Notes under the pieces: generated by a model
Databases searched by the model: none
Told to the model about the DNA's origin: nothing
The model's input: the letters and a program-made list of their open reading frames with translations, nothing else
Part shown: piece after piece, positions 1 to 64,000 of the stretch
How the letters are laid out: each line of letters opens with the position of its first letter
Numbering within the stretch: position 1 is the stretch's first letter
Source: Ruminococcus flavefaciens
GTDB lineage: Bacteria > Bacillota > Clostridia > Oscillospirales > Ruminococcaceae
Reading direction: 5' to 3'
DNA length: 64,000 nt
Assembly (NCBI GenBank): GCA_902760805.1
Contig: CACWHY010000004.1
Span: forward strand, 62,001 to 126,000
Position numbers and translations under genes: made by a program

Positions 1-2731
1 CACCTCTCATGAGGTCTATATCGGAACTGACGAGAATGCCGTCCTTAACGCAACTAAGTCCTCCCCAGAGTTCAAAGGGACGGTCTCACAGCCCCACTTC
101 GACCTGGACGGCAGCTACTCCTCTATCCCCACATACTATTGGCGTGTGGACGAGGTGACTTCCTCCGGTACTGTCAAAGGAGCCGTGTACTCTTTCAAGC
201 TCAACCGCCTTGCCTTCCCCACAGCTGAGGGCTACGGACGCTGGGCAAGAGGAGGACGTGGCGGCTATGTTTATCACGTCACTAACCTGAACGACTCCGG
301 CGAGGGATCTCTGCGCTACGGTCTGGAAACTATGACCGGTGCAAGGACCATCGTGTTCGATGTGGGCGGTATCATCGAGCTGAAAAGCAAGCTGACTGTC
401 CCAAGCACGGGAGGCGATGTTTATGTTGCCGGACAGACTGCTCCCGGCGACGGTATCACACTCACTCAGTGGGGCTTCGGTATGCTGGGCTGTGACGATG
501 TTATCATCAGAGACATCCGTGTCCGCCCCGGCGACAGAGGTCTTTCCGGCGTAAATGATGTTTCTGACGGAATGGGTCTATCCAGCTCAAACCACTGTAT
601 CATCGACCACTGTTCCATGTCCTGGGCAACTGACGAGGGCTTCTCATCACGCTCAGCCTCCAACATCACCTTCCAGTGGAACATCATCGGCGAGTCGCTC
701 CACGACTCTATCCACTACAACGCTGAAGACCGCACCAAGACCGAAACTCACGCCTTCGCAGGATCTATAAGCGGAAACGTGGGCAGCTTCCACCATAACC
801 TCCTTATCGACTGCACAGGAAGAAACTGGTCTCTGGCAGGCGGTATGGAGCAGGACGCTAAGACCTACGGCGGCGCTGTTGACATCCGCAATAACGTGGT
901 CTACAACTGGCGTGACAGAACTACTGACGGAGGCGTGCGCAGGCTGAACTTCGTCAACAACTACTACAAGGCAGGCGCTGTGTCCAACACCTCCCTTCAC
1001 GTTGTACAGATCGACGGCAATGAGCTTGGCACCTACGACTGCCAGAAGATGTATGTTTCCGGAAATATCATGACCGATACCTCAGGAAATCAGATACTGA
1101 AGGCCTCCGATGACGCTTGGAGCAAGGGCAAGGCTAAGGCTAATCCCAAGCTGGGAAGCTCCAACAGCGATGTTATGCTGACCTCACCGTTCTGTGAGTC
1201 CTACGTTGAGACTGACTCTGCTGAAAATGCTTACAAGAGGGTCATCGACAATACCTCCGGCGCCGGCGCAAACGTGCCTGCTCTGGACTATATCGACTCA
1301 CGCTATCACAATGAAGTTACAAAGGGCAGCTACACCTACAAGGGCTCCAAGCAGGGGCTCCAAGGCATAATCGACAGCCAGAAGGACTGCGGCGGCTACC
1401 CTAACTCAAGCAATTTCAAGGGCGGAACTGCCCCTGTTGACACCGACCGTGATGGTATGCCGGACGCTTGGGAGACCCTCCACGGCTTAGATCCCGGCAA
1501 CGGCTCTGACGGAGCTATCGTTTCCCTTTCTGCTGACGACTACACCAACCTGGAAATGTACCTTAATGAGCTGGCTGGCGACCCTGTGGAATTCAACGAC
1601 GCTCCTGCCCGCTCTGCATTCGTTAGCTTCGAGGCTGAGGACTACGATTCCCAGTCCGGCACCAAAAACGAGGACGGCGAGGGCGAGACTCATGTGGCTT
1701 ACATCGAAAACGGCGACTACATCGCTTTCCGCAATGTGGATCTTGAAAGCGGCGCAAAGTCCTTTACCGCTAAGGTCACAGGAAATGCCTGCTATATCGA
1801 CCTGTACATCGACTCTATCGGCGAAACACCGGCTGCGACCGTTGCTTTTGACGGAAGCGGCAGCTGGGACCGTTGGCAGGAGATCTCCGCAAACATTGCC
1901 CCGATCTCAGGCAAGCACACTCTCTACGTTGTTTTCCGTGGAGGCGAGGGCTATCTGATGAACATTGACAGCTTTGTGTTCGGAAGAGACTATGTTCAGT
2001 TGAACGGAAAGAAGCTGACAGGGGTCTCAGTGGACGAGGGAGCGCTCCCCTACGGCTGGCGTATCGCTGAAAATTCCGCTGTTGGCTCCCCTGTTTTCGG
2101 TGACAGAGACTTCACCTTCACGGCTCTTCCTGACTGCCTGTTAGGTGCTGAGCAGCTCATCACAGCCTGCTCCGCCAAGGCCTTCACCGGCAACGCTGCC
2201 TCATTTACTGCCGGGGAGAATCTGACACTGTACATCGCTCTTGACAGCCGAATGACGAAGCTCCCTGACTGGCTGGCTGCTTATGAGAAGACCGGCGAAA
2301 CGGCTCAAACCAGCAACAACGTAATCTTTGAGCTGTACAAGCTGGACATCCCTCAGGGCGAAACTGTCACTATCGGCGGAAATGAAGAGTCCTACAGCGT
2401 GGTGAACTACACGGTATTCGCTGCGGACAAAGCTGCTGCTGTGACCACTACTGTTCCTGAAACTACAGCTCCTCCGGTAACTACTGCCACCGAGCCTGAC
2501 GCTCCCGCAGGACTTATCGGAGATGCTAACGACAACGGCACAGTTGATCTGTCGGACGCTGTTGCTATATTGCAGTACGTTGCTCTTCCGGCAAAATACG
2601 GCCTTTCTGAACAGGGCAAGATCAACGCTGACTGCTATGCTCCCGGTGACGGCATCACCGGAATGGATGCACTGGCGATCCAGATGCTGGACGCTGAGGT
2701 CGTGAAAAAACTGCCCGTTATCCCAGAATAA
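1..2731 (+). CDS. Cellulosomal pectate lyase (PL1-like) with CBM6-like module and type I dockerin, 5'-truncated by window
   Basis: The frame is open from base 2, so the true start lies before the window. Order of modules: an FN3-like piece (motif YYWRVDEV), a parallel beta-helix pectate lyase domain (GYGRWARGG, VYHVTNLNDSGEGSLR, VIIRDIRVRPGD, CIIDHCSMSW), a CBM6/35-like carbohydrate-binding domain (FEAEDYDSQSG ... YIENGDYIAF), a Thr/Pro-rich linker and a C-terminal dockerin. The dockerin has two Ca-binding repeats beginning GDANDNGTVDLSDA and ending GDGITGMDALAIQ. The enzyme would be secreted, cleave polygalacturonate by beta-elimination, and plug into a cohesin scaffold. The PL family number is inferred from motifs; the catalytic residues were not mapped. 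Confidence 0.88.
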   Translation, partial: TSHEVYIGTDENAVLNATKSSPEFKGTVSQPHFDLDGSYSSIPTYYWRVDEVTSSGTVKGAVYSFKLNRLAFPTAEGYGRWARGGRGGYVYHVTNLNDSGEGSLRYGLETMTGARTIVFDVGGIIELKSKLTVPSTGGDVYVAGQTAPGDGITLTQWGFGMLGCDDVIIRDIRVRPGDRGLSGVNDVSDGMGLSSSNHCIIDHCSMSWATDEGFSSRSASNITFQWNIIGESLHDSIHYNAEDRTKTETHAFAGSISGNVGSFHHNLLIDCTGRNWSLAGGMEQDAKTYGGAVDIRNNVVYNWRDRTTDGGVRRLNFVNNYYKAGAVSNTSLHVVQIDGNELGTYDCQKMYVSGNIMTDTSGNQILKASDDAWSKGKAKANPKLGSSNSDVMLTSPFCESYVETDSAENAYKRVIDNTSGAGANVPALDYIDSRYHNEVTKGSYTYKGSKQGLQGIIDSQKDCGGYPNSSNFKGGTAPVDTDRDGMPDAWETLHGLDPGNGSDGAIVSLSADDYTNLEMYLNELAGDPVEFNDAPARSAFVSFEAEDYDSQSGTKNEDGEGETHVAYIENGDYIAFRNVDLESGAKSFTAKVTGNACYIDLYIDSIGETPAATVAFDGSGSWDRWQEISANIAPISGKHTLYVVFRGGEGYLMNIDSFVFGRDYVQLNGKKLTGVSVDEGALPYGWRIAENSAVGSPVFGDRDFTFTALPDCLLGAEQLITACSAKAFTGNAASFTAGENLTLYIALDSRMTKLPDWLAAYEKTGETAQTSNNVIFELYKLDIPQGETVTIGGNEESYSVVNYTVFAADKAAAVTTTVPETTAPPVTTATEPDAPAGLIGDANDNGTVDLSDAVAILQYVALPAKYGLSEQGKINADCYAPGDGITGMDALAIQMLDAEVVKKLPVIPE

Positions 2732-2737
2732 AAAACA

Positions 2738-2777
2738 CCCGGAGGGAAGCTCAAAGGGCTTCTCTCCGGGATTTTTT
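2738..2777. terminator. Bidirectional Rho-independent terminator
   Basis: A GC-rich stem (CCCGGAG..AAGC paired with GCTTCTCTCCGGG) is followed by a T run on plus and preceded by an A run that gives a T run on minus. It separates the convergent pectate lyase and EF-G/NYN genes. Confidence 0.85.
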
Positions 2778-5344
2778 CAGCTTGTCTGCATATATTCTCT
2801 TATGGCACGCTCTGCTTCCTCCACTCTCATGCGGAGCTCTGCGGCCGGGATACGCATGGCACCGTTGCCGAGAATGATCATCTGCTCAAGGCCGTCAGAT
2901 GTGGCAACCATCACCCGGTGCTTCTTGGAGAGCTCATGGGAAACTCGCTCGATGTAGCTGTCGGCGGTCTCTGACTCCCGTGTATAAACGATGTTGATAC
3001 CGCAATATTTCTCCACCTCACGATGTTTTCCGCTGACTCGGTATGCGTCGAAGACCAGTATCAGCTCACAGCCGGCATATCCCCGATAGCTGCAAAGCCG
3101 GTTGATCAGCTCAGCCCTTGCTGCGTCAAGACTCTCTTCGGCGATCTTTTTCAGATCCTCCCAGGCGAAAATTATATTGTAGCCGTCCACCAGAAGGTGA
3201 TCCGGCCCCTCATATTCCGGCAGCTTCACCGGCTTTGAGTAGTCTGAGGGCTCACGCTCCCGGCGGAAGGCTTTTCTTGGGTCACGGTCGATCTTGCCGT
3301 ATGTTCGCTCAAAGATCTCCATGAGCTCCTTGTCGGAGGCCATTGCTGCGGCCGCTCGGCGAGCTCGCTCACGCCTTTCCTCCACCGGAGTCTCCTGGGG
3401 CTTTTCCGCCAAAACAGAGGGCAGGTGCATATGCTCCGGCACCTGATCCCATGGCACCACATAGCCTGCTCCGTGAGAGCAGAACACGGAATCTGCGCTG
3501 TTTTCCAGATCTCCGTCGCAGTCATATCCCAAAGCTGCGATCACCTCGTCTGAGTTGTGGCACTCACGATAGCCGGAATTCACACAGCTCAACCGCCCCC
3601 GGCCTCTGGTATAGCTGATTACCTGTGACTGATAGCCGGAAATCTCCGAAACAGGCACACTTCCGCAGATCACGGCGTTCTCGCCAACAGTCTCCGGTGA
3701 GCCGAATCCCGCAGACATATGCTGGAGATCGGCTATTGCTCGGCCAACGCACTCTGCCGGCACCTCCAGTTCATAGTCATAGTAGGGCTCCAGAAGAACG
3801 CTCTCGGCGCTGCGGAGGCCCTGACGCACCGCTCGGTAGGTAGCCTGCCGGAAATCTCCGCCCTCGGTGTGCTTCAGGTGGGCACGTCCGGCGGCCAGAG
3901 TTATGGACATATCGGTTATGGGCGAGCCGGTAAGGGCTCCAACATGAGTTTTTTCCTCCAAGTGAGTCAGGATAAGGCGCTGCCAGTTGCGGTCAAGATC
4001 GTCCTCTCGGCATGAGGATGAAAACCGCAGTCCGCTGCCCCTTGGGAGCTCCTCCAGTATCAGATGCACCTCTGCGTAGTGGCGGAGAGGCTCGTAGTGT
4101 CCAACGCCCTCCACCTTGCCACGGATCGTTTCCTTATAGGCGACCGCACCTCCGCTGAACTGCACCTTCCAGCCAAATCTCTGGGCGATGACCTGGGTCA
4201 GCACCTCCAGCTGAACAGCTCCCATAAGCTGGATATGGATCTGGCGGAGCTGCTCGTTCCACAGGATATGGAGCTGAGGATCCTCGTCCTCCAGCACTCT
4301 CATGCTCCGCAGAGCTTCATGGAGGTCAACGCCCTCTGGAAAGTCGATCCGGTAGCTCATGACCGGCTCCAGGACAGCTCGCTGAGAGTTGCGTATGCAC
4401 CCGATCCCCTGACCGGCATAGGTGCCGTCAAGTCCCGTAACAGCACAGATCTGGCCTGCCTTTGCAGTCTCGGCCGTGCGGAATTTCTCCCCGGAGTAAA
4501 ACCGCAGGGAGCTGGCCTTGGATCTCACCTCTTCTCCGTCGGAATTCTTGTAGCTCAGCTCGCTGCGCACCTTCAGCTCACCGCCCATGATCTTCATGTG
4601 GGTCAGCCGGCTGCCCTTGCTGTCGTAGGAGACTTTGTACACCTTCGCTCCGAACTCAGGGCTGCGCTCGGGCTCGGCTGTGTAGCGGTCAAGAGCAGCC
4701 AGGAACTCCTCCACGCCCTGCAATTTCAGAGCAGAGCCGAAAAAGCACGGAAAGAGCCTGCGCTGGGCGATGGCCTTCACGATAAGGCTGTCAGGAAGCT
4801 GACCCTTCTCCAGATATTCCTCCATTAGCTCCTCGCTCAATGAGGCGGCTTCCTCGGAAAGCTCATCCCCGGAAAGGGAAAAATCTGCGCACAACGGTGA
4901 CAGCTGCCTGCGGAGCTTTTCCAGAACAGCGATCCGGTCGGCTCCAACAAGATCCATTTTGTTCACGAAAATGAACACCGGCACCTCATACTTTCTCAGC
5001 AGCTTCCATAGAGTTGAGGTGTGGCTCTGAACGCCGTCCGTGGCACTTATGACCAGCACGGCATAGTCCAAAACGTGCATGGTACGCTCGGCCTCTGCCG
5101 AAAAATCAACGTGTCCGGGAGTGTCAAGGAGGGTAAGCTCCGTTTCGCCGCAGGTGAGCTCAGCCTGATGAGCGAAGATCGTGATCCCTCGGCTGCGCTC
5201 GATATTGTCCGTATCAAGAAATGAGCTGCCCTTGTCAACTCTTCCAAGGCTCCTGATCTTGCCTGAGCTGTAGAGCATGGCCTCCGCAAGAGTGGTCTTT
5301 CCGGAGTCAACGTGGGCGGTTATCCCAAGTGTTATCGTTTTCAT
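2777..5344 (-). CDS. TetM/EF-G-like translational GTPase fused to a C-terminal NYN (YacP-like) nuclease domain
   Basis: The first ~640 residues follow the ribosomal-protection (TetM/TetO/TetW) branch of EF-G: P-loop AHVDSGKT, DTPGH and NKMD are all present, followed by domains II-V. After a ~60-residue charged linker comes an NYN/PIN-like domain of the YacP family: LVDGYNII, VFDAY, ETADSYIE and ATSDGLEQ supply the acidic residues expected of a metal-dependent RNase. TetM itself has no such domain. I chose the ATG at 5344, with AAAGGAAC 8 nt upstream, over a TTG at 5365; it also matches the TetM N-terminus. It stands alone on minus with its own promoter. Known resistance function cannot be assumed; a ribosome-rescue or rRNA-cleaving role is equally possible. 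Confidence 0.9.
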   Translation of the reverse strand: MKTITLGITAHVDSGKTTLAEAMLYSSGKIRSLGRVDKGSSFLDTDNIERSRGITIFAHQAELTCGETELTLLDTPGHVDFSAEAERTMHVLDYAVLVISATDGVQSHTSTLWKLLRKYEVPVFIFVNKMDLVGADRIAVLEKLRRQLSPLCADFSLSGDELSEEAASLSEELMEEYLEKGQLPDSLIVKAIAQRRLFPCFFGSALKLQGVEEFLAALDRYTAEPERSPEFGAKVYKVSYDSKGSRLTHMKIMGGELKVRSELSYKNSDGEEVRSKASSLRFYSGEKFRTAETAKAGQICAVTGLDGTYAGQGIGCIRNSQRAVLEPVMSYRIDFPEGVDLHEALRSMRVLEDEDPQLHILWNEQLRQIHIQLMGAVQLEVLTQVIAQRFGWKVQFSGGAVAYKETIRGKVEGVGHYEPLRHYAEVHLILEELPRGSGLRFSSSCREDDLDRNWQRLILTHLEEKTHVGALTGSPITDMSITLAAGRAHLKHTEGGDFRQATYRAVRQGLRSAESVLLEPYYDYELEVPAECVGRAIADLQHMSAGFGSPETVGENAVICGSVPVSEISGYQSQVISYTRGRGRLSCVNSGYRECHNSDEVIAALGYDCDGDLENSADSVFCSHGAGYVVPWDQVPEHMHLPSVLAEKPQETPVEERRERARRAAAAMASDKELMEIFERTYGKIDRDPRKAFRREREPSDYSKPVKLPEYEGPDHLLVDGYNIIFAWEDLKKIAEESLDAARAELINRLCSYRGYAGCELILVFDAYRVSGKHREVEKYCGINIVYTRESETADSYIERVSHELSKKHRVMVATSDGLEQMIILGNGAMRIPAAELRMRVEEAERAIREYMQTS

Positions 5345-5420
5345 TTTCACGTTCCTTTTAGTCAAATTCTATATAAATTGCCGGCGCCGTTTTCCCGGCC
5401 AACTAGTTTCTGTAACTTTC

Positions 5421-5449
5421 ATTGTACCACATTTCAGCCTGATCGTCCA
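5421..5449 (-). promoter_or_regulatory. Promoter for the EF-G/NYN fusion gene
   Basis: On the minus strand TGGACG and TACAAT are 17 bp apart, and TGTGG lies directly before the -10. The leader to the ATG is about 70 nt. Confidence 0.6.
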
Positions 5450-5545
5450 TAGATAGGGAAAATTTTCGTCAGCCGTCACCTTTTAGCCTTTTTGTGAATA
5501 TAATGTAGCAAGTGCAGAAATGTACAACTACCAAGGAGGTTTCTT

Positions 5546-6295
5546 ATGAGCGAATTCAGTAAAGACCGGCATTGCGCCTCAGACGGCGTTCCGGTGAGAG
5601 TCAGCAGGATCTTCGACAGCTGCAGTGACAGAGACTGCCTCAGCAGTCTGCCAGTCACCCTCAGCAGCGGTGCTCTTCCCGACAACATCAACATACTTAG
5701 GAGCCGCTGTGCTCAGGTGGAGGGAGTCTGCATATCGGTGGAGCCTGTCCCCTTCGACAGAGGCTTCTATCAGATCGACCTTACATTCACCTTCGGCTTT
5801 GAGCTGCTGGGCTACGAACGCTCCTGCACAGCCCCTGTGACACTTTCAGGCACCGCCTATGCAACGAAAAGCTGCATACTCTACGGCAGCGAGTCCTCCG
5901 CAAGAGTTTTCTCCTCAGCGGATACTGCTCCTGTGCAGCCACGGGAATGGGTCAGCCGTGACGACCTGCCGGTGGCAAATGTTTCCGTGCTGGAGCCGAT
6001 CGTTCTTGAAACAAAGATCACCTCCATGTGCCCGGCTTCGGAGGGGGCGGCTGTGTTCCCTGAGCAAAGAGGAGTTTTCGTGACATTAGGGCTTTTTTCC
6101 GTGGTGGAGCTTACACGCCCGGCAACTGTCATGGTGCCTGCTCTGGAATACTCGATCCCTCGGAAGGAATGCTGCTGTGACACAGAGTCGCCCTGCGAGA
6201 TCTTCCAGAGGCTGAAATTCCCCGAGGAGGAGTTCAATCCGCTGACTATCGAGCGCTCTGAGCGCTCTGATGATCTTCCAGAGGGGCTGAGCTGA
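5546..6295 (+). CDS. Cysteine-rich conserved clostridial protein, function unknown
   Basis: 249 residues, start supported by AAGGAGG 8 nt before ATG. No signal peptide or membrane segment is visible. The protein contains the motif RIFDSCSDRDCL near residue 23, ISVEPVPFDRGFYQ near 65 and several later cysteines (CCCDTESPC near 212). I recognise this as a family found in many clostridia without assigned function. The next gene, yunB, starts one base after its stop, so the two are surely co-transcribed, which suggests a sporulation or spore-surface role by association. Cysteine richness would suit metal binding or disulfide cross-linking in a coat layer; that is inference. Confidence 0.7.
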   Translation: MSEFSKDRHCASDGVPVRVSRIFDSCSDRDCLSSLPVTLSSGALPDNINILRSRCAQVEGVCISVEPVPFDRGFYQIDLTFTFGFELLGYERSCTAPVTLSGTAYATKSCILYGSESSARVFSSADTAPVQPREWVSRDDLPVANVSVLEPIVLETKITSMCPASEGAAVFPEQRGVFVTLGLFSVVELTRPATVMVPALEYSIPRKECCCDTESPCEIFQRLKFPEEEFNPLTIERSERSDDLPEGLS

Positions 6296-6296
6296 C

Positions 6297-6938
6297 TTGA
6301 GAAGGCGCAGACCAGCTGAGAAAAGGCGGCGGCTCCTTTTCAGAGCTGCCGCTGGTCTGCTGCTGGGACTTGCTGTGATGACCGCTGTTCACGCCGAGAA
6401 AAAGGCAGGTCCCATTGCTAGGGAGCAGGCTGAGATGCTGGCTCGTCACACTGCCGGTAACGTGATCAGTCAGGCGGTGTCGGACTACCTTGAGGAAAAC
6501 CCATCCACTGCCTGTGATCTTGCGGCTGTGCTCTATGACGAGGAGGGCAGGCCGGCTTCTGTGGAGGCTATCCCCTACAACATAAACAAGGTGCAGGCGG
6601 AGCTTAGTCTGGCTATAAATCGGAGACTTGAGCAGGCCGGAGAGGTCTGTGCAAGGATCCCGCTGGGGTCTCTGTGGAGCTCATATCTCCTGGCAGGGAA
6701 GGGTCCCTCTGTCCGGGTGAGGATCTGTCCTGCCGGAGAGGTGAGCGTCCGCCTCAGGAGCAGCTTCACCTCCGCCGGGATCAACCAGACCTGCCACAGG
6801 ATCTATGCGGAGATAACTGCGGAAATGTCTGCGGCGCTGCCGCTTTACAGCTTTCAGACCAGCCAGAGCTTCCAGTTTCTCCTGGCAGAGAGCGTTCTTG
6901 TGGGAGAAACTCCCCAGATCTCGCCATACCTTAACTAA
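6297..6938 (+). CDS. yunB: Sporulation protein YunB
   Basis: 213 residues beginning with TTG; GAGGGG lies about 10 nt upstream inside the end of the previous gene. A basic N-terminus is followed by one membrane segment (about residues 12-30), then the YunB domain (motifs NVISQAV, IPYNINKVQAEL, IPLGSLWSSYLLAGKGP, INQTCHRIY). In Bacillus YunB is a sigma-E-dependent mother-cell protein needed for efficient sporulation. It is translationally coupled to the upstream cysteine-rich gene. Whether this organism sporulates cannot be decided here; members of this group often keep such genes without observed spores. Confidence 0.85.
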   Translation: MRRRRPAEKRRRLLFRAAAGLLLGLAVMTAVHAEKKAGPIAREQAEMLARHTAGNVISQAVSDYLEENPSTACDLAAVLYDEEGRPASVEAIPYNINKVQAELSLAINRRLEQAGEVCARIPLGSLWSSYLLAGKGPSVRVRICPAGEVSVRLRSSFTSAGINQTCHRIYAEITAEMSAALPLYSFQTSQSFQFLLAESVLVGETPQISPYLN

Positions 6939-6978
6939 AAAGGGTCTCCAAAGGAAAGATCCCTCGGAGACCCTGTTG
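6937..6978 (-). terminator. Rho-independent terminator of the cation ATPase gene
   Basis: AGGGTCTCC pairs perfectly with GGAGACCCT; read on minus the stem is followed by TTTTAG. It lies between the stops of the convergent yunB and ATPase genes and may also serve yunB weakly. Confidence 0.75.
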
Positions 6979-9462
6979 TTATTGTACGTCGATGTTGATG
7001 TTGTTCTTTTCGGGGTATGCAAGACGATCATCCGGGTCGGGATAGTCGTTTATGCCATCGGTGATCACCTTCGACTCGGTCTTGCTGTGCTTCATGAAAA
7101 GCCTGCGCAGTGTGGTTATGGTCAGGGTCAGGTACCTGATCAGGGGCTCTGAAATGATCGAAAAATTCACGCACAGCAGCACACACTGTATGCTCATGGC
7201 GGAAATCCCGAAGAAGTCGCTGAAAAAGACCATGCAGCCCACAAGTCCGGCAGCACAGAAGATCCAAATGCCCCACTTGAAGCTGTTCATGGGACGGCTT
7301 ATACGGTACAGGATCATCAGGCCTACAATGCTCATGAGTATGGTGGAGGCGGTGGAGATGTCGTTCTGGCTGGAGTGGAAGATGTTTCCGAAGAACACCA
7401 TAAGTCCAACGATTATGGTGTTGGTAAGGCCGGCCGGGAGGGCTTTCAGCAGGATATTCGTCATGAATTTGCCCTTGATCAGATCCTTGTTGGGGATCTG
7501 AGACAGGAAAAACGCCGGTATTCCGATAGTGAACATACTGATCAGCGAGATGTGGGCCGGCTTCAGCGGATAGGTTATCCCCAGGAAGATCGTGGCCACT
7601 GACATCAGCAGCGAGAAGATGTTCTTTACCAGGAACAGGCTTCCGGAGCGCTCAAGGTTGTTGACCACCTTTCGCCCCTCCATTACCACGTCAGGCATTT
7701 TGGAGAAATCCGACTCCAGCAGCACCAGCTGTGAGGCCTGAGCCGCAGCTTCGCTTCCTGATGCCATGGCAACTGAGCAGTCTGCGTCCTTCAGAGCCAG
7801 CACGTCGTTTACTCCGTCGCCGGTCATGGCAACTGTCTTCCCGGCAGCCTTCAGTGCCCGGACGAAGCTCCTCTTCTGGTCGGGAGTAACTCTTCCGAAG
7901 ACAGTGTAATTCAGAACGGCGTCCTTTATGGAGGCCTCTGTGGTGAGAGTTGATGCGTCGATGTAGTTGCCCGCATTCTTGATACCGGCCTGCTTTGCAA
8001 TCTCAGAAACAGTAACAGGACTGTCGCCGGAAATGACCTTGATCTCTACGCCCTGCTCAGCAAAGAAACGGAAGGTATCCGGTGCGTTCTTGCGGACGGG
8101 ATTGGAAAGGATCACAAAACACAGAGGAGTGAATCTCTCCGTAAGCGCCTTTCCGTCAGGCAGTCCGTCATAGCTTCCGAAGGCGATAACTCTGTAGCCC
8201 TTGCGGCTGCGCTCCTCGATAGTCTGGCGGTATAGCTCGAACTGATCTCCCAGGACGAACTCCGGTGCTCCAAGAACAAAGGAGCCCTTTTCCGTGGTGA
8301 CGCTGCTGTATTTGAACTCCGAAGAAAATCCGGTAGAGGCCAATATGGGCTCTCCCGACGGCGTGCGGAAGAAGTTCTTTATGGCGGTCATAGTGGCGTT
8401 GTCGGCGGATTGGGCAGAGGCGTGATCGCTGAGAAGGCTCTTGACCTGCTCCTCCGTGATATTCTCGTCCACAGGCAGCACTGAATACACCGTCATGTCG
8501 TTTTCGGTGATAGTTCCGGTCTTGTCAACGCACAGCACATCAACTCTGGCAAGGGTCTCGATGCACTTCATGTCGTGGACGAGCACCTTTCCCATGGCAA
8601 GGCGCATGGCACTGATAACGAGAGTTGTGCTGGCCAGCAGGAACAGTCCCTCGGGGATCATTCCGATAACTGAGGCCACCATCGCTTGTATGCTCTCCTT
8701 TACGGAGATGCCGTTGACGAAATGCTGGAGGTAGAACATACAAAGTCCAATCGGGATTATGATTATTCCGGCCACCATAACAATCTTGTTCAGGGAGCGG
8801 ATCATCTCGGACTGCTCCCCCTTGCGGCTCTTTTTGGCTTGGATCGAGAGCTGGGAAACATAAGAGGCTGCTCCTACCCGCTCAAGTCTTGCCCGGCATT
8901 TTCCGGAAACTATGAAGCTGCCGGACATGAGCTTGTCGCCGGAGGACTTGGGGATCTCGTCGGCCTCACCGGTGAGCAGGGACTCGTTGGCTGAGGCGTT
9001 TCCGTCGATCACAACTGCGTCAGCACTGATCTGATTGCCTGCCCGGAAGACTGCTATATCGTCCAGCACCAGATCCTTGGACAATACGCTTACCTCCCGG
9101 CCGTCACGGATGACAGTTGTGGTAGGAGCATTCAGCACGGTGAGCTTGTCCAGAACTCTCTTGGAACGAAGCTCCTGGATTATACCGATAAGAGTATTGG
9201 CGATGATGATCGGCATGAATGTCAGATCACGGTATGTTCCGGCGTAGATTATCAGCGCTGCCAGGGCCAGGAAGATGAAATTGAAATATGTGAAAACGTT
9301 GTCCGCAACGATCTCCTTCACAGACTTTGATGGAGGATCCGGGGGCTGGTTGTCGTAGCCTGCGGCTTTGCGCTCCTCAGCCTGAGCAGAGGTAAGTCCC
9401 ATATCAGGATCAGCAAGGATCCTTTCGGGCTCCGGAAGGATCACCGGCTCTTTTCGTTTCAT
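6979..9462 (-). CDS. CtpE-like cation-transporting P-type ATPase
   Basis: 827 residues, a full-length P-type ATPase. Visible elements: actuator motif LLTGEAD, transmembrane-4 motif GMIPEGL, phosphorylation site DKTGTITEND near residue 310, hinge GDGVND near 545, followed by C-terminal membrane helices. There is no N-terminal metal-binding domain and no CPC, so it is not a copper or zinc pump. The PEGL motif and overall pattern resemble mycobacterial CtpE, which has been linked to calcium uptake; the ion here is therefore suggested to be calcium or another divalent cation, not shown. A tandemly duplicated -10 lies upstream. The DinB-like gene is further upstream on the same strand but has no clear link. 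Confidence 0.88.
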   Translation of the reverse strand: MKRKEPVILPEPERILADPDMGLTSAQAEERKAAGYDNQPPDPPSKSVKEIVADNVFTYFNFIFLALAALIIYAGTYRDLTFMPIIIANTLIGIIQELRSKRVLDKLTVLNAPTTTVIRDGREVSVLSKDLVLDDIAVFRAGNQISADAVVIDGNASANESLLTGEADEIPKSSGDKLMSGSFIVSGKCRARLERVGAASYVSQLSIQAKKSRKGEQSEMIRSLNKIVMVAGIIIIPIGLCMFYLQHFVNGISVKESIQAMVASVIGMIPEGLFLLASTTLVISAMRLAMGKVLVHDMKCIETLARVDVLCVDKTGTITENDMTVYSVLPVDENITEEQVKSLLSDHASAQSADNATMTAIKNFFRTPSGEPILASTGFSSEFKYSSVTTEKGSFVLGAPEFVLGDQFELYRQTIEERSRKGYRVIAFGSYDGLPDGKALTERFTPLCFVILSNPVRKNAPDTFRFFAEQGVEIKVISGDSPVTVSEIAKQAGIKNAGNYIDASTLTTEASIKDAVLNYTVFGRVTPDQKRSFVRALKAAGKTVAMTGDGVNDVLALKDADCSVAMASGSEAAAQASQLVLLESDFSKMPDVVMEGRKVVNNLERSGSLFLVKNIFSLLMSVATIFLGITYPLKPAHISLISMFTIGIPAFFLSQIPNKDLIKGKFMTNILLKALPAGLTNTIIVGLMVFFGNIFHSSQNDISTASTILMSIVGLMILYRISRPMNSFKWGIWIFCAAGLVGCMVFFSDFFGISAMSIQCVLLCVNFSIISEPLIRYLTLTITTLRRLFMKHSKTESKVITDGINDYPDPDDRLAYPEKNNINIDVQ

Positions 9463-9491
9463 AGCTTGCCTTCTTTCAAAAATTATACGTT

Positions 9492-9541
9492 GTTATTATA
9501 TCACACATCGTTATTATATCACACATCTTAAAATAGTGCAA
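9492..9541 (-). promoter_or_regulatory. Promoter with tandemly duplicated -10 element for the cation ATPase
   Basis: An 18-bp unit (plus strand GTTATTATATCACACATC) occurs twice back to back at 9492-9509 and 9510-9527. On minus each unit carries TGTGATATAAT. A -35 TTGCAC at 9541-9536 is 17 bp from the upstream TATAAT; the second TATAAT lies 18 bp further downstream. Confidence 0.65.
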
Positions 9542-9559
9542 CGCCCGGCGCTGATCTTC

Positions 9560-10030
9560 TCAGGACTGAGCGTTGGAGTGCCATTCCGTGAAGATCCCGG
9601 TCTCAGCGGCGGTCTGGCCGTTTAGCATCCCGGTGTGGAAGGAAAGGTGGCGGAATTGCCTCAACACTAGCTCCATTCGAGTGAAGGGGCAGTTTTCCGG
9701 ACACTCATAGAGCATTTCGTCCGTAAGAGAGTCGATATAACCGAGAGTTTTCTGCTCGATCCGGTCAAGATAGCTTAGCAGCTCCTCATCAGTGAGCACA
9801 ACGGAAGTGGGCTGGTCCGGGTCGTCCATCCCTGCCTCATGGAAGGGCGGCTCCTCATAAACGAAGGGGTCGATAAACCACTTGTCCGCTGAGTGCAGCG
9901 CATGATAGACCCACCTCCAGCTAGGCGAGCCGCAGCAGAGGGAGTCTCTGTTGTAGGTCTGGATCGATGAACGGATATTGGCGAAATTCGGGATAACTGT
10001 CTCCCTGATGATCTTGCAGAGCTCATTCAT
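9560..10030 (-). CDS. DinB-like four-helix protein
   Basis: 156 residues, ATG preceded by GGAGG at a 9-nt distance. Sequence pattern is that of the DinB/YfiT fold: YHALHSADKW in the second helix and a histidine-rich RQFRHLSFHTGMLNG segment near residue 130, which would supply the metal-binding histidines. Family members include thiol-transferases and DNA-damage-induced proteins of unknown role. There is no partner gene adjacent in the same direction. Substrate unknown. Confidence 0.7.
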   Translation of the reverse strand: MNELCKIIRETVIPNFANIRSSIQTYNRDSLCCGSPSWRWVYHALHSADKWFIDPFVYEEPPFHEAGMDDPDQPTSVVLTDEELLSYLDRIEQKTLGYIDSLTDEMLYECPENCPFTRMELVLRQFRHLSFHTGMLNGQTAAETGIFTEWHSNAQS

Positions 10031-10146
10031 AGCTTTGGACCTCCGTAAATGTTTTATTCAATTATACTCCCCATTTCTCCCTTTGTCAACCAAAATGAGC
10101 AGTTTCCGCAACTATTGCCGGGAATGTTTCTCCTGAGCAACATTCG

Positions 10147-10197
10147 TTGAATACCAACCGTTTTTGTGGTATAATGAATGTGAACCATTCATTATAC
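10147..10197 (+). promoter_or_regulatory. copA promoter with perfect 12-bp inverted repeat over the -10
   Basis: TTGAAT (10147-10152) and TATAAT (10170-10175) are 17 bp apart. GTATAATGAATG and CATTCATTATAC (10169-10180, 10186-10197) form perfect inverted arms with a 5-nt gap, covering the -10 and start site, as an operator would. No CopY-type TACA-N2-TGTA box is visible. Confidence 0.6.
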
Positions 10198-10222
10198 TTT
10201 ATCTGAATGCCCTTGCAGATAC

Positions 10223-10291
10223 GCAGATCAAAGATCTGCTCCCTGCATATCGGGCGATCATACCACAACGCTTCGCTTTTGTGATATGATC
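10223..10291 (+). promoter_or_regulatory. Two hairpins in the copA leader
   Basis: GCAGATC/GATCTGC (10223-10239, 3-nt loop) and GATCATACCACAA/TTGTGATATGATC (10256-10291, one mismatch) can form in the ~140-nt leader of copA. The second ends about 30 nt before the start codon, so it could affect ribosome access, or be a second DNA operator. Confidence 0.4.
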
Positions 10292-10322
10292 ATTATGTAT
10301 AAATTTACAAAAGGGTGATCAT

Positions 10323-12845
10323 ATGAAACAATATAACGTTACCGGAATGAGCTGTGCAGCGTGCAGTGCAAGGGTGGAAAAGGCCGTAAATGCGGTGCCC
10401 GGTGTGACCTCATGCGCTGTTAGCCTGCTGACTAACTCAATGGGCGTGGAGGGAAGCGCTTCTCCGGAGGAGATCATCTCCGCTGTGAAAAACGCCGGCT
10501 ACGGCGCATCCATAAAGGGCGAGAGCTCCGCAAAAACTGCCGATGAAAGCGCTCTGGAGGACACAGAGACTCCCAAACTGAAAAAGCGCCTCATCGCCTC
10601 ACTTTTCTTCCTGGCGGTGCTGATGTATATGTCCATGGGTCACATGATGTGGGGCTGGCCTTTGCCTGGATTTTTCGAGGGAAACCACGTTGCTATGGGC
10701 CTGGCACAGCTCTTGCTGGCGGCAGTTGTGATGGTGATCAACCAGAAATTCTTCATCAGCGGCTTCAAGTCCCTGCTCCACCGCTCTCCAAATATGGACA
10801 CTCTGGTGGCAATGGGCTCGGCGGCTTCTTTTGTGTGGAGCGTAATAAACCTCTTCGCCATGACAAGAGCTCAGACTGACGGCGACAGCGAGGCTGTAAT
10901 GGGCTATATGCACGACTTTTGGTTTGAGTCGGCGGCTATGATCCTGACCCTGATCACTGTGGGAAAGATGCTGGAGGCTCGCTCAAAGGGCAAGACCACC
11001 GACGCTCTCAAGGGACTGATGAAGCTGGCTCCGAAGACAGCTGTTGTAGAGCGTGACGGCGGCGAGGTGACGATCCCAGCTGAGCAGGTGAAAATTGGCG
11101 ACATCTTCGTAGTTCGCCCCGGCGAGAATATCCCTGTGGACGGCGTTGTCATCGAGGGTGTGAGCGCTGTCAACGAGGCCTCTCTTACCGGCGAGAGCAT
11201 CCCTGCGGACAAGTCCGTGGGAGACAGCGTTTCCTCCGGAACCATCAATCAGTCCGGCTTTATCCGCTGTCAGGCCACTCATGTTGGCGAGGACACCACT
11301 CTTTCCCGTATCATAAAAATGGTCAGCGAGGCCTCTGCAACTAAGGCTCCTATCGCAAAGATCGCCGATAAGGTCTCCGGGATCTTCGTGCCGGTGGTGA
11401 TCGGTATCGCTGTGCTGACAACAGTTATTTGGCTGCTGGTGGGTCAAGATCTGAGCTTTGCGCTGGCCAGAGGCATATCCGTCCTAGTGATAAGCTGCCC
11501 CTGCGCCTTGGGTCTGGCAACTCCCGTTGCGATCATGGTAGGAAGCGGTATAGGCGCCCGCAGCGGTATTCTGTTCAAGACCGCTGTTTCCCTCGAAGAG
11601 ACCGGAAAGGTGCAGATCGTTGCCCTTGACAAGACCGGTACCATTACAAGCGGCGAGCCCGTTGTTACAGACATTGTCCCTGCTGAGGGCTGCTCAGAGG
11701 AGGAGCTTCTCTCCCTTGCCTTCTCCTTGGAAAAAATGAGCGAGCACCCACTTGCAGGAGCTGTTGTGAAGCTGGCTGAGGAGCGCTCTGTGAAGGCTGA
11801 GCCGGTGGAGGATCTCACCTCGCTTCCCGGAAACGGACTCCGGGCGTCCCTTAGCGGAGAGGAGCTGATCGGCGGCAGCATGAAGTTCGTTGGCGGACTT
11901 CTTCCTGTGGGTCATGAGATCTCCGCAAAGGCTGAGGAGCTTGCTTCACAGGGCAAAACTCCTATGCTTTTCGCTCACGGCGAAAGACTGCTGGGAATGA
12001 TCGCTGTTGCTGATGTTATCAAGGAGGACAGCCCAAAGGCTGTGGCTGAGCTGAAAAAAATGGGCATAAAGGTTGTGATGCTCACCGGCGACAACCAGCG
12101 GACTGCAAAGGCTATCGGGCAGCAGGCCGGGGTCGATGAGGTCATTGCAGGAGTTCTCCCCGACGGCAAGGAAAGCGTGATCCGGCGGCTCATGGAAAAA
12201 GGCAAGGTGGCAATGGTGGGCGACGGTATCAATGACGCTCCTGCTCTGACCCGTGCGGATACGGGTATCGCTATCGGAGCCGGTACTGACGTGGCGATCG
12301 ACGCTGCCGACATCGTTCTCATGAAGAGCCGCCTTACAGACGTTTCTGCCGCTATTAGGCTGAGCCGAGCTGTTATCCGCAACATCAAGCAAAACCTCTT
12401 CTGGGCCTTCATCTACAATATCATCGGGATCCCACTGGCAGCTGGCGCCTATGCTCACCTTTTCGGCTGGACGCTTGACCCCATGTACGGTGCAGCTGCA
12501 ATGAGCCTTTCCAGCTTCTTTGTTGTGACGAATGCCCTGAGGCTCAACCTTATCAATATCCACGATCCAAAGCACGACAAGCCACTGAAGGAGCCTGTTG
12601 GTCAGCTGGATATGACCTCGGGAGAGCCCTCCGGCGAGAGGAAAACTCTCAGGATCAAGGGCATGATGTGTCCTCACTGCGAGGCAAGAGTGAAGTCCGC
12701 CTTAGAGGAGCTGCCCTTCGTGGAGGAGGCTGTTCCCAGTCATGAGGCCGGAAACGCTGTTGTCACACTTTCCGGAGAGCTTTCCGAGAAGGAAGTGAAG
12801 GCGGCGGTCGAGAAGGCAGGGTATAAATATCTTGGGACGAAATAG
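10323..12845 (+). CDS. copA: Copper-exporting P1B-type ATPase CopA with HMA domains at both ends
   Basis: 840 residues. N-terminal heavy-metal-binding (HMA) domain with GMSCAAC (residues 8-14), eight-helix P1B membrane domain, LTGES, CPC in SCPCALG near residue 390, DKTGT near 435, GDGINDAP near 633, and a second HMA domain at the C-terminus with GMMCPHC near 780. CPC plus the CxxC domains point to Cu(I) export from the cytoplasm. A C-terminal extra HMA is less usual than tandem N-terminal ones. SD AAAGGGTGAT precedes the ATG. It has its own promoter and operator-like repeat, implying metal-responsive control, although no regulator gene is adjacent. Confidence 0.95.
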   Translation: MKQYNVTGMSCAACSARVEKAVNAVPGVTSCAVSLLTNSMGVEGSASPEEIISAVKNAGYGASIKGESSAKTADESALEDTETPKLKKRLIASLFFLAVLMYMSMGHMMWGWPLPGFFEGNHVAMGLAQLLLAAVVMVINQKFFISGFKSLLHRSPNMDTLVAMGSAASFVWSVINLFAMTRAQTDGDSEAVMGYMHDFWFESAAMILTLITVGKMLEARSKGKTTDALKGLMKLAPKTAVVERDGGEVTIPAEQVKIGDIFVVRPGENIPVDGVVIEGVSAVNEASLTGESIPADKSVGDSVSSGTINQSGFIRCQATHVGEDTTLSRIIKMVSEASATKAPIAKIADKVSGIFVPVVIGIAVLTTVIWLLVGQDLSFALARGISVLVISCPCALGLATPVAIMVGSGIGARSGILFKTAVSLEETGKVQIVALDKTGTITSGEPVVTDIVPAEGCSEEELLSLAFSLEKMSEHPLAGAVVKLAEERSVKAEPVEDLTSLPGNGLRASLSGEELIGGSMKFVGGLLPVGHEISAKAEELASQGKTPMLFAHGERLLGMIAVADVIKEDSPKAVAELKKMGIKVVMLTGDNQRTAKAIGQQAGVDEVIAGVLPDGKESVIRRLMEKGKVAMVGDGINDAPALTRADTGIAIGAGTDVAIDAADIVLMKSRLTDVSAAIRLSRAVIRNIKQNLFWAFIYNIIGIPLAAGAYAHLFGWTLDPMYGAAAMSLSSFFVVTNALRLNLINIHDPKHDKPLKEPVGQLDMTSGEPSGERKTLRIKGMMCPHCEARVKSALEELPFVEEAVPSHEAGNAVVTLSGELSEKEVKAAVEKAGYKYLGTK

Positions 12846-12849
12846 GACT

Positions 12850-12904
12850 TGTCAACCAAATTTGTAAATTAGGGTTGACATTCGTCAACCATTGTGGTAT
12901 AATG
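12850..12904 (+). promoter_or_regulatory. bioY promoter overlapped by a probable BirA operator
   Basis: TTGTCAACC (12850-12858), a 15-nt gap, then GGTTGACA (12874-12881) matches the BirA box layout (TTGTtAACC-N14..16-GGTTaACAA). The right half is also the -35 (TTGACA, 12876-12881), with TATAAT at 12899-12904, 17 bp away. A third half-site, GTCAACC, lies at 12885-12891. Binding would directly block RNA polymerase. Confidence 0.8.
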
Positions 12905-12934
12905 AGTTCACAATATTGAACATGGAGGCTTATT

Positions 12935-13513
12935 ATGTCACAAGCAACTGCTGCTCCTGCACGGAGCAAATTCACCACAAAAGAGATCGTACTCACTGCA
13001 CTTATGGCTGTTATCATGGCCGTCTGCTCATGGATCTCTATCCCTACTGAGGTGCCGTTCACATTGCAGACCTTCGCTGTTTTCTGCGCACTCCTACTTC
13101 TGGGCGGCCGAAACGGATTCTTCTCCGTTCTGGTATACATTCTCCTGGGAGCTGTCGGTATCCCCGTTTTCGCCGGTTTTTCCGGAGGAATGGGCGTTAT
13201 CCTCGGCACAACAGGCGGCTACATTGTGGGATTTCTCCTGCTTGCCCTGGTCTACTGGCTGGCTGAGAAGATCCCGGTAAAGGGCACTGCTCCAAGGATC
13301 GCTGTCGCCGTTATTGCTATGATCATAGGCACTGCCCTTTGCTACGCCTTCGGAACGTTCTGGTTCATGCACGTTTACGCTAAAAAGGTTGAGGCGATCT
13401 CCCTGGGAACTGCCCTGAAATGGTGCGTTATCCCATTTATCCCAGTTGATCTGATCAAGCTGGCTGTGGCCGTTCCGCTTTGCGAAAGCATCAAGAAATA
13501 TGCAAAGCTCTGA
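12935..13513 (+). CDS. bioY: Biotin transporter BioY (ECF S component)
   Basis: 192 residues, about six membrane helices; family motifs include VPFTLQTFAVFCALLLLGG, GAVGIPVFAGFSGG and GTTGGYIVGF, the last containing the Gly-rich biotin-binding region. GGAGG lies 9 nt before the ATG. BioY is the substrate-binding membrane component that takes up biotin alone or with shared EcfA/A'/T proteins, which are not in this window. A BirA-type operator over the promoter supports the assignment. The DUF1284 gene begins inside its last codons. Confidence 0.95.
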   Translation: MSQATAAPARSKFTTKEIVLTALMAVIMAVCSWISIPTEVPFTLQTFAVFCALLLLGGRNGFFSVLVYILLGAVGIPVFAGFSGGMGVILGTTGGYIVGFLLLALVYWLAEKIPVKGTAPRIAVAVIAMIIGTALCYAFGTFWFMHVYAKKVEAISLGTALKWCVIPFIPVDLIKLAVAVPLCESIKKYAKL

Positions 13514-13874
13514 GCTTCGTCCACACCACGCACTGTGCCTGACCTTCTTCGAGGGAAAGGGCTACAGCAGTGATTTTGTCCGAAATATGGCCAAGATCAA
13601 GGAACTGCTCACTGACTCTGACCCTGAGGTGAGACTGACCACGGACTGGGATATGATCTGCCGAAGATGTCCTCATTCAGAGGGATCCTGCGGCGAAAAG
13701 GCGCCCCTTTACGACAGAGCTGTGCTGGAGATCTGCGGACTGTCTCAGGGACAAATCGTCAAGTGGAGCCGGCTCTCCCAAATGGCGGAGGAGCTGATCA
13801 TCAAGGCTGGCAGGCTGCCTCAAGTCTGCGGAGACTGCCAGTGGAGCTATATCTGCTCAGAAAAATGCAAATGA
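13500..13874 (+). CDS. DUF1284 cysteine-rich protein, probable iron-sulfur binding
   Basis: 124 residues. It starts with ATG at 13500, inside bioY (14-bp overlap), and the N-terminus ELRPHHALCL matches the usual DUF1284 start. Cysteines are clustered as CRRCPHSEGSC in the middle and CGDCQWSYICSEKC at the C-terminus, typical of the family and suited to an Fe-S cluster. Function is unknown. Translational coupling to bioY implies that it too is under biotin control, which hints at a link to biotin metabolism (biotin synthase is an Fe-S enzyme), but this is only context. Confidence 0.82.
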   Translation: MQSSELRPHHALCLTFFEGKGYSSDFVRNMAKIKELLTDSDPEVRLTTDWDMICRRCPHSEGSCGEKAPLYDRAVLEICGLSQGQIVKWSRLSQMAEELIIKAGRLPQVCGDCQWSYICSEKCK

Positions 13875-13878
13875 AATC

Positions 13879-13917
13879 GCCCGGTGCCCTTTTTCGGAAG
13901 GCTCCGGGCGTTTTTTT
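13879..13917 (+). terminator. Terminator of the bioY operon
   Basis: GCCCGGTGCC and GGCTCCGGGC form a 10-bp stem with one mismatch, followed by seven T. Confidence 0.9.
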
Positions 13918-14146
13918 ATTTCAGAAAGCTCAAAAAACGATCCAGCAGATAAACGGAAACGCTCACCTGCATCAAGCCCAGCGTGCCGGCGGCGATAAGT
14001 GCGCCAAATACTCCCTTCGAAATGAAGCAGAACGCTGCTATGCCTTTGGTGTCCTCCAGGTCTCTGTAGAAGCAGAAGCGGTGGAGATCGTCAGGATCCA
14101 CTCGGACGAAAATGGAGACTGTCATTTTCCGGGTGACGATCGTCAC
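13916..14146 (-). CDS. Possible small membrane-anchored protein, unknown
   Basis: A 76-codon frame beginning GTG at 14146 (or ATG at 14125) with a hydrophobic C-terminal segment (ALIAAGTLGLMQVSVSVYLL). It begins immediately after the terminator of the upstream minus-strand gene and has no good SD, so expression is doubtful. No family recognised. It fills the otherwise empty space between two terminators; it could equally be a decayed gene end or noise. Confidence 0.3.
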   Translation of the reverse strand: MTIVTRKMTVSIFVRVDPDDLHRFCFYRDLEDTKGIAAFCFISKGVFGALIAAGTLGLMQVSVSVYLLDRFLSFLK

Positions 14147-14175
14147 AAAAAAAGGACGACCGCCCGGCCGTCCTT
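14146..14175 (-). terminator. Terminator of the PH-domain gene pair
   Basis: AAGGACG/CGTCCTT with further pairing inside, followed on minus by seven T. The stop codon of the upstream gene lies within the stem. Confidence 0.85.
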
Positions 14176-15640
14176 AGTTTTTTTCATTCTTGTGGCGAAC
14201 ATCGTGCTCCAGCAGCTCAACGATCTTTGCTGCATCCCGAAGCCTCAGCGCACGCACCCGGTACTTGGCCACGGTCTCTCCGCAAAGCCACACGCAAAGG
14301 GTACATCTGCGGCTGGGCTTTTGGAGGAAGCTCTGGTAGATCTGCACCTTCACCACGTTCTCCTTGTCGGCGATCACCGTGTGGAAGGCTGTCCAGTGAG
14401 AGCACCTGATCACCAGCTTTTTGTCGTAGATCGAAACTCCGCTGGTAAAGGTGGCGGTGGTCTTTACTGCCACAAGCCACACAGTTGGGATCTCAAGCAT
14501 TACGGCGGCGAAGAGGGAGAGCTCCGCCCAGCGTGGGAAGAACTCACTGAGCAGGTTGCTCAGGGGAAAGATCGCCAGCGCCGCTGCCACAGGCCAGAAG
14601 ATATATGAGCCGATCCCGGCAGGACTTGGCCGGAAATCCAGCTTCACTCCGCCAACGACTCCAAGAGGCTCAAGGCTCCGTCCCAGCTTCCGCTCACGCT
14701 TGATCGGCATGAGGACAGGCAGGTGCTGAGAGTCCGCTCCGTAGCCGGCACAGTTTATGTTCACCGTGACGGCTCCGCAGAGCTTCATGATAAGGTTTTG
14801 GCGAAGATCGGTGAAGTTTATGTGGTCGGAGGTGATCTTGTATACTCGCCTGTTGATCACTCCGCAGCCGATATTCAGGGACTTGCTGTCGCTCTCCACA
14901 TGGAAGCGGGAGTACCGGAAAAGGTTGACGATGAAGGACAGCAGCCAGGCTGCAATGAAGAAGATACCCACGGCGATAGCGGTGGCCGGGATCTTCTGGA
15001 GAACGCCGAAGGTCAGCTTTGAGGTGGTCTCTGTCAGGCGGCTAAGGGATCTTGTGATGATGTCCTGGGCAATGTCTCCACCCTTGAAAAAGAAGGCCGC
15101 AATGTAGACAGCTCCCGAAAAACCGCTGGAAAAGAAGACCGAGAACAGCAGCACTGACCAGATATCCGCCTTGGGGATGTCGGCCAGCTTTTTCTTCCGG
15201 TCCACCTCAGGGACACATTTCATCAGCTGGGCAGCCACCTTCCGGGTGACCAGCAGCTTCATGTCGATGGACTTGAACAGACCTGCACGGGTGTCGCAGC
15301 TGAAACGGACTCCTCTGAACGGGATCAGCAGCAGAGGATACTCTGCAATGGCAACGCTTATGCTGGAAATGGGTATGGCTGTGCGGACTCGCAAAAGCAC
15401 GCCCTCACGGTGGACGATGCTGTCCTCAGTTATGTCGATACGGGAGAAATTCCACCGTACAAGTCCGAACATGATGATCACACCAAGGATCAGTATGTCG
15501 AACCATGCGCCTCTCAGCCACGCATATATGCCCTCAGGGTCAAAGTGGAAGGCCTGGATACCTCTCAGCAAAGGAAAGAGCAGCAGCCAGATATTCTTGG
15601 CAGAATACCGCAGGATCCGCAGAGGGTGCTCATGGTACAT
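14174..15640 (-). CDS. YdbT-like membrane protein with repeated bacterial PH (bPH2) domains
   Basis: 488 residues from the ATG at 15640, which has GGAGG 8 nt upstream; a longer frame from 15706 starts inside the previous gene and is rejected. Pairs of membrane helices alternate with bPH2/DUF304 domains (ITEDSIVHREGVLLRV near 75; SKSLNIGCGVINRRVYKITSDHINFTDL near 280; SIYDKKLVIRCS near 405). This is the architecture of Bacillus YdbT. Together with the small upstream gene (YdbS-like) it forms the usual ydbS-ydbT pair, implicated in resistance to bacteriocins. The starts and stops overlap by 11 bp, so the pair is translationally coupled. Confidence 0.85.
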   Translation of the reverse strand: MYHEHPLRILRYSAKNIWLLLFPLLRGIQAFHFDPEGIYAWLRGAWFDILILGVIIMFGLVRWNFSRIDITEDSIVHREGVLLRVRTAIPISSISVAIAEYPLLLIPFRGVRFSCDTRAGLFKSIDMKLLVTRKVAAQLMKCVPEVDRKKKLADIPKADIWSVLLFSVFFSSGFSGAVYIAAFFFKGGDIAQDIITRSLSRLTETTSKLTFGVLQKIPATAIAVGIFFIAAWLLSFIVNLFRYSRFHVESDSKSLNIGCGVINRRVYKITSDHINFTDLRQNLIMKLCGAVTVNINCAGYGADSQHLPVLMPIKRERKLGRSLEPLGVVGGVKLDFRPSPAGIGSYIFWPVAAALAIFPLSNLLSEFFPRWAELSLFAAVMLEIPTVWLVAVKTTATFTSGVSIYDKKLVIRCSHWTAFHTVIADKENVVKVQIYQSFLQKPSRRCTLCVWLCGETVAKYRVRALRLRDAAKIVELLEHDVRHKNEKN

Positions 15641-16088
15641 CCCGGTCGCCTCCCTCCACATTTCTGCTGACGCTTGTGCGGCTAAGGATCTCCATAGCGT
15701 CGTCATAGCGCAGGAAAAGCAGTCTCAGCTGGCCTCCATACACAAAGAAGATCACGAAATTGAAGCCGGTATGCCTTGCAAATGGGGTAGTGACAACCGT
15801 GGTGTACTGCACAGTTGAATAGAGCACGGCTTGGTGAGACTTAATGAACACTCCGCTGTGCTTAATGATCTCCCTTTCCGTGGAATCGTAGCTCAAAGAG
15901 CGGAAATACAGCGGATAATACACGAACATGGAAAAGATAGCAGCTGTTCCCACAGCAGCCGCTATGATGAGAACTATCATCTTCACGGGAATGAAATACC
16001 AGACTGCTCCGATCAGAATTGCCGAAGCAAGCATTATGAGCAGGCGGAGCGTTGTCAGTCCGTGCCTGTCAGGCTTATAAGTCTTCAA
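15630..16088 (-). CDS. YdbS-like PH-domain membrane protein
   Basis: 152 residues from a TTG at 16088 with GGAGGGGAG a few bases upstream; the longer frame to 16274 runs through the promoter region and is rejected. Two N-terminal membrane helices (about residues 14-60) are followed by one bPH2 domain (SYDSTEREIIKHSGVFIKSHQAVLYSTVQYTTV). It is the small partner of the downstream YdbT-like gene and overlaps it by 11 bp. Role presumed in the envelope; no enzyme motif is seen. Confidence 0.8.
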   Translation of the reverse strand: MKTYKPDRHGLTTLRLLIMLASAILIGAVWYFIPVKMIVLIIAAAVGTAAIFSMFVYYPLYFRSLSYDSTEREIIKHSGVFIKSHQAVLYSTVQYTTVVTTPFARHTGFNFVIFFVYGGQLRLLFLRYDDAMEILSRTSVSRNVEGGDRDVP

Positions 16089-16188
16089 TAGCTCCCCTCC
16101 TCCGTTGCAAATAGTTGTTATATTTATATTATAACACAAATATCCTATATTGTATACCTTTATTTGTAAATTTTTCGGAGGTGCTGTG

Positions 16189-17430
16189 ATGAAGGATATT
16201 CTGGAGAAGATCTGCGCTGTCGTCTGGGGGGAGCCGCTGGTATTTTTGCTTTTGGGAACTGGCTTGATATGCACGTTTAGGCTGAGTTTCGTCCAGCTTA
16301 GGCTGTTTTCCGGGCTGAAAAGGGAGCTTTCCCAACGGAGAGAAAAAAACGGAGGCCTTTCTCAGCTGCGAACGGTCTGCCTTTCTTTGGGAGCTGCCAT
16401 GGGCACGGGCAACATCACCGGGGTAGCTGCGGCTCTTGCGGCCGGAGGGCCGGGTGCGGTCTTCTGGATGTGGGTTTCGGCTTTCTTCGGAATGGCTCTT
16501 GTTTTCGCCGAAAACGAGCTGTCTGTCATGTTCTCCGAGAAAAAACTTCGAGGCCCTATGGCTTACCTGAGAAAAGGCCTGGGAAGCAAGGCTTTGGCCG
16601 GGATATTTGCGGTCTCATGCGCTCTGGCGGCCTTTGGGATGGGCGGTATGGTGCAGGTCAGCGCAGTACGGGACACCCTCCCTGAGCTGAACGGAAAGTG
16701 GGAGCTCCTCCTTGCCGGAGGGGTCTTTGCAGGAGTGATCTTCGTCATAAGCGGCGGAGCTCAGCGCTCAGGAAAGGCGGCTCAGGCTCTTCTTCCTGCT
16801 GCATCGGCGGTCTACGGGATGATCTGCCTGGCGGTGATCCTGGAGCACCGTGAGAAGCTCCCTGAGGTCTTTTCACAGATCTTCCGCAGTGCTTTTGGCT
16901 TAAAACAGGCATCCGGCGGTGCTTTAGGGTACACGGTCTCAGTGGGGATCCGGAGAGGTATCTTCTCCAACGAGGCCGGCCTTGGAAGCTCGCCGATACT
17001 CCACAGCGCTGCGGAGACCTCCTGCCCCGGACAGCAGGGCTTCTGGAGTATGTTCGAGGTCTTCTTCGACACGATCATCTGCTGCACCCTGACTGCTGTG
17101 ACCCTGCTCTGCGCCGGGGCCGGCTCCTGCTCGGAAGCCTTCTCTCAGATCATCGGCGGCGCCGGAAAGCCGCTGATCTGCGCTGAAACTGCTGTTTTCG
17201 CCTTCTGCACTGTGATCGGCTGGTACTACTGCGGCGAGACTGCCCTGCGGTATCTTTTCGGGGAACGCTTCACTGGACTTGCACGGGTGATCTTCGCCGG
17301 CGCTGCTGCCTCAGGAGTCCTGATCTCCATCGAAACAGTATGGGTGCTTTCGGACATTTTCAACGCACTTATGGCCTTTCCCAATCTGCTGGGTATCCTG
17401 CTGCTGAGCAAAAGGCTGAAGCGTGAATAA
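16189..17430 (+). CDS. Sodium:alanine symporter (AGCS family)
   Basis: 413 residues, ATG at 16189 with CGGAGGTG upstream (an earlier GTG at 16186 is possible). About ten membrane helices. Family signatures are LGAAMGTGNITGVAAALAAGGPGAVFWMW near residue 65 and GIFSNEAGLGSSPILHSAA near 260, the Na+/substrate-binding helices of the AGCS family. It imports alanine or glycine with Na+. At 413 residues it is a little shorter than typical members (about 450). Transcribed divergently from the PH-domain pair. Confidence 0.9.
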   Translation: MKDILEKICAVVWGEPLVFLLLGTGLICTFRLSFVQLRLFSGLKRELSQRREKNGGLSQLRTVCLSLGAAMGTGNITGVAAALAAGGPGAVFWMWVSAFFGMALVFAENELSVMFSEKKLRGPMAYLRKGLGSKALAGIFAVSCALAAFGMGGMVQVSAVRDTLPELNGKWELLLAGGVFAGVIFVISGGAQRSGKAAQALLPAASAVYGMICLAVILEHREKLPEVFSQIFRSAFGLKQASGGALGYTVSVGIRRGIFSNEAGLGSSPILHSAAETSCPGQQGFWSMFEVFFDTIICCTLTAVTLLCAGAGSCSEAFSQIIGGAGKPLICAETAVFAFCTVIGWYYCGETALRYLFGERFTGLARVIFAGAAASGVLISIETVWVLSDIFNALMAFPNLLGILLLSKRLKRE

Positions 17431-17449
17431 ACCCCGGATCTTCGCCAAT

Positions 17450-17472
17450 ACTCCTTCAAAAAGCAAAGGAGT
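17450..17472 (+). promoter_or_regulatory. Hairpin that sequesters the SD of the next gene
   Basis: ACTCCTT (17450-17456) pairs with AAGGAGT (17466-17472), which contains the SD of the gene starting at 17479, and TTTTC follows. It could act as a translation switch or weak terminator after the symporter. Confidence 0.45.
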
Positions 17473-17478
17473 TTTCAT

Positions 17479-18549
17479 ATGGCGATATTTGGCGAAAAAC
17501 CACACTTTTCATTCACGGAGGGCTGCTGGGAGGCTCTGTCAGGAGCAGGCTCCCGGGAGGTCGCAGAGATCGGCAGGCTGCTTTCCGGCAGCTTTAAGCG
17601 GATCCACGCCGGCTGCGACCAGTTCAGCCAGCTCCACCTCCTCTACGCCCTGTGCAGCGGCGCTTCGGAGCAGGGCAGCCAGATCTGGCTTTGCGAAAAT
17701 ACCGACCTGCCCTCCCTGCGATTCGGGGGCAGGATCATGGGCGCAGACTGCTCGGTCTTCATTCACGGCAGTGGCCTCAGGCTCTTCCTCTTCGGGAAGG
17801 ACGGCTTCCCCATATCTGCCGAAAAACTGCGGAAAATAGCCAACTCTCAGCCGATACAGCTCCCGGAAAAGCCCGGCCAGATCCATTCCTCCACCTCCTT
17901 CCGGAGCATATACATCAGCAACATCGCCGACAATTCCACCGGCAGAAGAGCCTCGATCAGCGCAGGCGTCAGCTGCGGGAGCTCCTCTGTGCGGTCCCTT
18001 TGGCTGGAATTCTTTACCGGCTCCGACGACCAGCTGGTCTTTCAGGTTTCAGAGGAGGGCATGAGGGTCAACGCTTACTCCGCAAAACTTGGCTTCATTT
18101 CGGCAGAAAAGCTGACTATCGCCTACGCCTGTCAGCAGGCGGCTCGGGGCGAGACTGTTTGGCTGCCGGAGGATCTGCACTTTGCTGCGGACTCCGTAAA
18201 AGGCGATATTAGGCGGTTTTCTCCGGAGGAAATACCTCCGGCGGCCGCCGCTCAGCGCTTCCTCACAGATCCGCTCTTTATGTGCGTGGAGCTGGCCTCA
18301 AACAAGGAGCGTCTGCTGCGGACTGTCTCGGAGCTGCCGGGCATGGCTACAGTGAGCCGTGAGGTAGCTCTGCAGCCGGGAGCCTCGCTCTCGGGGAAGA
18401 CCCGTTTTTCCGCAGAAAACGGCCGTGTGATAGCTGCTCCCAGCGGTACCGGAAGGATCCGTGTGGTGGCTCAGTCTCACTCAATGGAGGCCGCCTCTGA
18501 GCTCTGCGCAGACTGGTGTCAGAGGCTCCGAAGGGCACCATCGAAGTGA
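17479..18549 (+). CDS. Degenerate phosphohexomutase-like protein (probable pseudoenzyme)
   Basis: 356 residues. No database family was tested, but it reads like a shrunken alpha-D-phosphohexomutase (GlmM/ManB). The segment LPSLRFGGRIMGADCSVFIHGSG...LFLFGKDGFPIS parallels the catalytic region 'TPALRFAAR.LGAD.GIMITASHNP..NGIKLFGPDG', with the serine-containing SHNP loop deleted. The C-terminus VIAAPSGTGRIRVVAQS parallels the phosphate-binding loop RPSGTEP.IRV. The N-terminal FGTDG and the DGD metal loop are not found. It therefore should not be catalytic; it might bind a sugar phosphate or another mutase. Clean reading frame and a good SD argue against a pseudogene. It lies 48 nt after the symporter gene. 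Confidence 0.6.
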   Translation: MAIFGEKPHFSFTEGCWEALSGAGSREVAEIGRLLSGSFKRIHAGCDQFSQLHLLYALCSGASEQGSQIWLCENTDLPSLRFGGRIMGADCSVFIHGSGLRLFLFGKDGFPISAEKLRKIANSQPIQLPEKPGQIHSSTSFRSIYISNIADNSTGRRASISAGVSCGSSSVRSLWLEFFTGSDDQLVFQVSEEGMRVNAYSAKLGFISAEKLTIAYACQQAARGETVWLPEDLHFAADSVKGDIRRFSPEEIPPAAAAQRFLTDPLFMCVELASNKERLLRTVSELPGMATVSREVALQPGASLSGKTRFSAENGRVIAAPSGTGRIRVVAQSHSMEAASELCADWCQRLRRAPSK

Positions 18550-18612
18550 TCTCATGGCGGTGCAGTATTTTTGTGTAAATTCCCTAATTATTACCAAGGC
18601 GCAGTTTTTCTA

Positions 18613-18641
18613 TTGACATTCATCAGGCTTTTTCGTATAAT
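18613..18641 (+). promoter_or_regulatory. Consensus promoter of the rnj operon
   Basis: TTGACA (18613-18618) and TATAAT (18636-18641) are separated by exactly 17 bp, a perfect consensus. Transcription would start near 18648. Confidence 0.85.
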
Positions 18642-18647
18642 AATAAT

Positions 18648-18957
18648 GTATAGGTGTCTCCGGAGGGATCACTCTCTGGAGATCTAGCTAAGGCTTTATT
18701 GGCAAAATGCCATTAAGATATTAAGGAGATCCGCTCTCAGGACTCCTCTACAGTCCCGGTATACCGCCGCTTTGGGCTTGCTCCCACGTTGATGAAAAGC
18801 GGCCTTTTCAGCCTGCACAGATCCAGAAAATGCTCTTACCAATCATTCCAGAAGATCTAACTGCTGCTTATCCGGACTTTCATACGCATACTTATGGAGG
18901 AACTGCGCCCGACCCTTTCCGCAGCCCCCCTCCCACCAACGAAAGTGAGGTCACATA
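18648..18957 (+). promoter_or_regulatory. Long structured leader of rnj (~310 nt), with a possible 42-residue upstream ORF
   Basis: From the predicted start site to the GTG of rnj there is no clear gene. Hairpins include CTCCGGAG/CTCTGGAG near 18659-18682 and GCCGCTTT/AAAGCGGC at about 18766-18803. An ATG at 18830 opens a frame that ends with TAG at 18956-18958, overlapping the rnj GTG by one base, but it lacks an SD. A long 5' leader on a major RNase gene recalls the self-sensing leader of RNase E; no known riboswitch was recognised. Confidence 0.45.
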
Positions 18958-20793
18958 GTGAACGAAAAAGACAATTCAGTTAAGAAGCCACGCAGACGCA
19001 CTTCATCTGCCCCTGCCGGCACAAGGCAGCGTGCTCCCAAGAAAAAGGCTGCGGCTGAGGCTGCTGTTGTTGCAGAGACTACAGTTAAGGCTCCTGCAAA
19101 GCGCACCCGCACTCCCCGCACCAAGGAGGTCAAGAAGACTCCCGTGAAGATCATCCCGCTGGGAGGTCTCAACGAGATCGGTAAGAACATGACCGTTTTC
19201 GAGTGCTCCAACGATATGTTCATCCTGGACTGCGGACTGGCATTCCCTGACGCAGATATGCCCGGTGTTGACATCGTTATCCCCGATTTCACCTACGTCG
19301 AGCGCAATGCTGACAAGATCCGTGGTATCGTTATCACCCACGGTCATGAGGACCACATCGGCGGTCTGGCTTACCTGCTCAAAAAGGTGAACGTGCCGGT
19401 GTATGCAACTCGCCTGACTATCGGTCTTATCGAGGCTAAGCTCAAGGAGCAGGGGCTCTCCGGCAAGGTGCGCCTGAACGTTGTTGAGCCCAAAAAGACC
19501 GTAAAAATGGGCTGCATGGCTGTTGAATTCATCAAGGTCAACCACTCTATCCCCGATTCTGTGGGAATGGCTATCCATACTCCTGCCGGAATAATCGTCC
19601 ACACAGGCGATTTCAAGGTGGACTACTCCCCTATCGACGGCAAGATCATCGACCTGGCACGCTTCGGCGAGCTGGGCAGCAGAGGCGTTCTGGCTCTTAT
19701 GGCGGACTCCACTAATGCTGAGCGCCCCGGCTATACTCACTCAGAGCGCACCGTGGGCGATTCCTTCGACAGACTCTTCAAAAAGGGCGAGGGCAAGCGT
19801 ATCATCATCGCTACCTTCTCCTCAAATATCCACCGTGTTCAGCAGATCATCAACTGTGCTGTCCGCTACGGCCGAAAGGTAGCCGTTTTCGGACGAAGCA
19901 TGATCAATGTAATCAATACAGCTATCGAGCTGGGCTATCTGGACGTTCCCGACGGCGTGATCATCGACATCGAGCTCATGAACCGCTATGAGAACGAGCG
20001 CATAGTCCTTATCACTACCGGAAGCCAGGGCGAGCCCATGTCCGCTCTCACCAGAATGGCCATGAATGACCACAAGAAGGTCAACATCACTCCCATGGAC
20101 TTCATCATCATCTCGGCTACTCCTATCCCCGGCAACGAGAAGTTCGTCACCCGTGTTGTCAACGAGCTCATGAAGTCCGGCGCTGAGGTAGTCTATGAGG
20201 CAATGTACGAGGTACACGTTTCCGGACACGCCTGCCAGGAGGAACTCAAGCTCATGCAGGCTCTCACTAAGCCTAAGTTCTTCATCCCTGTACACGGCGA
20301 GTACAAGCACCTGAAAAAACACGCTGACCTGGCCGTTCAAATGGGTATCCCCAAGGAAAATGTGATCATTGCCGAGATCGGCAACGTTATCGAAACAGAC
20401 GGCTCCACCATGAAGATCGTTTCTCAGGTGCCCTCAGGAAGAGTCCTGGTGGACGGTCTGGGTGTGGGCGACGTCGGATCGATCGTCCTCCGTGACAGAA
20501 AGCATCTGGCTCAGGACGGCCTCATCATCATCGTTATCGGTATCGAAAGAGCCACAAATGAGATCGTGGCCGGTCCTGATATAATCTCCCGAGGCTTCGT
20601 ATACGTCAGAGAGTCAGAGGAGCTCATGGACGAGGCTAAGGCTATCCTCTCCAACACTCTGGCCGGCTGCTCTTACGCTGAGCTCAAGGAATGGAACACT
20701 CTCAAGGGCAAGATGAGGGACGCTCTTTCTGACTACATCTATCAGAAAACTAAGCGCAGTCCCATGATCCTCCCCATCATCATGGAGACCTGA
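18958..20793 (+). CDS. rnj: Ribonuclease J
   Basis: 611 residues, GTG start with GAGGT 6 nt upstream. Metallo-beta-lactamase/beta-CASP nuclease: GGLNEIGKN near residue 67, THGHEDHIGG near 125 (zinc ligands), GDFK, ADSTNAERPG, and the beta-CASP motif ISATPIPGNE. It degrades and matures mRNA and rRNA as both a 5'-3' exonuclease and endonuclease. The first ~65 residues are an added basic, Ala/Lys/Arg-rich tail (KKPRRRTSS, RQRAPKKKAA) not found in Bacillus RNase J; it may bind RNA or ribosomes. It is first gene of the rnj-gdpP-rplI-dnaB-tilS-ftsH run. Confidence 0.95.
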   Translation: MNEKDNSVKKPRRRTSSAPAGTRQRAPKKKAAAEAAVVAETTVKAPAKRTRTPRTKEVKKTPVKIIPLGGLNEIGKNMTVFECSNDMFILDCGLAFPDADMPGVDIVIPDFTYVERNADKIRGIVITHGHEDHIGGLAYLLKKVNVPVYATRLTIGLIEAKLKEQGLSGKVRLNVVEPKKTVKMGCMAVEFIKVNHSIPDSVGMAIHTPAGIIVHTGDFKVDYSPIDGKIIDLARFGELGSRGVLALMADSTNAERPGYTHSERTVGDSFDRLFKKGEGKRIIIATFSSNIHRVQQIINCAVRYGRKVAVFGRSMINVINTAIELGYLDVPDGVIIDIELMNRYENERIVLITTGSQGEPMSALTRMAMNDHKKVNITPMDFIIISATPIPGNEKFVTRVVNELMKSGAEVVYEAMYEVHVSGHACQEELKLMQALTKPKFFIPVHGEYKHLKKHADLAVQMGIPKENVIIAEIGNVIETDGSTMKIVSQVPSGRVLVDGLGVGDVGSIVLRDRKHLAQDGLIIIVIGIERATNEIVAGPDIISRGFVYVRESEELMDEAKAILSNTLAGCSYAELKEWNTLKGKMRDALSDYIYQKTKRSPMILPIIMET

Positions 20794-20826
20794 TAAGGTC
20801 AAGACTTTTTGAAAGGAGCTGAGGAC

Positions 20827-22797
20827 TTGAGGAACAGATTTCCAGCACTATTTGTGGTGCTCCTGCTGCTTTTGCTGGCGGACTCCGGCGCTTGTGCGGC
20901 CATGCTTTTCAAGTATAACAACACCTGTGGACTGATCTGCATGATAATCGCTGCTGTGCTGATCCTGGGACTTATCGTCCTCGCTTTCGTCTACGGCAGG
21001 AACGCTATCAAGCACGTCTCAAAAATGAACGCTCATCTGGAAAACTCAGCTGCTGAGTTCATGGAGAGCCTGCCGGCGCCTGTTGCTGTTATCGACAGTC
21101 AGAGAAGGCTGGTCTGGTACAACCACATTTTCGCCGAAAGGATAAGTCTGGGCTCAGACCCCTACGGCATGGAGATCGAGGGCTATGTCAAAATGGACAT
21201 GGGCTCTCTTACCGAAGAAGGTGTGGGCTTCTGCCATGTGAACGGCTCATTCTACCAGATCACCGCAGAGAGCTTCACCAAAAACGATATAACCTTCCAC
21301 ATTCTGTATTTCCACGATGAGACCGCTTATCTGGCCTTGAAAAAAAGCTCAGATGCCGCTCACCCCAATGTTGTCATCCTGACTATCGACAACTACGACG
21401 ACATCGTTCAGAACGCCAAGGAAAGCGAAAAGGCTCAGGCCTCTGTGGAGATCGAGAAGCTGATCGAGCGCTTTATGTCCAGCACTACCGGCTTCATCAA
21501 GCGCACCTCGTCCAATACCTTCTACGCTGTGCTGGAAAACCGTCACCTTGAAACTAAGATCAACACGAAGTTCAAGATCCTTGACGCTGCCCGTGAGATC
21601 AAGATCGCCGGAAAGTTCCCCCTGACCTTCTCTATCGGTGTGGGACAGGGCGCTGAAACTCTGGCTGAGAGCGAGCGCATCGCAAGACAGTGCCTGGATA
21701 TGGCGCTGGGACGTGGCGGAGATCAGGCCGTTGTCAAGACTGACAGCGGATACCGCTTCTTCGGCGGAGTTTCCAAGGGCGTGGAGAAAATGTCACGCTC
21801 CAAGACCAGGATCATCGCTAACGCTCTTCAGGATCTGATCATGACCTCAGACACAGTTTACATCATGGGTCACCGCTTCGGCGACCTGGATTCAGTGGGA
21901 GCCTCCTGCGGTATGGCCGGGGCTGTAAGGCTCTTTGGCAAGGAAGCCAAGATCGCTGTTGACAGGAACAAAAACCTTGCCTCCCACCTCATCGACATCG
22001 TTGAGGATCAGATCGGCGAGGGGCTGTTCATCACGCCCTCACAGGCTGCTGACGAGATCTCGTCAGGTGACCTGCTGATCATTACAGACACCCACAACAA
22101 GGATTTCATCGAGAGCCGTGAGCTCTACGAAAGAGCCCGCAGCGTTGTGGTCATCGATCACCACCGCAAAACCGTCAACTTCATCGACAACGCTGTTATC
22201 TTCCACCATGAGCCCTACGCTTCTTCCGCTTCGGAAATGGTCTCAGAGCTGATCCAGTATTTCAACTTCGATTCCGACGAGCGTATCCCCTCATGTATGG
22301 CAGACGCTCTGCTGTCAGGTATCATGCTGGATACCAAGAACTTCGTCATGAGAACAGGCGTGCGCACCTTCGAGGCTGCTGCTTTCCTGAAGAAAATGGG
22401 TGCCGATACGGTGGCTGTAAAGCTGCTCTTCTCAAATTCTATCGACTCTTACAGGCGCAAGACTCAGATCGTTGCGGCTGCAAAGATACATAACCGCTGC
22501 GCTGTTGCTGCGGCGGACTTCCGCTCGGACGACATTCGCCTAGTCGCTCCTCAGGCTGCTGACGAGCTGCTGAGCATCTCCGATGTGGACGCCTCATTCG
22601 TGCTCTACAAGACAGGCTCTACCGTCAACATCTCCGCAAGATCCCTTGGCGCTGTAAACGTTCAGGTGATCATGGAAAAGCTGGGAGGCGGCGGCCACCA
22701 GACTATGGCTGCGGCTCAGCTGGAGGGCGTTTCCGTGGAGGAGGCTGTGAAGGCTCTCTTCCGGGCTATCGACGAGCGCACAGAGGACATGAGATAA
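20827..22797 (+). CDS. gdpP: Cyclic-di-AMP phosphodiesterase GdpP (YybT)
   Basis: 656 residues from a TTG at 20827 with AAAGGAG 8 nt upstream; the longer frame beginning at 20809 has the SD inside it. Two membrane helices (about residues 5-50), a PAS-like domain, a degenerate GGDEF domain, then DHH ([13 protein letters not shown] near 347, VIDHHRKT near 442) and DHHA1 with [11 protein letters not shown]. It hydrolyses c-di-AMP to pApA, controlling osmotic and cell-wall homeostasis. The order gdpP-rplI-dnaB is the conserved Firmicute order. Confidence 0.95.
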
Positions 22798-22806
22798 TAA
22801 TGATAA

Positions 22807-22843
22807 GTGTAAGCCGCCTTTTCGGAGGCTTACATATTTTTTA
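22807..22843 (+). terminator. Terminator-like hairpin between gdpP and rplI
   Basis: GTAAGCCGCC pairs with GGAGGCTTAC around a TTTTC loop and is followed by ATATTTTTT. It may attenuate read-through into rplI. Confidence 0.7.
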
Positions 22844-22861
22844 CGAAAGGCTGGTATAAAT

Positions 22862-23308
22862 ATGAAGGTAATTTTTTTACAGGACGTTAAGGGCTCAGGC
22901 AAAAAGGGCGAGGTCAAGAACGTTGCCGACGGCTACGCAAGAAATATGCTCCTGCCCAAGGGTCTGGCCGTTGAGGCTAACAACGCTAATATGAGCAAGC
23001 TGGAGGGTCAGCAGGCTTCTGCCGCTCACAAGATCGAGGTGGAGAAGGCTGCTGCTAACGAGGCTGCTGCTAAGCTGAAGGACAAGAAGGTCATCATCAA
23101 GGCTAAGGCTGGCAGCGGAAGCCGTCTTTTCGGCTCTGTTACCGCTGCTCACGTTGCTCAGGCTCTCAAGGAGCAGTTCGATGTTGACGTTGATAAGAAG
23201 AAGATCGCTCTTTCCACCGACATCAAGAGCTTCGGCACCTACAAGGCTACTGTTAAGCTGTATACCGGTATCTCTGAGGCTGTTGACGTAGAAGTTATCG
23301 AGGGCTGA
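22862..23308 (+). CDS. rplI: 50S ribosomal protein L9
   Basis: 148 residues, normal length. N-terminal globular domain [21 protein letters not shown] with the family signature [16 protein letters not shown], a long connecting helix, and a C-terminal domain with [17 protein letters not shown]. It binds 23S rRNA and limits frameshifting. AAAGG lies upstream of the ATG. The next gene, dnaB, starts one base after its stop. Confidence 0.98.
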
Positions 23309-23309
23309 T

Positions 23310-24662
23310 ATGGACGAGAACACTATATTTTCCCAAGAAAGCGTCCTGCCCCACAGTATCGAGGCCGAACAGTCTGTCCTTGGTGCTATCCTAGCTGACC
23401 CCTCGATCCTGCCAAGCGTTGTTGAGCAGATCAAGGGCGAATATTTCTACAGCGACCAGCACAAGGGACTGTATTCGATCATCATGCGTATGTTCACCTC
23501 TGGCGCACCGGTGGACATCGTTACTGTACTCAACGAGGCGGAAAAGCTCCACATCTTCGAGAGCGCTGCTGACGGACGCAGATATTTGGCGGAGATCGGC
23601 AATATGCTGCCCTCTACCGCAAACATCGACAGCTACTGCAAGATCGTTGCGGATAAATACTACCTGAGGAGCCTGAGCTACGTTGCTCAGTCGATCATGG
23701 ACGAGATCCGCTCCGGCGAGGCAGACGCTAAGCTGCTCATGGACTCAGCCGAGCAGAAGATCTACGATATCCGTCAGGGACGTGACGTGAAGGGCCTTGC
23801 TCCCCTGGGCGACGCTATCATCGAGGCCTATGACCGTATCGGAAAGCTGGCTAGTCCTGACCGTGACAAGTACATCGGTGCTAGGACAGGCTTCACTCTT
23901 CTGGACACGATCACCTCAGGTCTTAACAAGTCAGATCTGATCATCATCGCTGCCCGTCCCGGTATGGGAAAGACCTCCTTCGCTATGAATATCGCCACAA
24001 ATGTTGCACGGCGCAACGACAAGGACGTGGTCACATTCAACCTGGAAATGTCCAAGGAGCAGCTGGCTACCCGTATCCTCTCCACTGAGGCTCTGGTCGA
24101 CTCAAGCTCCCTGCGAAACGGAAGGATCCAGCAGGAGGACTGGTCGAGACTGGCCACAAGCGCCGGCTTCCTCAGCACTCTTCCCCTGTATATCGACGAT
24201 ACCGCAAGCATGACTGTTTCTCAGATGAAGGCCAAGCTCAGGCGTGTGAAAAACCTGGGACTGGTCATCATCGACTACCTACAGCTCATGGACTCAAACT
24301 CAAAGTCGGACAACCGTGTTACCGTCATCTCGGAGATCACCCGTCAGCTTAAGGTCATGGCTAAGGAGCTGAATGTGCCGGTGATCCTGCTGTCACAGCT
24401 CTCCCGTGCTGTTGAGGGACGTACCGACAAGCGCCCCATGCTCTCGGACCTGCGTGAATCAGGATCTATCGAGCAGGACGCCGACATCGTTCTTTTCCTC
24501 TACCGTGATGCGTACTATAATAAGGAAAGCCAGCGGCAGAACATCTCGGAGTGCATCGTTGCCAAAAACCGTCACGGTGAGACCGGTACCGTTGAGCTGA
24601 TCTGGGACGGACAGTATACACGCTTCTCCAACCCGGATTACAACACTCCGCCGGAAAACTGA
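23310..24662 (+). CDS. dnaB: Replicative DNA helicase DnaB
   Basis: 450 residues. N-terminal domain begins PHSIEAEQSVLGAILADP; RecA-type core has Walker A RPGMGKTSFAMNIA near residue 215, NLEMSKEQLATR, Walker B VIIDYLQLM and the DLRESGSIEQDADIV signature. It unwinds DNA 5'-3' at the replication fork as a hexamer. No intein or insertion. It sits in the conserved rplI-dnaB order and is followed after one base by tilS. Confidence 0.98.
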   Translation: MDENTIFSQESVLPHSIEAEQSVLGAILADPSILPSVVEQIKGEYFYSDQHKGLYSIIMRMFTSGAPVDIVTVLNEAEKLHIFESAADGRRYLAEIGNMLPSTANIDSYCKIVADKYYLRSLSYVAQSIMDEIRSGEADAKLLMDSAEQKIYDIRQGRDVKGLAPLGDAIIEAYDRIGKLASPDRDKYIGARTGFTLLDTITSGLNKSDLIIIAARPGMGKTSFAMNIATNVARRNDKDVVTFNLEMSKEQLATRILSTEALVDSSSLRNGRIQQEDWSRLATSAGFLSTLPLYIDDTASMTVSQMKAKLRRVKNLGLVIIDYLQLMDSNSKSDNRVTVISEITRQLKVMAKELNVPVILLSQLSRAVEGRTDKRPMLSDLRESGSIEQDADIVLFLYRDAYYNKESQRQNISECIVAKNRHGETGTVELIWDGQYTRFSNPDYNTPPEN

Positions 24663-24663
24663 T

Positions 24664-25998
24664 ATGCTTGACAAGATCTTTGGAACTATCCAGAAATACC
24701 ATATGCTCGAAAAGGGCGAAACGGCTGTCTGCGGCCTTTCCGGAGGAGCGGACAGCGTTTGCCTTTTACTGGCGCTGAGGGAGCTTGCTCCAAGGCTGGG
24801 GATCACCGTGGAGGCCATACACGTCAACCACTGCCTCAGAGGTGAGGAAAGCGACCGTGATGAGGAGTTTTGCAGAGACCTCTGCCGGAGGCTCCAGGTG
24901 CCGTTTACCGCTGTGCGATGCGATGTGAGGAGCTTTGCTCAGGAAAATGGCCTTTCCACTGAGGAGGCCGCCCGTGAGCTGCGCTACAAGGCTTTTGCGG
25001 AGAACTCTGCCGGAAAAAAGCTGGCAACTGCTCATAACGCCGGCGACGACCTGGAAACCGCTCTTTTAAACCTTACAAGAGGAACGGCTCTCCGGGGAAT
25101 GTGCGGTATCCCACCTGTCCGGGGCAGCATCATCAGGCCTCTGCTGGCAGTTACCCGCCGGGAGATCGAGGACTTCCTCAAGCAGCGGCAGCAGCCATTC
25201 GTCATTGACAGCACAAATCTCTCCAACGACTACACCCGGAACAAGCTCCGCCACATCGTTATCCCTGCTCTGGAGGAGATCAACGGCTCGGTCATCGAGA
25301 CATCCGTGCGTTCCTTCGAGGCTATGCGTGAGGAGAACGCCCTCATCGAGGAACTGACCGATCAGGCCTGGGCTAAATGCCGTCAGGGAGACTCGCTTGT
25401 GGGGCTGGATCAGTTCCACAAGGTCATTAGGCGCAGGTGCATCGCCAGGCTTCTGGCCGAGAGGAGCCTCCCCTATTCCTACGAGCGGCTGATCCAGGCG
25501 GAGCAGCTCTGCGAAAAAGGCGGAAAGATCTGCCTTTCCGGAGACCTCTTCCTGGTCGGAGAGCCCGGCAGACTTAGCCTGAAACAACTGACCAACGAGC
25601 CCTTGCCCTATCTGGAGAAGGAGCTTGCGATCGGCGAGAACTGTCTGTTTCAGGGAAAGATCCTGCTCTGCGAAGAGGTGGATCGTGATGAAATGGAGAA
25701 AATTTGCTCCGTTAACAAAAAATTAACAATTCAATTCCTGGATCATGATAAAATAAAAGGAAGGGCTGTGCTCCGAAGCAGAAAATTCGGAGACCGCATA
25801 AGATTGGCTGGAAGAGACCATTCCTCCTCCATCAAAAAGCTCATCAATGAGTTCATCCCCCCGGACCGCCGAAGCACCCTCCATTTTATCGAGGACGCTC
25901 AGGGTACGATCTTTGCCGAGGGGCTCGGAGTCTCTCAGAGCGCTGCCCCCGATCAGTCTTCCAAAAGACTGCTGAAAATAACCGTCGTAAATCTATGA
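24664..25998 (+). CDS. tilS: tRNA(Ile)-lysidine synthase
   Basis: 444 residues. PP-loop [15 protein letters not shown] near residue 23, [21 protein letters not shown]-type region [20 protein letters not shown], and a C-terminal TilS domain. It converts cytidine-34 of the AUA-decoding tRNA-Ile to lysidine using lysine and ATP. It starts one base after dnaB and is followed by ftsH, as in Bacillus, but without hpt between them; hpt is at 51.2 kb instead. Confidence 0.96.
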
Positions 25999-26017
25999 AC
26001 CGATTGGAGTGAAACGC

Positions 26018-27949
26018 TTGACACCAAGAAGAAATAACGGCATCATCACCTATATCCTCATTATCCTGATCGCTATCGGCTGTATCTTCTTCGTCAGCTC
26101 AAAGCTGGCCGATACCGCTGACCGTACCGAGTATTCCTCTGTGATAAGCCATTTCGACAACTACGAAGTGTGCTATTATGAGCTTGACCTGGGTACCGGT
26201 GAGCTCACATACCAGCTCAGAGGTGAGGAGAATAAGAGAAAATATAACGTTCCTAATGTGGAGATCTTCTACCACGACACTGAGAACTACCGTCAGGAGT
26301 ACAAAGAACGCTACCCCGATGAGGACCTTTGGCAGGACTACATCAAGGTCACTGACAGAACTTGGCTCTATTCACTGATCCCAGTTATACTGACTATCCT
26401 GCTGGGCTGCGCTATCCTCTACTTCATGATGAAGCAGAGCGGAGGCGGCGGTAAGTACACCTCCTTCGGAAAGGCTAACCTGAAATCTCAGGCCAGCGCC
26501 AGAAAGGCTACCTTCAAGGACGTGGCTGGTGCTGATGAAGAAAAGCAGGAGCTCCAGGAGATCGTGGACTTCCTCAAGCACCCAAACAAATACTCTGCTC
26601 TGGGCGCTAAGGTGCCTAAGGGCGTTCTGCTTCTGGGACCTCCCGGTACAGGTAAGACACTTCTGGCCAGAGCTGTTGCAGGTGAGGCTGGCTGCCCATT
26701 CTTCCCTATCTCAGGATCTGACTTCGTTGAGATGTTCGTGGGCGTTGGTGCTTCCCGTGTAAGAGACCTGTTCGAGCAGGCTAAGAAGCACGCTCCTGCT
26801 ATCATCTTCATAGATGAGATCGATGCTGTTGGCCGTCACAGAGGAGCAGGTCTGGGCGGCGGTCACGATGAACGTGAACAGACCCTTAACCAGCTACTGG
26901 TGGAAATGGACGGATTTACCGGAAATGAGAGCGTTATCGTTATCGCTGCCACAAACCGCCGTGATATCCTGGATCCCGCCCTTCTCCGTCCCGGACGCTT
27001 CGACAGACAGATCGTTGTGGGCTATCCCGATGTCAAGGGCCGTGAGGAGATCCTCAAAGTCCATGCTGCTAACAAATCCATCGGCCCCGATGTTGACCTG
27101 AAGATAATCGCTCAGACCACTCAGGGCTTCACCGGCGCAGATCTTGAAAATCTGCTGAACGAGGCCGCTCTCCTGGCTGCTAGGAACAACCGCAAGGCTA
27201 TAATCGAGAGCGACATCGAAGAGGCTACCATGAAGGTCATCGCCGGACCCGAAAAGAAGTCCCGTATCGTTACCGAGCGTGACAAGAAAGTCACTGCTTA
27301 TCATGAGGCCGGCCATGCGATCGCTGCATATAACCTGCCTACTCAGGACAAGGTACACCAGGTAACTATCATCCAGCGTGGAATGGCTGCCGGTCTTACT
27401 GTTACTCGTCCCGATAACGACGATCAGCACGTTTCCAGAAACCAGATGCGTGAGAGTATCATCATGCTGCTGGGCGGTAGAGTTGCTGAGGAGCTTATAC
27501 TGGACGACATCTGCACAGGCGCTTCCAACGACATCGAGCGTGCAACAAAAACTGCCCGCAACATGGTCACAAAGTACGGCTTCTCCAAGAAGCTGGGCAC
27601 TGTAGTTTACGGCTCAGACAACGACGAGGTCTTCCTGGGCAAGGATTACGGCCACACCCGCAACTACAGCGAGACTATCGCTGCTCAGATCGATGAGGAG
27701 GTCAAGGCTATCATCGAAAAGGCCTATGAGGACTGTAAGTCGATCCTTACCGCCAACACCGACAAGCTCCACCTGCTTGCAAAGTACCTGCTGAAGTTCG
27801 AGAAGATCAGCGGCGAGGACTTTGAAAAGCTCATGAAGGGGCAGATCGGTGAGGAGGTGCTCACTCAGGAAGAGCCTAAAACTGAGGCTCCTAAGGAGGA
27901 ATCTGAGGCTCCCGATGCCTCTTCCTCAGAGGATGGCATCATCGAATGA
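26018..27949 (+). CDS. ftsH: ATP-dependent zinc metalloprotease FtsH (paralogue 1)
   Basis: 643 residues from a TTG at 26018 (TTGGAG 8 nt upstream); a GTG at 26009 overlaps that SD. Two membrane helices (about 10-28 and 112-132) flank an extracytoplasmic domain. AAA core: [13 protein letters not shown] near 206, [12 protein letters not shown], second region of homology [20 protein letters not shown]; zinc site HEAGH near 428. C-terminus is an acidic tail. It degrades misfolded membrane and short-lived cytosolic proteins. A second, divergent ftsH lies at 44.7 kb. Confidence 0.97.
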
Positions 27950-27956
27950 TTATAGG

Positions 27957-27986
27957 GCTCCCGGATAATTCTCCGGGAGCTTTTTT
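27957..27986 (+). terminator. Terminator of the rnj-ftsH cluster
   Basis: GCTCCCGGA pairs with TCCGGGAGC around a short loop and six T follow. Confidence 0.92.
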
Positions 27987-28014
27987 GTTATATCCTAACT
28001 CAGAATATTTATTG

Positions 28015-28043
28015 TTGACTTATAGGTTATTTTGTGGTAAAAT
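28015..28043 (+). promoter_or_regulatory. Promoter for the PH-domain/FkbM genes
   Basis: TTGACT (28015-28020) and TAAAAT (28038-28043) are 17 bp apart, with TGTGG before the -10. Confidence 0.7.
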
Positions 28044-28115
28044 AAGAGAAAGGCGGTCTGCTGCCGGATAGATCCGTTCAGCTGCCCCTATCTTCTCGAT
28101 CAGGAGGTCTTAATT

Positions 28116-28523
28116 ATGGGAAAGAAAGATATCAACTACGTCTGGACAGACAAAAAGCGCACTCTCTTCGGCTGGCCTCTCTCCTTCACAAGATACTACC
28201 TTACTGAGACTAAGTTCATCACTCAGCGTGGTTTTTTCAGCATCGATGAGGACGAGATCGATCTTTACAAGATCACCGATAAGAAGGTCAAGCGCCCGTT
28301 GTTCCAGAGAATGTTCGGCTGCGGCTCTATAATAATTTTCAGCAGAGATGCTGATACTCCTACTAAGGAGGTACACTGCGTTAAAAACGTTCGTGCAGTC
28401 TCCGACCAGATCGATAAATACCTGAACATCATGCGTGACAGATACGGCATCCGTGGCAGAGACATGATCATGCACGACGGCTTCCATGACGCTGACGGCG
28501 ACGGTATCGACGACAACTATTGA
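28116..28523 (+). CDS. Soluble bacterial PH-domain protein with acidic DxDxDG tail
   Basis: 135 residues, AGGAGG before the ATG. The body (RYYLTETKFITQRGFFSIDEDEIDLYKITDKKV...IIIFSRD) matches a single bPH2 domain without membrane helices. The C-terminal end HDADGDGIDDNY resembles the calcium-binding loop of thrombospondin type 3 and dockerin repeats, unusual for a cytosolic protein. Function unknown. It is followed after 12 nt by an FkbM-type methyltransferase gene and shares its promoter. Confidence 0.7.
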   Translation: MGKKDINYVWTDKKRTLFGWPLSFTRYYLTETKFITQRGFFSIDEDEIDLYKITDKKVKRPLFQRMFGCGSIIIFSRDADTPTKEVHCVKNVRAVSDQIDKYLNIMRDRYGIRGRDMIMHDGFHDADGDGIDDNY

Positions 28524-28535
28524 TAGGTGACGGGA

Positions 28536-29600
28536 ATGATCTCATTTATCAAGGAAAAAGTCACCTGTTGGGAAAAACTTGCTGCTGAAACTCGCCCGAT
28601 CTTCATCTACGGCATGGGCGACGGCGCCCTGAAGATCATGGCGGTGTTCAGAGAAAAAGGCATCACCCTTTCAGGTATATTCGCCAGCGATGACTTCGTT
28701 AGAGGCCATTATTTCGAGGGCTATAAGGTACATAAGCTGTCAGAGATAGAGGAAATGGTGGACGACTTCGTGGTTGTCCTGGCTTTTGCTGCCGGTTATC
28801 AGGAGATCGTGGACAAGATCCAAAGCATCGCTGAGCGCCATACTCTCTATGTCCCCGATGTGCCTGTTGCGGGAGGCGGCCTTTTCACCTACGATTACTG
28901 CAAGGAAAATGCCGAAAAGATCCAGGCGGTCTACGATATGCTGGCCGATGATTACTCCCGAAAGGTCTACGCTAACATCATAAATTTCAAGATAAGCGGC
29001 AGGATCGAGTATCTCTCCTCTGTCACGACTCCTAAGGAGGAGATCTACCGCAGTATAATCAGACCCCATGAGAATGAGGTCTACGTTGATCTTGGCGCAT
29101 ATAACGGCGACACGATCAAGGAGGTCCTTGAGTTCACAAAGGGCAGGTACAATTCGATCTACGCCCTTGAGCCGGATAGGAAGAATTTCAAAAAGCTGGC
29201 TAAGTTCGTGGACGGCATGAGCCACGTTTTTGCCTATAATGCAGCGGCTTGGTGCGTGGACACAGAGCTTCCCTTCTCCAATAAGGCCGGAAGACAGTCC
29301 GCGATCTCGGCTTCCTCTGAGACCTATATCGCCGCAAGAAGCGTGGACAGTGTGCTCGGAAGAAAGGCTGCCACTATCATCAAAATGGACGTGGAGGGCT
29401 TTGAGCGTGAGGCCATTTGGGGCGCCGCTCAGACTATCGCTCACTATTCTCCTAAAATGATGGTGTCGCTTTACCACCGAAATGAGGATATTTTTGAGCT
29501 TCCCCTGCTCATCAAGAGCCTTAACCCTAACTACAGGATGTTTATCCGGCATCAGCTCTATATCCCGGCGTGGGAGACCAATCTTTACGCAGTTCTGTAA
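28536..29600 (+). CDS. FkbM-family SAM-dependent methyltransferase
   Basis: 354 residues from the ATG at 28536 (AGGTGA 5 nt upstream); a GTG at 28527 is the longer alternative. The first ~110 residues (IFIYGMGDGALKIMAVFREKGI) form a Rossmann-like nucleotide/sugar-recognition domain seen in other FkbM-type and polysaccharide genes. The second half is the methyltransferase: VYVDLGAYNGDT (SAM motif I), YALEPDRKNF, KMDVEGFEREAIWGA. Such enzymes methylate sugar or lipid hydroxyls in surface glycans. The substrate is not shown by its neighbours. Confidence 0.8.
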   Translation: MISFIKEKVTCWEKLAAETRPIFIYGMGDGALKIMAVFREKGITLSGIFASDDFVRGHYFEGYKVHKLSEIEEMVDDFVVVLAFAAGYQEIVDKIQSIAERHTLYVPDVPVAGGGLFTYDYCKENAEKIQAVYDMLADDYSRKVYANIINFKISGRIEYLSSVTTPKEEIYRSIIRPHENEVYVDLGAYNGDTIKEVLEFTKGRYNSIYALEPDRKNFKKLAKFVDGMSHVFAYNAAAWCVDTELPFSNKAGRQSAISASSETYIAARSVDSVLGRKAATIIKMDVEGFEREAIWGAAQTIAHYSPKMMVSLYHRNEDIFELPLLIKSLNPNYRMFIRHQLYIPAWETNLYAVL

Positions 29601-29635
29601 ACCGATATAGATACGGTGCTGATAAGTGCTTTTTT

Positions 29636-29674
29636 GCCATAGTATTTCCAGCTACACGGCAGAGATACTATGGC
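29636..29674 (+). terminator. Inverted repeat, possible terminator after the FkbM gene
   Basis: GCCATAGTAT and ATACTATGGC are perfect 10-bp arms 19 nt apart, followed by GTTTCTGTTTATTT. The long loop and broken T run make termination uncertain; it may instead be an operator for dcd. Confidence 0.45.
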
Positions 29675-29721
29675 GTTTCTGTTTATTTAGCCTTGGCCCG
29701 ACCGCAAGAGAGGAGTTTGTT

Positions 29722-30258
29722 ATGATACTTTCAGATAAGACAATCATGAGGATGCTGGACGAGAACTCACTGGTGATCAAACCGCTGAACAAGGAACAGA
29801 TCCAGCCAGCTAGCGTGGATATCCGCTTGGGAGACACCTTCAGCATCGTGGAGGACTCTCCCTCAGGGATCATCACCTTGAACAGTCAGATCAGCTACAA
29901 AACAATAAAGTCTGACAGCTATCTGCTGCTGCCAGGTCAGTTCGTTTTGGCCACAACTATGGAATACTTTGAGCTGCCCGATGACCTTACCGCTTTTGTG
30001 GAAGGACGAAGCTCACTGGGCAGAATGGGTCTGTTCATCCAAAACGCCGGCTGGGTGGATCCCGGCTTCAAGGGCGAGATCACTCTGGAGCTCTTCAACG
30101 CAAACAGATGCGCTATCGAGCTAAAAACAGGCCGCAGAGTCGGTCAGCTGGTGTTCGCAAAAATGGACGGCCACGCCCTCTCCCCGTACAACGGAAAATA
30201 TCAAGGTCAGACCGGTGCCACCGGATCAAGAGTTTTCATGGATCCCGACGCAGACTGA
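29722..30258 (+). CDS. dcd: dCTP deaminase
   Basis: 178 residues from the ATG at 29722 with GAGGAG upstream; a longer frame from 29626 runs through the intergenic repeat. Family motifs: QPASVDIRLGD, FVEGRSSLGRMGLFIQNAGWVDPGF (catalytic Glu and phosphate-binding Ser/Arg) and GQTGATGS near the C-terminus. It forms dUTP from dCTP for thymidylate synthesis; some relatives are bifunctional with dUTPase activity, which cannot be excluded. Monocistronic. Confidence 0.94.
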   Translation: MILSDKTIMRMLDENSLVIKPLNKEQIQPASVDIRLGDTFSIVEDSPSGIITLNSQISYKTIKSDSYLLLPGQFVLATTMEYFELPDDLTAFVEGRSSLGRMGLFIQNAGWVDPGFKGEITLELFNANRCAIELKTGRRVGQLVFAKMDGHALSPYNGKYQGQTGATGSRVFMDPDAD

Positions 30259-30273
30259 CCCTGTACTACACAT

Positions 30274-30309
30274 AAAAAGCCCCGAAGCAGCTCGCTCCGG
30301 GGCATTTTT
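30274..30309. terminator. Bidirectional terminator between dcd and pyrB
   Basis: GCCCCG...CGGGGC stem with an A run on the left and a T run on the right serves both convergent genes. Confidence 0.88.
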
Positions 30310-30312
30310 GTT

Positions 30313-31395
30313 TTATATCAGCTTTCGCTCATCGCAGTATTCGCACTCAAGAAGTGTCTCGTCGCCGCTGGAGCGGAAGCTCTTGGGCAGGTACTCCTCG
30401 TGATTTGTGATACATCTGGGATTAGAGCAGCGAACTCCGCCGTAGATCTTTCCACGAAGGGTCTCACTGGACTTTTTCTCAGCAAGAATGGTCATTACCA
30501 GCGCCATTCTTACGAAAACGCCGTACTTGGCCTGTTTGAAATACATGGCTCTTGGGTCGTCGTCTACCTCAACAGTGATCTCGTCAACTCTCGGCAGAGG
30601 GTGCATCACGATCAGGTCCTTTCGGCCAAGGAGCATCTTCTTCCGGTCAAGGACGTAGGTATTCTTCTGAGCAAGATAGTCCTCCTTGCTGGCAAAGCGC
30701 TCCTGCTGGATACGGGTCATGTACAGCACGTCAAGTCCGCCGATAGCCTCCTCCAGAGTGTCTACCTCCTCAAAGGTACTGCCGCTGGCCTTGATGATGT
30801 CCTTTATGTAGGCCGGCATCCTCAGCTCGGGAGTGGAGATGAAAACGAACTTGTTCCCCGGGAACTGGCTCAGAGCCTTGCAGAGAGAATGTACTGTTCG
30901 GCCATTGATAAGGTCGCCGCACATTCCGATCGTCAGTCCGCTGAGGGTGCCCTTCTCAATCTTCAGAGTAAGCAGATCGGTGAGAGTCTGGGTGGGGTGG
31001 AGGTGTCCGCCGTCACCTGCGTTGATGACAGGACAGTCAGCCGTCAGAGAGGCAGCCTTTGCAGCTCCCGCAATGGGGTGACGGATCACAAGAATGTCCG
31101 CATAGCTGCTGACGATCTTGGTGGTATCCTTGATCGTCTCGCCCTTTGCAACTGAAGAATTTGCCGGGTTGTCGAAGCCGATGATCTTTCCGCCAAGCCT
31201 TATCATGGCCGTCTGGAAGGACATCTGAGTTCTGGTAGAGGGCTCATAGAAGAGGGTAGCCATGACCTTTCCGTCACAGACGTGGGCATAGCTCTCAGGA
31301 TTGTTCCTGATCTTCTCTCCCAGCTCCACCACATTCTTCCACCATGAGACTGGATAGTCGTTAAGGTCGATAAGGTGCTGATACTCTGAACGCAT
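30313..31395 (-). CDS. pyrB: Aspartate carbamoyltransferase with fused PyrI-like zinc domain
   Basis: 360 residues. Catalytic chain: FYEPSTRTQMSFQTA (carbamoyl-phosphate site), NAGDGGHLHPTQTLTDL, VMHPLPRVDEI. After residue ~305 a short tail, VRCSNPRCITNHEEYLP...LLECEYC, has the four-cysteine pattern (C-x4-C...C-x2-C) of the zinc domain of the regulatory chain PyrI, without PyrI's nucleotide-binding allosteric domain. It catalyses the first committed pyrimidine step. Such a fusion would hold a zinc contact without CTP control. CGGAGG precedes the ATG. HD-domain gene upstream on the same strand ends 19 nt before. Confidence 0.92.
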   Translation of the reverse strand: MRSEYQHLIDLNDYPVSWWKNVVELGEKIRNNPESYAHVCDGKVMATLFYEPSTRTQMSFQTAMIRLGGKIIGFDNPANSSVAKGETIKDTTKIVSSYADILVIRHPIAGAAKAASLTADCPVINAGDGGHLHPTQTLTDLLTLKIEKGTLSGLTIGMCGDLINGRTVHSLCKALSQFPGNKFVFISTPELRMPAYIKDIIKASGSTFEEVDTLEEAIGGLDVLYMTRIQQERFASKEDYLAQKNTYVLDRKKMLLGRKDLIVMHPLPRVDEITVEVDDDPRAMYFKQAKYGVFVRMALVMTILAEKKSSETLRGKIYGGVRCSNPRCITNHEEYLPKSFRSSGDETLLECEYCDERKLI

Positions 31396-31414
31396 ATTTT
31401 TTACCTCCGTATTA

Positions 31415-32083
31415 TTATAGTATCCGTCCGCCGTTTATGAGCATCTCGAACTTGACGCCCAAAAATTCCGCTGCTCTGCGGCAAAGCAGCATTCTTTTCA
31501 TGAAGATCTCGAAATATTCAAGGACGCTTGAGATCTCAGTGTCGATCTCCAGCTCAAGGACTATCGAGGTCTTGCTGTCGTTAAATCTCAGCTTTGAGGA
31601 CACAACGGCGTAGTTTACTCGGTCATGTATGTCAAAGGTGAGCATATCTGTGTTGCGGACACGGCTCCTGCGGACGTCGGTCTTGTCGCCTATTATAAGC
31701 GCAGCAGAGATCGGGTCCAGGGGCAGGCCTGTGCCCTCATCGTGGTTTCCGATAGCGGAAATGATCGAGCAGATCTCTGAGGCCGGCATATCCAGATTGT
31801 CCAGCAGGCGGAAAGCCATTACTGCTCCGCTCTGAGCGTGGTCGATACGGTTGATCACGTTGCCGATGTCGTGCATCATAGCAGCGATCCTTGCCAGCTC
31901 TACAGTGCGCTCATCAAAGCCTAGTGTCTCTAAGATCATGGCAGCAGAGGACGCAACCTTTTCCACATGGGCAAAGGAATGCTCGGTGTAGCCCTGAGCC
32001 TCCAAAGCTTTGTCTGCCCGACGGATGTACTCCATTATATCGGGGTTTTGCTTGATGTATTTATAGGTAACGGTGCTTGCCAT
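31415..32083 (-). CDS. HD-domain phosphohydrolase
   Basis: 222 residues, AGGAGG before the ATG. HD motif: H in EHSFAHVEKVA near residue 38, AAMMHDIG near 70, and GDKTDVRRSR near 133 complete the metal ligands. The C-terminal part has a ferredoxin-like alternation of strands and helices. Substrate is unknown, likely a nucleotide or phosphate ester. It lies 9 nt after asnB and just before pyrB, so all three may form one operon; its role in nucleotide metabolism is only suggested by that context. Confidence 0.82.
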   Translation of the reverse strand: MASTVTYKYIKQNPDIMEYIRRADKALEAQGYTEHSFAHVEKVASSAAMILETLGFDERTVELARIAAMMHDIGNVINRIDHAQSGAVMAFRLLDNLDMPASEICSIISAIGNHDEGTGLPLDPISAALIIGDKTDVRRSRVRNTDMLTFDIHDRVNYAVVSSKLRFNDSKTSIVLELEIDTEISSVLEYFEIFMKRMLLCRRAAEFLGVKFEMLINGGRIL

Positions 32084-32092
32084 AATGCCTCC

Positions 32093-33955
32093 TTATTGTT
32101 TTCCGAAATAGACCTTGTACCAGACAAGGAAGATGAATACCGTCCAGATCTTGCGGCTGTTGTCAGCCTTTCCTGAGCGGTGGTCGTCAAGGAGCTTCAC
32201 CAGAGGAGCGGTGTTGAAGAACTGCTGAGCAGCCTCGCTCTCGAAGGCCTCCCGGACGATGTTGTAGTATTTGTCCTCCTTCAGCCATACCCTGATAGGC
32301 ACAGGGAAGCCCAGCTTCTTCTTGGCAGCTGTTTTGGCTGTCTGAGGAGGAGTGTCCTGCTTTGCAGCAAGACGCATAGCGTACTTTGTGATGTAGCGGG
32401 TCTCCTCGGTGCCGGAGCTGTGAGTTACCCGGTATTTTGTGGGGATCTTCTCCGCCAGAGCCATGACCTTCTTGTCAAGGAAGGGCACTCTCAGCTCAAG
32501 GGAGTTGGCCATGCTCATCTTATCGGCCTTCAGGAGGATGTCTCCGGCCATCCACAGGTGCAGGTCAAGGTACTGCATCTTGGTGACGTCGTCCTTATCC
32601 GCCACCTTCTTGTAGTAGGGCATGGTAATAGCCATGGGAGAGGGTGCGCCGGTCTGGATCTTCAGCAGGGCCTTGCGCTCCTCGGGAGTGAACATATAGG
32701 CGTTTCCGATAAAGCGCTCCTCCACATCTCTTCCCTTGCGGACGAAGAAATTCACGCCACGGTGAGCAGGCAGCTTAGCCGCCAGCTTGCCGATGCCTCT
32801 TTTCAGGCCTCTTGGCAGCTTATCGTAGAAAGTGCCGTCGGGGTCGCTGTAGACGTTATATCCGCCGAAGATCTCGTCTGCGCCCTCTCCTGAGAGCACC
32901 ACCTTAAGCTTTTCTGAGGCGATATTGCACACGAAATACAGCGCAACGGCTGCCGGGTCTGCAAGGGGCTCATCCATATGATACTGTATCTTGGAAAGGC
33001 TGTCCCAATACTCCTCGGCAGAGATCACCTTGCTGGTGTTCTCCTTGCCGATAGCTGCGGAAAACTCCTTGGCGTAGCCGATCTCATTGTACTTCTCGTC
33101 GGTGCCGAAGCCCACGGTGAAGGTCTTGTCAACGTCTGCAACTGCGGCAACATAGCTGGAGTCAACGCCGCTTGAAAGGAAGGATCCCACCTCAACATCG
33201 GCGATCTTATGAGCCTCCACAGAGTCGTGGAAGGTCTCGGAAATGCGCTTTACCCACTCATCAAGGTCAGGCTTTTCGTCCGCATCGAAGCGCACGTCCC
33301 AATAGCGCCTTATCTCCACCTTTCCGTCCTTCATGCGGAAATAATGGGCAGGGAGCAGCTTGTATACGTTTTTGAAAAAGGTCTCCTGCGTAGGAGAATA
33401 CTGGAATGTCAGGTAATTCTCAAGGGCTGCGGTGTTCAGCTCCTTCTTGAAGGCCGGGTGAGCAAGGAAGCTCTTGATCTCAGAGCCGAACATGAATGTT
33501 CCGCCCATTTTTGCGTAGTACATGGGCTTGATGCCGAAGAAGTCCCTGGCTCCGAAGAGCTCCTTCTTCTCCTTGTCCCAGATCACGAAGGCGAACATAC
33601 CACGGAGCATATTCAGCAGCTTTTCGCCGTATTCCTCATAGCCGTGGATCAGCACCTCGGTATCGGTGTTGGTCTTGAAAACGTGTCCGGCATCCACAAG
33701 CCTCTCACGGATCGAACGGTAGTTGTAGATCTCACCGTTGAAGATGATCACCTTCGAGCCGTCCTCGTTGAAAATGGGCTGGTCGCCTGTGGAGCTTACG
33801 TCAATGATACTGAGGCGGCGGTGTCCGAGGGCTATGCTCTCGTCAACGTACTTTCCCTCTGCATCCGGGCCACGGTGCTTGATGAGATCCATCATCTCAC
33901 CGATGACCTTTCCGGCATCATTGACATTGTTTGTGAATCCTACGATCCCGCACAT
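32093..33955 (-). CDS. asnB: Asparagine synthetase B (glutamine-hydrolysing)
   Basis: 620 residues from the ATG at 33955, giving the catalytic cysteine at position 2 (MCGIVGF); the longer frame would bury it. TAGGAGG lies 9 nt upstream. Glutaminase domain: HRRLSIID, FNGEIYN; synthetase domain: PP-loop LSSGVDSS near 260, SGEGADEIFGGY. It makes asparagine from aspartate, glutamine and ATP, although close relatives amidate cell-wall precursors (AsnB/LtsA type). First gene of asnB-HD-pyrB. Confidence 0.93.
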   Translation of the reverse strand: MCGIVGFTNNVNDAGKVIGEMMDLIKHRGPDAEGKYVDESIALGHRRLSIIDVSSTGDQPIFNEDGSKVIIFNGEIYNYRSIRERLVDAGHVFKTNTDTEVLIHGYEEYGEKLLNMLRGMFAFVIWDKEKKELFGARDFFGIKPMYYAKMGGTFMFGSEIKSFLAHPAFKKELNTAALENYLTFQYSPTQETFFKNVYKLLPAHYFRMKDGKVEIRRYWDVRFDADEKPDLDEWVKRISETFHDSVEAHKIADVEVGSFLSSGVDSSYVAAVADVDKTFTVGFGTDEKYNEIGYAKEFSAAIGKENTSKVISAEEYWDSLSKIQYHMDEPLADPAAVALYFVCNIASEKLKVVLSGEGADEIFGGYNVYSDPDGTFYDKLPRGLKRGIGKLAAKLPAHRGVNFFVRKGRDVEERFIGNAYMFTPEERKALLKIQTGAPSPMAITMPYYKKVADKDDVTKMQYLDLHLWMAGDILLKADKMSMANSLELRVPFLDKKVMALAEKIPTKYRVTHSSGTEETRYITKYAMRLAAKQDTPPQTAKTAAKKKLGFPVPIRVWLKEDKYYNIVREAFESEAAQQFFNTAPLVKLLDDHRSGKADNSRKIWTVFIFLVWYKVYFGKQ

Positions 33956-34042
33956 ACAAATGCCTCCTATTCGATTGTAGAAAAGATCTCTCCGGCACGC
34001 CATTGTACCGGAAGCCGAGCGCTTTCTCGGCGCTCATAGAAT

Positions 34043-34071
34043 ATTATAGCACATTACTGCTTCAATTGCAA
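34043..34071 (-). promoter_or_regulatory. asnB promoter
   Basis: On minus TTGCAA and TATAAT are 17 bp apart with TGTGC before the -10. Between promoter and gene a hairpin, GCCGAG/CTCGGC (about 34013-34030), may form in the leader. Confidence 0.7.
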
Positions 34072-34151
34072 GGTATTATTTGCTTTTGATAATGGCACTG
34101 GTCAAAGACGGCTGAGTTTCATGATCTTGCATTTATTTTGCATTTTTCATG

Positions 34152-34180
34152 TTGCAAAGATGTCTTTTCCGTGGTATAAT
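34152..34180 (+). promoter_or_regulatory. Promoter of the MoxR operon
   Basis: TTGCAA (34152-34157), 17 bp, TATAAT (34175-34180), with CGTGG before the -10. The leader is under 30 nt. Confidence 0.75.
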
Positions 34181-34208
34181 TAGTTGTATAACATTATTAG
34201 GAGAAGCT

Positions 34209-35168
34209 ATGTCTATGAACAATAATAATTACTCAAAACAGATCAACGATGTACTCACTGAGGTCAAAAAGGCTGTTATCGGCAAGGACGCTATCATCAT
34301 CAAGGTGCTGCTGGCTATCCTTTGCAAGGGCCACGTTCTTATCGAGGATATTCCCGGCGTGGGAAAGACCACTCTTGCGCTGGCCTTTTCAAAGGCCCTC
34401 TCCTTAGAGCACAACCGTATGCAGTTCACTCCCGATGTTCTGCCCTCTGACGTTACCGGCTTCTCGGTGTACAACAAAGCCAAGAACACCTTTGAGTTCC
34501 GTCCTGGCGTTGCCTTCTGCAACCTTTTCCTTGCTGATGAGATCAACCGTACCTCCAGCAAAACTCAGTCAGCTCTTCTGGAGCTCATGGAGGAGAAGAG
34601 CATCACTGTTGACGGAAATACATACCGCCTTCCTGAGCCTTACACCGTTATCGCTACTCAAAACCCTATCGGCTCTGCCGGTACACATAACCTTCCCGAT
34701 TCTCAGCTGGACCGCTTTATGATAAAGCTCAGCATGGGATACCCCGATCACGAAGGCGAGGTGGCTATCCTTCGCTCAAAATTCAATGCAAATCCCCTGG
34801 AGAGCGTTCAGGCCGTTACTGACGCAGGCTCTATCCTTGAGCTTCAGGACTATATCGCTAACATCTACATCGACGATAGGATCTATGAATACATAGTTTC
34901 ACTGGCGGCTGCTACAAGAAACCACCCAATGCTGAAGCTGGGTGTTTCCCCGAGAGGTACTTTGGCTCTCATGCAGCTTTCAAAGGGCATCGCCGTGGCT
35001 ATGGGAAGAGACTACGTTATCCCGGACGATGTTTCATACATTTGCAGCGATGTCTTCGAGCACAGAGTCATCCTCAACTCAAAGGCAAAGCTGGCTGAGG
35101 CAACTGCCGCTGATATCATCGCCGAGATCGTGAAAAGCGTGCCTGCTCCCGGTATCTCTTCCAAATAA
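34209..35168 (+). CDS. MoxR-family AAA+ ATPase
   Basis: 319 residues from the ATG at 34209 (TAGGAG upstream). Walker A GVGKTT near residue 48, Walker B LADEINR, sensor 1 IATQNPIG, and LDRFM. MoxR ATPases act as chaperones that mature or remodel partner proteins. The partners here are the two following genes, a DUF58 protein and a transglutaminase-domain membrane protein, a very widespread three-gene arrangement of unknown exact purpose. Short spacing throughout indicates one transcript. Confidence 0.93.
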   Translation: MSMNNNNYSKQINDVLTEVKKAVIGKDAIIIKVLLAILCKGHVLIEDIPGVGKTTLALAFSKALSLEHNRMQFTPDVLPSDVTGFSVYNKAKNTFEFRPGVAFCNLFLADEINRTSSKTQSALLELMEEKSITVDGNTYRLPEPYTVIATQNPIGSAGTHNLPDSQLDRFMIKLSMGYPDHEGEVAILRSKFNANPLESVQAVTDAGSILELQDYIANIYIDDRIYEYIVSLAAATRNHPMLKLGVSPRGTLALMQLSKGIAVAMGRDYVIPDDVSYICSDVFEHRVILNSKAKLAEATAADIIAEIVKSVPAPGISSK

Positions 35169-35177
35169 GGAGCCGCC

Positions 35178-36371
35178 ATGCTGCTCATGAAGATCATCTT
35201 CGCCATACTAATTATAATATGTGCGATATTCTATATAATGTACATCTGGAACTTCGCCTTGGTGCTGCTGGCAGTTATGATCGCGATCCCTGTGATCATG
35301 TTCCTGTCAGCTTACATCGCTAAGCGGAAAATGCAGGTCTACTTCACAGCCGGCGAGAAGGCTGCTTCTAAGAACGAGAACTTCCCTATCCAGCTCACTG
35401 TGGTCAACGACAGCATCTTCCACATCGGAAAGGCCGAGGCTACTATCGAATACTACAACGTGTTCAATGACCAGATAAACTCCTTCGAGCTCCACCTGCC
35501 TGTTCAGGCCAAAAACAGCCAGAGCACAACCTTCCAGCTCAGCTCGAAATACTGCGGCATCATCAAGGTGCGCTGCGCAAAGCTATGTATCTATGACCCG
35601 CTGAGGATCTTCCGCTTCCGTATCGGAAAGGACCTTGAAACTGAGGTGGCTGTTCTTCCTGAGGGCCACGAGCTGGGCGGGATTGTTTCCTTCACCGACC
35701 GGATCAACGAGGAAAGCTCGATATTCTCCGAGCACCGCCCCGGCGACGATCCCTCCGAGGTATTCGACCTGAGAGACTACCACCCCGGTGATAAGCTCAA
35801 CAGGATCCACTGGAAGCTCAGTTCCAAGAAGGATCAGTTCATCGTAAAGGACTACAGCTTGCCGGTGGATGTGCCGTCTACACTGTTCATCAACATGAAA
35901 TGCTATGAGGACTCGCAGTACACCCTTCCTGTGTTCGACACAATGGTGGAAACACTGGTCTCGATCAGCCAGTTCCTTCTGGAAAACGAAAGAGTCCACA
36001 GCATCGCCTATTACAGCAGCCGCACATCATCTTTCAAGGAGTCCGTCATCACTGATACTGAGGCACTTGCTGCTGCGGTAAAGGACCTCATACTCTCCAT
36101 AAGCGACGACCTCACCTGCGAGGACCCTCAGCTCTACTTCGACGAGCGCCCAAACCTAGCCCTTTCCTCGCTGACCTTCATTACTCAGAAGCCAGGCGAC
36201 AGTATCCTCTCCTACATCGACGAGAATGTGGACGCTGACATCAAAAATGCTGTGGTCGTGGTCAATACTCCTGACGATGCAGCTGCTTTCCCCGATGTTT
36301 ATCCGGAAATGCGTATCATGCCTGTGGTCATCGGAAGGATCTCATCCTCGATCAAGGACATCGAGCTATAA
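35178..36371 (+). CDS. DUF58 (VWA-like) membrane-associated protein
   Basis: 397 residues, GGAG before the ATG. Two N-terminal membrane helices (about 4-45). The DUF58 signature appears as DPSEVFDLRDYHPGDKLNRIHWKLSSKKD near residue 190, followed by a VWA-like domain. Usual partner of MoxR ATPases. It begins 9 nt after the MoxR stop and ends 19 nt before the transglutaminase gene. Biochemical role unknown. Confidence 0.88.
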   Translation: MLLMKIIFAILIIICAIFYIMYIWNFALVLLAVMIAIPVIMFLSAYIAKRKMQVYFTAGEKAASKNENFPIQLTVVNDSIFHIGKAEATIEYYNVFNDQINSFELHLPVQAKNSQSTTFQLSSKYCGIIKVRCAKLCIYDPLRIFRFRIGKDLETEVAVLPEGHELGGIVSFTDRINEESSIFSEHRPGDDPSEVFDLRDYHPGDKLNRIHWKLSSKKDQFIVKDYSLPVDVPSTLFINMKCYEDSQYTLPVFDTMVETLVSISQFLLENERVHSIAYYSSRTSSFKESVITDTEALAAAVKDLILSISDDLTCEDPQLYFDERPNLALSSLTFITQKPGDSILSYIDENVDADIKNAVVVVNTPDDAAAFPDVYPEMRIMPVVIGRISSSIKDIEL

Positions 36372-36390
36372 TTTGAAATAAGGATACAAT

Positions 36391-39060
36391 ATGAAAAAAA
36401 AGAAAGCCAGATCAAACTCTAACGGCATACAGATATGCGACAGCATCGTTATGTCCGTGAAAAAGCGAAGGCCGAATTACCGCACAGCGGAGGCTGTTAT
36501 CATCGCCCTAGTGGGCTATGTTTCGGTGATAATGTCCTTCCTGACTATGTTCGACTTCAACTACAGCCCCACAACAGTTTTCGTTGCGGGAGCGATCTTC
36601 TCCTTCATTTACATAGTCCTTTCTGTTATCGGAAGAAAGGGCGCCTGGATCATTACAGCTTCACTGGTGGCGGTCATGATCATGGCATACCGAGTGGTGG
36701 ACACCCTGGCATTGGGATTCAAGTACGTCTACAACGTTATCTACCACGCCGCCTACCACACTGAAATAAGCTACTACAAGGCCCTAAAGCCACGTTTTGA
36801 GGAGGACTCAGTCACCCTGTTCTTCATCTTCATTATGTGGATCTTGGCGGTGGTGATCTACTTCTTCACCATTTACCGGCCTAACCCATTCCTGCCGCTG
36901 CTGGCTACCTTCCCTATCATCGAGATTGGTCTGTACTACGGTATCGAGATCTCTGTTTTCTGGGGGATCCTCGTTGTGGCCTACTGGCTGGCTCTGCTGG
37001 CAATGTCATCCATTGATATGGGCGAATATTCAGGCGGAAACGGCGGCTTCGTCCGAAAGGACAACCTGTTCTTCCCCAAGCGGCAAATGCGGCTGAAGGT
37101 CACCGAAAAATGCGGAATGTTCGTTATCGGCTCGATCACGGCCGTGGCTCTTTTGACCACCGCAATGATCAGCCTGACCGACTACAAACGCAGCGATGAG
37201 CTCAACCAAAAACGTATCAAGATCAGAGATGCTGTGGCTTCCTTCTCTATGGAAAACCTGGCTGACTCGCTCTCAAACCTGACCAGCGCCTTCGGTATCG
37301 ACCTGAAATACGAAAACCACAAGCTGGGCAACGTTGACAGGCTAAGATACAAGAACACCGTTGACCTGACGGTAAATGTCAGCGGGAAGTACGACGGTGC
37401 GATCTACCTGAAGGACTTCACCGGCGCTGTTTACAGCGGAAATGAATGGCAGGCATCTCCTGCTTCTATTATGGAGGCTCAGCTGTTCGACGACTTCCGT
37501 GACATGGAGATCTATCCCCAGGAATTCCCGGCGCTTTTCAGCGAAACTGCCGGGCTTGACAGCCAGGAGCTGGAGATCTCTATCGAAAATAAGGAAAAGA
37601 AAAACCATACCTACTTCCCCTACGGAGCTATCGCTGACGGTGAGGTGAAATTCACCGGCGACGACCTGGTAGTTCCTAAGACCAAGGACAACAAGTACAG
37701 CTACACCTTCCTGCCGGTCAAGACCGAGGATGCTGCTGATGCGCTAAAGGCTCCTACCAGAAACGTTTTCTCAGTTTCATCTATCTCAGATCCCTACTGG
37801 CAGACATCTATCCGTCAGTATTGCACTGACAGAGCGCTGTTCAGCTATGACGACTACTTCTCAATAGATTCTGAGATCGGCGCAGGTGTCAACGTTTTCT
37901 ACTCTCACCCCAAGGCTCTTATGGCTCAGCTCCTTGAGAGCGAATACAGGAGCTTCGTCCGTGAGAACTATATGCAGGTGCCTTCTGACGCCAATATCAC
38001 TGAGGTCAGAGACCTTTTTGAGGACATCCTTGCGGACGCTCCCATGGCTAACAACGCTCACGATAAGCTGGAGATACTCAAAAGGCTCAGAGAGCGTGTG
38101 GGTCAAATGGCTGTGTACTCCCTTAACCCGGGAAGAACTCCCTCAAACCGAGATTTCGTCAACTACTTCCTCACCGAGAACAAGAAGGGCTACTGCACGC
38201 ACTTCGCCACGACTGGCGTCCTTCTGGCAAGAATGGCCGGTATCCCTGCCCGCTACGCCACAGGCTATGTGGTGGTGGGAGAGGACTTCTCCAAGGGCAA
38301 CCTAAAAGCCGACGGCAGCTTCAATATCGACATCAAGGACAACCGCAGCCACGCTTGGACTGAGGTGTATCTGGACGGTTACGGCTGGATGCCATTCGAG
38401 TTCACCGCAGGCTATTCTGAGGAGACTATCAACACCACACCGGCTACTACCACCGTTACCACTACCACTAACAACGAGACCAAGACCACCGCTTCTCGTT
38501 CGAAGCGCACCGGCGAGACCTCTGAGCGCAGGACAAGGGCTACCAACACCAAAACAACTGCTGCGGTAAGCTCTGCGACAACTGTTTCAGGCGGAGGCGC
38601 ATCTCATCGCACTCACAAGCCGATGTCCATGGGTATGAAGAGCCTGATCATTGGCGTGATCTTCGCCCTTAGTGCTGCTGCTTTTGTTTGGCTCAGAAGA
38701 AAATACATCCTATGGCGCCGTGAACAACGCTTCACCAGCGGCTCCTCACGAGAAAGAGTTGGCGCTATGTATGAGCACAGCATGGCTCTGCTGAAGCTGG
38801 GAGGTATCGTTCAAGGAAATCGTGGCTTTGCAGATTTTGCTGAGGATACGGAAAAGGCCGTTGGCGGTCTGCGATTCCCTCAAGGCGAATTCTCTCAATT
38901 CATGGATATCTGCCTGAGAACTGTTTTCAGCCAGCAGAATGCCACTAAGGAAGAGCTGGAGAAATGCCGCAGCTTCGTATCTGAGCTTTCAGATAACACC
39001 TACAGCAAGGCGAGCCGCATAGAAAAGCTGCTCATGAAGCTGGTCTATGTGCTGAAATAA
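36391..39060 (+). CDS. Transglutaminase-like membrane protein (TgpA/DUF3488 type)
   Basis: 889 residues. About six N-terminal helices (35-250), then an extracytoplasmic region with a transglutaminase-like core: catalytic Cys in KGYCTHFATTG near 601, His in SHAWTEV near 653, Asp in YLDGYGW. A Thr-rich linker (TTPATTTVTTTTN) near 685-715 leads to another membrane helix (near 755) and a cytoplasmic C-terminal DUF4129-like part. It could cleave or cross-link envelope proteins. Third gene of the MoxR operon. Confidence 0.9.
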   Translation: MKKKKARSNSNGIQICDSIVMSVKKRRPNYRTAEAVIIALVGYVSVIMSFLTMFDFNYSPTTVFVAGAIFSFIYIVLSVIGRKGAWIITASLVAVMIMAYRVVDTLALGFKYVYNVIYHAAYHTEISYYKALKPRFEEDSVTLFFIFIMWILAVVIYFFTIYRPNPFLPLLATFPIIEIGLYYGIEISVFWGILVVAYWLALLAMSSIDMGEYSGGNGGFVRKDNLFFPKRQMRLKVTEKCGMFVIGSITAVALLTTAMISLTDYKRSDELNQKRIKIRDAVASFSMENLADSLSNLTSAFGIDLKYENHKLGNVDRLRYKNTVDLTVNVSGKYDGAIYLKDFTGAVYSGNEWQASPASIMEAQLFDDFRDMEIYPQEFPALFSETAGLDSQELEISIENKEKKNHTYFPYGAIADGEVKFTGDDLVVPKTKDNKYSYTFLPVKTEDAADALKAPTRNVFSVSSISDPYWQTSIRQYCTDRALFSYDDYFSIDSEIGAGVNVFYSHPKALMAQLLESEYRSFVRENYMQVPSDANITEVRDLFEDILADAPMANNAHDKLEILKRLRERVGQMAVYSLNPGRTPSNRDFVNYFLTENKKGYCTHFATTGVLLARMAGIPARYATGYVVVGEDFSKGNLKADGSFNIDIKDNRSHAWTEVYLDGYGWMPFEFTAGYSEETINTTPATTTVTTTTNNETKTTASRSKRTGETSERRTRATNTKTTAAVSSATTVSGGGASHRTHKPMSMGMKSLIIGVIFALSAAAFVWLRRKYILWRREQRFTSGSSRERVGAMYEHSMALLKLGGIVQGNRGFADFAEDTEKAVGGLRFPQGEFSQFMDICLRTVFSQQNATKEELEKCRSFVSELSDNTYSKASRIEKLLMKLVYVLK

Positions 39061-39072
39061 AGGAGGTCCACC

Positions 39073-39636
39073 ATGACTAACATGAAATACAACGGTTACA
39101 CAAAGGGCGTGCTGCTGATCGTAGCCGGCCTGCTGATCGCATTCTTTCCGGGACTTATCTCCGGGATCTTCTACACGATCGGAGGCATAATACTGGCCTT
39201 CAGCATAGTTTCTCTCATCGCCGGGATCGGTGCCTTTGGCGGAAAGATCCTTGGCGGCGGGAGCATAGCGGGCATAATCATCGGGATCGTGATCATCTCT
39301 CTGCCCTCTCTGGTACACATCGGTATACCGCTCATCGCCGGAGTAGTCTTCGCTTCCACCGGTCTGGAAAGGCTTTTCACTGCGATCCAGGCCAAGAAGC
39401 TGGGCAAGAACTGGATCATCAGCCTTGTGGCTGCGATCGTTCTCCTGCTGATCGGCGGTACCTTGATGTTCCACCCGGTGAAGACCGGCACTGCCGCAAG
39501 GATCCTGCTTGGTGCTGCTCTGGTGGGCGTGGGAGTGTTCAACAGCTTCGTTGACTCAAAGAACTCCTCTGATACCGGAGGGATCATCGACGTGGACAGC
39601 TACACCGTGAAAGATGACACAAAATACCTGAAATAA
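39073..39636 (+). CDS. DUF308/HdeD-like membrane protein
   Basis: 187 residues, AGGAGG before the ATG, six predicted membrane helices in three pairs rich in Gly and Ile (ILLIVAGLLIAFFPGLISGI-type start). Matches the small HdeD/DUF308 family, associated with acid stress in enteric bacteria but of unknown function here. It starts 12 nt after the transglutaminase gene, so it is probably the last gene of that operon, before a strong terminator. Confidence 0.75.
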   Translation: MTNMKYNGYTKGVLLIVAGLLIAFFPGLISGIFYTIGGIILAFSIVSLIAGIGAFGGKILGGGSIAGIIIGIVIISLPSLVHIGIPLIAGVVFASTGLERLFTAIQAKKLGKNWIISLVAAIVLLLIGGTLMFHPVKTGTAARILLGAALVGVGVFNSFVDSKNSSDTGGIIDVDSYTVKDDTKYLK

Positions 39637-39640
39637 CGCA

Positions 39641-39672
39641 AAAAACTGCCGGAGATCTCCGGCAGTTTTCTT
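39641..39672. terminator. Bidirectional terminator
   Basis: A perfect 22-bp palindrome, ACTGCCGGAGA followed by TCTCCGGCAGT, with A run left and T-rich right, between convergent genes. Confidence 0.9.
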
Positions 39673-40435
39673 ATATGTTCATGGCGGCCATTGCATTGAT
39701 GTAGTCAAGATTTGGAACGAAGACTGAACTGCTGCGGCTGCTCTCCATGACCTTTTCACCGTTTTTGTAGGCCAGAACTCTGGCAAGTGGCAGATCCTCC
39801 CATTCCTCGCTGTCAAGGGGCTGAGTTGAGAAGATGTAGCCATCGGGAAGCTGCTTTGCATAGAGAGTGCTCTTCATATTCTTGTGGACATACAGCAGCT
39901 CTCCGTCGAAGATGATCAGGTTGAGCTTGTTTCTGGGAGAAAGCTCTGCGGTAAGATCCTCGATCAGCCGAAAGCGCTGCTCCGGCGAAAGATCACCAGT
40001 GCGCTGGGATCCTCTGACTTTATCCATAAGGTACATGAAGACCCGCTCGGAGTCGGTGTCGCCGGATTGGGTATTCAGATAGCTCATGAGCTGTCTTCCG
40101 GAATATATCGTGCCGTTGTGGATCATGGTCCAGCGCCGTCCAACGGCGTCAAAGCCTGTGAATGGGTGGCAGTTATCATGCTTCACGGCGCCCACTGTTG
40201 CCAGCCTGATATGAGCAAGTGCAGTGGTCTGGGGAGGAGTCTCCTCCACCACCTGAGAATTTATACGGCTGCCGGTAGCTCTCACCGGCTCACGAATGAT
40301 CTCTGTCAGTCCGTCAGCGCTGCGCCGCATCAGTCCCCAGCCGTGGGGGTGGCGGACACTGTGGCTGTAGAATTTCCGAAGATGATCCCGGATGTCTGTC
40401 TCCCGGGAAAATGAAGCTCCGAAAAGCTCACACAT
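39671..40435 (-). CDS. Class II glutamine amidotransferase (YafJ/EgtC-like)
   Basis: 254 residues from the ATG at 40435, which places the nucleophile Cys at position 2 (MCELFGASF). Other N-terminal-nucleophile motifs: HPHGWGLM, AHIRLATVGAVKHDNCHPF, MIHNGTIY and GDTDSERVF. The whole protein is one glutaminase domain without a synthetase partner domain, as in YafJ and in EgtC, which hydrolyses a gamma-glutamyl bond in ergothioneine synthesis. Its start overlaps the end of a gamma-glutamate-cysteine ligase gene by 8 bp, so a gamma-glutamyl substrate is plausible. This is the last gene of the three-gene operon. Confidence 0.85.
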   Translation of the reverse strand: MCELFGASFSRETDIRDHLRKFYSHSVRHPHGWGLMRRSADGLTEIIREPVRATGSRINSQVVEETPPQTTALAHIRLATVGAVKHDNCHPFTGFDAVGRRWTMIHNGTIYSGRQLMSYLNTQSGDTDSERVFMYLMDKVRGSQRTGDLSPEQRFRLIEDLTAELSPRNKLNLIIFDGELLYVHKNMKSTLYAKQLPDGYIFSTQPLDSEEWEDLPLARVLAYKNGEKVMESSRSSSVFVPNLDYINAMAAMNI

Positions 40436-41639
40436 TTGTCTCACATCCTGTCTTTGTATATAAGTCGTTCCCTAGGCGCTCCGCCGCCTCCTTTACCAGC
40501 TGGCAGGGGCGTTTGCCAAGGAGCTTCTGCCGCTGCATCTCCACAACTGCAAGAGCCTCCTCATCCTGCGAAAAATAGGCAGAGATCTTTCCGAGGAGGT
40601 TTAGTGCTGTTTCCTTGGCAGGGGCTCCGCTGATCATCATTTTCTCAAGGTCGAACATGGCTGCCGCCTGATGATCTTCGATTGCCTGGCGCTGAAGTGC
40701 CGGAGTGAGATCAAAGTCCTCCAAGCTAAGCAGGTACAGTATCAGCAGATGAGCGAAACTCAGATCCTCCTCCGAGATCCCCAGGGGATAACGAGGATCC
40801 AGGTCGAACATTCGCAGCTCGATGTGGTCGATGCCGTTTCGTAAAAGGCCGTCCAGAGTGTTCTCACCACGGGGCTTCAGCCGCACGGGAAGGTAGAGCT
40901 CGCTGGCAGAAAAGAGTGCGCCCTTCTCGATATATCGCCGAATGCTGGCTGTGTAGGCTCTCAGGGAGGAGTAGTCCAGCACAGGCACGAAATGATTCCA
41001 GTAGCCACGGCTGCTGTTGCGGAGAGAGGCCTCTCCTGTGAAGACCGCACCGCTGCCGTGATCCTCCAGCATGGATCTGTCATAAACAGGGCTGGCGGCA
41101 GTCAGCAGCACGATCAGCCAGCTGTACCGCATGATCTGCTTTTTCAGCCGCAGATAGAGACTGTCCCGAAAGTCGGAGAGTTCCTCCTCAGTGCCGCTCT
41201 CACGGTAAAGGCGCTCCAACAGCTGAGGGCTGAGGGAGTAGTTGAAATGGATCCCGGAATAGAGCATGAGCCGCTTGCCGTAGCGCTGCTGGAGCTTCTC
41301 ACGGTAGCTGCGCTTTGAGGACTGATCTCCCGAAAAATCGGCGATAATGATGTCGTCCTCTGTCTCAAAATGGGGCGGATCACTGCAAAGCCAGATCTGC
41401 TCCCCCAGCTTTGAAAGCTCCTGCCGGGCAAGCCTGTCAAGCTCCGCCAAGGACTGGATCACCTCATGGACGCTTCCGAAGACCGGCGTTATGATCTCCA
41501 GCTGGTTTTCGCAGAAATCTCTGGTCAGGCGCTCGTCATCAAAGGGATGAGGAGTATTCGCCATGCGGCCGCTGCCGTCAACACGAAGGGTCTCACGCTC
41601 GAGGCCGAAGCCTCCGCTAAAAAGAATAGCATCTCTCAT
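40428..41639 (-). CDS. Glutamate-cysteine ligase, GshA/GshF-N-terminal type
   Basis: 403 residues from the ATG at 41639 (GAGG 7 nt upstream); a GTG two codons earlier is possible. The N-terminus GGFGLERETLRVDGSGRMANTPHPF and DFCENQLEIITPVF closely follow E. coli GshA and the first domain of GshF. No ATP-grasp domain follows, so it is not the two-function GshF. The expected product is gamma-glutamylcysteine, or another gamma-glutamyl amide. No gshB is visible in the window. It starts 9 nt after a second, different ligase gene. Confidence 0.85.
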   Translation of the reverse strand: MRDAILFSGGFGLERETLRVDGSGRMANTPHPFDDERLTRDFCENQLEIITPVFGSVHEVIQSLAELDRLARQELSKLGEQIWLCSDPPHFETEDDIIIADFSGDQSSKRSYREKLQQRYGKRLMLYSGIHFNYSLSPQLLERLYRESGTEEELSDFRDSLYLRLKKQIMRYSWLIVLLTAASPVYDRSMLEDHGSGAVFTGEASLRNSSRGYWNHFVPVLDYSSLRAYTASIRRYIEKGALFSASELYLPVRLKPRGENTLDGLLRNGIDHIELRMFDLDPRYPLGISEEDLSFAHLLILYLLSLEDFDLTPALQRQAIEDHQAAAMFDLEKMMISGAPAKETALNLLGKISAYFSQDEEALAVVEMQRQKLLGKRPCQLVKEAAERLGNDLYTKTGCETNV

Positions 41640-41648
41640 AGGCACACC

Positions 41649-43031
41649 TCAGATCTGGGCATAGCGGAGAATGAAATCCTCCATGGAAGTGCCGGCCTCG
41701 ACACCCTCGACCATTTCCTTGGCAGGGTTAGTCAGATGCTGGGCACGGTGGAAAAGTGTCTGAACAAAGATCTCCTCGCCCTTTCCACGCTTGGAAAGTC
41801 CCTCCGCCGCAAGGGAAACTATTTTGGTGAGCTGCTGAGAAAGCTGCTGTTTATCCACAAAAGTCGGCAGAGATCTCCGGGAGAACTCCCTTTGCAGCTC
41901 AGTGGCGCTGTAGCCGTGACTGTAGATCACATCGTCGTTCTCAAGGAGTTCCTTCAGCGCAGGGATATTCTCCAAAAGCCCGATGTGGAAGGCCGCAACG
42001 GTCATGCTGTCCTTGATCGGCTGGCAGCAGGAGCTGCGGAATTCGATAGTTCCACGGAAGGTCAGATCCTCGAACTTGAACGTGCGCAGGTACTCAAGAT
42101 CCTCCAATACCGGCGAGAATGTCACCTGCTTATACTCGTTTCCGTCAAAATACTCCCCTGTTATGGCCTTTTTGTCGAAAAACTCTATCACGGGGATCGG
42201 TGTGAAGTCGATGTATTTGCCGTCACGAACTGTGCAGTAGATGCTCTGGGTCTTGATATAGCGCAAAAGGTCGTCTGTGTCACGGAGCTTGTACTCGAAC
42301 ATTCCCACGTTGTGGGGGTTGTAGCCCTGCATACTGCGCTCCCAGAGCATATTTCTGGCGCAGAGGAGATCCGGGAACTCGGGCAGATAGGAGTTGGCAA
42401 AAAGCAGCGATTTATAGGGCTCCAGCAGGCCAAAAACGTTGATCACGTCGATCAGCTCGTCATGACAGACGTCGATCTGGACCTGAGAAGCACTGGTAAA
42501 GGTACCGAAATCCGGCCTGTCGTGAAAGATCACCGGCGCTTCGGTGTGAGATCTGTAGGAGTGAAGGTAGTGATAGAGCATACGGTAGCGCTCATTGGGA
42601 ACAGGCTGGTTGCGGTTGATGTTGAAATACGGATTGATCCCCATTCCAGTCAGGGTATAGCCATATTCTGCGAAAAATCGGTTGATAAATCGGTAATAGC
42701 TCTCAAAGCGCTCCTTCAGGACGAAAAGGTCGCTGCCCTTCCCCATGGAGAGCTCGAGATTTGAGTAAGAACAATCGAAGGATAGGTCATCGCCGGTAAC
42801 GGGGTCGGCCATGGAATTTGGCTGGCCGTTGGAGTCTATGCTGACCGGCTGAAAGCCAAAGTGCTCACGAAAAGCAGCCGCCATTTCAAAGACCACATTT
42901 TCCTCGACAGGAGCCTTTGCCAAATTGACCACCGGCATCTCGATCTCGATGCCTATCCGTCTGGGCCGCGGCTCAAGCGTGCGTGAAATATACTTATTAT
43001 AAATAGCTCTGTCAATAGTCTCCTGTCTCAT
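41649..43031 (-). CDS. Glutamate-cysteine ligase family enzyme, GCS2/EgtA-like type
   Basis: 460 residues. GIEIEMPVVNLAKAP near residue 27 gives the acidic ATP/metal-binding strand; NLELSMGKG, FTSASQVQIDVCHDEL and SLLFANSYLPE parallel the plant/proteobacterial (GCS2) group, whose equivalent reads TCTVQVNLDF...ALFANSP; GTIEFRSSCCQPI follows. This type also includes EgtA of ergothioneine synthesis. It is first of three coupled genes with its own consensus promoter. The substrate cannot be read from the sequence; a tandem with the GshA-type enzyme suggests two separate ligation steps. Confidence 0.82.
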   Translation of the reverse strand: MRQETIDRAIYNKYISRTLEPRPRRIGIEIEMPVVNLAKAPVEENVVFEMAAAFREHFGFQPVSIDSNGQPNSMADPVTGDDLSFDCSYSNLELSMGKGSDLFVLKERFESYYRFINRFFAEYGYTLTGMGINPYFNINRNQPVPNERYRMLYHYLHSYRSHTEAPVIFHDRPDFGTFTSASQVQIDVCHDELIDVINVFGLLEPYKSLLFANSYLPEFPDLLCARNMLWERSMQGYNPHNVGMFEYKLRDTDDLLRYIKTQSIYCTVRDGKYIDFTPIPVIEFFDKKAITGEYFDGNEYKQVTFSPVLEDLEYLRTFKFEDLTFRGTIEFRSSCCQPIKDSMTVAAFHIGLLENIPALKELLENDDVIYSHGYSATELQREFSRRSLPTFVDKQQLSQQLTKIVSLAAEGLSKRGKGEEIFVQTLFHRAQHLTNPAKEMVEGVEAGTSMEDFILRYAQI

Positions 43032-43080
43032 AAGATCACCCTTTCCTATTTTGATTTTACCTATAGTTTTACTATGCTTT

Positions 43081-43109
43081 ATTATATACTATTTTTGTAG
43101 GTTTGTCAA
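43081..43109 (-). promoter_or_regulatory. Promoter of the gamma-glutamyl ligase operon
   Basis: On minus TTGACA (43109-43104) and TATAAT (43086-43081) are exactly 17 bp apart. Just downstream ATAGT-AAA-ACTAT forms a small palindrome (about 43062-43074), an operator candidate. Confidence 0.8.
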
Positions 43110-43411
43110 TAGGTTTTTGAAAATATTCCTCCTCTCGCCCCTTATATACTATTATAATAGTACAGGCATTTTGACGGTGTTCTTGATGAAAAAAATTACG
43201 AATTGTAATCAGTCAGCCCAACCTATTTGGCAAGTAAATATTACGTTCTGTATTAAATTTCTTGCCCATTTTCCATGTCTGAAATTGTCCAAAAGGATCA
43301 TTTCCCGAAACACCATGTATAGAAATCCGTGCGATTTACGCTTTGTAATGACATCAATTTGTACTTTATGTAATAGAACTGTAATTTTTAGCTGCTATTT
43401 GTTTTGATTTG
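43110..43411. other. AT-rich intergenic region without a gene
   Basis: About 300 bases markedly richer in A+T than the surroundings. A 16-bp perfect palindrome, TACTATTATAATAGTA, lies at 43147-43162. A 118-codon frame on plus (43051-43407) has no SD, odd composition and no family resemblance, and is not called. Confidence 0.6.
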
Positions 43412-43455
43412 TTCCTCAGCAGTTCATTTACAGTTCATATTCTATTCATTTAATA
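43412..43455 (+). promoter_or_regulatory. PHO-box-like array of four 11-bp direct repeats
   Basis: TTCCT at 43412 and TTCAT at 43423, 43434 and 43445 recur every 11 bp; three of the four are preceded by G (GTTCA-type). This spacing is typical of PhoB/PhoP-type response-regulator sites. TAATAT at 43471 would place the last repeat over a -35 position. Confidence 0.55.
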
Positions 43456-43529
43456 TGTGCCATTTTAACCTAATATGAGGAATATGAGGGAAAGATCTTG
43501 GTGCAAAAATGGAAAAAGTCTCAAAACCA

Positions 43530-43558
43530 TTGCCATTTTCTGCCGAATATGTTATGAT
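43530..43558 (+). promoter_or_regulatory. Promoter of the SleB-like hydrolase gene
   Basis: TTGCCA (43530-43535) and TATGAT (43553-43558), spaced 17 bp. Confidence 0.6.
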
Positions 43559-43617
43559 TATCACAGTCCGAAATGGACTATCAATTTACGAATGCTTTTC
43601 GAGGAAAGGATGAGTTG

Positions 43618-44457
43618 ATGAGAAAAGCTAAAGTTGCAGCGATAGTCTTAGGAAGCGTTTCTTCTTGCTTATTTGGCGGACTGTTCGCAGTTTATGCGAC
43701 AGCTCCAGTCGTTACTTCTGTAACTCCTAAGGATACCGCACAGATTCAGGACGTTGAGATCGAAGAACTGGCAAATGCAGCTGCAGTAACTCCTATCAGA
43801 ACCACAGCCGTTACCACAAGCAAAGCAACTACAAAGGCAGCATCCACTACGACTGCCGTTACTACTACCACTACTGTTGTTGAGCAGCCCACAGAAGCTC
43901 CAAGCGAGGCTTCCACTGAGGCCGCTACAGAAGCTGCTACTCAGGCAGCTACCGATGCCCCCTATGAAGAATATACGGCTTATGTTCCTGAGGAGCCTGA
44001 GGTTGTCTATTATGAAGAGCCCCTCTACCAGGAAGAGGTTGTTTATCAGGAAGCTACAGAAGAGAACACAGAGGCTACAGAGACCTATACTGAGGCTCCT
44101 GTAGATACTACAAGTGCTTCTTCCCTTCCGATCAGTGACAGCGAATACATTATCCTCTGCAATGCTGTTGGCCACGAGGCCGGATGCAGCTGGATCAGTG
44201 AATTCGACAAGGCTAAGGTCGTTGAAGTTATCATGAACAGAGTTTACAGCCCCCTGTATCCCAACAGCATTTATGAGGTACTTACTCAGAAAAATCAGTT
44301 TGAGGGATCCAAGAGCTACGTTGACCTTGGTACTTATGCAAGCTACGTTACAGACAGTGTAAAGGCCGCAGTTGACCTTTACTTCTCAGATCCCGCCTCC
44401 TTCCAGCATGGTTACTTCAGCTTCTATGGAGACGGATACCAGAACTACTTCGTTTGA
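43618..44457 (+). CDS. Secreted SleB-family cell-wall hydrolase with Thr-rich stalk
   Basis: 279 residues from the ATG at 43618 (AAGGA upstream), giving a normal signal peptide (KAKVAAIVLGSVSSCLFGGLFAV). A long low-complexity stalk (residues ~55-170) is rich in Thr, then Glu/Ala (TEAPSEASTEAATEAATQ) and Tyr/Glu/Pro. The C-terminal ~110 residues are the Hydrolase_2 (SleB) domain: ILCNAVGHEAG with the catalytic Glu near 187, VVEVIMNRVYSPLYPNSIYEVLTQKNQF. SleB-like enzymes cleave peptidoglycan, in spores or at the surface. The array upstream suggests phosphate-linked control. Confidence 0.85.
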   Translation: MRKAKVAAIVLGSVSSCLFGGLFAVYATAPVVTSVTPKDTAQIQDVEIEELANAAAVTPIRTTAVTTSKATTKAASTTTAVTTTTTVVEQPTEAPSEASTEAATEAATQAATDAPYEEYTAYVPEEPEVVYYEEPLYQEEVVYQEATEENTEATETYTEAPVDTTSASSLPISDSEYIILCNAVGHEAGCSWISEFDKAKVVEVIMNRVYSPLYPNSIYEVLTQKNQFEGSKSYVDLGTYASYVTDSVKAAVDLYFSDPASFQHGYFSFYGDGYQNYFV

Positions 44458-44547
44458 TGAACGAAGGCCAATAGTTTGACCGAAAGCAATGCCCGTATAG
44501 CTCAGGCGCAACTGTGCATACACCGGCAAGGCATCATGGATCGAACA

Positions 44548-44579
44548 CCTCACCGCAGTACATTGCGGTGGGGTTTTTT
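44548..44579 (+). terminator. Terminator after the SleB-like gene
   Basis: CCTCACCGCA pairs with TGCGGTGGGG and six T follow. Confidence 0.9.
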
Positions 44580-44630
44580 ATTTGCAATTCTTTCTGGGAA
44601 AAATTGTTTTCACGAAACTTTCATTTCTAT

Positions 44631-44672
44631 CACGATCCCTCCGTTGAATTGCCCTCAGGATCGTGTTATAAT
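44631..44672 (+). promoter_or_regulatory. Promoter of the second ftsH with flanking inverted repeat
   Basis: TTGAAT (44644-44649) and TATAAT (44667-44672) are 17 bp apart. CACGATCC (44631-44638) and GGATCGTG (44658-44665) are perfect 8-bp arms around the -35, a probable operator. Confidence 0.6.
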
Positions 44673-44704
44673 TTTGTCAACCTAAGAAAGGAGTCCCTAT
44701 CTAT

Positions 44705-46540
44705 ATGAAAGACAGTAATAATCTCAGCAAGCAGATCGTGAAGTTCGCTGCGGTGAGCCTTCTGCTGCTTCTTATCTTCAACGCTGTGGTCATGCCTATG
44801 CTCTCTAAGGCAAGCATCATCGAGACAGACTACAGCTTCTTCATGGATCAGGTGGACCAGGGAAATGTGACTAAGGTCAGTATCTCCGGCGACCAGATCC
44901 GCTTCGCTGCGACTGACGAAAACGGCAAGGAACAGGTCTATTCCACCGGCAAAATGGAGGACCCTGACCTGGTCGAGCGCCTCCATGAAAAGGGCGGTAT
45001 CACCTTCACTGAGGAGATCAGGCAGCAGAACAGCTTCCTCATGGAATTCCTTGTGGGCTGGGTGCTGCCACTGGTCTTCTTCGCAGTGCTGTGGAACGTG
45101 CTGTTCAAGGGGCTGAGCAAGCGTATGGGCGGCATGGGGAACGCTATGAGCTTCGGCAAGAGCAACGCTAAGATCTACGTCAAGGCTCAGACCGGCAAGA
45201 CCTTTTCAGATGTGGCTGGTCAGGACGAGGCCAAGGAGGCTCTGGTGGAGATCGTTGACTTCCTCCACAACCCGGATAAGTACGCCGACATAGGCGCAAG
45301 TCTCCCAAAGGGTGCGCTGCTGGTGGGGCCTCCCGGCACTGGTAAGACCCTTCTGGCTCAGGCTGTGGCCGGCGAGGCAAACGTGCCGTTCTTCTCGATC
45401 TCGGGCTCTGAGTTCGTGGAGATGTTCGTGGGAATGGGCGCTGCTAAGGTCAGGGATCTGTTCAAGCAGGCCAACGAGAAGGCTCCCTGCATAGTTTTCA
45501 TAGACGAGATCGACACTATCGGAAAAAAGCGTGACGGGAATTTCAGCGGAAACGATGAGCGTGAGCAGACCCTCAACCAGCTCCTCACCGAAATGGACGG
45601 CTTCGACAGCAGAAAGGGCGTTGTGATCCTTGCCGCCACCAACAGGCCTGAGTCCCTCGATCCGGCTCTCCTGCGCCCGGGACGCTTCGACAGACGTATC
45701 CCGGCAGAGTTGCCTGACCTGGCCGGCCGTGAGGCTATCCTGAAGGTACACGGGGCAAAGGTCAAAACTGAGCAGTATATCGACTACAACGCTATCGCTA
45801 GGGCTACTGCCGGAGCTTCCGGTGCTGAGCTTGCAAACATCATCAACGAGGCTGCTCTCAGAGCCGTCAGAAACGGCAGGAGCATGGTCTCTCAGCAGGA
45901 TCTGGAGGAAAGCGTTGAGGTGGTCATTGCAGGCTATCAGAGGAAAAATGCGGTCATTTCCCAGAAAGAAAAGGAGATCATCGCCTATCACGAGATCGGT
46001 CACGCTCTTGTGGCGGCTATGCAGAAGAATTCTGCACCTGTCCACAAGATCACGATCATCCCCCGTACCAGCGGCGCTCTTGGCTACACCATGCAGGTGG
46101 ACGAGGGCGAAAAGTTCCTCATGACAAAGGACGAGGCACTTGCTCGGATCGCAACTCTCACCGGCGGAAGAAGCGCTGAGGAGCTGATCTTCAACACCTG
46201 CACCAGCGGCGCCTCCAACGACATCGAGCAGGCTACTAAGCTGGCAAGAGCTATGGTCACTCGCTACGGTATGAGCTCCAGCTTCGACATGATCGCTCTG
46301 GAGACCGTGGGCAGCAAGTATCTGGGCGGAGACACCTCCCTGGCCTGCTCCCCCGAAACTGCCGCTAAGATCGACGAGGAGGTAGGGGCTATCGTGCGCA
46401 AGTCCCACGAAAAGGCGCTCTCTATCCTGTCGGAAAACGTGACGAAGCTCCACGAGCTGGCACACTTCCTGCTGGAAAAGGAAACCATCACCGGCGAGGA
46501 ATTCATGGCAATCCTAGGCAAACACCCTGCCACTGTCTGA
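44705..46540 (+). CDS. ftsH: ATP-dependent zinc metalloprotease FtsH (paralogue 2)
   Basis: 611 residues. N-terminal helix (about 15-35), extracytoplasmic domain, second helix (about 112-135), AAA core with [13 protein letters not shown] near 207, [34 protein letters not shown], and zinc site HEIGH near 428 (Ile instead of the usual Ala). It lacks the acidic tail of paralogue 1 and has its own promoter and operator-like repeat, so it may be induced by stress. Having two copies is not rare in clostridia. Confidence 0.96.
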   Translation: MKDSNNLSKQIVKFAAVSLLLLLIFNAVVMPMLSKASIIETDYSFFMDQVDQGNVTKVSISGDQIRFAATDENGKEQVYSTGKMEDPDLVERLHEKGGITFTEEIRQQNSFLMEFLVGWVLPLVFFAVLWNVLFKGLSKRMGGMGNAMSFGKSNAKIYVKAQTGKTFSDVAGQDEAKEALVEIVDFLHNPDKYADIGASLPKGALLVGPPGTGKTLLAQAVAGEANVPFFSISGSEFVEMFVGMGAAKVRDLFKQANEKAPCIVFIDEIDTIGKKRDGNFSGNDEREQTLNQLLTEMDGFDSRKGVVILAATNRPESLDPALLRPGRFDRRIPAELPDLAGREAILKVHGAKVKTEQYIDYNAIARATAGASGAELANIINEAALRAVRNGRSMVSQQDLEESVEVVIAGYQRKNAVISQKEKEIIAYHEIGHALVAAMQKNSAPVHKITIIPRTSGALGYTMQVDEGEKFLMTKDEALARIATLTGGRSAEELIFNTCTSGASNDIEQATKLARAMVTRYGMSSSFDMIALETVGSKYLGGDTSLACSPETAAKIDEEVGAIVRKSHEKALSILSENVTKLHELAHFLLEKETITGEEFMAILGKHPATV

Positions 46541-46551
46541 CAGGCTTATAC

Positions 46552-46590
46552 AAAAAATCCCGGCAAAGCTCCTACTTTATCGGGATTTTG
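46552..46590 (+). terminator. Terminator after the second ftsH
   Basis: AAAATCCCG and CGGGATTTT are perfect 9-bp arms; further T-rich sequence follows. Confidence 0.8.
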
Positions 46591-46678
46591 CTGTTTTTGC
46601 GAAAAAAGCCTTGACTTGACCGGAAGAATGTGCAATAATTATTGTTGGTGTATAATTCTGACGAAAGCGAGACTTGAA

Positions 46679-47155
46679 ATGAAAAAGTATATCCTCACTC
46701 TTCTTATATCAATGGTGCCCATCTTAGAGCTCCGTGGCGGTATCCCGTTCGGCGTCGGCATGGGCGTTCCGTGGAAGCAGGCTGTTCTCATCTGTATGAT
46801 CGGCAACATGATCCCCGTGCCGTTTGTTTTCTTCTTCGCAAGAAAGATCCTTGAATGGGGCGCAGACAAGCCCGTTATCGGCAAGTTCTTCACATGGTGT
46901 CTTGAAAAGGGCCACCACGGCGGCGAAAAGCTGAAGGAAAAGGCCGGAAAGGGTATGTTCTGGGCACTGCTGCTGTTCGTAGGTATCCCCCTCCCCGGTA
47001 CAGGCGCTTGGACTGGAACTCTGGCTGCAAGCCTGCTTGACCTGGATTTCAAGAAGAGCATTGTTGCTGTTATGCTGGGAGTTTGCCTTGCAGCTATCAT
47101 CATCACTGTTCTCACTCTGCTGGGCTTCGGCGCATTCACAGCAGTTACAAAGTGA
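46679..47155 (+). CDS. Small multidrug export family membrane protein (Sm_multidrug_ex)
   Basis: 158 residues from the ATG at 46679. Four to five membrane helices; signature ISMVPILELRGGIPFG near residue 10, PVPFVFFFARKILEW, and GIPLPGTGAWTGTLAASLL near 105. Belongs to the PF06695 family; despite its name transport activity is little studied. TATAAT at 46651-46656 may be its -10. The longer frame from 46616 covers this promoter and is rejected. Single gene ended by a terminator. Confidence 0.85.
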   Translation: MKKYILTLLISMVPILELRGGIPFGVGMGVPWKQAVLICMIGNMIPVPFVFFFARKILEWGADKPVIGKFFTWCLEKGHHGGEKLKEKAGKGMFWALLLFVGIPLPGTGAWTGTLAASLLDLDFKKSIVAVMLGVCLAAIIITVLTLLGFGAFTAVTK

Positions 47156-47178
47156 GCGGCTAATACATACAAAATATT

Positions 47179-47205
47179 CCCGGAGCATCTGCTCCGGGTT
47201 TTTTG
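47179..47205 (+). terminator. Terminator after the small export gene
   Basis: CCCGGAGC pairs with GCTCCGGG around a 4-nt loop, followed by six T. Confidence 0.92.
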
Positions 47206-47271
47206 TTACACCTGTCCCCTTTTTTCCGAGTGTACTTTATGAAAGCGTGATCATGCTGAAAGGAGGCCAAA

Positions 47272-47832
47272 ATGACCGACATAGAATACCGGCAGCTTAT
47301 GGAAAGCTCTCAGCAGAAGGCTCAGAGGGCGCTGTTCGATGAGTATTTCGCCTATGTTTTCGCAATCGTGGCAGGCAGGCTCAAGGGCTGCGGCAGCCGT
47401 GAGGACATGGACGAGTGTACTGCGGACGTTTTCTCAGAGGTGTTCCTGTACCTGGACAAAAACAGCTCTCAGAACGGCGAGCTGAAGGGCGTTGTGGGAA
47501 CTATCGCCCGCAACCGCTCCATTGATGCCTTCCGGAGGCTCTCCGCAAAAAACGGCACTGCTGTTCCTCTGGAGGAAGCTGACTCGGAAAGCACTGAGAC
47601 CGGCCCTGAGTCCTTGGCAGAGCAGAATGAGCTGCGCAGGATACTTCTGGACAAGATCGAGGCTCTGGGCTCCCCGGACAGCACCATAATTATGCAGAGC
47701 TACTTCTACGGACACAGCTCTGCGGAGATAGGCCGGGAGCTGTCCATGACCCCGGCGGCGGTGCGCATGAGAGCAAGCAGAGCTCTCAAAAAGCTCCGGA
47801 AAATGCTTGAAAAGGAGGATATTGCACTATGA
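47272..47832 (+). CDS. ECF-type RNA polymerase sigma factor
   Basis: 186 residues, AAAGGAGG before ATG. Region 2 is at residues 20-85 (DECTADVFSEVFLYL, ARNRSIDAFRRL) and region 4 at 120-180 (DSTIIMQSYFYGHSSAEIGRELSMTPAAVRMRASRALKKLRKML). It directs RNA polymerase to a stress regulon. The next gene overlaps it by 4 bp (ATGA) and encodes its likely membrane anti-sigma factor, the normal ECF arrangement. Confidence 0.93.
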   Translation: MTDIEYRQLMESSQQKAQRALFDEYFAYVFAIVAGRLKGCGSREDMDECTADVFSEVFLYLDKNSSQNGELKGVVGTIARNRSIDAFRRLSAKNGTAVPLEEADSESTETGPESLAEQNELRRILLDKIEALGSPDSTIIMQSYFYGHSSAEIGRELSMTPAAVRMRASRALKKLRKMLEKEDIAL

Positions 47833-49061
47833 AAAAGATAGACAAGGATATTTTCGACAGACCCGATGAAGAGTCTGCAAAGCGCCTGGCGGAGCTTCTC
47901 CCGGAGGCTGATGATAGGGAGAAAGACAGGATATTCCGCAGGAGCCGGGCTCTGTACCGAGTAAAGAGCGCTCAGGACAGCGACAGCGTTACCGGAGTTG
48001 AGGTGGTCGGCAGAAAGAAGAGCTTCCGGCGCTGGATCACTGCTGCGGCCTGCTTTGCGCTCATTGCAGGCATAGGCGGAGCTGCCTTCGCTTTGCGTCC
48101 GCAGCCCTCTCAGGAGCTCTCAGAAACGCCTGAGGTCTCCGCTGAGCCTGTTACTGAGGAGGAGCCTGCAACCGATCCGGAGCCTGTTACAGAGGCTGAG
48201 AAAGCTCCCACAGAGCCGGAGGAAGAGGTGTATGTCCCGGAGCTCCAGCTCCACGAGGAAGCTCCCTATGCGGAGACCTTTGAGGAGGCTGAGGCTCTCA
48301 TGCAGGAGCACTCCCACCTTATCCCCTGGGATCAGCGGAAGGGCATCGACACCGACTACTACGCCGGGCTGCTCATGTCCGAGGACTACGACCTGAACTG
48401 CCTTGAGGCGAAAAGCTACATCTACCATATCCTGCTCAACAGCCAGCTCTACTACAGCACCGCCAGGGGCTCACTGCTGATAAACTATGACAACGAGACC
48501 TCCAGCACCGACTTCCAGGTGGATATGGACGCTCAGGAGACCTTCGAGGACGTCACATTTTCCAGAGGTGACCACCTCCAGTTCTACGCCTATGACGATA
48601 AAACGATCCTTACTCTTGCCGGTATGCAGTATCAGAGCTATTTCCACAACAAGGAGAAGTTTTTCAACTACATCGAGGACAACTACTGCCACATCGACTG
48701 CGCTCCCCCGGACTACGGCCTGACAGGTCACAGCGGCTCCAATTCGTTCATGTATGACAGCGAATCTCTGCTTGTGCCTAACCAGTATGCGACCGGTATG
48801 CTCATGGACTTCGATAACTGGCAGGTGGTCAGCCGGGGAAATGAAGTTGGACGGGACTGCGTTTCTATCGAAGGAAGCTGGCGTGACGCCGACTTCACCA
48901 TGACCGTGGATATCCGCACAGGTATCCTGCTGAGTATCTACAGCAACAGCAGCTCTCCCATTGACATTCGTATGACCTCCCTGGAGGTGGACGTGCCATT
49001 TGAGCGTGTGGAGTTTGATCCAACGGGCTACACCGAGATCCAAAATATCATCTATGATTAA
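47829..49061 (+). CDS. Putative membrane anti-sigma factor with large extracytoplasmic sensor
   Basis: 410 residues. A short cytoplasmic N-terminus (1-70) would hold the sigma factor, one membrane helix follows (about 72-92), then an Ala/Glu/Pro/Thr linker (TEEEPATDPEPVTEAEKAP) and a ~270-residue outer domain with alternating strands (VSIEGSWRDADFTMTVDIRTG), recalling outer-membrane-lipoprotein-like sensor folds such as RseB. No standard zinc anti-sigma HxxxCxxC motif is visible. Start overlaps the sigma gene by 4 bp, which supports the pairing; the signal sensed is unknown. Confidence 0.75.
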   Translation: MKKIDKDIFDRPDEESAKRLAELLPEADDREKDRIFRRSRALYRVKSAQDSDSVTGVEVVGRKKSFRRWITAAACFALIAGIGGAAFALRPQPSQELSETPEVSAEPVTEEEPATDPEPVTEAEKAPTEPEEEVYVPELQLHEEAPYAETFEEAEALMQEHSHLIPWDQRKGIDTDYYAGLLMSEDYDLNCLEAKSYIYHILLNSQLYYSTARGSLLINYDNETSSTDFQVDMDAQETFEDVTFSRGDHLQFYAYDDKTILTLAGMQYQSYFHNKEKFFNYIEDNYCHIDCAPPDYGLTGHSGSNSFMYDSESLLVPNQYATGMLMDFDNWQVVSRGNEVGRDCVSIEGSWRDADFTMTVDIRTGILLSIYSNSSSPIDIRMTSLEVDVPFERVEFDPTGYTEIQNIIYD

Positions 49062-49066
49062 AGCCA

Positions 49067-49099
49067 AAGGGTCGATCGAGTGATCGGCCCTTGCATTTT
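49067..49099 (+). terminator. Probable terminator after the anti-sigma gene
   Basis: AAGGGTCGATC pairs with GATCGGCCCTT (one mismatch). The tail is GCATTTTCC, a weak T run. Confidence 0.55.
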
Positions 49100-49119
49100 C
49101 CCATAAATTGCAGTATAAT
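49091..49119 (+). promoter_or_regulatory. Promoter of the flavin reductase gene
   Basis: TTGCAT (49091-49096), 17 bp, TATAAT (49114-49119). Confidence 0.7.
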
Positions 49120-49149
49120 AATAGTAACTTTTTATGGGAGGTTTGACTT

Positions 49150-49767
49150 ATGAAAGTCCTTATCATCAACGGAAGTCCCCGAAAGGACGGCAACACCAGC
49201 CTCGCTTTGGCGGAAATGGAGAAGATCTTCGCTCAGGAAGGTATTGAGGTGAAGTCTGTCCAGATCGGCAGCAAAAATATCAGAGGCTGTATCGCCTGCA
49301 ACTCCTGCGCAGAAAAGGGCAAGTGCGTTTTCGACGACGGCGTCAACGAGCTGGCTGAGGAATTCCGCACAGCTGACGGACTTGTAGTGGCTTCGCCGGT
49401 GTACTATGCTTCGGCAAACGCCACGCTCATTGCCTGTCTTGACCGGCTTTTCTACAGCTCTCACTTCGACAAGACCATGAAGGTGGGCGCAAGCGTTGTC
49501 TGTGCAAGGCGTGGAGGCTGCTCCGCTACCTTTGACGAGCTGAACAAATACTTCACGATCAGCGGTATGCCAGTGGCTTCAAGCCAATACTGGAACAGCA
49601 TCCACGGCCGTGAAAAGGGTCAGGCCTCACAGGACGCTGAGGGGCTCCAGACCATGCGTGTGCTGGCAAGGAATATGGCCTTCCTCATGAAGAGCATCGC
49701 TCTTGGCAAGAAAAAATTCGGCCTCCCGGAGGTTGAGCCGGAGCACCAGTGGACACACTTCATCTAA
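49150..49767 (+). CDS. NADPH-dependent FMN reductase / iron-sulfur flavoprotein-like
   Basis: 205 residues, GGAGG before ATG. Flavodoxin-like fold: VLIINGSPRKDGNTS (FMN phosphate loop) and ASPVYYASANATLIACLDR. CIACNSCAEKGKC near residue 55 gives the compact cysteine motif (C-x2-C-x2-C-x4..6-C) of iron-sulfur flavoproteins, so a 4Fe-4S cluster beside FMN is likely. It would transfer electrons from ferredoxin or NAD(P)H; physiological partner unknown. Single gene with its own promoter and terminator. Confidence 0.85.
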   Translation: MKVLIINGSPRKDGNTSLALAEMEKIFAQEGIEVKSVQIGSKNIRGCIACNSCAEKGKCVFDDGVNELAEEFRTADGLVVASPVYYASANATLIACLDRLFYSSHFDKTMKVGASVVCARRGGCSATFDELNKYFTISGMPVASSQYWNSIHGREKGQASQDAEGLQTMRVLARNMAFLMKSIALGKKKFGLPEVEPEHQWTHFI

Positions 49768-49768
49768 C

Positions 49769-49812
49769 AAAAAAGCTGCCGCAGTCTTTCGACCACGGCA
49801 GCTTCGCTTTTT
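49769..49812. terminator. Bidirectional terminator
   Basis: AGCTGCCG pairs with CGGCAGCT; A run on the left and T run on the right serve both convergent genes. Confidence 0.88.
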
Positions 49813-51175
49813 ACAGGAAAACGTATTTTAGAACGAACAGCACCGCCAGAACATACATGATTGGGTTGATGTTCTTTTTCTTTCCGCAGATGAGGTTGAT
49901 GATAACGTAGGAGATAACTCCGATAGAGATACCCTCGGAAATGCTGTAAAACAGCGGCATTGCGATGATACACAGGTACGCAGGGATCGCCTCGGTGAAA
50001 TTGCTGTCGGCGAACTTGATCTCAGTGATCGTGCTGAACATCAGGAAGCCTACCAGGATCAGCGCAGGTGCTGTTGCAAAGGAAGGGATCGCTACGAAGA
50101 TCGGTGCGAAGAGCATTGACAGCAGGAACAGGATCGCTGTTGTGAGAGCGGTAAGGCCTGTTCTTCCGCCGGCTGCGACGCCTGCTGAGGACTCAACGAA
50201 TGTTGTGGTGGTGGAGGTACCAAGTACGGCTCCGGCTGATGTAGCCACAGCGTCAGCCAGAAGTGCAGGCTTGATACCGGGGAGCTTTCCGTCCTTGTCC
50301 AGCATATCGGCCTTTGTTGCGACTCCGATAAGAGTTCCCAGAGTGTCGAAAAGGTCAACGAACAGGAAGGAGAATATGATCACGATGAAGTTGAAAATGC
50401 CCAGCTTGTCGAATTCTACGTTGAAGCACTGGCCGAAGGTCTCGCCCAGCTTGGAGAAATCGGTCATGGTGAATGTGGGGAAAAGTGTATATGCTCCGGC
50501 CTCCGGATCGGGAACGTAGATCCCAACGCCCTGACAGATCATGCCAAGGATCCAGGTGCCGAAAATTCCGATGAGGATCGAGCCCTTCACCTTTTTGATG
50601 TAAAGGATCGCTGTGATCATCAGGCCAATGAGTGCAAGAAGTGCGCAGATACCCTTGGTGCTAAAATCCTGACGGAAGTTGATAAGAGATACCAGCGTTC
50701 CGGAATTGTCAACTGCCAGTCCGGAATTCTGAAGGCCGATGAATGCGATGAACAGGCCTATTCCCACGGACACCGCCCTCTTCAAGGTCAGGGGGATCGA
50801 GTTGAATATGGCCTCACGGACGTTGGTCAATGAAAGGATTATGAAAATAATTCCCTCAATGAATACCGCCAGCAGTGCTGCCTGCCAGGGATAGCCCATG
50901 GTGCCGCAGACTGTGTAGGCCATGAATGCGTTCAGTCCCATTCCGGCGGAAAGAGCGAAGGGAAGGTTTGCAAGGAAAGCCATGCAGGCTGTTCCGATAA
51001 AGGAAGCCAGACAGGTGGCCAGCAGCACTGCTGTTCTGTCCATGCCTGCGTCAGAAAGAACGTTGGGGTTGACTGCCAGGATATACGCCATTGTCATGAA
51101 GGTGGTAAGGCCGGCTGCGATCTCAGTCTTGATGTCGGTCTTGTGCTCCTTCAGCTTGAAAAGTTTCTCCAGCAT
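49811..51175 (-). CDS. NCS2-family (AzgA-like) adenine/guanine/hypoxanthine permease
   Basis: 454 residues from the ATG at 51175 (GAGG 8 nt upstream); the longer frame starts inside hpt. About twelve to fourteen helices; motifs AGLTTFMTMAYILAVNP, LSAGMGLNAF, DLFDTLGTLIGVATKADMLD and GTSTTTTFVESSAGVAAGGRTGL, which carry the AzgA-group nucleobase-binding residues. It imports purine bases with protons or sodium. It lies 10 nt after hpt, so uptake and phosphoribosylation of hypoxanthine/guanine are in one operon. Confidence 0.93.
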   Translation of the reverse strand: MLEKLFKLKEHKTDIKTEIAAGLTTFMTMAYILAVNPNVLSDAGMDRTAVLLATCLASFIGTACMAFLANLPFALSAGMGLNAFMAYTVCGTMGYPWQAALLAVFIEGIIFIILSLTNVREAIFNSIPLTLKRAVSVGIGLFIAFIGLQNSGLAVDNSGTLVSLINFRQDFSTKGICALLALIGLMITAILYIKKVKGSILIGIFGTWILGMICQGVGIYVPDPEAGAYTLFPTFTMTDFSKLGETFGQCFNVEFDKLGIFNFIVIIFSFLFVDLFDTLGTLIGVATKADMLDKDGKLPGIKPALLADAVATSAGAVLGTSTTTTFVESSAGVAAGGRTGLTALTTAILFLLSMLFAPIFVAIPSFATAPALILVGFLMFSTITEIKFADSNFTEAIPAYLCIIAMPLFYSISEGISIGVISYVIINLICGKKKNINPIMYVLAVLFVLKYVFL

Positions 51176-51185
51176 GATAACTACC

Positions 51186-51734
51186 TCATTCCTTGTATTC
51201 CGCAATATACGGAAGATTTCTGTAATACTCGCCGTAGTCCAAGCCGTATCCGATAACGAAATGATCCGGGATAGTGAACAGTGCATAGTCCGGCTCAAAG
51301 TCAACGATACGGCGCTCGGGCTTGTCCAGCAGAGTAACTACCCTGAGTGAGAGGGGCTCTCTTGCCTTCAGCAGCTTCACAACGTCCCGGAGAGTTCTTC
51401 CGGTGTCGATTATGTCCTCCACGATGACCACGTTGTAGCCCTTGATGTCCTGAGAAAGATCCATGGTGATGTTTACGATGCCTGATGACTTGGTGTCCTG
51501 GTAGTAGCTCTTTGCCGCCATAAATCCGATCTCACAGGGAGATTTTATGGCACGGGCAAGGTCTGCAAGAAATACGAATGAGCCCTTGAGTATGCTCACA
51601 AGGAGCATTGGCCGGCCATCGTACCAGCTGTCGATCAGCTCACCTGCCTTAGCTACCGCTGTGCGGATCTCCTCCTCAGATATAAGGACACGGTTGATCC
51701 GAGAGTTGTAGACCTCAGTCTTGTGCAGTTCCAT
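51186..51734 (-). CDS. hpt: Hypoxanthine phosphoribosyltransferase
   Basis: 182 residues from the ATG at 51734 (TTGGAG 8 nt upstream); an ATG at 51755 is an alternative, and the frame further upstream crosses the promoter. RINRVLISEEEI start, LLVSILKGSFVFLADLARAI, PRPP-binding loop VVIVEDIIDTGRTL, FVIGYGLDYGEYYRNLPYI. It salvages hypoxanthine and guanine to IMP and GMP. Co-transcribed with the purine permease. Confidence 0.95.
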   Translation of the reverse strand: MELHKTEVYNSRINRVLISEEEIRTAVAKAGELIDSWYDGRPMLLVSILKGSFVFLADLARAIKSPCEIGFMAAKSYYQDTKSSGIVNITMDLSQDIKGYNVVIVEDIIDTGRTLRDVVKLLKAREPLSLRVVTLLDKPERRIVDFEPDYALFTIPDHFVIGYGLDYGEYYRNLPYIAEYKE

Positions 51735-51804
51735 AATATCAACTCCAATCTTCATAATGCCGCCCAGCTCCTCCCCCAAGAGGAGCCTTCTGTCGATACA
51801 CACA

Positions 51805-51833
51805 GTATAGCACAATTTCCTGTATAAGTCAAT
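51805..51833 (-). promoter_or_regulatory. hpt promoter
   Basis: On minus TTGACT and TATACT are 17 bp apart with TGTGC before the -10. The plus-strand direct repeat GTCAATGGAAAAC at 51829-51841 overlaps the -35. Confidence 0.72.
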
Positions 51834-51909
51834 GGAAAACGGGGATCTTTTCCACAAGATATTGTTATTACAGGAGAAACGGGCAGGAGTTTTTTGAGGC
51901 ATCGCTCCC

Positions 51910-51929
51910 CTTTCGCCCAGCGGCGAAAG
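51910..51929. repeat. Short inverted repeat in the hpt/GH43 intergenic region
   Basis: CTTTCGCC and GGCGAAAG flank a 4-nt loop. It lies about midway between the divergent hpt and GH43 promoters; operator or cruciform, no T run. Confidence 0.4.
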
Positions 51930-52004
51930 AAGAGGCTGTTTCCGGGTATTCGTCAATGGAAAACAGAAAGGAGGACTTTTGGACAGCCCCTCCGCAAAAA
52001 CTCA

Positions 52005-52033
52005 TTGACAAAACTCCGCCGCCGTGGTATGAT
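52005..52033 (+). promoter_or_regulatory. Promoter of the GH43 gene
   Basis: TTGACA (52005-52010), 17 bp, TATGAT (52028-52033), CGTGG before the -10. Confidence 0.78.
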
Positions 52034-52061
52034 ACTCTTATCTTGAAAAGGAGGTATTCTT

Positions 52062-53378
52062 ATGGCAAATCCCTTTCTCCCTCTCTGGGAATACATCCCT
52101 GACGGCGAGCCCCGTGTCTTCGGCGACCGGGTCTACATTTACGGCTCCCACGACAGACCCTCCTGCGAGTTTTTCTGCGACTATAGGCTGAAGGTCTGGT
52201 CAGCTCCTGTGGACGACCTTGAAAACTGGCAGTGTCACGGAGTTTCCTTCCGAACACGAAAGGGCGATGAGCCGGGGGACGTCCCCTGGACTGACAGGGA
52301 GCTCTACGCTCCGGACGTTGTGGAAAAGGACGGAAAATTCTACCTTTACTCCTACATCGTGGGCTCTAAAGGCGCAGTTGCAGTCAGCGACCGGCCCGAG
52401 GGTCCTTTCACGCTGCTGGGTCAGTACATCTGCGACGATGCCGATGCAGGCGACGACGGCGTTTTCAACGACCCGGGAGTGCTGGTGGACGATGACGGGT
52501 CAGTTTACATCTACTACGGCTTCGAGCGCTCTCATTTCGGCCAGATCGATCCCGGTGATATGCGGACTGTGATCAAGGGCTCCTATATGGCTGACCTTAT
52601 CCCTCACGGCAGTGAGCAGGAGGACTTCTTCGAGGCCAGCTCCACCAGAAAGATCGGCGGCAGGTACTACCTGATCTACTCACCTCGCAAAGGCAGCCAG
52701 CTGAGCTATGCCATTTCCGACAGTCCCAAGGGGCCTTTCAAGCGAATGGGACCTATCATCGACAACGGTGAGGACTACCCCGGCGGCAACGATCACGGCT
52801 CCCTCTGCTGTATCGGCGGCCAATGGTACATCTTCTACCACCGCATGACAAATGGAAGCATCATGTCCCGGCGTGCCTGCGTGGAGCGTGTCCAGATCCT
52901 TCCCGACGGCACTATCCCCAAGGTGGAGATGACTTCCCTGGGCTTCAGCAAGTCCCTTGACCCGTACAAGGAAACTCCGGCAGAGATCGCCTGTGTACTG
53001 CGTGGAGGCTGTCTCATCACTGAAAAGGACGTGCTCACCCGTGAGGTGACTTCCATAAAGACCGGAGCTGTGATCGGCTATCGGTATTTCGACTTCGGAG
53101 AGGACTTCTCCGGCTCGCCTGTTACTCTTTGCCTGAAAACCACCGGCAGAGGCATGATCTCGGACGTTCACGTCATCCTTGACGACCCGGGATCCGGCCA
53201 GGAGGTGGGCGTTTGCCGTGTGGAGGCCGGCGACGGTATCTTCCGTGCTAAGCTGCCATCTATCACCGGCAGACACGCTGTTTTCTTCCGGGCAGAGCAC
53301 ATCTACAAGGACTGGTGGAGCCACTGCTTCAATGACAGAGAGCTCTTCGGTCTGGTCTCATTCGTTTTCCTGAAATAA
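52062..53378 (+). CDS. Glycoside hydrolase family 43 enzyme, cytoplasmic
   Basis: 438 residues, AAAGGAGG before ATG, no signal peptide and no dockerin. Five-bladed propeller features: PDGEPRVFGDRVYIYGSHD with the likely base Asp, FNDPGVLVDDDGSVYIYYG with the second Asp, EDFFEASSTRKIGGRYYLIYS with the acid Glu; the C-terminal ~120 residues form an added beta-sandwich. GH43 enzymes release arabinose or xylose from oligosaccharides. Acting inside the cell, it would finish fragments produced by secreted enzymes. The exact sugar is not determined. Confidence 0.88.
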   Translation: MANPFLPLWEYIPDGEPRVFGDRVYIYGSHDRPSCEFFCDYRLKVWSAPVDDLENWQCHGVSFRTRKGDEPGDVPWTDRELYAPDVVEKDGKFYLYSYIVGSKGAVAVSDRPEGPFTLLGQYICDDADAGDDGVFNDPGVLVDDDGSVYIYYGFERSHFGQIDPGDMRTVIKGSYMADLIPHGSEQEDFFEASSTRKIGGRYYLIYSPRKGSQLSYAISDSPKGPFKRMGPIIDNGEDYPGGNDHGSLCCIGGQWYIFYHRMTNGSIMSRRACVERVQILPDGTIPKVEMTSLGFSKSLDPYKETPAEIACVLRGGCLITEKDVLTREVTSIKTGAVIGYRYFDFGEDFSGSPVTLCLKTTGRGMISDVHVILDDPGSGQEVGVCRVEAGDGIFRAKLPSITGRHAVFFRAEHIYKDWWSHCFNDRELFGLVSFVFLK

Positions 53379-53380
53379 GA

Positions 53381-53414
53381 AAAAGGCTGTGCGGTCTGCA
53401 CAGCCTTGCTTTTT
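53381..53414. terminator. Bidirectional terminator
   Basis: AAGGCTGTGC and GCACAGCCTT are perfect 10-bp arms with a 5-nt loop, flanked by A and T runs. Confidence 0.92.
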
Positions 53415-54912
53415 AACCCAGGACCACGTTCACCAGCCCCTGATATAGAGAGGCTGACTCACTTGCGAAGTTGAAATCAAAGTCGCCGGGATTTTGGATC
53501 TGCATAACGATAATGTAGGAGCCGCCGTATCCGCCATATCCTGCGCTGTTATCGAAGCTGCCATTGTCAGCGTCGTTCTTGGCACAGCCAACGATGTACA
53601 GGAAGTCTCCTGCGCCGGTCTCGGCAGTACCGGTCTTTGCGTAGAGAGTATAGCCTCCGGGAACGTACACGCCCAGATTTCCGGCAACGCCGCTCATTCC
53701 GTCGAGAATGCCCTGACGGCAGTTCTCAGGGATAGAAGCGATCACCTCTCCTGAGGGGCTTCCGGGAGCTATGACTGTTCCGAAGCTATTGGTGTCCATG
53801 ATATTCTGCACAACGAAGGGCTTCACCATGTCGCCGAAAACAGCCTCTCGCCCAAGAGCTGCCAGGTAAATGGGGCAGGTGCGGACGTAGGACTGACCAA
53901 AGGCGCTGCGGCGAAGATCGTCATCGCAGTAGATCTCGATGTTGTTGTCAATGGGGCCGAAGTCGCAGTCGATACGGCTCGTAAAATGGAAGAAATTCTC
54001 CAGGTCACTGAGAGCTGCATCGGTGCCGATCTGGTCAAAGACCTTGGCGAAGTAGATGTTGCTGGAGTTCACGAAAGCGGAGTAGAGCGAGCGCTCCGGG
54101 ATCGGGTAATTCCAGGTGTTCTCATGGTCCCAGTTGACGATAGTCGCTCCCCCGTCTGTCCACTCGCCGTCGTCGTAAAGGGAGTAGATCCCGTGGTAGT
54201 CGGAAATGACCTCAGACATGATCTTGAATGTGGAGCCGGGAGTTGCATTCTGGAAGCACCTGTTGCCAAAGGCTCCCCAAGGAAGGGAGTCAGCATAGGT
54301 GGAATCTGCCTTGTTGAGCTCGGGGTCATAGGAGGGGTAGGATACCTCCGCCATGAGGGATCCGTCGCTTCGCATGACCACAGCCGCTCCCACGATACCC
54401 ATGGAAGCCATATAGTCGTAAACGGCATTCTGCTTGTTTGCGTCAAGTGTGAGCTGAACGGACTGACCTGACTTTTCGACCCCCTCCACAGGAGTAGGAT
54501 TGAGAGTGGTCAGGGTCTCTTCAAGGGCAGTGTCCAGCCCCTCGGAGGCCTCATTCAGTATATTTGCGAAGGCAACTCTGCTGCCCTCGGCGGAAACTCG
54601 GTCAAAAGAGCCGTCCTCACCTACTGTGCCATACATGAGGAGGTTTCCGTTAGTATCGTAAATGTCTCCCTTCATAACGGGAGTTGTTGTCGTAGTCGTT
54701 ACTGTAGTTGTAGTAACAACGGCGGTGGTCTGAGCAGGCTCCTCCGGAGTCTCAGGGTCCGCCTTAGCCTCAACAGCCTCCTGCTCAAAAGGCTGGCTGT
54801 CGAATGTATATACCGAAGCTGCCGACCCGACCTCCGCTGCGCAGGAAGTGGAGGAAAGCAGGAAGGCTCCCCCAAGAAGCAGAGCCGTCAGCCGGCTGTG
54901 ATCTGATCTCAT
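53413..54912 (-). CDS. Lipoprotein penicillin-binding protein (single transpeptidase domain)
   Basis: 499 residues; GGGGGAT upstream of the ATG. The signal sequence ends in a lipobox (LLSSTSC, Cys at about 24). A Thr-rich stalk (TTTTVTTTTTTPV) precedes MKGDIYDTNGNLLMYG, the typical junction before a class B PBP domain. Active-site motifs: STFK near 226, SSN (VNSSNIYFAKVF), KTGT near 423. It is shorter than PBP2/FtsI and anchored by lipid instead of a membrane helix, and has no PASTA domains. It probably cross-links peptidoglycan as a DD-transpeptidase. Confidence 0.88.
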   Translation of the reverse strand: MRSDHSRLTALLLGGAFLLSSTSCAAEVGSAASVYTFDSQPFEQEAVEAKADPETPEEPAQTTAVVTTTTVTTTTTTPVMKGDIYDTNGNLLMYGTVGEDGSFDRVSAEGSRVAFANILNEASEGLDTALEETLTTLNPTPVEGVEKSGQSVQLTLDANKQNAVYDYMASMGIVGAAVVMRSDGSLMAEVSYPSYDPELNKADSTYADSLPWGAFGNRCFQNATPGSTFKIMSEVISDYHGIYSLYDDGEWTDGGATIVNWDHENTWNYPIPERSLYSAFVNSSNIYFAKVFDQIGTDAALSDLENFFHFTSRIDCDFGPIDNNIEIYCDDDLRRSAFGQSYVRTCPIYLAALGREAVFGDMVKPFVVQNIMDTNSFGTVIAPGSPSGEVIASIPENCRQGILDGMSGVAGNLGVYVPGGYTLYAKTGTAETGAGDFLYIVGCAKNDADNGSFDNSAGYGGYGGSYIIVMQIQNPGDFDFNFASESASLYQGLVNVVLG

Positions 54913-54980
54913 TATGATCCCCCTTGTTTAGTTTTGTCTCTCCATTCTCTATTGTCTATCCTATATCAATCTGCTCTTTT

Positions 54981-55009
54981 ATTATAACGCATTTCTTCTC
55001 GCTCGTCAA
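54981..55009 (-). promoter_or_regulatory. Promoter of the lipoprotein PBP gene
   Basis: On minus TTGACG and TATAAT are 17 bp apart. Confidence 0.72.
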
Positions 55010-55049
55010 CAGGTTTTCAGCCTTTTGAGGGGAAATTTTTCCTGTGCTA

Positions 55050-55078
55050 TTGCTTTATTGAGAAGAATGTGGTAAAAT
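55050..55078 (+). promoter_or_regulatory. Promoter of the maf operon
   Basis: TTGCTT (55050-55055), 17 bp, TAAAAT (55073-55078), with TGTGG before the -10. Confidence 0.6.
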
Positions 55079-55107
55079 ATTTTCAGTGACATGAAAGGAA
55101 TGGTCAA

Positions 55108-55677
55108 ATGAATGTTATCCTCGCATCAGGCTCGCCCAGAAGACGTGAGCTGATGAGCTATATCTGGCCGGACTTCACCGCTGTCTCCACTGACTGCGAT
55201 GAGACACTTCCGCCTGATATCGACCCTATGAACGCTGCGGAGCACCTTGCCAACTTGAAGGCTCAGGCCGCTGCGGAAAAATACCCCGGTGACATCGTTA
55301 TCGGCTGCGATACTACTGTTATCTATGACGGCGAGATCCTGGGAAAGCCTGCCGATAAATGCCAGTGTATGGCCGTTCTGGAGCTTCTCTCCGGACGGAC
55401 TCATCAGGTGGTGACAGGCTGCTCGATCATGTACGGCGACAGGGTCGTTTCCTTCTCCGAGGTGACAAATGTTACCTTCCGGGAGCTTTCTCAGAAGGAG
55501 ATCGAGGCCTACGCTTCCACTGACGAGCCCTACGATAAGGCCGGCGGCTACGGCATCCAAGGCCTGGGATCTGAGCTGGTTTTCAACATTGACGGCGATT
55601 TCTTCAATGTGGTGGGGCTTCCCGTCACAAGGCTTTATCAGGAAATGAAAAAATTTATGAGAAACATAAAGGAGTAA
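55108..55677 (+). CDS. maf: Maf-type nucleoside triphosphate pyrophosphatase
   Basis: 189 residues. LASGSPRRRELM at the N-terminus, GCDTTVIYDGEILGKP near residue 70 and YDKAGGYGIQGLG near 145 are the Maf signatures (phosphate-binding Ser/Arg, catalytic Asp and Lys). It hydrolyses dTTP, UTP or modified nucleotides and is linked to septum arrest. First of three closely spaced genes (maf, DUF1015, unknown). Confidence 0.93.
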   Translation: MNVILASGSPRRRELMSYIWPDFTAVSTDCDETLPPDIDPMNAAEHLANLKAQAAAEKYPGDIVIGCDTTVIYDGEILGKPADKCQCMAVLELLSGRTHQVVTGCSIMYGDRVVSFSEVTNVTFRELSQKEIEAYASTDEPYDKAGGYGIQGLGSELVFNIDGDFFNVVGLPVTRLYQEMKKFMRNIKE

Positions 55678-55681
55678 AACT

Positions 55682-56944
55682 ATGAATTCTACTGCATTCC
55701 ACAGCGCTGACATCCTCCTCCCAAAAGAGGGCACGGATATGGAAAAATGGGCGGTCATCGCCTGCGACCAGTACACCAGCGAGCCTGAATACTGGGACAA
55801 GGTGGAGGCCGAGGTGGGCAGCGCTCCCTCAACTCTCAACCTGATCCTCCCCGAGCTCTATCTGGAGCAGGAGGGCGTGGACGGCCGCATTTCAAAGATC
55901 CACGACACTATGAAGAGCTACCTTTCAAGCGGTATCTTCCAGGAGTACAAGGACGCTATGATCTTCGTTGAGCGTATCCAGAGCAACGGCATCAAGCGTC
56001 AGGGCATCATCGGCGCTATCGACCTGGAAAAGTACGATTTCTCCAAGGGAAGCTCCTCTCAGGTAAGAGCTACTGAGGCTACCGTTGTGGAGCGCATACC
56101 TCCCCGTATCAAGGTAAGAGACGGCGCTCCTGTTGAGCTGCCACATATCATGATCCTCATCGACGACCCGGAGGGAACTGTTATCGAGAAGGTCGATACC
56201 TCCAAGGCTCAGCAGCTCTACAGTACTCCCCTCATGCAGAACGGCGGCAGCATTACCGGCTGGCTGCTGGGCAAGGACGAGCAGGAGCGCATCGACAAGG
56301 CTCTGGCTGCTCTGGGTGACCCGGAGACCTTCGGCAAGAAGTACGGCCTCTCCGACCAGCCTGTTCTCCTGTACGCTATGGGCGACGGAAACCACTCTCT
56401 GGCAACTGCCAAGGAATTCTACGAGCAGCTCAAGAAGGCTGATCCCGGCAAGGATCTTTCAAACCACCCGGCTCGCTATGCCCTGGCTGAGATCGTTGAC
56501 CTGCACAGTGAGGCTCTCCAGTTCGAGGCTATCCACCGCCTTGTTTACGATGTGGACTGCGATGATCTGCTTGAGAAGCTGTCAGCAGCACTGGATCTTA
56601 ATGATGCTGAGAGCGATCAGTATGTTATCACTTACTGCGGCGGCACCGAAGCTAAGGAATATATCCACAAACAGTCCTCTAACCTGTCCGTAGGCTCTCT
56701 CCAGAACTTCCTGGACGGCTATATCAAGGAAAACGGCGGCAAGATCGACTACATCCACGGTACAGAAAACGTTAAGGCCCTGGCTAAGAAGCACAACGGT
56801 CTGGCATTCATCCTGCCGGATATGGACAAGAGCCAGCTATTCCCCACTGTCATCAAGGACGGCGCTCTTCCAAGAAAGACCTTCTCCATGGGTCATGCCG
56901 ACGACAAGCGCTTCTACATCGAAGCCAGAAGGATCACTGAATGA
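55682..56944 (+). CDS. DUF1015-family protein
   Basis: 420 residues; AAAGGAG before ATG. Matches the DUF1015 family over its length: DILLPKEGTDMEKWAVIACDQYTSEPEYW at the start, YAMGDGNHSLATAKEF near residue 235, and KHNGLAFILP near the end. The GDGNHS motif is the most conserved piece. Biochemical function unknown; some relatives sit near serine or amino-acid metabolism genes. It starts 4 nt after maf and overlaps the next gene by 4 bp. Confidence 0.85.
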   Translation: MNSTAFHSADILLPKEGTDMEKWAVIACDQYTSEPEYWDKVEAEVGSAPSTLNLILPELYLEQEGVDGRISKIHDTMKSYLSSGIFQEYKDAMIFVERIQSNGIKRQGIIGAIDLEKYDFSKGSSSQVRATEATVVERIPPRIKVRDGAPVELPHIMILIDDPEGTVIEKVDTSKAQQLYSTPLMQNGGSITGWLLGKDEQERIDKALAALGDPETFGKKYGLSDQPVLLYAMGDGNHSLATAKEFYEQLKKADPGKDLSNHPARYALAEIVDLHSEALQFEAIHRLVYDVDCDDLLEKLSAALDLNDAESDQYVITYCGGTEAKEYIHKQSSNLSVGSLQNFLDGYIKENGGKIDYIHGTENVKALAKKHNGLAFILPDMDKSQLFPTVIKDGALPRKTFSMGHADDKRFYIEARRITE

Positions 56945-57381
56945 TCCCGGAACGGCCTGACATTTCCATAAGGGGCGAGGCTCCCGAGGAGACCGGTCCT
57001 CTGCGGTATAACGGGCTTTACGTCCACTTTATATGCACTCCCTCCGGAGCGCCTGTTCTGGGAGAGGTGCTGAAATTCTACCCGGATTACACCGTCACCG
57101 GCCGCACATTCGAGGTCGATGACAAGGCCGGGAAATTCTTCCCCGAAATGAAAGACCTAAACCCTGTGGCCAAGGGCGCTTATTCCGGAAGGTGGTACTA
57201 CGGTGGCAGCGGCGTTGCGTTCAAGCTGGGCGGGCTATTCCGCAAGGTCAGATACAGCGTGGCGGCTCTGGGAGATTATCTGCTGGTCAGCAGATCCGGC
57301 GGCGGAAGTGTTCCCGAAGAGGGCATAAGGTACGATTTTTTCACGGTTTTCGACGTTAGACATCAGGTCTACGACCCATGA
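56941..57381 (+). CDS. Conserved small protein of unknown function
   Basis: 146 residues; its ATG overlaps the stop of the DUF1015 gene (ATGA), showing translational coupling. No signal peptide, membrane helix or known motif. It is rich in aromatic residues and beta-strand patterns (YNGLYVHFICTPSG, GRWYYGGSGVAF). No family recognised. A terminator follows directly. Confidence 0.65.
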   Translation: MIPERPDISIRGEAPEETGPLRYNGLYVHFICTPSGAPVLGEVLKFYPDYTVTGRTFEVDDKAGKFFPEMKDLNPVAKGAYSGRWYYGGSGVAFKLGGLFRKVRYSVAALGDYLLVSRSGGGSVPEEGIRYDFFTVFDVRHQVYDP

Positions 57382-57388
57382 TATTTTG

Positions 57389-57417
57389 AGCTGCACTGAA
57401 AAAGTGCAGCTTTTTTT
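57389..57417 (+). terminator. Terminator of the maf operon
   Basis: AGCTGCACT pairs with AGTGCAGCT around a short A-rich loop; seven T follow. Confidence 0.92.
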
Positions 57418-57438
57418 GTAAAAATTACAATTCTGGTA

Positions 57439-57492
57439 TTGACATTTCCGAAAAGATGTGTTATTATATTAGCGTGCTAGTGGTACTAGTAC
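57439..57492 (+). promoter_or_regulatory. Upstream promoter of the export operon with GTACTAGTAC operator
   Basis: TTGACA (57439-57444) and TATTAT (57462-57467) are 17 bp apart. Just downstream, at 57474-57492, GTGCTAGT and the perfect palindrome GTACTAGTAC form a repeat like those bound by YtrA-type GntR regulators of ABC exporters. No such regulator gene lies next to it. Confidence 0.6.
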
Positions 57493-57520
57493 AGTAATAA
57501 AACACTGTATACATTGTGTA

Positions 57521-57564
57521 ATATTCGGCTGAAAATTGACAATTCGCCGAATATGTGCTATAAT
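57521..57564 (+). promoter_or_regulatory. Second promoter of the export operon, framed by a 9-bp inverted repeat
   Basis: TTGACA (57536-57541) and TATAAT (57559-57564), spaced 17 bp, are full consensus. ATATTCGGC (57521-57529) and GCCGAATAT (57546-57554) are perfect arms either side of the -35. Confidence 0.75.
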
Positions 57565-57595
57565 GTTTTCATTACATGAAGGGAGTATTGTTTAC

Positions 57596-59044
57596 ATGGA
57601 CAAAAATCACATTCTTCGGAAGATATCACTATTTTCCACATCGGCAGCTCTTCTGCTGGCAGCCGCTTCCTGCGGATCCTCGCCTCTGGCTATGGATAAC
57701 ACTGTTGTGGCTTATACTGCCGAAACTCAGGACATCGAAAACTATATCAGTGTCTCAGGAACCGTTGAAGGATCTAACATGGTCAAGATCACCAGCGACC
57801 TTAATACTAAGGTAAAGTCACTTAACGTAGAGGTGGGATCTCTCGTTAAGGAGGGCGATATCCTTTGCATCTTCGACAGCTCCGATCTTCAGCAGGAGTA
57901 TGATGCTCTCAAGGAGTCTCTCGATAACTCCGACCAGCGCTCTCAGACTCAGCATGAGATCAACCAGCGTGCCCTAAATAACGCTCAGACTGACAAGCAA
58001 ACTGCTCTTGACCAGGCTCAGCGTACTATCGACAAGGCCGTTGAAGCCAGAGACTCTGCTTACAGCAAATACAGCCAGCTCCAGACCAAGGTCAATGACC
58101 TCTATGTCAAGAGCGTGGATCTTTACAATGCAGTTTATGCCGGCGGCGAAGCTGATGATATGACATATCAGCAGTACCTCACCGCTCAGCAGCAGTATGA
58201 GGCTGCTCAGGCTGAGTATGAGGCACTCGGTGAGCAGCTCAGCTCCTACGACAGCGCTGTTGTTGAGGCTCAGGAGGCCTACACCATCGCTGAAAGAAGC
58301 GCAAACGCTGCTATCCAGGCTGCTCAGGACGTTATCAATGCCGAGAAGTTCGACACAGACAGCTCTATCCAAAATCAGCTGGATAAGCTCCAGGAGCGCA
58401 TCGACAAGTGCGAGGTAAGAGCTCCCAGAAGCGGTATCATCACAGCTCTCAGCGTTGCAGAGGGCTCTATCCCCACAACTGACGCTATCATGACTATCGA
58501 GGACTCCTCTGCGCTCCATATCAATGTTACTGTAAATGAGGCAGATATCCTCAACGTCAAGGAGGGCCAGAAGGCTGTGATCACTGCTACTGCTACCGGC
58601 GAGAAGGAGTTCACCGGAAAGGTTGACCGTGTTGTCAATATCAGGAGCCAGGGCGTAAATCCCTACACAGGTGAGTCACAGAACAACGGCTACACCGCTG
58701 AGATCACTCTTGATCCCTCAGACAGCCAGCTCCTCATCGGAATGAACGCAAAGGTAAGGATCATTCTCGATGAGAAGAAGGACGTTATCGCTGTTCCCTA
58801 TGACGCTATTATAGAGGAAGACGACGGATCATTCTCTGTTTTCGTGGCTGAGGACAACGGCGGCACTTATACTGCTAAGAAGCATTCTATCGAAAAGGGT
58901 CTTGAGACAAACTACCTCACCGAGATCGTTTCCTCTGACATCAAGGACGGCGACCTCATCATCACTGAGCCCAAGTTTATCACAGAGGGACAGAGCGTGA
59001 CTATCGAGGAGCAGTATTCCGAGGTCTCGGGTGACGGTGAGTAA
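57596..59044 (+). CDS. MacA/HlyD-like lipoprotein adaptor of an ABC export system
   Basis: 482 residues from the ATG at 57596, giving a lipoprotein signal with lipobox LAAASC. Membrane-fusion protein layout: barrel-sandwich halves (ISVSGTVEGSNMVKI...VGSLVKEGDILCIFD and VRAPRSGIITALSVAEGS), separated by a long coiled coil (residues ~100-260, rich in Gln/Ala), then a beta-barrel domain with NVTVNEADILNVKEGQ. The Gram-positive setting means it acts at the membrane outer face with the two following genes to export a peptide, antibiotic or lipid. Confidence 0.88.
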   Translation: MDKNHILRKISLFSTSAALLLAAASCGSSPLAMDNTVVAYTAETQDIENYISVSGTVEGSNMVKITSDLNTKVKSLNVEVGSLVKEGDILCIFDSSDLQQEYDALKESLDNSDQRSQTQHEINQRALNNAQTDKQTALDQAQRTIDKAVEARDSAYSKYSQLQTKVNDLYVKSVDLYNAVYAGGEADDMTYQQYLTAQQQYEAAQAEYEALGEQLSSYDSAVVEAQEAYTIAERSANAAIQAAQDVINAEKFDTDSSIQNQLDKLQERIDKCEVRAPRSGIITALSVAEGSIPTTDAIMTIEDSSALHINVTVNEADILNVKEGQKAVITATATGEKEFTGKVDRVVNIRSQGVNPYTGESQNNGYTAEITLDPSDSQLLIGMNAKVRIILDEKKDVIAVPYDAIIEEDDGSFSVFVAEDNGGTYTAKKHSIEKGLETNYLTEIVSSDIKDGDLIITEPKFITEGQSVTIEEQYSEVSGDGE

Positions 59045-59045
59045 T

Positions 59046-59774
59046 ATGGCCAAAAGGATCATCGAGATGAGCAACATCATCAAGAGGTACTACATCGGCC
59101 AGCCTAATGAGCTCCAGATCCTTAACGGGATCTCCCTTACCGTACACGAGGGAGAATTCGTTGCGATCGTCGGAGCCTCAGGATCCGGTAAAAGTACCCT
59201 GATGAATATGATCGGAGCTCTTGATAAGCCGACTGAGGGCAGCTATCTCCTTAACGGAGTTGACGTCAGCAAGCTCTCAGATAAGCAGCTCAGTGAGATC
59301 AGAAATAAAGAGATCGGCTTTGTATTCCAGACATTCAACCTTATCTCTCGTACCAATGCTCTGAAAAATGTGGAGATGCCTATGCTATATGCCGGAGTAT
59401 CCCGAAAAGAGCGCTCCAAAAGAGCTATGGAGCTGCTGGAAATGGTGGAGATGGAGGACAGATACACCCACAAGCCCAATGAGCTCTCAGGAGGTCAGAA
59501 GCAGCGTGTGGCTATCGCTAGAGCTATGGCCAACGATCCTTCTATCATCCTTGCCGATGAGCCTACCGGAGCTTTGGACAGTAAGACCGGACGCATGGTC
59601 ATGGACATCTTCCATAAGCTCCATAAAAAAGAGGGAAAGACCGTTGTTCTGATCACCCACTCCCCTGAGCTTGCAAGCGAGACAGAGCGGATAATCACTA
59701 TCAGCGACGGCTCCATCATCAGCGACACCGGCTATAAGGGCAACGCTCCTGCAAAGGAGGTGAGCGCTGAATGA
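59046..59774 (+). CDS. MacB-type ABC transporter ATP-binding protein
   Basis: 242 residues from the ATG at 59046. Walker A GASGSGKST near residue 40, Q-loop FQTFNL, signature LSGGQKQRVAIARA near 140, Walker B IILADEPTGALDS and H-loop ITHS are all intact, so it should hydrolyse ATP. Sequence is of the LolD/MacB group. It begins one base after the adaptor stop and overlaps the permease gene by 4 bp. Confidence 0.95.
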   Translation: MAKRIIEMSNIIKRYYIGQPNELQILNGISLTVHEGEFVAIVGASGSGKSTLMNMIGALDKPTEGSYLLNGVDVSKLSDKQLSEIRNKEIGFVFQTFNLISRTNALKNVEMPMLYAGVSRKERSKRAMELLEMVEMEDRYTHKPNELSGGQKQRVAIARAMANDPSIILADEPTGALDSKTGRMVMDIFHKLHKKEGKTVVLITHSPELASETERIITISDGSIISDTGYKGNAPAKEVSAE

Positions 59775-61084
59775 GCTTTTTTGAAAACCTGAAAATGGCA
59801 TTCAGCTCGATCGCTGCCAACAAAATGCGCTCGCTGCTGACCATGCTGGGTATCATCATCGGTATCAGCGCAGTTATCACGATCACTACCCTGGGAACTA
59901 CCCTCCGTGCAACTGTAAAGGGCGCTCTGGACTCACTGGGAACTAACCTGTTCTACGTTTACTTAACAGAAAAGAACGTGGATAACTACTACGACAGCTA
60001 CGATATTGAGACTACTCCTGAGGATCTTATCTCAATGTCCATGCTGGAGGAACTTATCGCAAAATACCCCGATGAGATCCGCATCGCTGAGGAAAACCCT
60101 ATCGGCTCAGGAACTCTCAGGAACACCGAGAAGAAGGACGTTCCCGTTAATATCGTCGGCGCATACGACGGTACTCTGGACTATAACGGCTGCAAGATAC
60201 TGGCTGGAAGAAACATCACTATGGAGGACGTTACCAGGAAAAAGTACACCTGCGTAGTTTCACATATCTTCGTAAAACAGTATTTCAAAAACGGCGAGAA
60301 CCCCATTGGCCATGTGATCTCTATCAATATGGAGAACGGCGCTGCTTACGAGTTCACTATAGTCGGAGTCTACAGGTACAACACCCTGGTGAACGGTGCC
60401 GGACCTAACGGTACGGATGAGATGAAAACTCCTATCTATATCCCTAACACTATCGCTCTTCAGCTTCAGGGCAACTACTACTTCGACGGCTTCTGGGGTA
60501 TCCCCCTGACATTCAACGTGAAGTATGACGCTAACGATGTAAAGGCTCATATCCAGAACTTCTTCGATGAGAAGTACGCTTCCAACAAGAACTTCACGAT
60601 AGGCGTCAACAGCGCTATGGATGAGCTGAAAACGATCGACATGGTGATCAACGTTATCACGATCATCGTTTCTGTCATCGCTGCGATCTCTCTTATCGTT
60701 GGCGGTGTGGGAGTTATGAACATCATGCTGGTAAGCGTTACTGAGCGTACCCGTGAGATCGGTGTCCGAAAGGCTCTGGGTGCTAAAAAACGAGCGATCA
60801 AGCGGCAATTCGTTACTGAGGCTATCATTATCTGCCTGATCGGCGGTATCATCGGTATCCTCATCGGTCTGCTAAACGGCGAGCTCATCGGTATCGTGGC
60901 TAACATGATCATCAAGTCAGAGCCATCCTATTCTGAGATCCTCGGAAATGTTACTATCCAGCCTTCTTTTGGCGCTATCATCATTTCACTTATCTTCTCC
61001 ATGCTCACAGGCGTGTTCTTCGGACTCTACCCTGCAAGCAAGGCTGCAAAGATGAATCCTATCGACGCTCTCAGATACGATTGA
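59771..61084 (+). CDS. MacB-type ABC transporter permease
   Basis: 437 residues, overlapping the ATPase gene by 4 bp. MacB layout: first helix with RSLLTMLGIIIGISAVITI (about 18-40), a ~240-residue extracytoplasmic domain, and three C-terminal helices (about 285-425) with VSVTERTREIGVRKALGAKK, the coupling region, and FFGLYPASKAAKMNPIDALRYD at the end. These mechanotransmission-type exporters move peptides or drugs or relay a signal. Completes the three-gene system. Confidence 0.94.
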   Translation: MSFFENLKMAFSSIAANKMRSLLTMLGIIIGISAVITITTLGTTLRATVKGALDSLGTNLFYVYLTEKNVDNYYDSYDIETTPEDLISMSMLEELIAKYPDEIRIAEENPIGSGTLRNTEKKDVPVNIVGAYDGTLDYNGCKILAGRNITMEDVTRKKYTCVVSHIFVKQYFKNGENPIGHVISINMENGAAYEFTIVGVYRYNTLVNGAGPNGTDEMKTPIYIPNTIALQLQGNYYFDGFWGIPLTFNVKYDANDVKAHIQNFFDEKYASNKNFTIGVNSAMDELKTIDMVINVITIIVSVIAAISLIVGGVGVMNIMLVSVTERTREIGVRKALGAKKRAIKRQFVTEAIIICLIGGIIGILIGLLNGELIGIVANMIIKSEPSYSEILGNVTIQPSFGAIIISLIFSMLTGVFFGLYPASKAAKMNPIDALRYD

Positions 61085-61085
61085 T

Positions 61086-61131
61086 AAAAAAACAGGCCCC
61101 GGTGCTCAATACACCGGAGCCTTTGTTTTTT
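61086..61131. terminator. Bidirectional terminator
   Basis: AGGCCCCGGTG pairs with CACCGGAGCCT (one mismatch), A run left and T run right, between convergent genes. Confidence 0.9.
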
Positions 61132-61951
61132 ATAGGAACAACAGGCTGTTGTTGTCACGGGCAGCGTCTACCGTTTTCTGGAGCCTGCCGAAAAGCTCGC
61201 TGTAGCGGAAGCCCTTCTGCTCATAGAGAACGGCTCCTGCTCGAAGTGATACCGGAAGATCGTGTCCGGCTGCGCTGATCGTTTCGCCGTTTTTTGAAAG
61301 CACACGCTCTGCGATAGCCTCAGCTCTGGCCTTGTCAGCTTCTCCTGTGATCATGGCAAATTCATCTCCTCCGATACGAAAGACCGCCATGTCCTCGCCT
61401 GCTGCCTGGTCGATACGTCTGTAGGCCTCTAAGATCACTTCATCGCCGGCCTCGCTGCCGTAATTCTCGTTCACCGGCATCAGTCCCACAACATCGAAGC
61501 AGATCACATATGTGCCTGCCTTTGCCCTTAAAAAGTCGTAAAGCTCGGATAGATCTACTCTGCGTCCCATATAAATGCCTCCTTCGTCTACCTGCTCCGG
61601 CACAATGGGCGGAAACAGGTCTGCATTCTTCCATTTTTTGCTGAACTCGGAGGGCGCTACTCCCCACATTTTCCGAAACGCACGGGAGAACACCTCCGGC
61701 GAGTTGTACTGATACATGAAGGCTATCTCAGTGACAGAGCGCTCCCCTCTCAGAAGCTCCTTTGCGCAGCAGGCAAGCCTTCTCCTTGAGATATAGCTCT
61801 TTATGCTGGTGTGAGTACACAGCCGCCAGATCTTCTGCAAGGACGACAGCGAACAGCAGCAGGCCTGTGCAATGTCCTGCTGAGAGATCTCCTCGCAGAG
61901 ATTGACCTCGATATACTCCAGCGCATCGGCAAAAACTGCGAAATTTTTCAT
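61130..61951 (-). CDS. AraC-type DNA-binding domain fused to a GGDEF domain
   Basis: 273 residues from the ATG at 61951 (GAGGAGG upstream). N-terminal ~100 residues are an AraC two-helix-turn-helix (EISQQDIAQACCCSLSSLQKIWRLCT; SVTEIAFMYQYNSPEVFSRAFRKMWGVAPSEF). Residues ~140-273 form a GGDEF domain with CFDVVGLMPVNENYG and intact FRIGGDEFAM; the inhibitory RxxD site is altered (AGED). The usual order is sensor then effector; here a transcription factor carries its own possible cyclase or GTP/c-di-GMP-binding module. Target genes unknown; MacAB-like genes are convergent neighbours. Confidence 0.85.
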   Translation of the reverse strand: MKNFAVFADALEYIEVNLCEEISQQDIAQACCCSLSSLQKIWRLCTHTSIKSYISRRRLACCAKELLRGERSVTEIAFMYQYNSPEVFSRAFRKMWGVAPSEFSKKWKNADLFPPIVPEQVDEGGIYMGRRVDLSELYDFLRAKAGTYVICFDVVGLMPVNENYGSEAGDEVILEAYRRIDQAAGEDMAVFRIGGDEFAMITGEADKARAEAIAERVLSKNGETISAAGHDLPVSLRAGAVLYEQKGFRYSELFGRLQKTVDAARDNNSLLFL

Positions 61952-62079
61952 GATCAGCACCTCCTCTTGGTGGGTCGAAGGCTTCCCGGGATCACCCTCT
62001 GTATACATGATAGCATATCCGGGCGGGTTTGTCTTGATGTTTTGAGCACATTTTTCCTATTGCACTAGGGCAACTTTCT

Positions 62080-62107
62080 TGACAACTCTCCTGAAATGGG
62101 GTACAAT
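62080..62107 (+). promoter_or_regulatory. Promoter of the small HMA-protein gene
   Basis: TTGACA (62080-62085) and TACAAT (62102-62107), spaced 16 bp. Confidence 0.65.
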
Positions 62108-62150
62108 AATTGTAAGGGCACTTGTCCATATCTTTACAGGAGGCATTATT

Positions 62151-62402
62151 ATGATCAAAACTACACTTAAAATAGACGGCATGATGTGCAATATGTGCGA
62201 GAGCCACGTCAACGACGCTGTCCGCAGAGAATTCGATGTGAAGAAGGTCAGCTCCTCTCACAAAAACGGCACCACCGAGATCATCTCAGAGGCCGCTCTT
62301 GACGAGGCAAAGCTGAAGAGCGTTATCGAGGAGACCGGCTACAAGGTGATCTCCTCCGAAAGCCAGCCCTATGAGAAAAAGGGCTTCTCGCTTTTTAAGT
62401 GA
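62151..62402 (+). CDS. Small heavy-metal-associated (HMA) domain protein
   Basis: 83 residues from the ATG at 62151 with AGGAGG upstream; the longer frame crosses the promoter. A single HMA ferredoxin-like fold with DGMMCNMCESHV near residue 10 (CxxC metal site). It resembles a CopZ-type chaperone and the C-terminal HMA of the CopA at 10.3 kb (GMMCPHCEARV). Short Lys-rich C-terminal tail. Probably a cytosolic Cu(I) carrier; other metals possible. Monocistronic. Confidence 0.82.
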   Translation: MIKTTLKIDGMMCNMCESHVNDAVRREFDVKKVSSSHKNGTTEIISEAALDEAKLKSVIEETGYKVISSESQPYEKKGFSLFK

Positions 62403-62409
62403 TAATGGA

Positions 62410-62440
62410 AAGACAGTCTCAGAGGAGACTGTCTTTTTTT
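62410..62440. terminator. Terminator after the HMA gene
   Basis: AAGACAGTCTC pairs perfectly with GAGACTGTCTT and seven T follow. Confidence 0.93.
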
Positions 62441-63177
62441 CATTTCAGGCCCGGGTAAACGTAGCGGCTGCGCTTTTCCGTGGCCTTTCCGTACTGGATA
62501 GCCTCCACGGGACAGCGGTTGATACAGCCTGTACATTTTGCGCACTTGTCCTTGACCCACACCGGCTTGCCGTCTTTAAGGGAGATAGCTCCCACAGGAC
62601 AGACGCTCTGGCACTTTCCGCAACCGGTACACTTATCGGTAACGTAGAACTTCTTTGTGCTGAGCATCATCAGGTATGTCTTGCGGAAGATCGTACCCTT
62701 GAGGCCGCCCTTGATCTGAGCCTTTTCCTTGCGGTTGATACGGCTGCTGATCTGGTCCAGCTGGTTTTCTGCGCTGCGGATAGCCTCGCCGCATTCATCT
62801 GCCTTCTTGATGCCTGAGTAGATCAGTGCGTTGTTGGGCATCACAAGCTGATAGGCGTTATCCAGAGTGATCCCACGGGCTTTCAGCAGCTTAGCCAGAT
62901 AGCCGCCGGCTGCTCCCATACCTGCGCCGCAGGTTATGACAGCGTAAACGTAGCCAGCGTTTTTCAACTCCAGCTTCTGGACGAACTCCACAATCGGGTC
63001 ACCTACAGATCCGCAGTATACTGGGAAAACAAATCCCACGCTCTCGCCGTTTTTCACTGTGTAGGAGAACTTCCCCTCACGGACGGCCTTTGAGATCTCT
63101 ACGATCTCACCGTTAAGACCTGCAAGGAATTCCGCAGCGTGACGGGAATTTCCTGTTCCTGAAAAATAAAATATCAT
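62440..63177 (-). CDS. EFR1-type flavodoxin-ferredoxin fusion
   Basis: 245 residues. N-terminal flavodoxin-like domain (IFYFSGTGNSRHAAE, FPVYCGSVGDPI, ITCGAGMGAAGGYLAKLL) and a C-terminal dicluster ferredoxin: CTGCGKCQSVCP near residue 185 and CAKCTGCINRCP near 217, enough for two 4Fe-4S clusters. Family known as EFR1 ferrodoxins, common in anaerobic Firmicutes, partners undefined. Its ATG overlaps the stop of the upstream mannanase gene (ATGA), with AGGAGG inside that gene, so the two may be coupled. Confidence 0.9.
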   Translation of the reverse strand: MIFYFSGTGNSRHAAEFLAGLNGEIVEISKAVREGKFSYTVKNGESVGFVFPVYCGSVGDPIVEFVQKLELKNAGYVYAVITCGAGMGAAGGYLAKLLKARGITLDNAYQLVMPNNALIYSGIKKADECGEAIRSAENQLDQISSRINRKEKAQIKGGLKGTIFRKTYLMMLSTKKFYVTDKCTGCGKCQSVCPVGAISLKDGKPVWVKDKCAKCTGCINRCPVEAIQYGKATEKRSRYVYPGLK

Positions 63178-64000
63178 GTTTCCTCCTTAGTCTGGGCCGG
63201 GAGCTCGCTTACCGGCAGGGCGTCCACAGTCAGCAGCTTGGCGTCGATCATCTGGATGACCAGAGCGTCCTTGCCGGTTATGCCTGACCCGTTATCGAAT
63301 ACATCTGCATTTATTTCTCCCTGCTCTGTCAGGGGATATTTTTTCGGAAGAGCAACGTATTGCAGTATGGCAACTGCGTCGTTAAGGTCTACCTTTCCGT
63401 CACAGGTGGCATCGCCCCAAGAAGTCTTGCTGTCCGGTGCTGTAGTAGCCGGGTCAGTAGCCTTGGGCTCGGTGCTGATCGGATAGGTGGAAAGATCCGG
63501 CAGCTCGTCCAGTGTTATGCAATACTCGCTGTTGTAGATCTTGTCAAGCTCCTCCACGGGATTGTTCTGCTCGCTGGTAAGGTAGTTCTGATACCAGGGG
63601 CAGAAATACAGCCATGCTGCGTGGTCATTGACCAGGTTTTCCAGAGAAGGGATAGAGTCATTCTCGCTCATGGCAACCATTTTCTTGCCGCCTGTTCCGT
63701 CAACCAGTGAGTAGAAGGTGGAGGAGATCGAGCTGAGATTGGGCTTGCCGTCTGCTGCATTGTACTTGTCGTAGCCGATGATGTCCACAACGTCATCGCC
63801 GGGGTACCAGTCAGCAGATGCCTCAGAGGTGTAGCCTGTCCACTCCCAGATCAGGTTGTGGATACCGTAAACGTTGGTAAGCTGGTCGTAGAGCAGCCTG
63901 TAGAGCTTCTTGCAGGGCTCGGGGCCCTCAGCGCCCCACCAGAACCAGCCGCCCTCAGCCTCATGGAGAGGCCTCCAGATAAAGGCAACGTCGGCGTCCT
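63174..64000 (-). CDS. Cellulosomal GH26 beta-mannanase with dockerin, 5'-truncated by window
   Basis: The frame is open to the window edge, so the signal peptide and first half are missing. Visible: VAFIWRPLHEAEGGWFWWG with the acid/base Glu of GH26, IIGYDKYNA, and MSENDSIPS with the likely nucleophile Glu. After a linker (STEPKATDPATTAPDSKT) comes a dockerin with repeats GDATCDGKVDLNDAVAILQYVALP and GSGITGKDALVIQ, very like the one of the pectate lyase at the other end. It would attack mannan or glucomannan on a cellulosome. Confidence 0.9.
   Translation of the reverse strand, partial: DADVAFIWRPLHEAEGGWFWWGAEGPEPCKKLYRLLYDQLTNVYGIHNLIWEWTGYTSEASADWYPGDDVVDIIGYDKYNAADGKPNLSSISSTFYSLVDGTGGKKMVAMSENDSIPSLENLVNDHAAWLYFCPWYQNYLTSEQNNPVEELDKIYNSEYCITLDELPDLSTYPISTEPKATDPATTAPDSKTSWGDATCDGKVDLNDAVAILQYVALPKKYPLTEQGEINADVFDNGSGITGKDALVIQMIDAKLLTVDALPVSELPAQTKEET

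Follow-up and report, generated by a model that had tools for sequence, protein, structure and literature searches.

Which chemistry do two different glutamate-cysteine-ligase-type enzymes and a lone amidohydrolase carry out when they are encoded together in one operon of Ruminococcus flavefaciens? To our knowledge, little has been established about which low-molecular-weight thiols occur in gut and rumen bacteria that are strict anaerobes. A sequence-only reading of the window, by which we mean the whole 64,000-nucleotide stretch of DNA analyzed here, had taken the operon for either a gamma-glutamyl protect-and-release pathway or a new thiol route.

The A-B-C operon (43031-39671, minus strand) was confirmed as three closely packed genes. 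Gene A (41649..43031, minus strand) encodes a divergent GCS2/plant-type gamma-glutamyl ligase of 460 amino acids, gene B (40428..41639, minus strand) encodes a GshA-type ligase of 403 amino acids related to the GCL domain of GshAB, and gene C (39671..40435, minus strand, with an ATG start at 40435) encodes a class II (Ntn, Cys2) amidohydrolase of 254 amino acids that resembles EgtC, YafJ, and Dug3. A 9-bp gap separates A from B, and B overlaps C by 8 bp, in agreement with the original description of overlapping or nearly touching minus-strand genes under one consensus promoter. That promoter, a sigma-70-type TTGACA-17-TATAAT (43081..43109, minus strand), matches the consensus at 12 of 12 positions and ranks best of nine promoter-like sites in 39400-43700 (4.1 expected from shuffles). 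An intrinsic-terminator-like hairpin of 14 pairs plus a T run (39640..39671, minus strand) starts at the end of C; such terminator-like sites are not enriched over chance (3 found, 3.8 expected in shuffles). We took the ATG at 41639 as the start of gene B, which in our reading is favored over the longer alternative, a GTG at 41645, by the GAGGTG preceding the ATG. Searches for riboswitches and T-boxes at gathering thresholds returned none in the 64-kb window and only tRNAs in 20 loci. The operon's neighbors in the window are a DUF308 protein, a cell-wall hydrolase, and FtsH, with no sulfur genes.

Gene A, first described as a GCS2/EgtA-like ligase, scores 19.4 bits against GCS2 (PF04107), just below the curated cut-off of 21; it also scores 41.4 bits against TIGR01436 (cut-off, 463). 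Its structural model matches the plant glutamate-cysteine ligase 2gwc in Foldseek (TMq 0.74, E 1.7e-14), and on the strength of this model A has the plant/GCS2 ligase fold. Residues E29, E31, E93, R226, W230, E330, and R332 are invariant in all 48 alignment rows. Profile comparison found no usable similarity between A and B, and neither matches the EgtA model TIGR03444 at E values up to 1.

Gene B passes the Glu_cys_ligase model (PF04262) with 208.9 bits against a curated cut-off of 27, and its model matches 3ln7 with a TMq of 0.84 (Foldseek). Like GshAB (GshF) and GshA, B matches the GCL domain, and the claim that it resembles this N-terminal part without an ATP-grasp partner stands: the bifunctional GshAB model (NF002688) scores 294 bits, under its 425-bit threshold, through the GCL part only, and the C-terminal ATP-grasp glutathione-synthetase domain is missing. 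With residue roles drawn from portions of PMC12817896 and PMC5741869, B retains the E. coli GshA metal residues E27, E29, D60, E67, H150, and E328 (48/48), the Cys-site residues F61 (47/48), Y131, and L135 (both 48/48), and R132, R235, and R330 (48/48). It differs from GshAB and GshA at the position of E. coli Gln144, where they have Gln and B has Met in 48 of 48 rows; at Ile146, a listed glutamate-site residue, B has F, Y, or L. These two replacements suggest that the substrate may have shifted. In addition, the B rows form a clade of their own, apart from 12 GshAB/GshA rows (support, 0.976).

Gene C passes GATase_4 (PF13230) with 105.9 bits (cut-off, 23). Residues C2, R77, H106-N107-G108, and T127-D128-S129-E130 are invariant in 45 of 45 rows; we take these to be the Cys2 class II catalytic core, as expected for the lone class II glutaminase-type domain with Cys2 first noted here. 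The predicted active sites of both B and C are intact, as judged from their residues.

These features point to a reading that we regard as on balance probable: the operon would reversibly gamma-glutamylate cysteine or a closely related sulfur amino acid, with B making and C cleaving gamma-Glu-Cys. B would use ATP to join the gamma-carboxylate of glutamate to cysteine, and the product would not be extended to glutathione; C, as a Cys2 Ntn amidohydrolase, would later strip the glutamate and free the cysteine. On this view the cell would keep cysteine in protected form as gamma-Glu-Cys, which might also serve as its thiol buffer. A would be a second gamma-glutamyl ligase, from the plant/GCS2 branch, perhaps with another acceptor (e.g., homocysteine) or under other control. 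In this model we infer what the enzymes act on, which way each step runs, that the product is a store, and what A does; an operon that both forms and breaks one bond would run a futile cycle in the absence of regulation.

The underlying gamma-glutamyl chemistry is already known, and the A-B-C operon varies it. In haloarchaea, gamma-Glu-Cys is a major thiol, a role that it may have here as well; unlike haloarchaea, the A-B-C operon has two ligases and an amidohydrolase. According to part of PMC7617739, yeast Dug2p/Dug3p are required for degradation of gamma-Glu-Met. By analogy, C may likewise be a class II GATase acting on gamma-glutamyl peptides of sulfur amino acids; unlike Dug3, which works with Dug2, C sits with ligases, and we recognized no Dug2-type peptidase beside it. 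Our search of the literature, which covers few subscription journals, found no publication on an A-B-C operon.

A close precedent is ergothioneine biosynthesis, in which, as described in part of PMC7278568, EgtA acts as a glutamate-cysteine ligase and EgtC, a class II amidohydrolase, takes the gamma-glutamyl group off. The A-B-C operon likewise combines a glutamate-cysteine-type ligase with a class II amidohydrolase. Unlike the ergothioneine system, it lacks a TIGR03444 match in A or B, C scores 57 bits against EgtC (TIGR03442), far under the equivalog cut-off of 218.65, and none of 11 carrier genomes, the operon's own among them, yielded an EgtD-family match (PF10017; control positive in 2 of 14 genomes). 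BshC (PF10079) was also found in 0 of these 11 genomes (control positive in Bacillus subtilis). The glutathione-synthetase domain (PF02955) was not found in the operon's own genome (G000) and 9 of 11 carriers were negative, with scores above cut-off in the other two (G317 and G252). Ergothioneine, bacillithiol, and glutathione synthesis were set aside on these grounds; the PF02955 and EgtD searches, negative for the whole genome, agree with the absence of gshB and EgtD first reported for the window. The gamma-glutamyl group might instead be a temporary handle on the way to an unknown thiol, as in EgtA/EgtB/EgtC, with a ligase adding it, an unlinked enzyme modifying the cysteine part, and C removing it. 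The resemblance of C to EgtC, the GCS2 types among the ligases, and the oddity of two ligases per operon for a plain cycle fit this analogy; the EgtD result, the low EgtC score, and the lack of a constantly linked third enzyme (best 80 of 93 loci) make it unlikely. Where glutathione, bacillithiol, and ergothioneine genes go undetected, the ligase-amidohydrolase module is a concrete candidate, inexpensive to test, for cysteine storage or thiol buffering in Ruminococcus-type bacteria. The labels given by automatic annotation, "glutamate--cysteine ligase" and "class II glutamine amidotransferase," would mask the pairing.

The three genes also travel together. By tblastn, 61 of the 80 loci examined (the best 80 of 93) have B and C close to A, always on a single strand and in the orders ABC (56), BCA (3), and CAB (2); the linkage survives rearrangement of gene order. 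A cruder count with the ORF caller gave 54 ABC loci versus these 61. Because the 80 loci were chosen by A-derived patterns as the best 80 of 93, the set favors A. We therefore also give counts for 291 genomes, evenly drawn, not chosen by A, and including the operon's own genome: close A occurs in 5, short B in 7, strong C in 10, and close D, another GCS2 ligase, in 4, and these counts include genomes related by descent and hence are not independent. All five close-A genomes have both B and C. Co-occurrence of the two ligases elsewhere had been set in advance as a test of the pathway idea, which survives since the three genes do occur together in other genomes. One member of the sample (G252) is apparently the genome that holds one of the 80 loci (L003). 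The "close" and "strong" thresholds were fixed after the score gap was visible and exclude 16 distant-A genomes (about 164-260 bits), 12 with GshAB/GshA-type B matches, 5 with weak C (41-46 bits), and 23 with distant D (167-280 bits). The distant-A genomes had no B or C match at E 1e-10 and none close to A; at one of their loci (L129) the ORF caller missed A itself.

All 10 strong-C genomes in this sample also hold a glutamate-cysteine-ligase-type gene: A and B in five, B alone in one (with B and C on separate contigs), and D directly before C in four. This pattern bears on the idea that C is an ordinary glutaminase-type amidotransferase, merely coregulated with ligases that make unrelated gamma-glutamyl amines. 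Class II folds often use glutamine as a substrate; the company that strong C keeps, three kinds of glutamate-cysteine-ligase-type genes, leaves this idea highly improbable.

Within the genus, C adjoins B in 19 of 19 C-bearing genomes, and 14 of 36 genomes have none of the three genes. The two ligases are not the fixed pair first supposed, as 8 of those 19 genomes (some of them incomplete) have B-C with no A, and 4 of the 291 have D-C with neither A nor B. Within the genus, gene A is optional. Partial sets also occur: of the three genes, one genus genome (G008) has only A, two (G002, a fragment, and G004) have B with no C match, and G334 carries B without C.

Close D is confined, in the 291-genome sample, to the four D-C genomes and scores 65-75 bits against TIGR03444 (EgtA; cut-off, 370.8). 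Three of the four D-C pairs lie beside NIL-domain (methionine-type) transporters or a CysK-like fragment and LysR regulator; at the fourth (G145, L173) we recognized no sulfur-family neighbor. The ligase accompanying C is therefore exchangeable (A plus B, B, or D), and the recurrence of a ligase and a remover with a different ligase bears out the add-then-remove logic proposed at the outset. That different ligase types accompany one amidohydrolase suggests that selection keeps the reversible gamma-glutamyl step itself. In a broader and rather doubtful version, A and B would be gamma-glutamyl ligases of different specificity sharing C as release enzyme, and the three would either handle sulfur amino acids through a gamma-glutamyl economy of their own (gamma-Glu-Cys and a second gamma-glutamyl compound), in place of glutathione and bacillithiol in these anaerobes, or make an undescribed thiol.

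Genes near the core are enriched in sulfur functions. Sulfur-family ORFs (cysK, metY, sufS, luxS, and Rrf2 representatives were checked) account for 35 of 282 ORFs lying one to two ORFs from the core and for 8 of 376 lying six or more away (odds ratio, 6.5). No such ORF occurs within two ORFs at 48 of 78 loci. Among 1,231 ORFs of the 80 loci (best 80 of 93), we found no constant third gene, the largest non-core family being an ABC ATPase in 21 loci. Since no third enzyme recurs, a new end-product thiol, though possible, lacks support. Of the two original proposals, co-occurrence supports protect-and-release, as reversible gamma-glutamylation, and the new thiol route gains no direct support; it is simpler to suppose that a sulfur amino acid is gamma-glutamylated and later released.

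Two isolated neighbors bear on other fates of gamma-Glu-Cys. One is an ATP-grasp protein of G334 (L170, 10550-12130), encoded upstream of B and in the same orientation. Together with PF02955 in G317 and G252, it raises the possibility that an unlinked ATP-grasp ligase extends the product of B to a glutathione-like tripeptide that C degrades. We consider this quite improbable, as the G334 protein has no relative among 1,848 ORFs of 127 loci and was rejected as a partner, the domain was not found in the operon's own genome or in most carriers, and the GshAB/GshA comparators form a separate clade from B.

The other is a glutathione-S-transferase-type protein three ORFs from D-C in G145, a genome with three such copies and no PF02955. 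Mycothiol amidase Mca cleaves S-conjugates of mycothiol; by analogy, gamma-Glu-Cys could be a thiol cofactor and C an amidase that cleaves electrophile-trapped gamma-Glu-Cys for export of the Cys conjugate. Ligase-amidohydrolase linkage also fits this, as do the negative BshC and EgtD searches. We nevertheless give it little credence: a search of 23 carriers and 56 other genomes found the transferase in one of each group, and, with no relative among the ORFs of the 127 loci, it was rejected as a partner; no non-core family exceeds 21 of 80 loci (best 80 of 93); and the recurrent neighbors are sulfur amino acid genes.

A beta-lactamase-like gene was also rejected as a member of the system because most loci lack it; it lies between A and B on the opposite strand in 9 of 58 loci and occurs anywhere in 12 loci (best 80 of 93).

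The compact minus-strand set of three genes that the sequence-only reading had proposed was confirmed. Gene A (43031-41649, minus, 460 aa) encodes a divergent plant-type GCS2 ligase, gene B (41639-40428, minus, 403 aa; alternative GTG start at 41645) a GshA-type ligase, and gene C (40435-39671, minus, 254 aa) a GATase_4 protein resembling the Cys2 class II amidohydrolases EgtC, YafJ, and Dug3. A and B are separated by 9 bp, and the reading frames of B and C share 8 bp. A consensus promoter (12/12 match) is found 50 to 78 bp ahead of A, and 3′ of C lies a hairpin of 14 pairs with a T run. A second, near-consensus promoter (11/12; window 43015-42987) is located just within the 5′ end of gene A. 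A Ruminococcus metagenome genome, whose A (locus L001) is 88% identical, is the closest named relative, which suggests a Ruminococcus-like host (class Clostridia).

Profile searches identified B as a solid Glu_cys_ligase (208.9 bits) whose nearest match is the GCL domain of GshAB, with the ATP-grasp half missing; its AF2 model has a pLDDT of 95.0. In a 48-row alignment, B keeps 15 of 17 checked E. coli GshA positions (the 17 include positions 241, 300, and 304): Phe61 in 47 rows and the other 14 in all 48. The exceptions are Gln144, which is always Met, and Ile146, which is F, Y, or L; Gln occupies the former position in all nine readable comparator GshAB/GshA loci (12 were examined; L143, L149, and L150 gave no motif match). 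Among the kept positions are the metal-site and cysteine-site residues given in PMC12817896, whose residue numbers were taken as E. coli numbering, as well as R330, R235, Y131, and R132, which are described as mutated in PMC5741869, where R330A was without activity. In a midpoint-rooted tree with two duplicate entries (the window's B twice and one GshA gene twice), B forms a separate clade of 55 rows (support, 0.976) versus 12 GshAB/GshA rows. On one contig (G025:C42, locus L197) B reads as two pieces, and some genomes may therefore be losing the system.

A scored 19.4 bits against GCS2, below the cut-off, and 41 bits against the plant ligase model; its AF2 model (pLDDT, 88.7) matches the plant ligase 2gwc at a TMq of 0.74. 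Because profile comparison of A with B gave no useful alignment, the two appear by sequence to originate from separate branches of the ligase superfamily. In C, the residues C2 and R77 and the motifs HNG and TDSE are invariant in 45/45 rows.

We sampled 60 relatives, 36 of them in the genus, own genome included. A, B, and C were found in 12, 21, and 19 genomes, respectively, every one in the genus, and C adjoins B in all 19 that carry it. Eleven of the 12 A-bearing genomes also have B and C (G008 has A only): the three are contiguous in seven, including G027, where A and B are about 1 kb apart, and A lies on a separate contig in G007, G021, G031, and G035. Eight genus genomes carry B-C without A, two have B without a C match (G004 and, as a fragment, G002), and 14 have none. 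Among the best 80 of 93 confirmed A loci, 61 carry all three genes (order ABC in 56, BCA in 3, and CAB in 2), 2 lack C, 2 lack B, and 15 have A only; some incomplete loci stop at a contig edge (e.g., L048, L063, L047, and L059).

A 291-genome class sample, with score classes set after a gap in the scores was seen, contained close A in 5 genomes, short B in 7, strong C in 10, and close matches to another GCS2 ligase, D, in 4. The five close-A genomes each have both B and C, with the G310 cluster divided between two contigs. Strong C occurs without close A in five genomes: G060, where B is on a different contig from C, and G145, G172, G191, and G198, where D (42 to 61 bits against PF04107 in all four) directly precedes C. 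G334 has B and lacks C. Strong C was found in 4 of 398 phylum genomes, all already in the class sample.

Ergothioneine, bacillithiol, and glutathione synthesis were set aside as the operon's class, since searches of the window's own genome detected none of PF10017 (EgtD family), PF10079 (BshC), or PF02955 (glutathione synthetase ATP-binding domain). Among the papers listed in literature searches, none described the A-B-C operon. Because strong C occurs with whichever ligase is present, its substrate is most likely a product type common to the ligases. With the cysteine site of B intact, our best guess for this product is gamma-Glu-Cys: B would join Glu to Cys, and C would cleave the dipeptide back. 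Yeast Dug2/Dug3, reported as needed to degrade gamma-Glu-Met, is a precedent for the fold of C working on gamma-glutamyl dipeptides (PMC7617739), and EgtC is one for the pairing of an amidohydrolase with a glutamate-cysteine ligase (PMC7278568); the latter paper also names cysteine storage as a thiol role.

Families that recur in the fetched flanks of the best 80 of 93 A loci include Rrf2 regulators (18 loci), SufS (16), SufB/D (8), CysK (7), MetY (5), MetQ (5), MetK (4), and LuxS (3). Sulfur-family ORFs make up 35/282 at distance 1-2 from the core versus 8/376 at ≥6 (odds ratio, 6.5; Fisher P = 1e-7, for loci that are not independent). Labels were checked on one representative per family: CysK, SufS, MetY, and Rrf2 exceeded NCBI cut-offs and LuxS, SufB/D, and NlpA/MetQ exceeded Pfam cut-offs, with the MetQ representative under its NCBI cut-off; MetK, MetI, and SufU labels were assigned by eye. 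The sulfur reading is weakened by the window's operon, which has no sulfur genes among its neighbors, and by the 48 of 78 loci with no sulfur-family ORF within two ORFs. Flanks of the 80 A loci also include ThiF/MoeB-like genes (10 loci) and rhodanese genes (3 loci). Several Ruminococcus genomes encode, immediately upstream of A or B, a lone ACT-like protein of ~81 aa (e.g., L022 9739-9981 and L192 7419-7664; PF13291, 26.9 bits, cut-off 27), which might be an amino acid sensor. In 9 of 58 loci with B after A, a beta-lactamase-fold hydrolase lies between them on the opposite strand (e.g., L004 1986-2834); one of these was scanned, and its best NCBIfam match was to 3-succinylated cholic acid synthase (101 bits against a cut-off of 800).

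The D-C pairs of G198 and G191 lie beside NIL-domain ABC transporters, and that of G172 beside a LysR regulator and a CysK-like fragment. Behind the G172 pair (L174 4119-4867) are a thioredoxin and a JAB-type metallopeptidase, which we take to be reminiscent of sulfur-carrier cysteine synthesis. No sulfur gene was recognized near D-C of G145. Three ORFs from this pair is a glutathione-S-transferase-type protein (L173 10049-11152; PF13410, PF13409), which resembles a glutathionyl-hydroquinone reductase; a search of G145 for PF02955 gave no match, and the protein may use the thiol made by D. Of 79 genomes searched, 23 of them carriers of these genes, relatives of this protein occur in two (G240, and G145 with its three copies), so it was ruled out as a general partner.

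The lone B of G334 neighbors a Cys/Met metabolism PLP enzyme, an aminotransferase, and LysR. An ATP-grasp protein (L170 10550-12130) lies upstream of LysR, the PLP enzyme, and B, all codirectional, and could extend the product of B. Elsewhere, an 864-aa protein (L219, G170:C20, 91-2685, minus) carries a GCS2 ligase (115 bits) at its N terminus, and its C-terminal part weakly resembles circularly permuted ATP-grasp (PF14403, 17.7 bits against a cut-off of 32); the protein is possibly an unusual GshF-like fusion.
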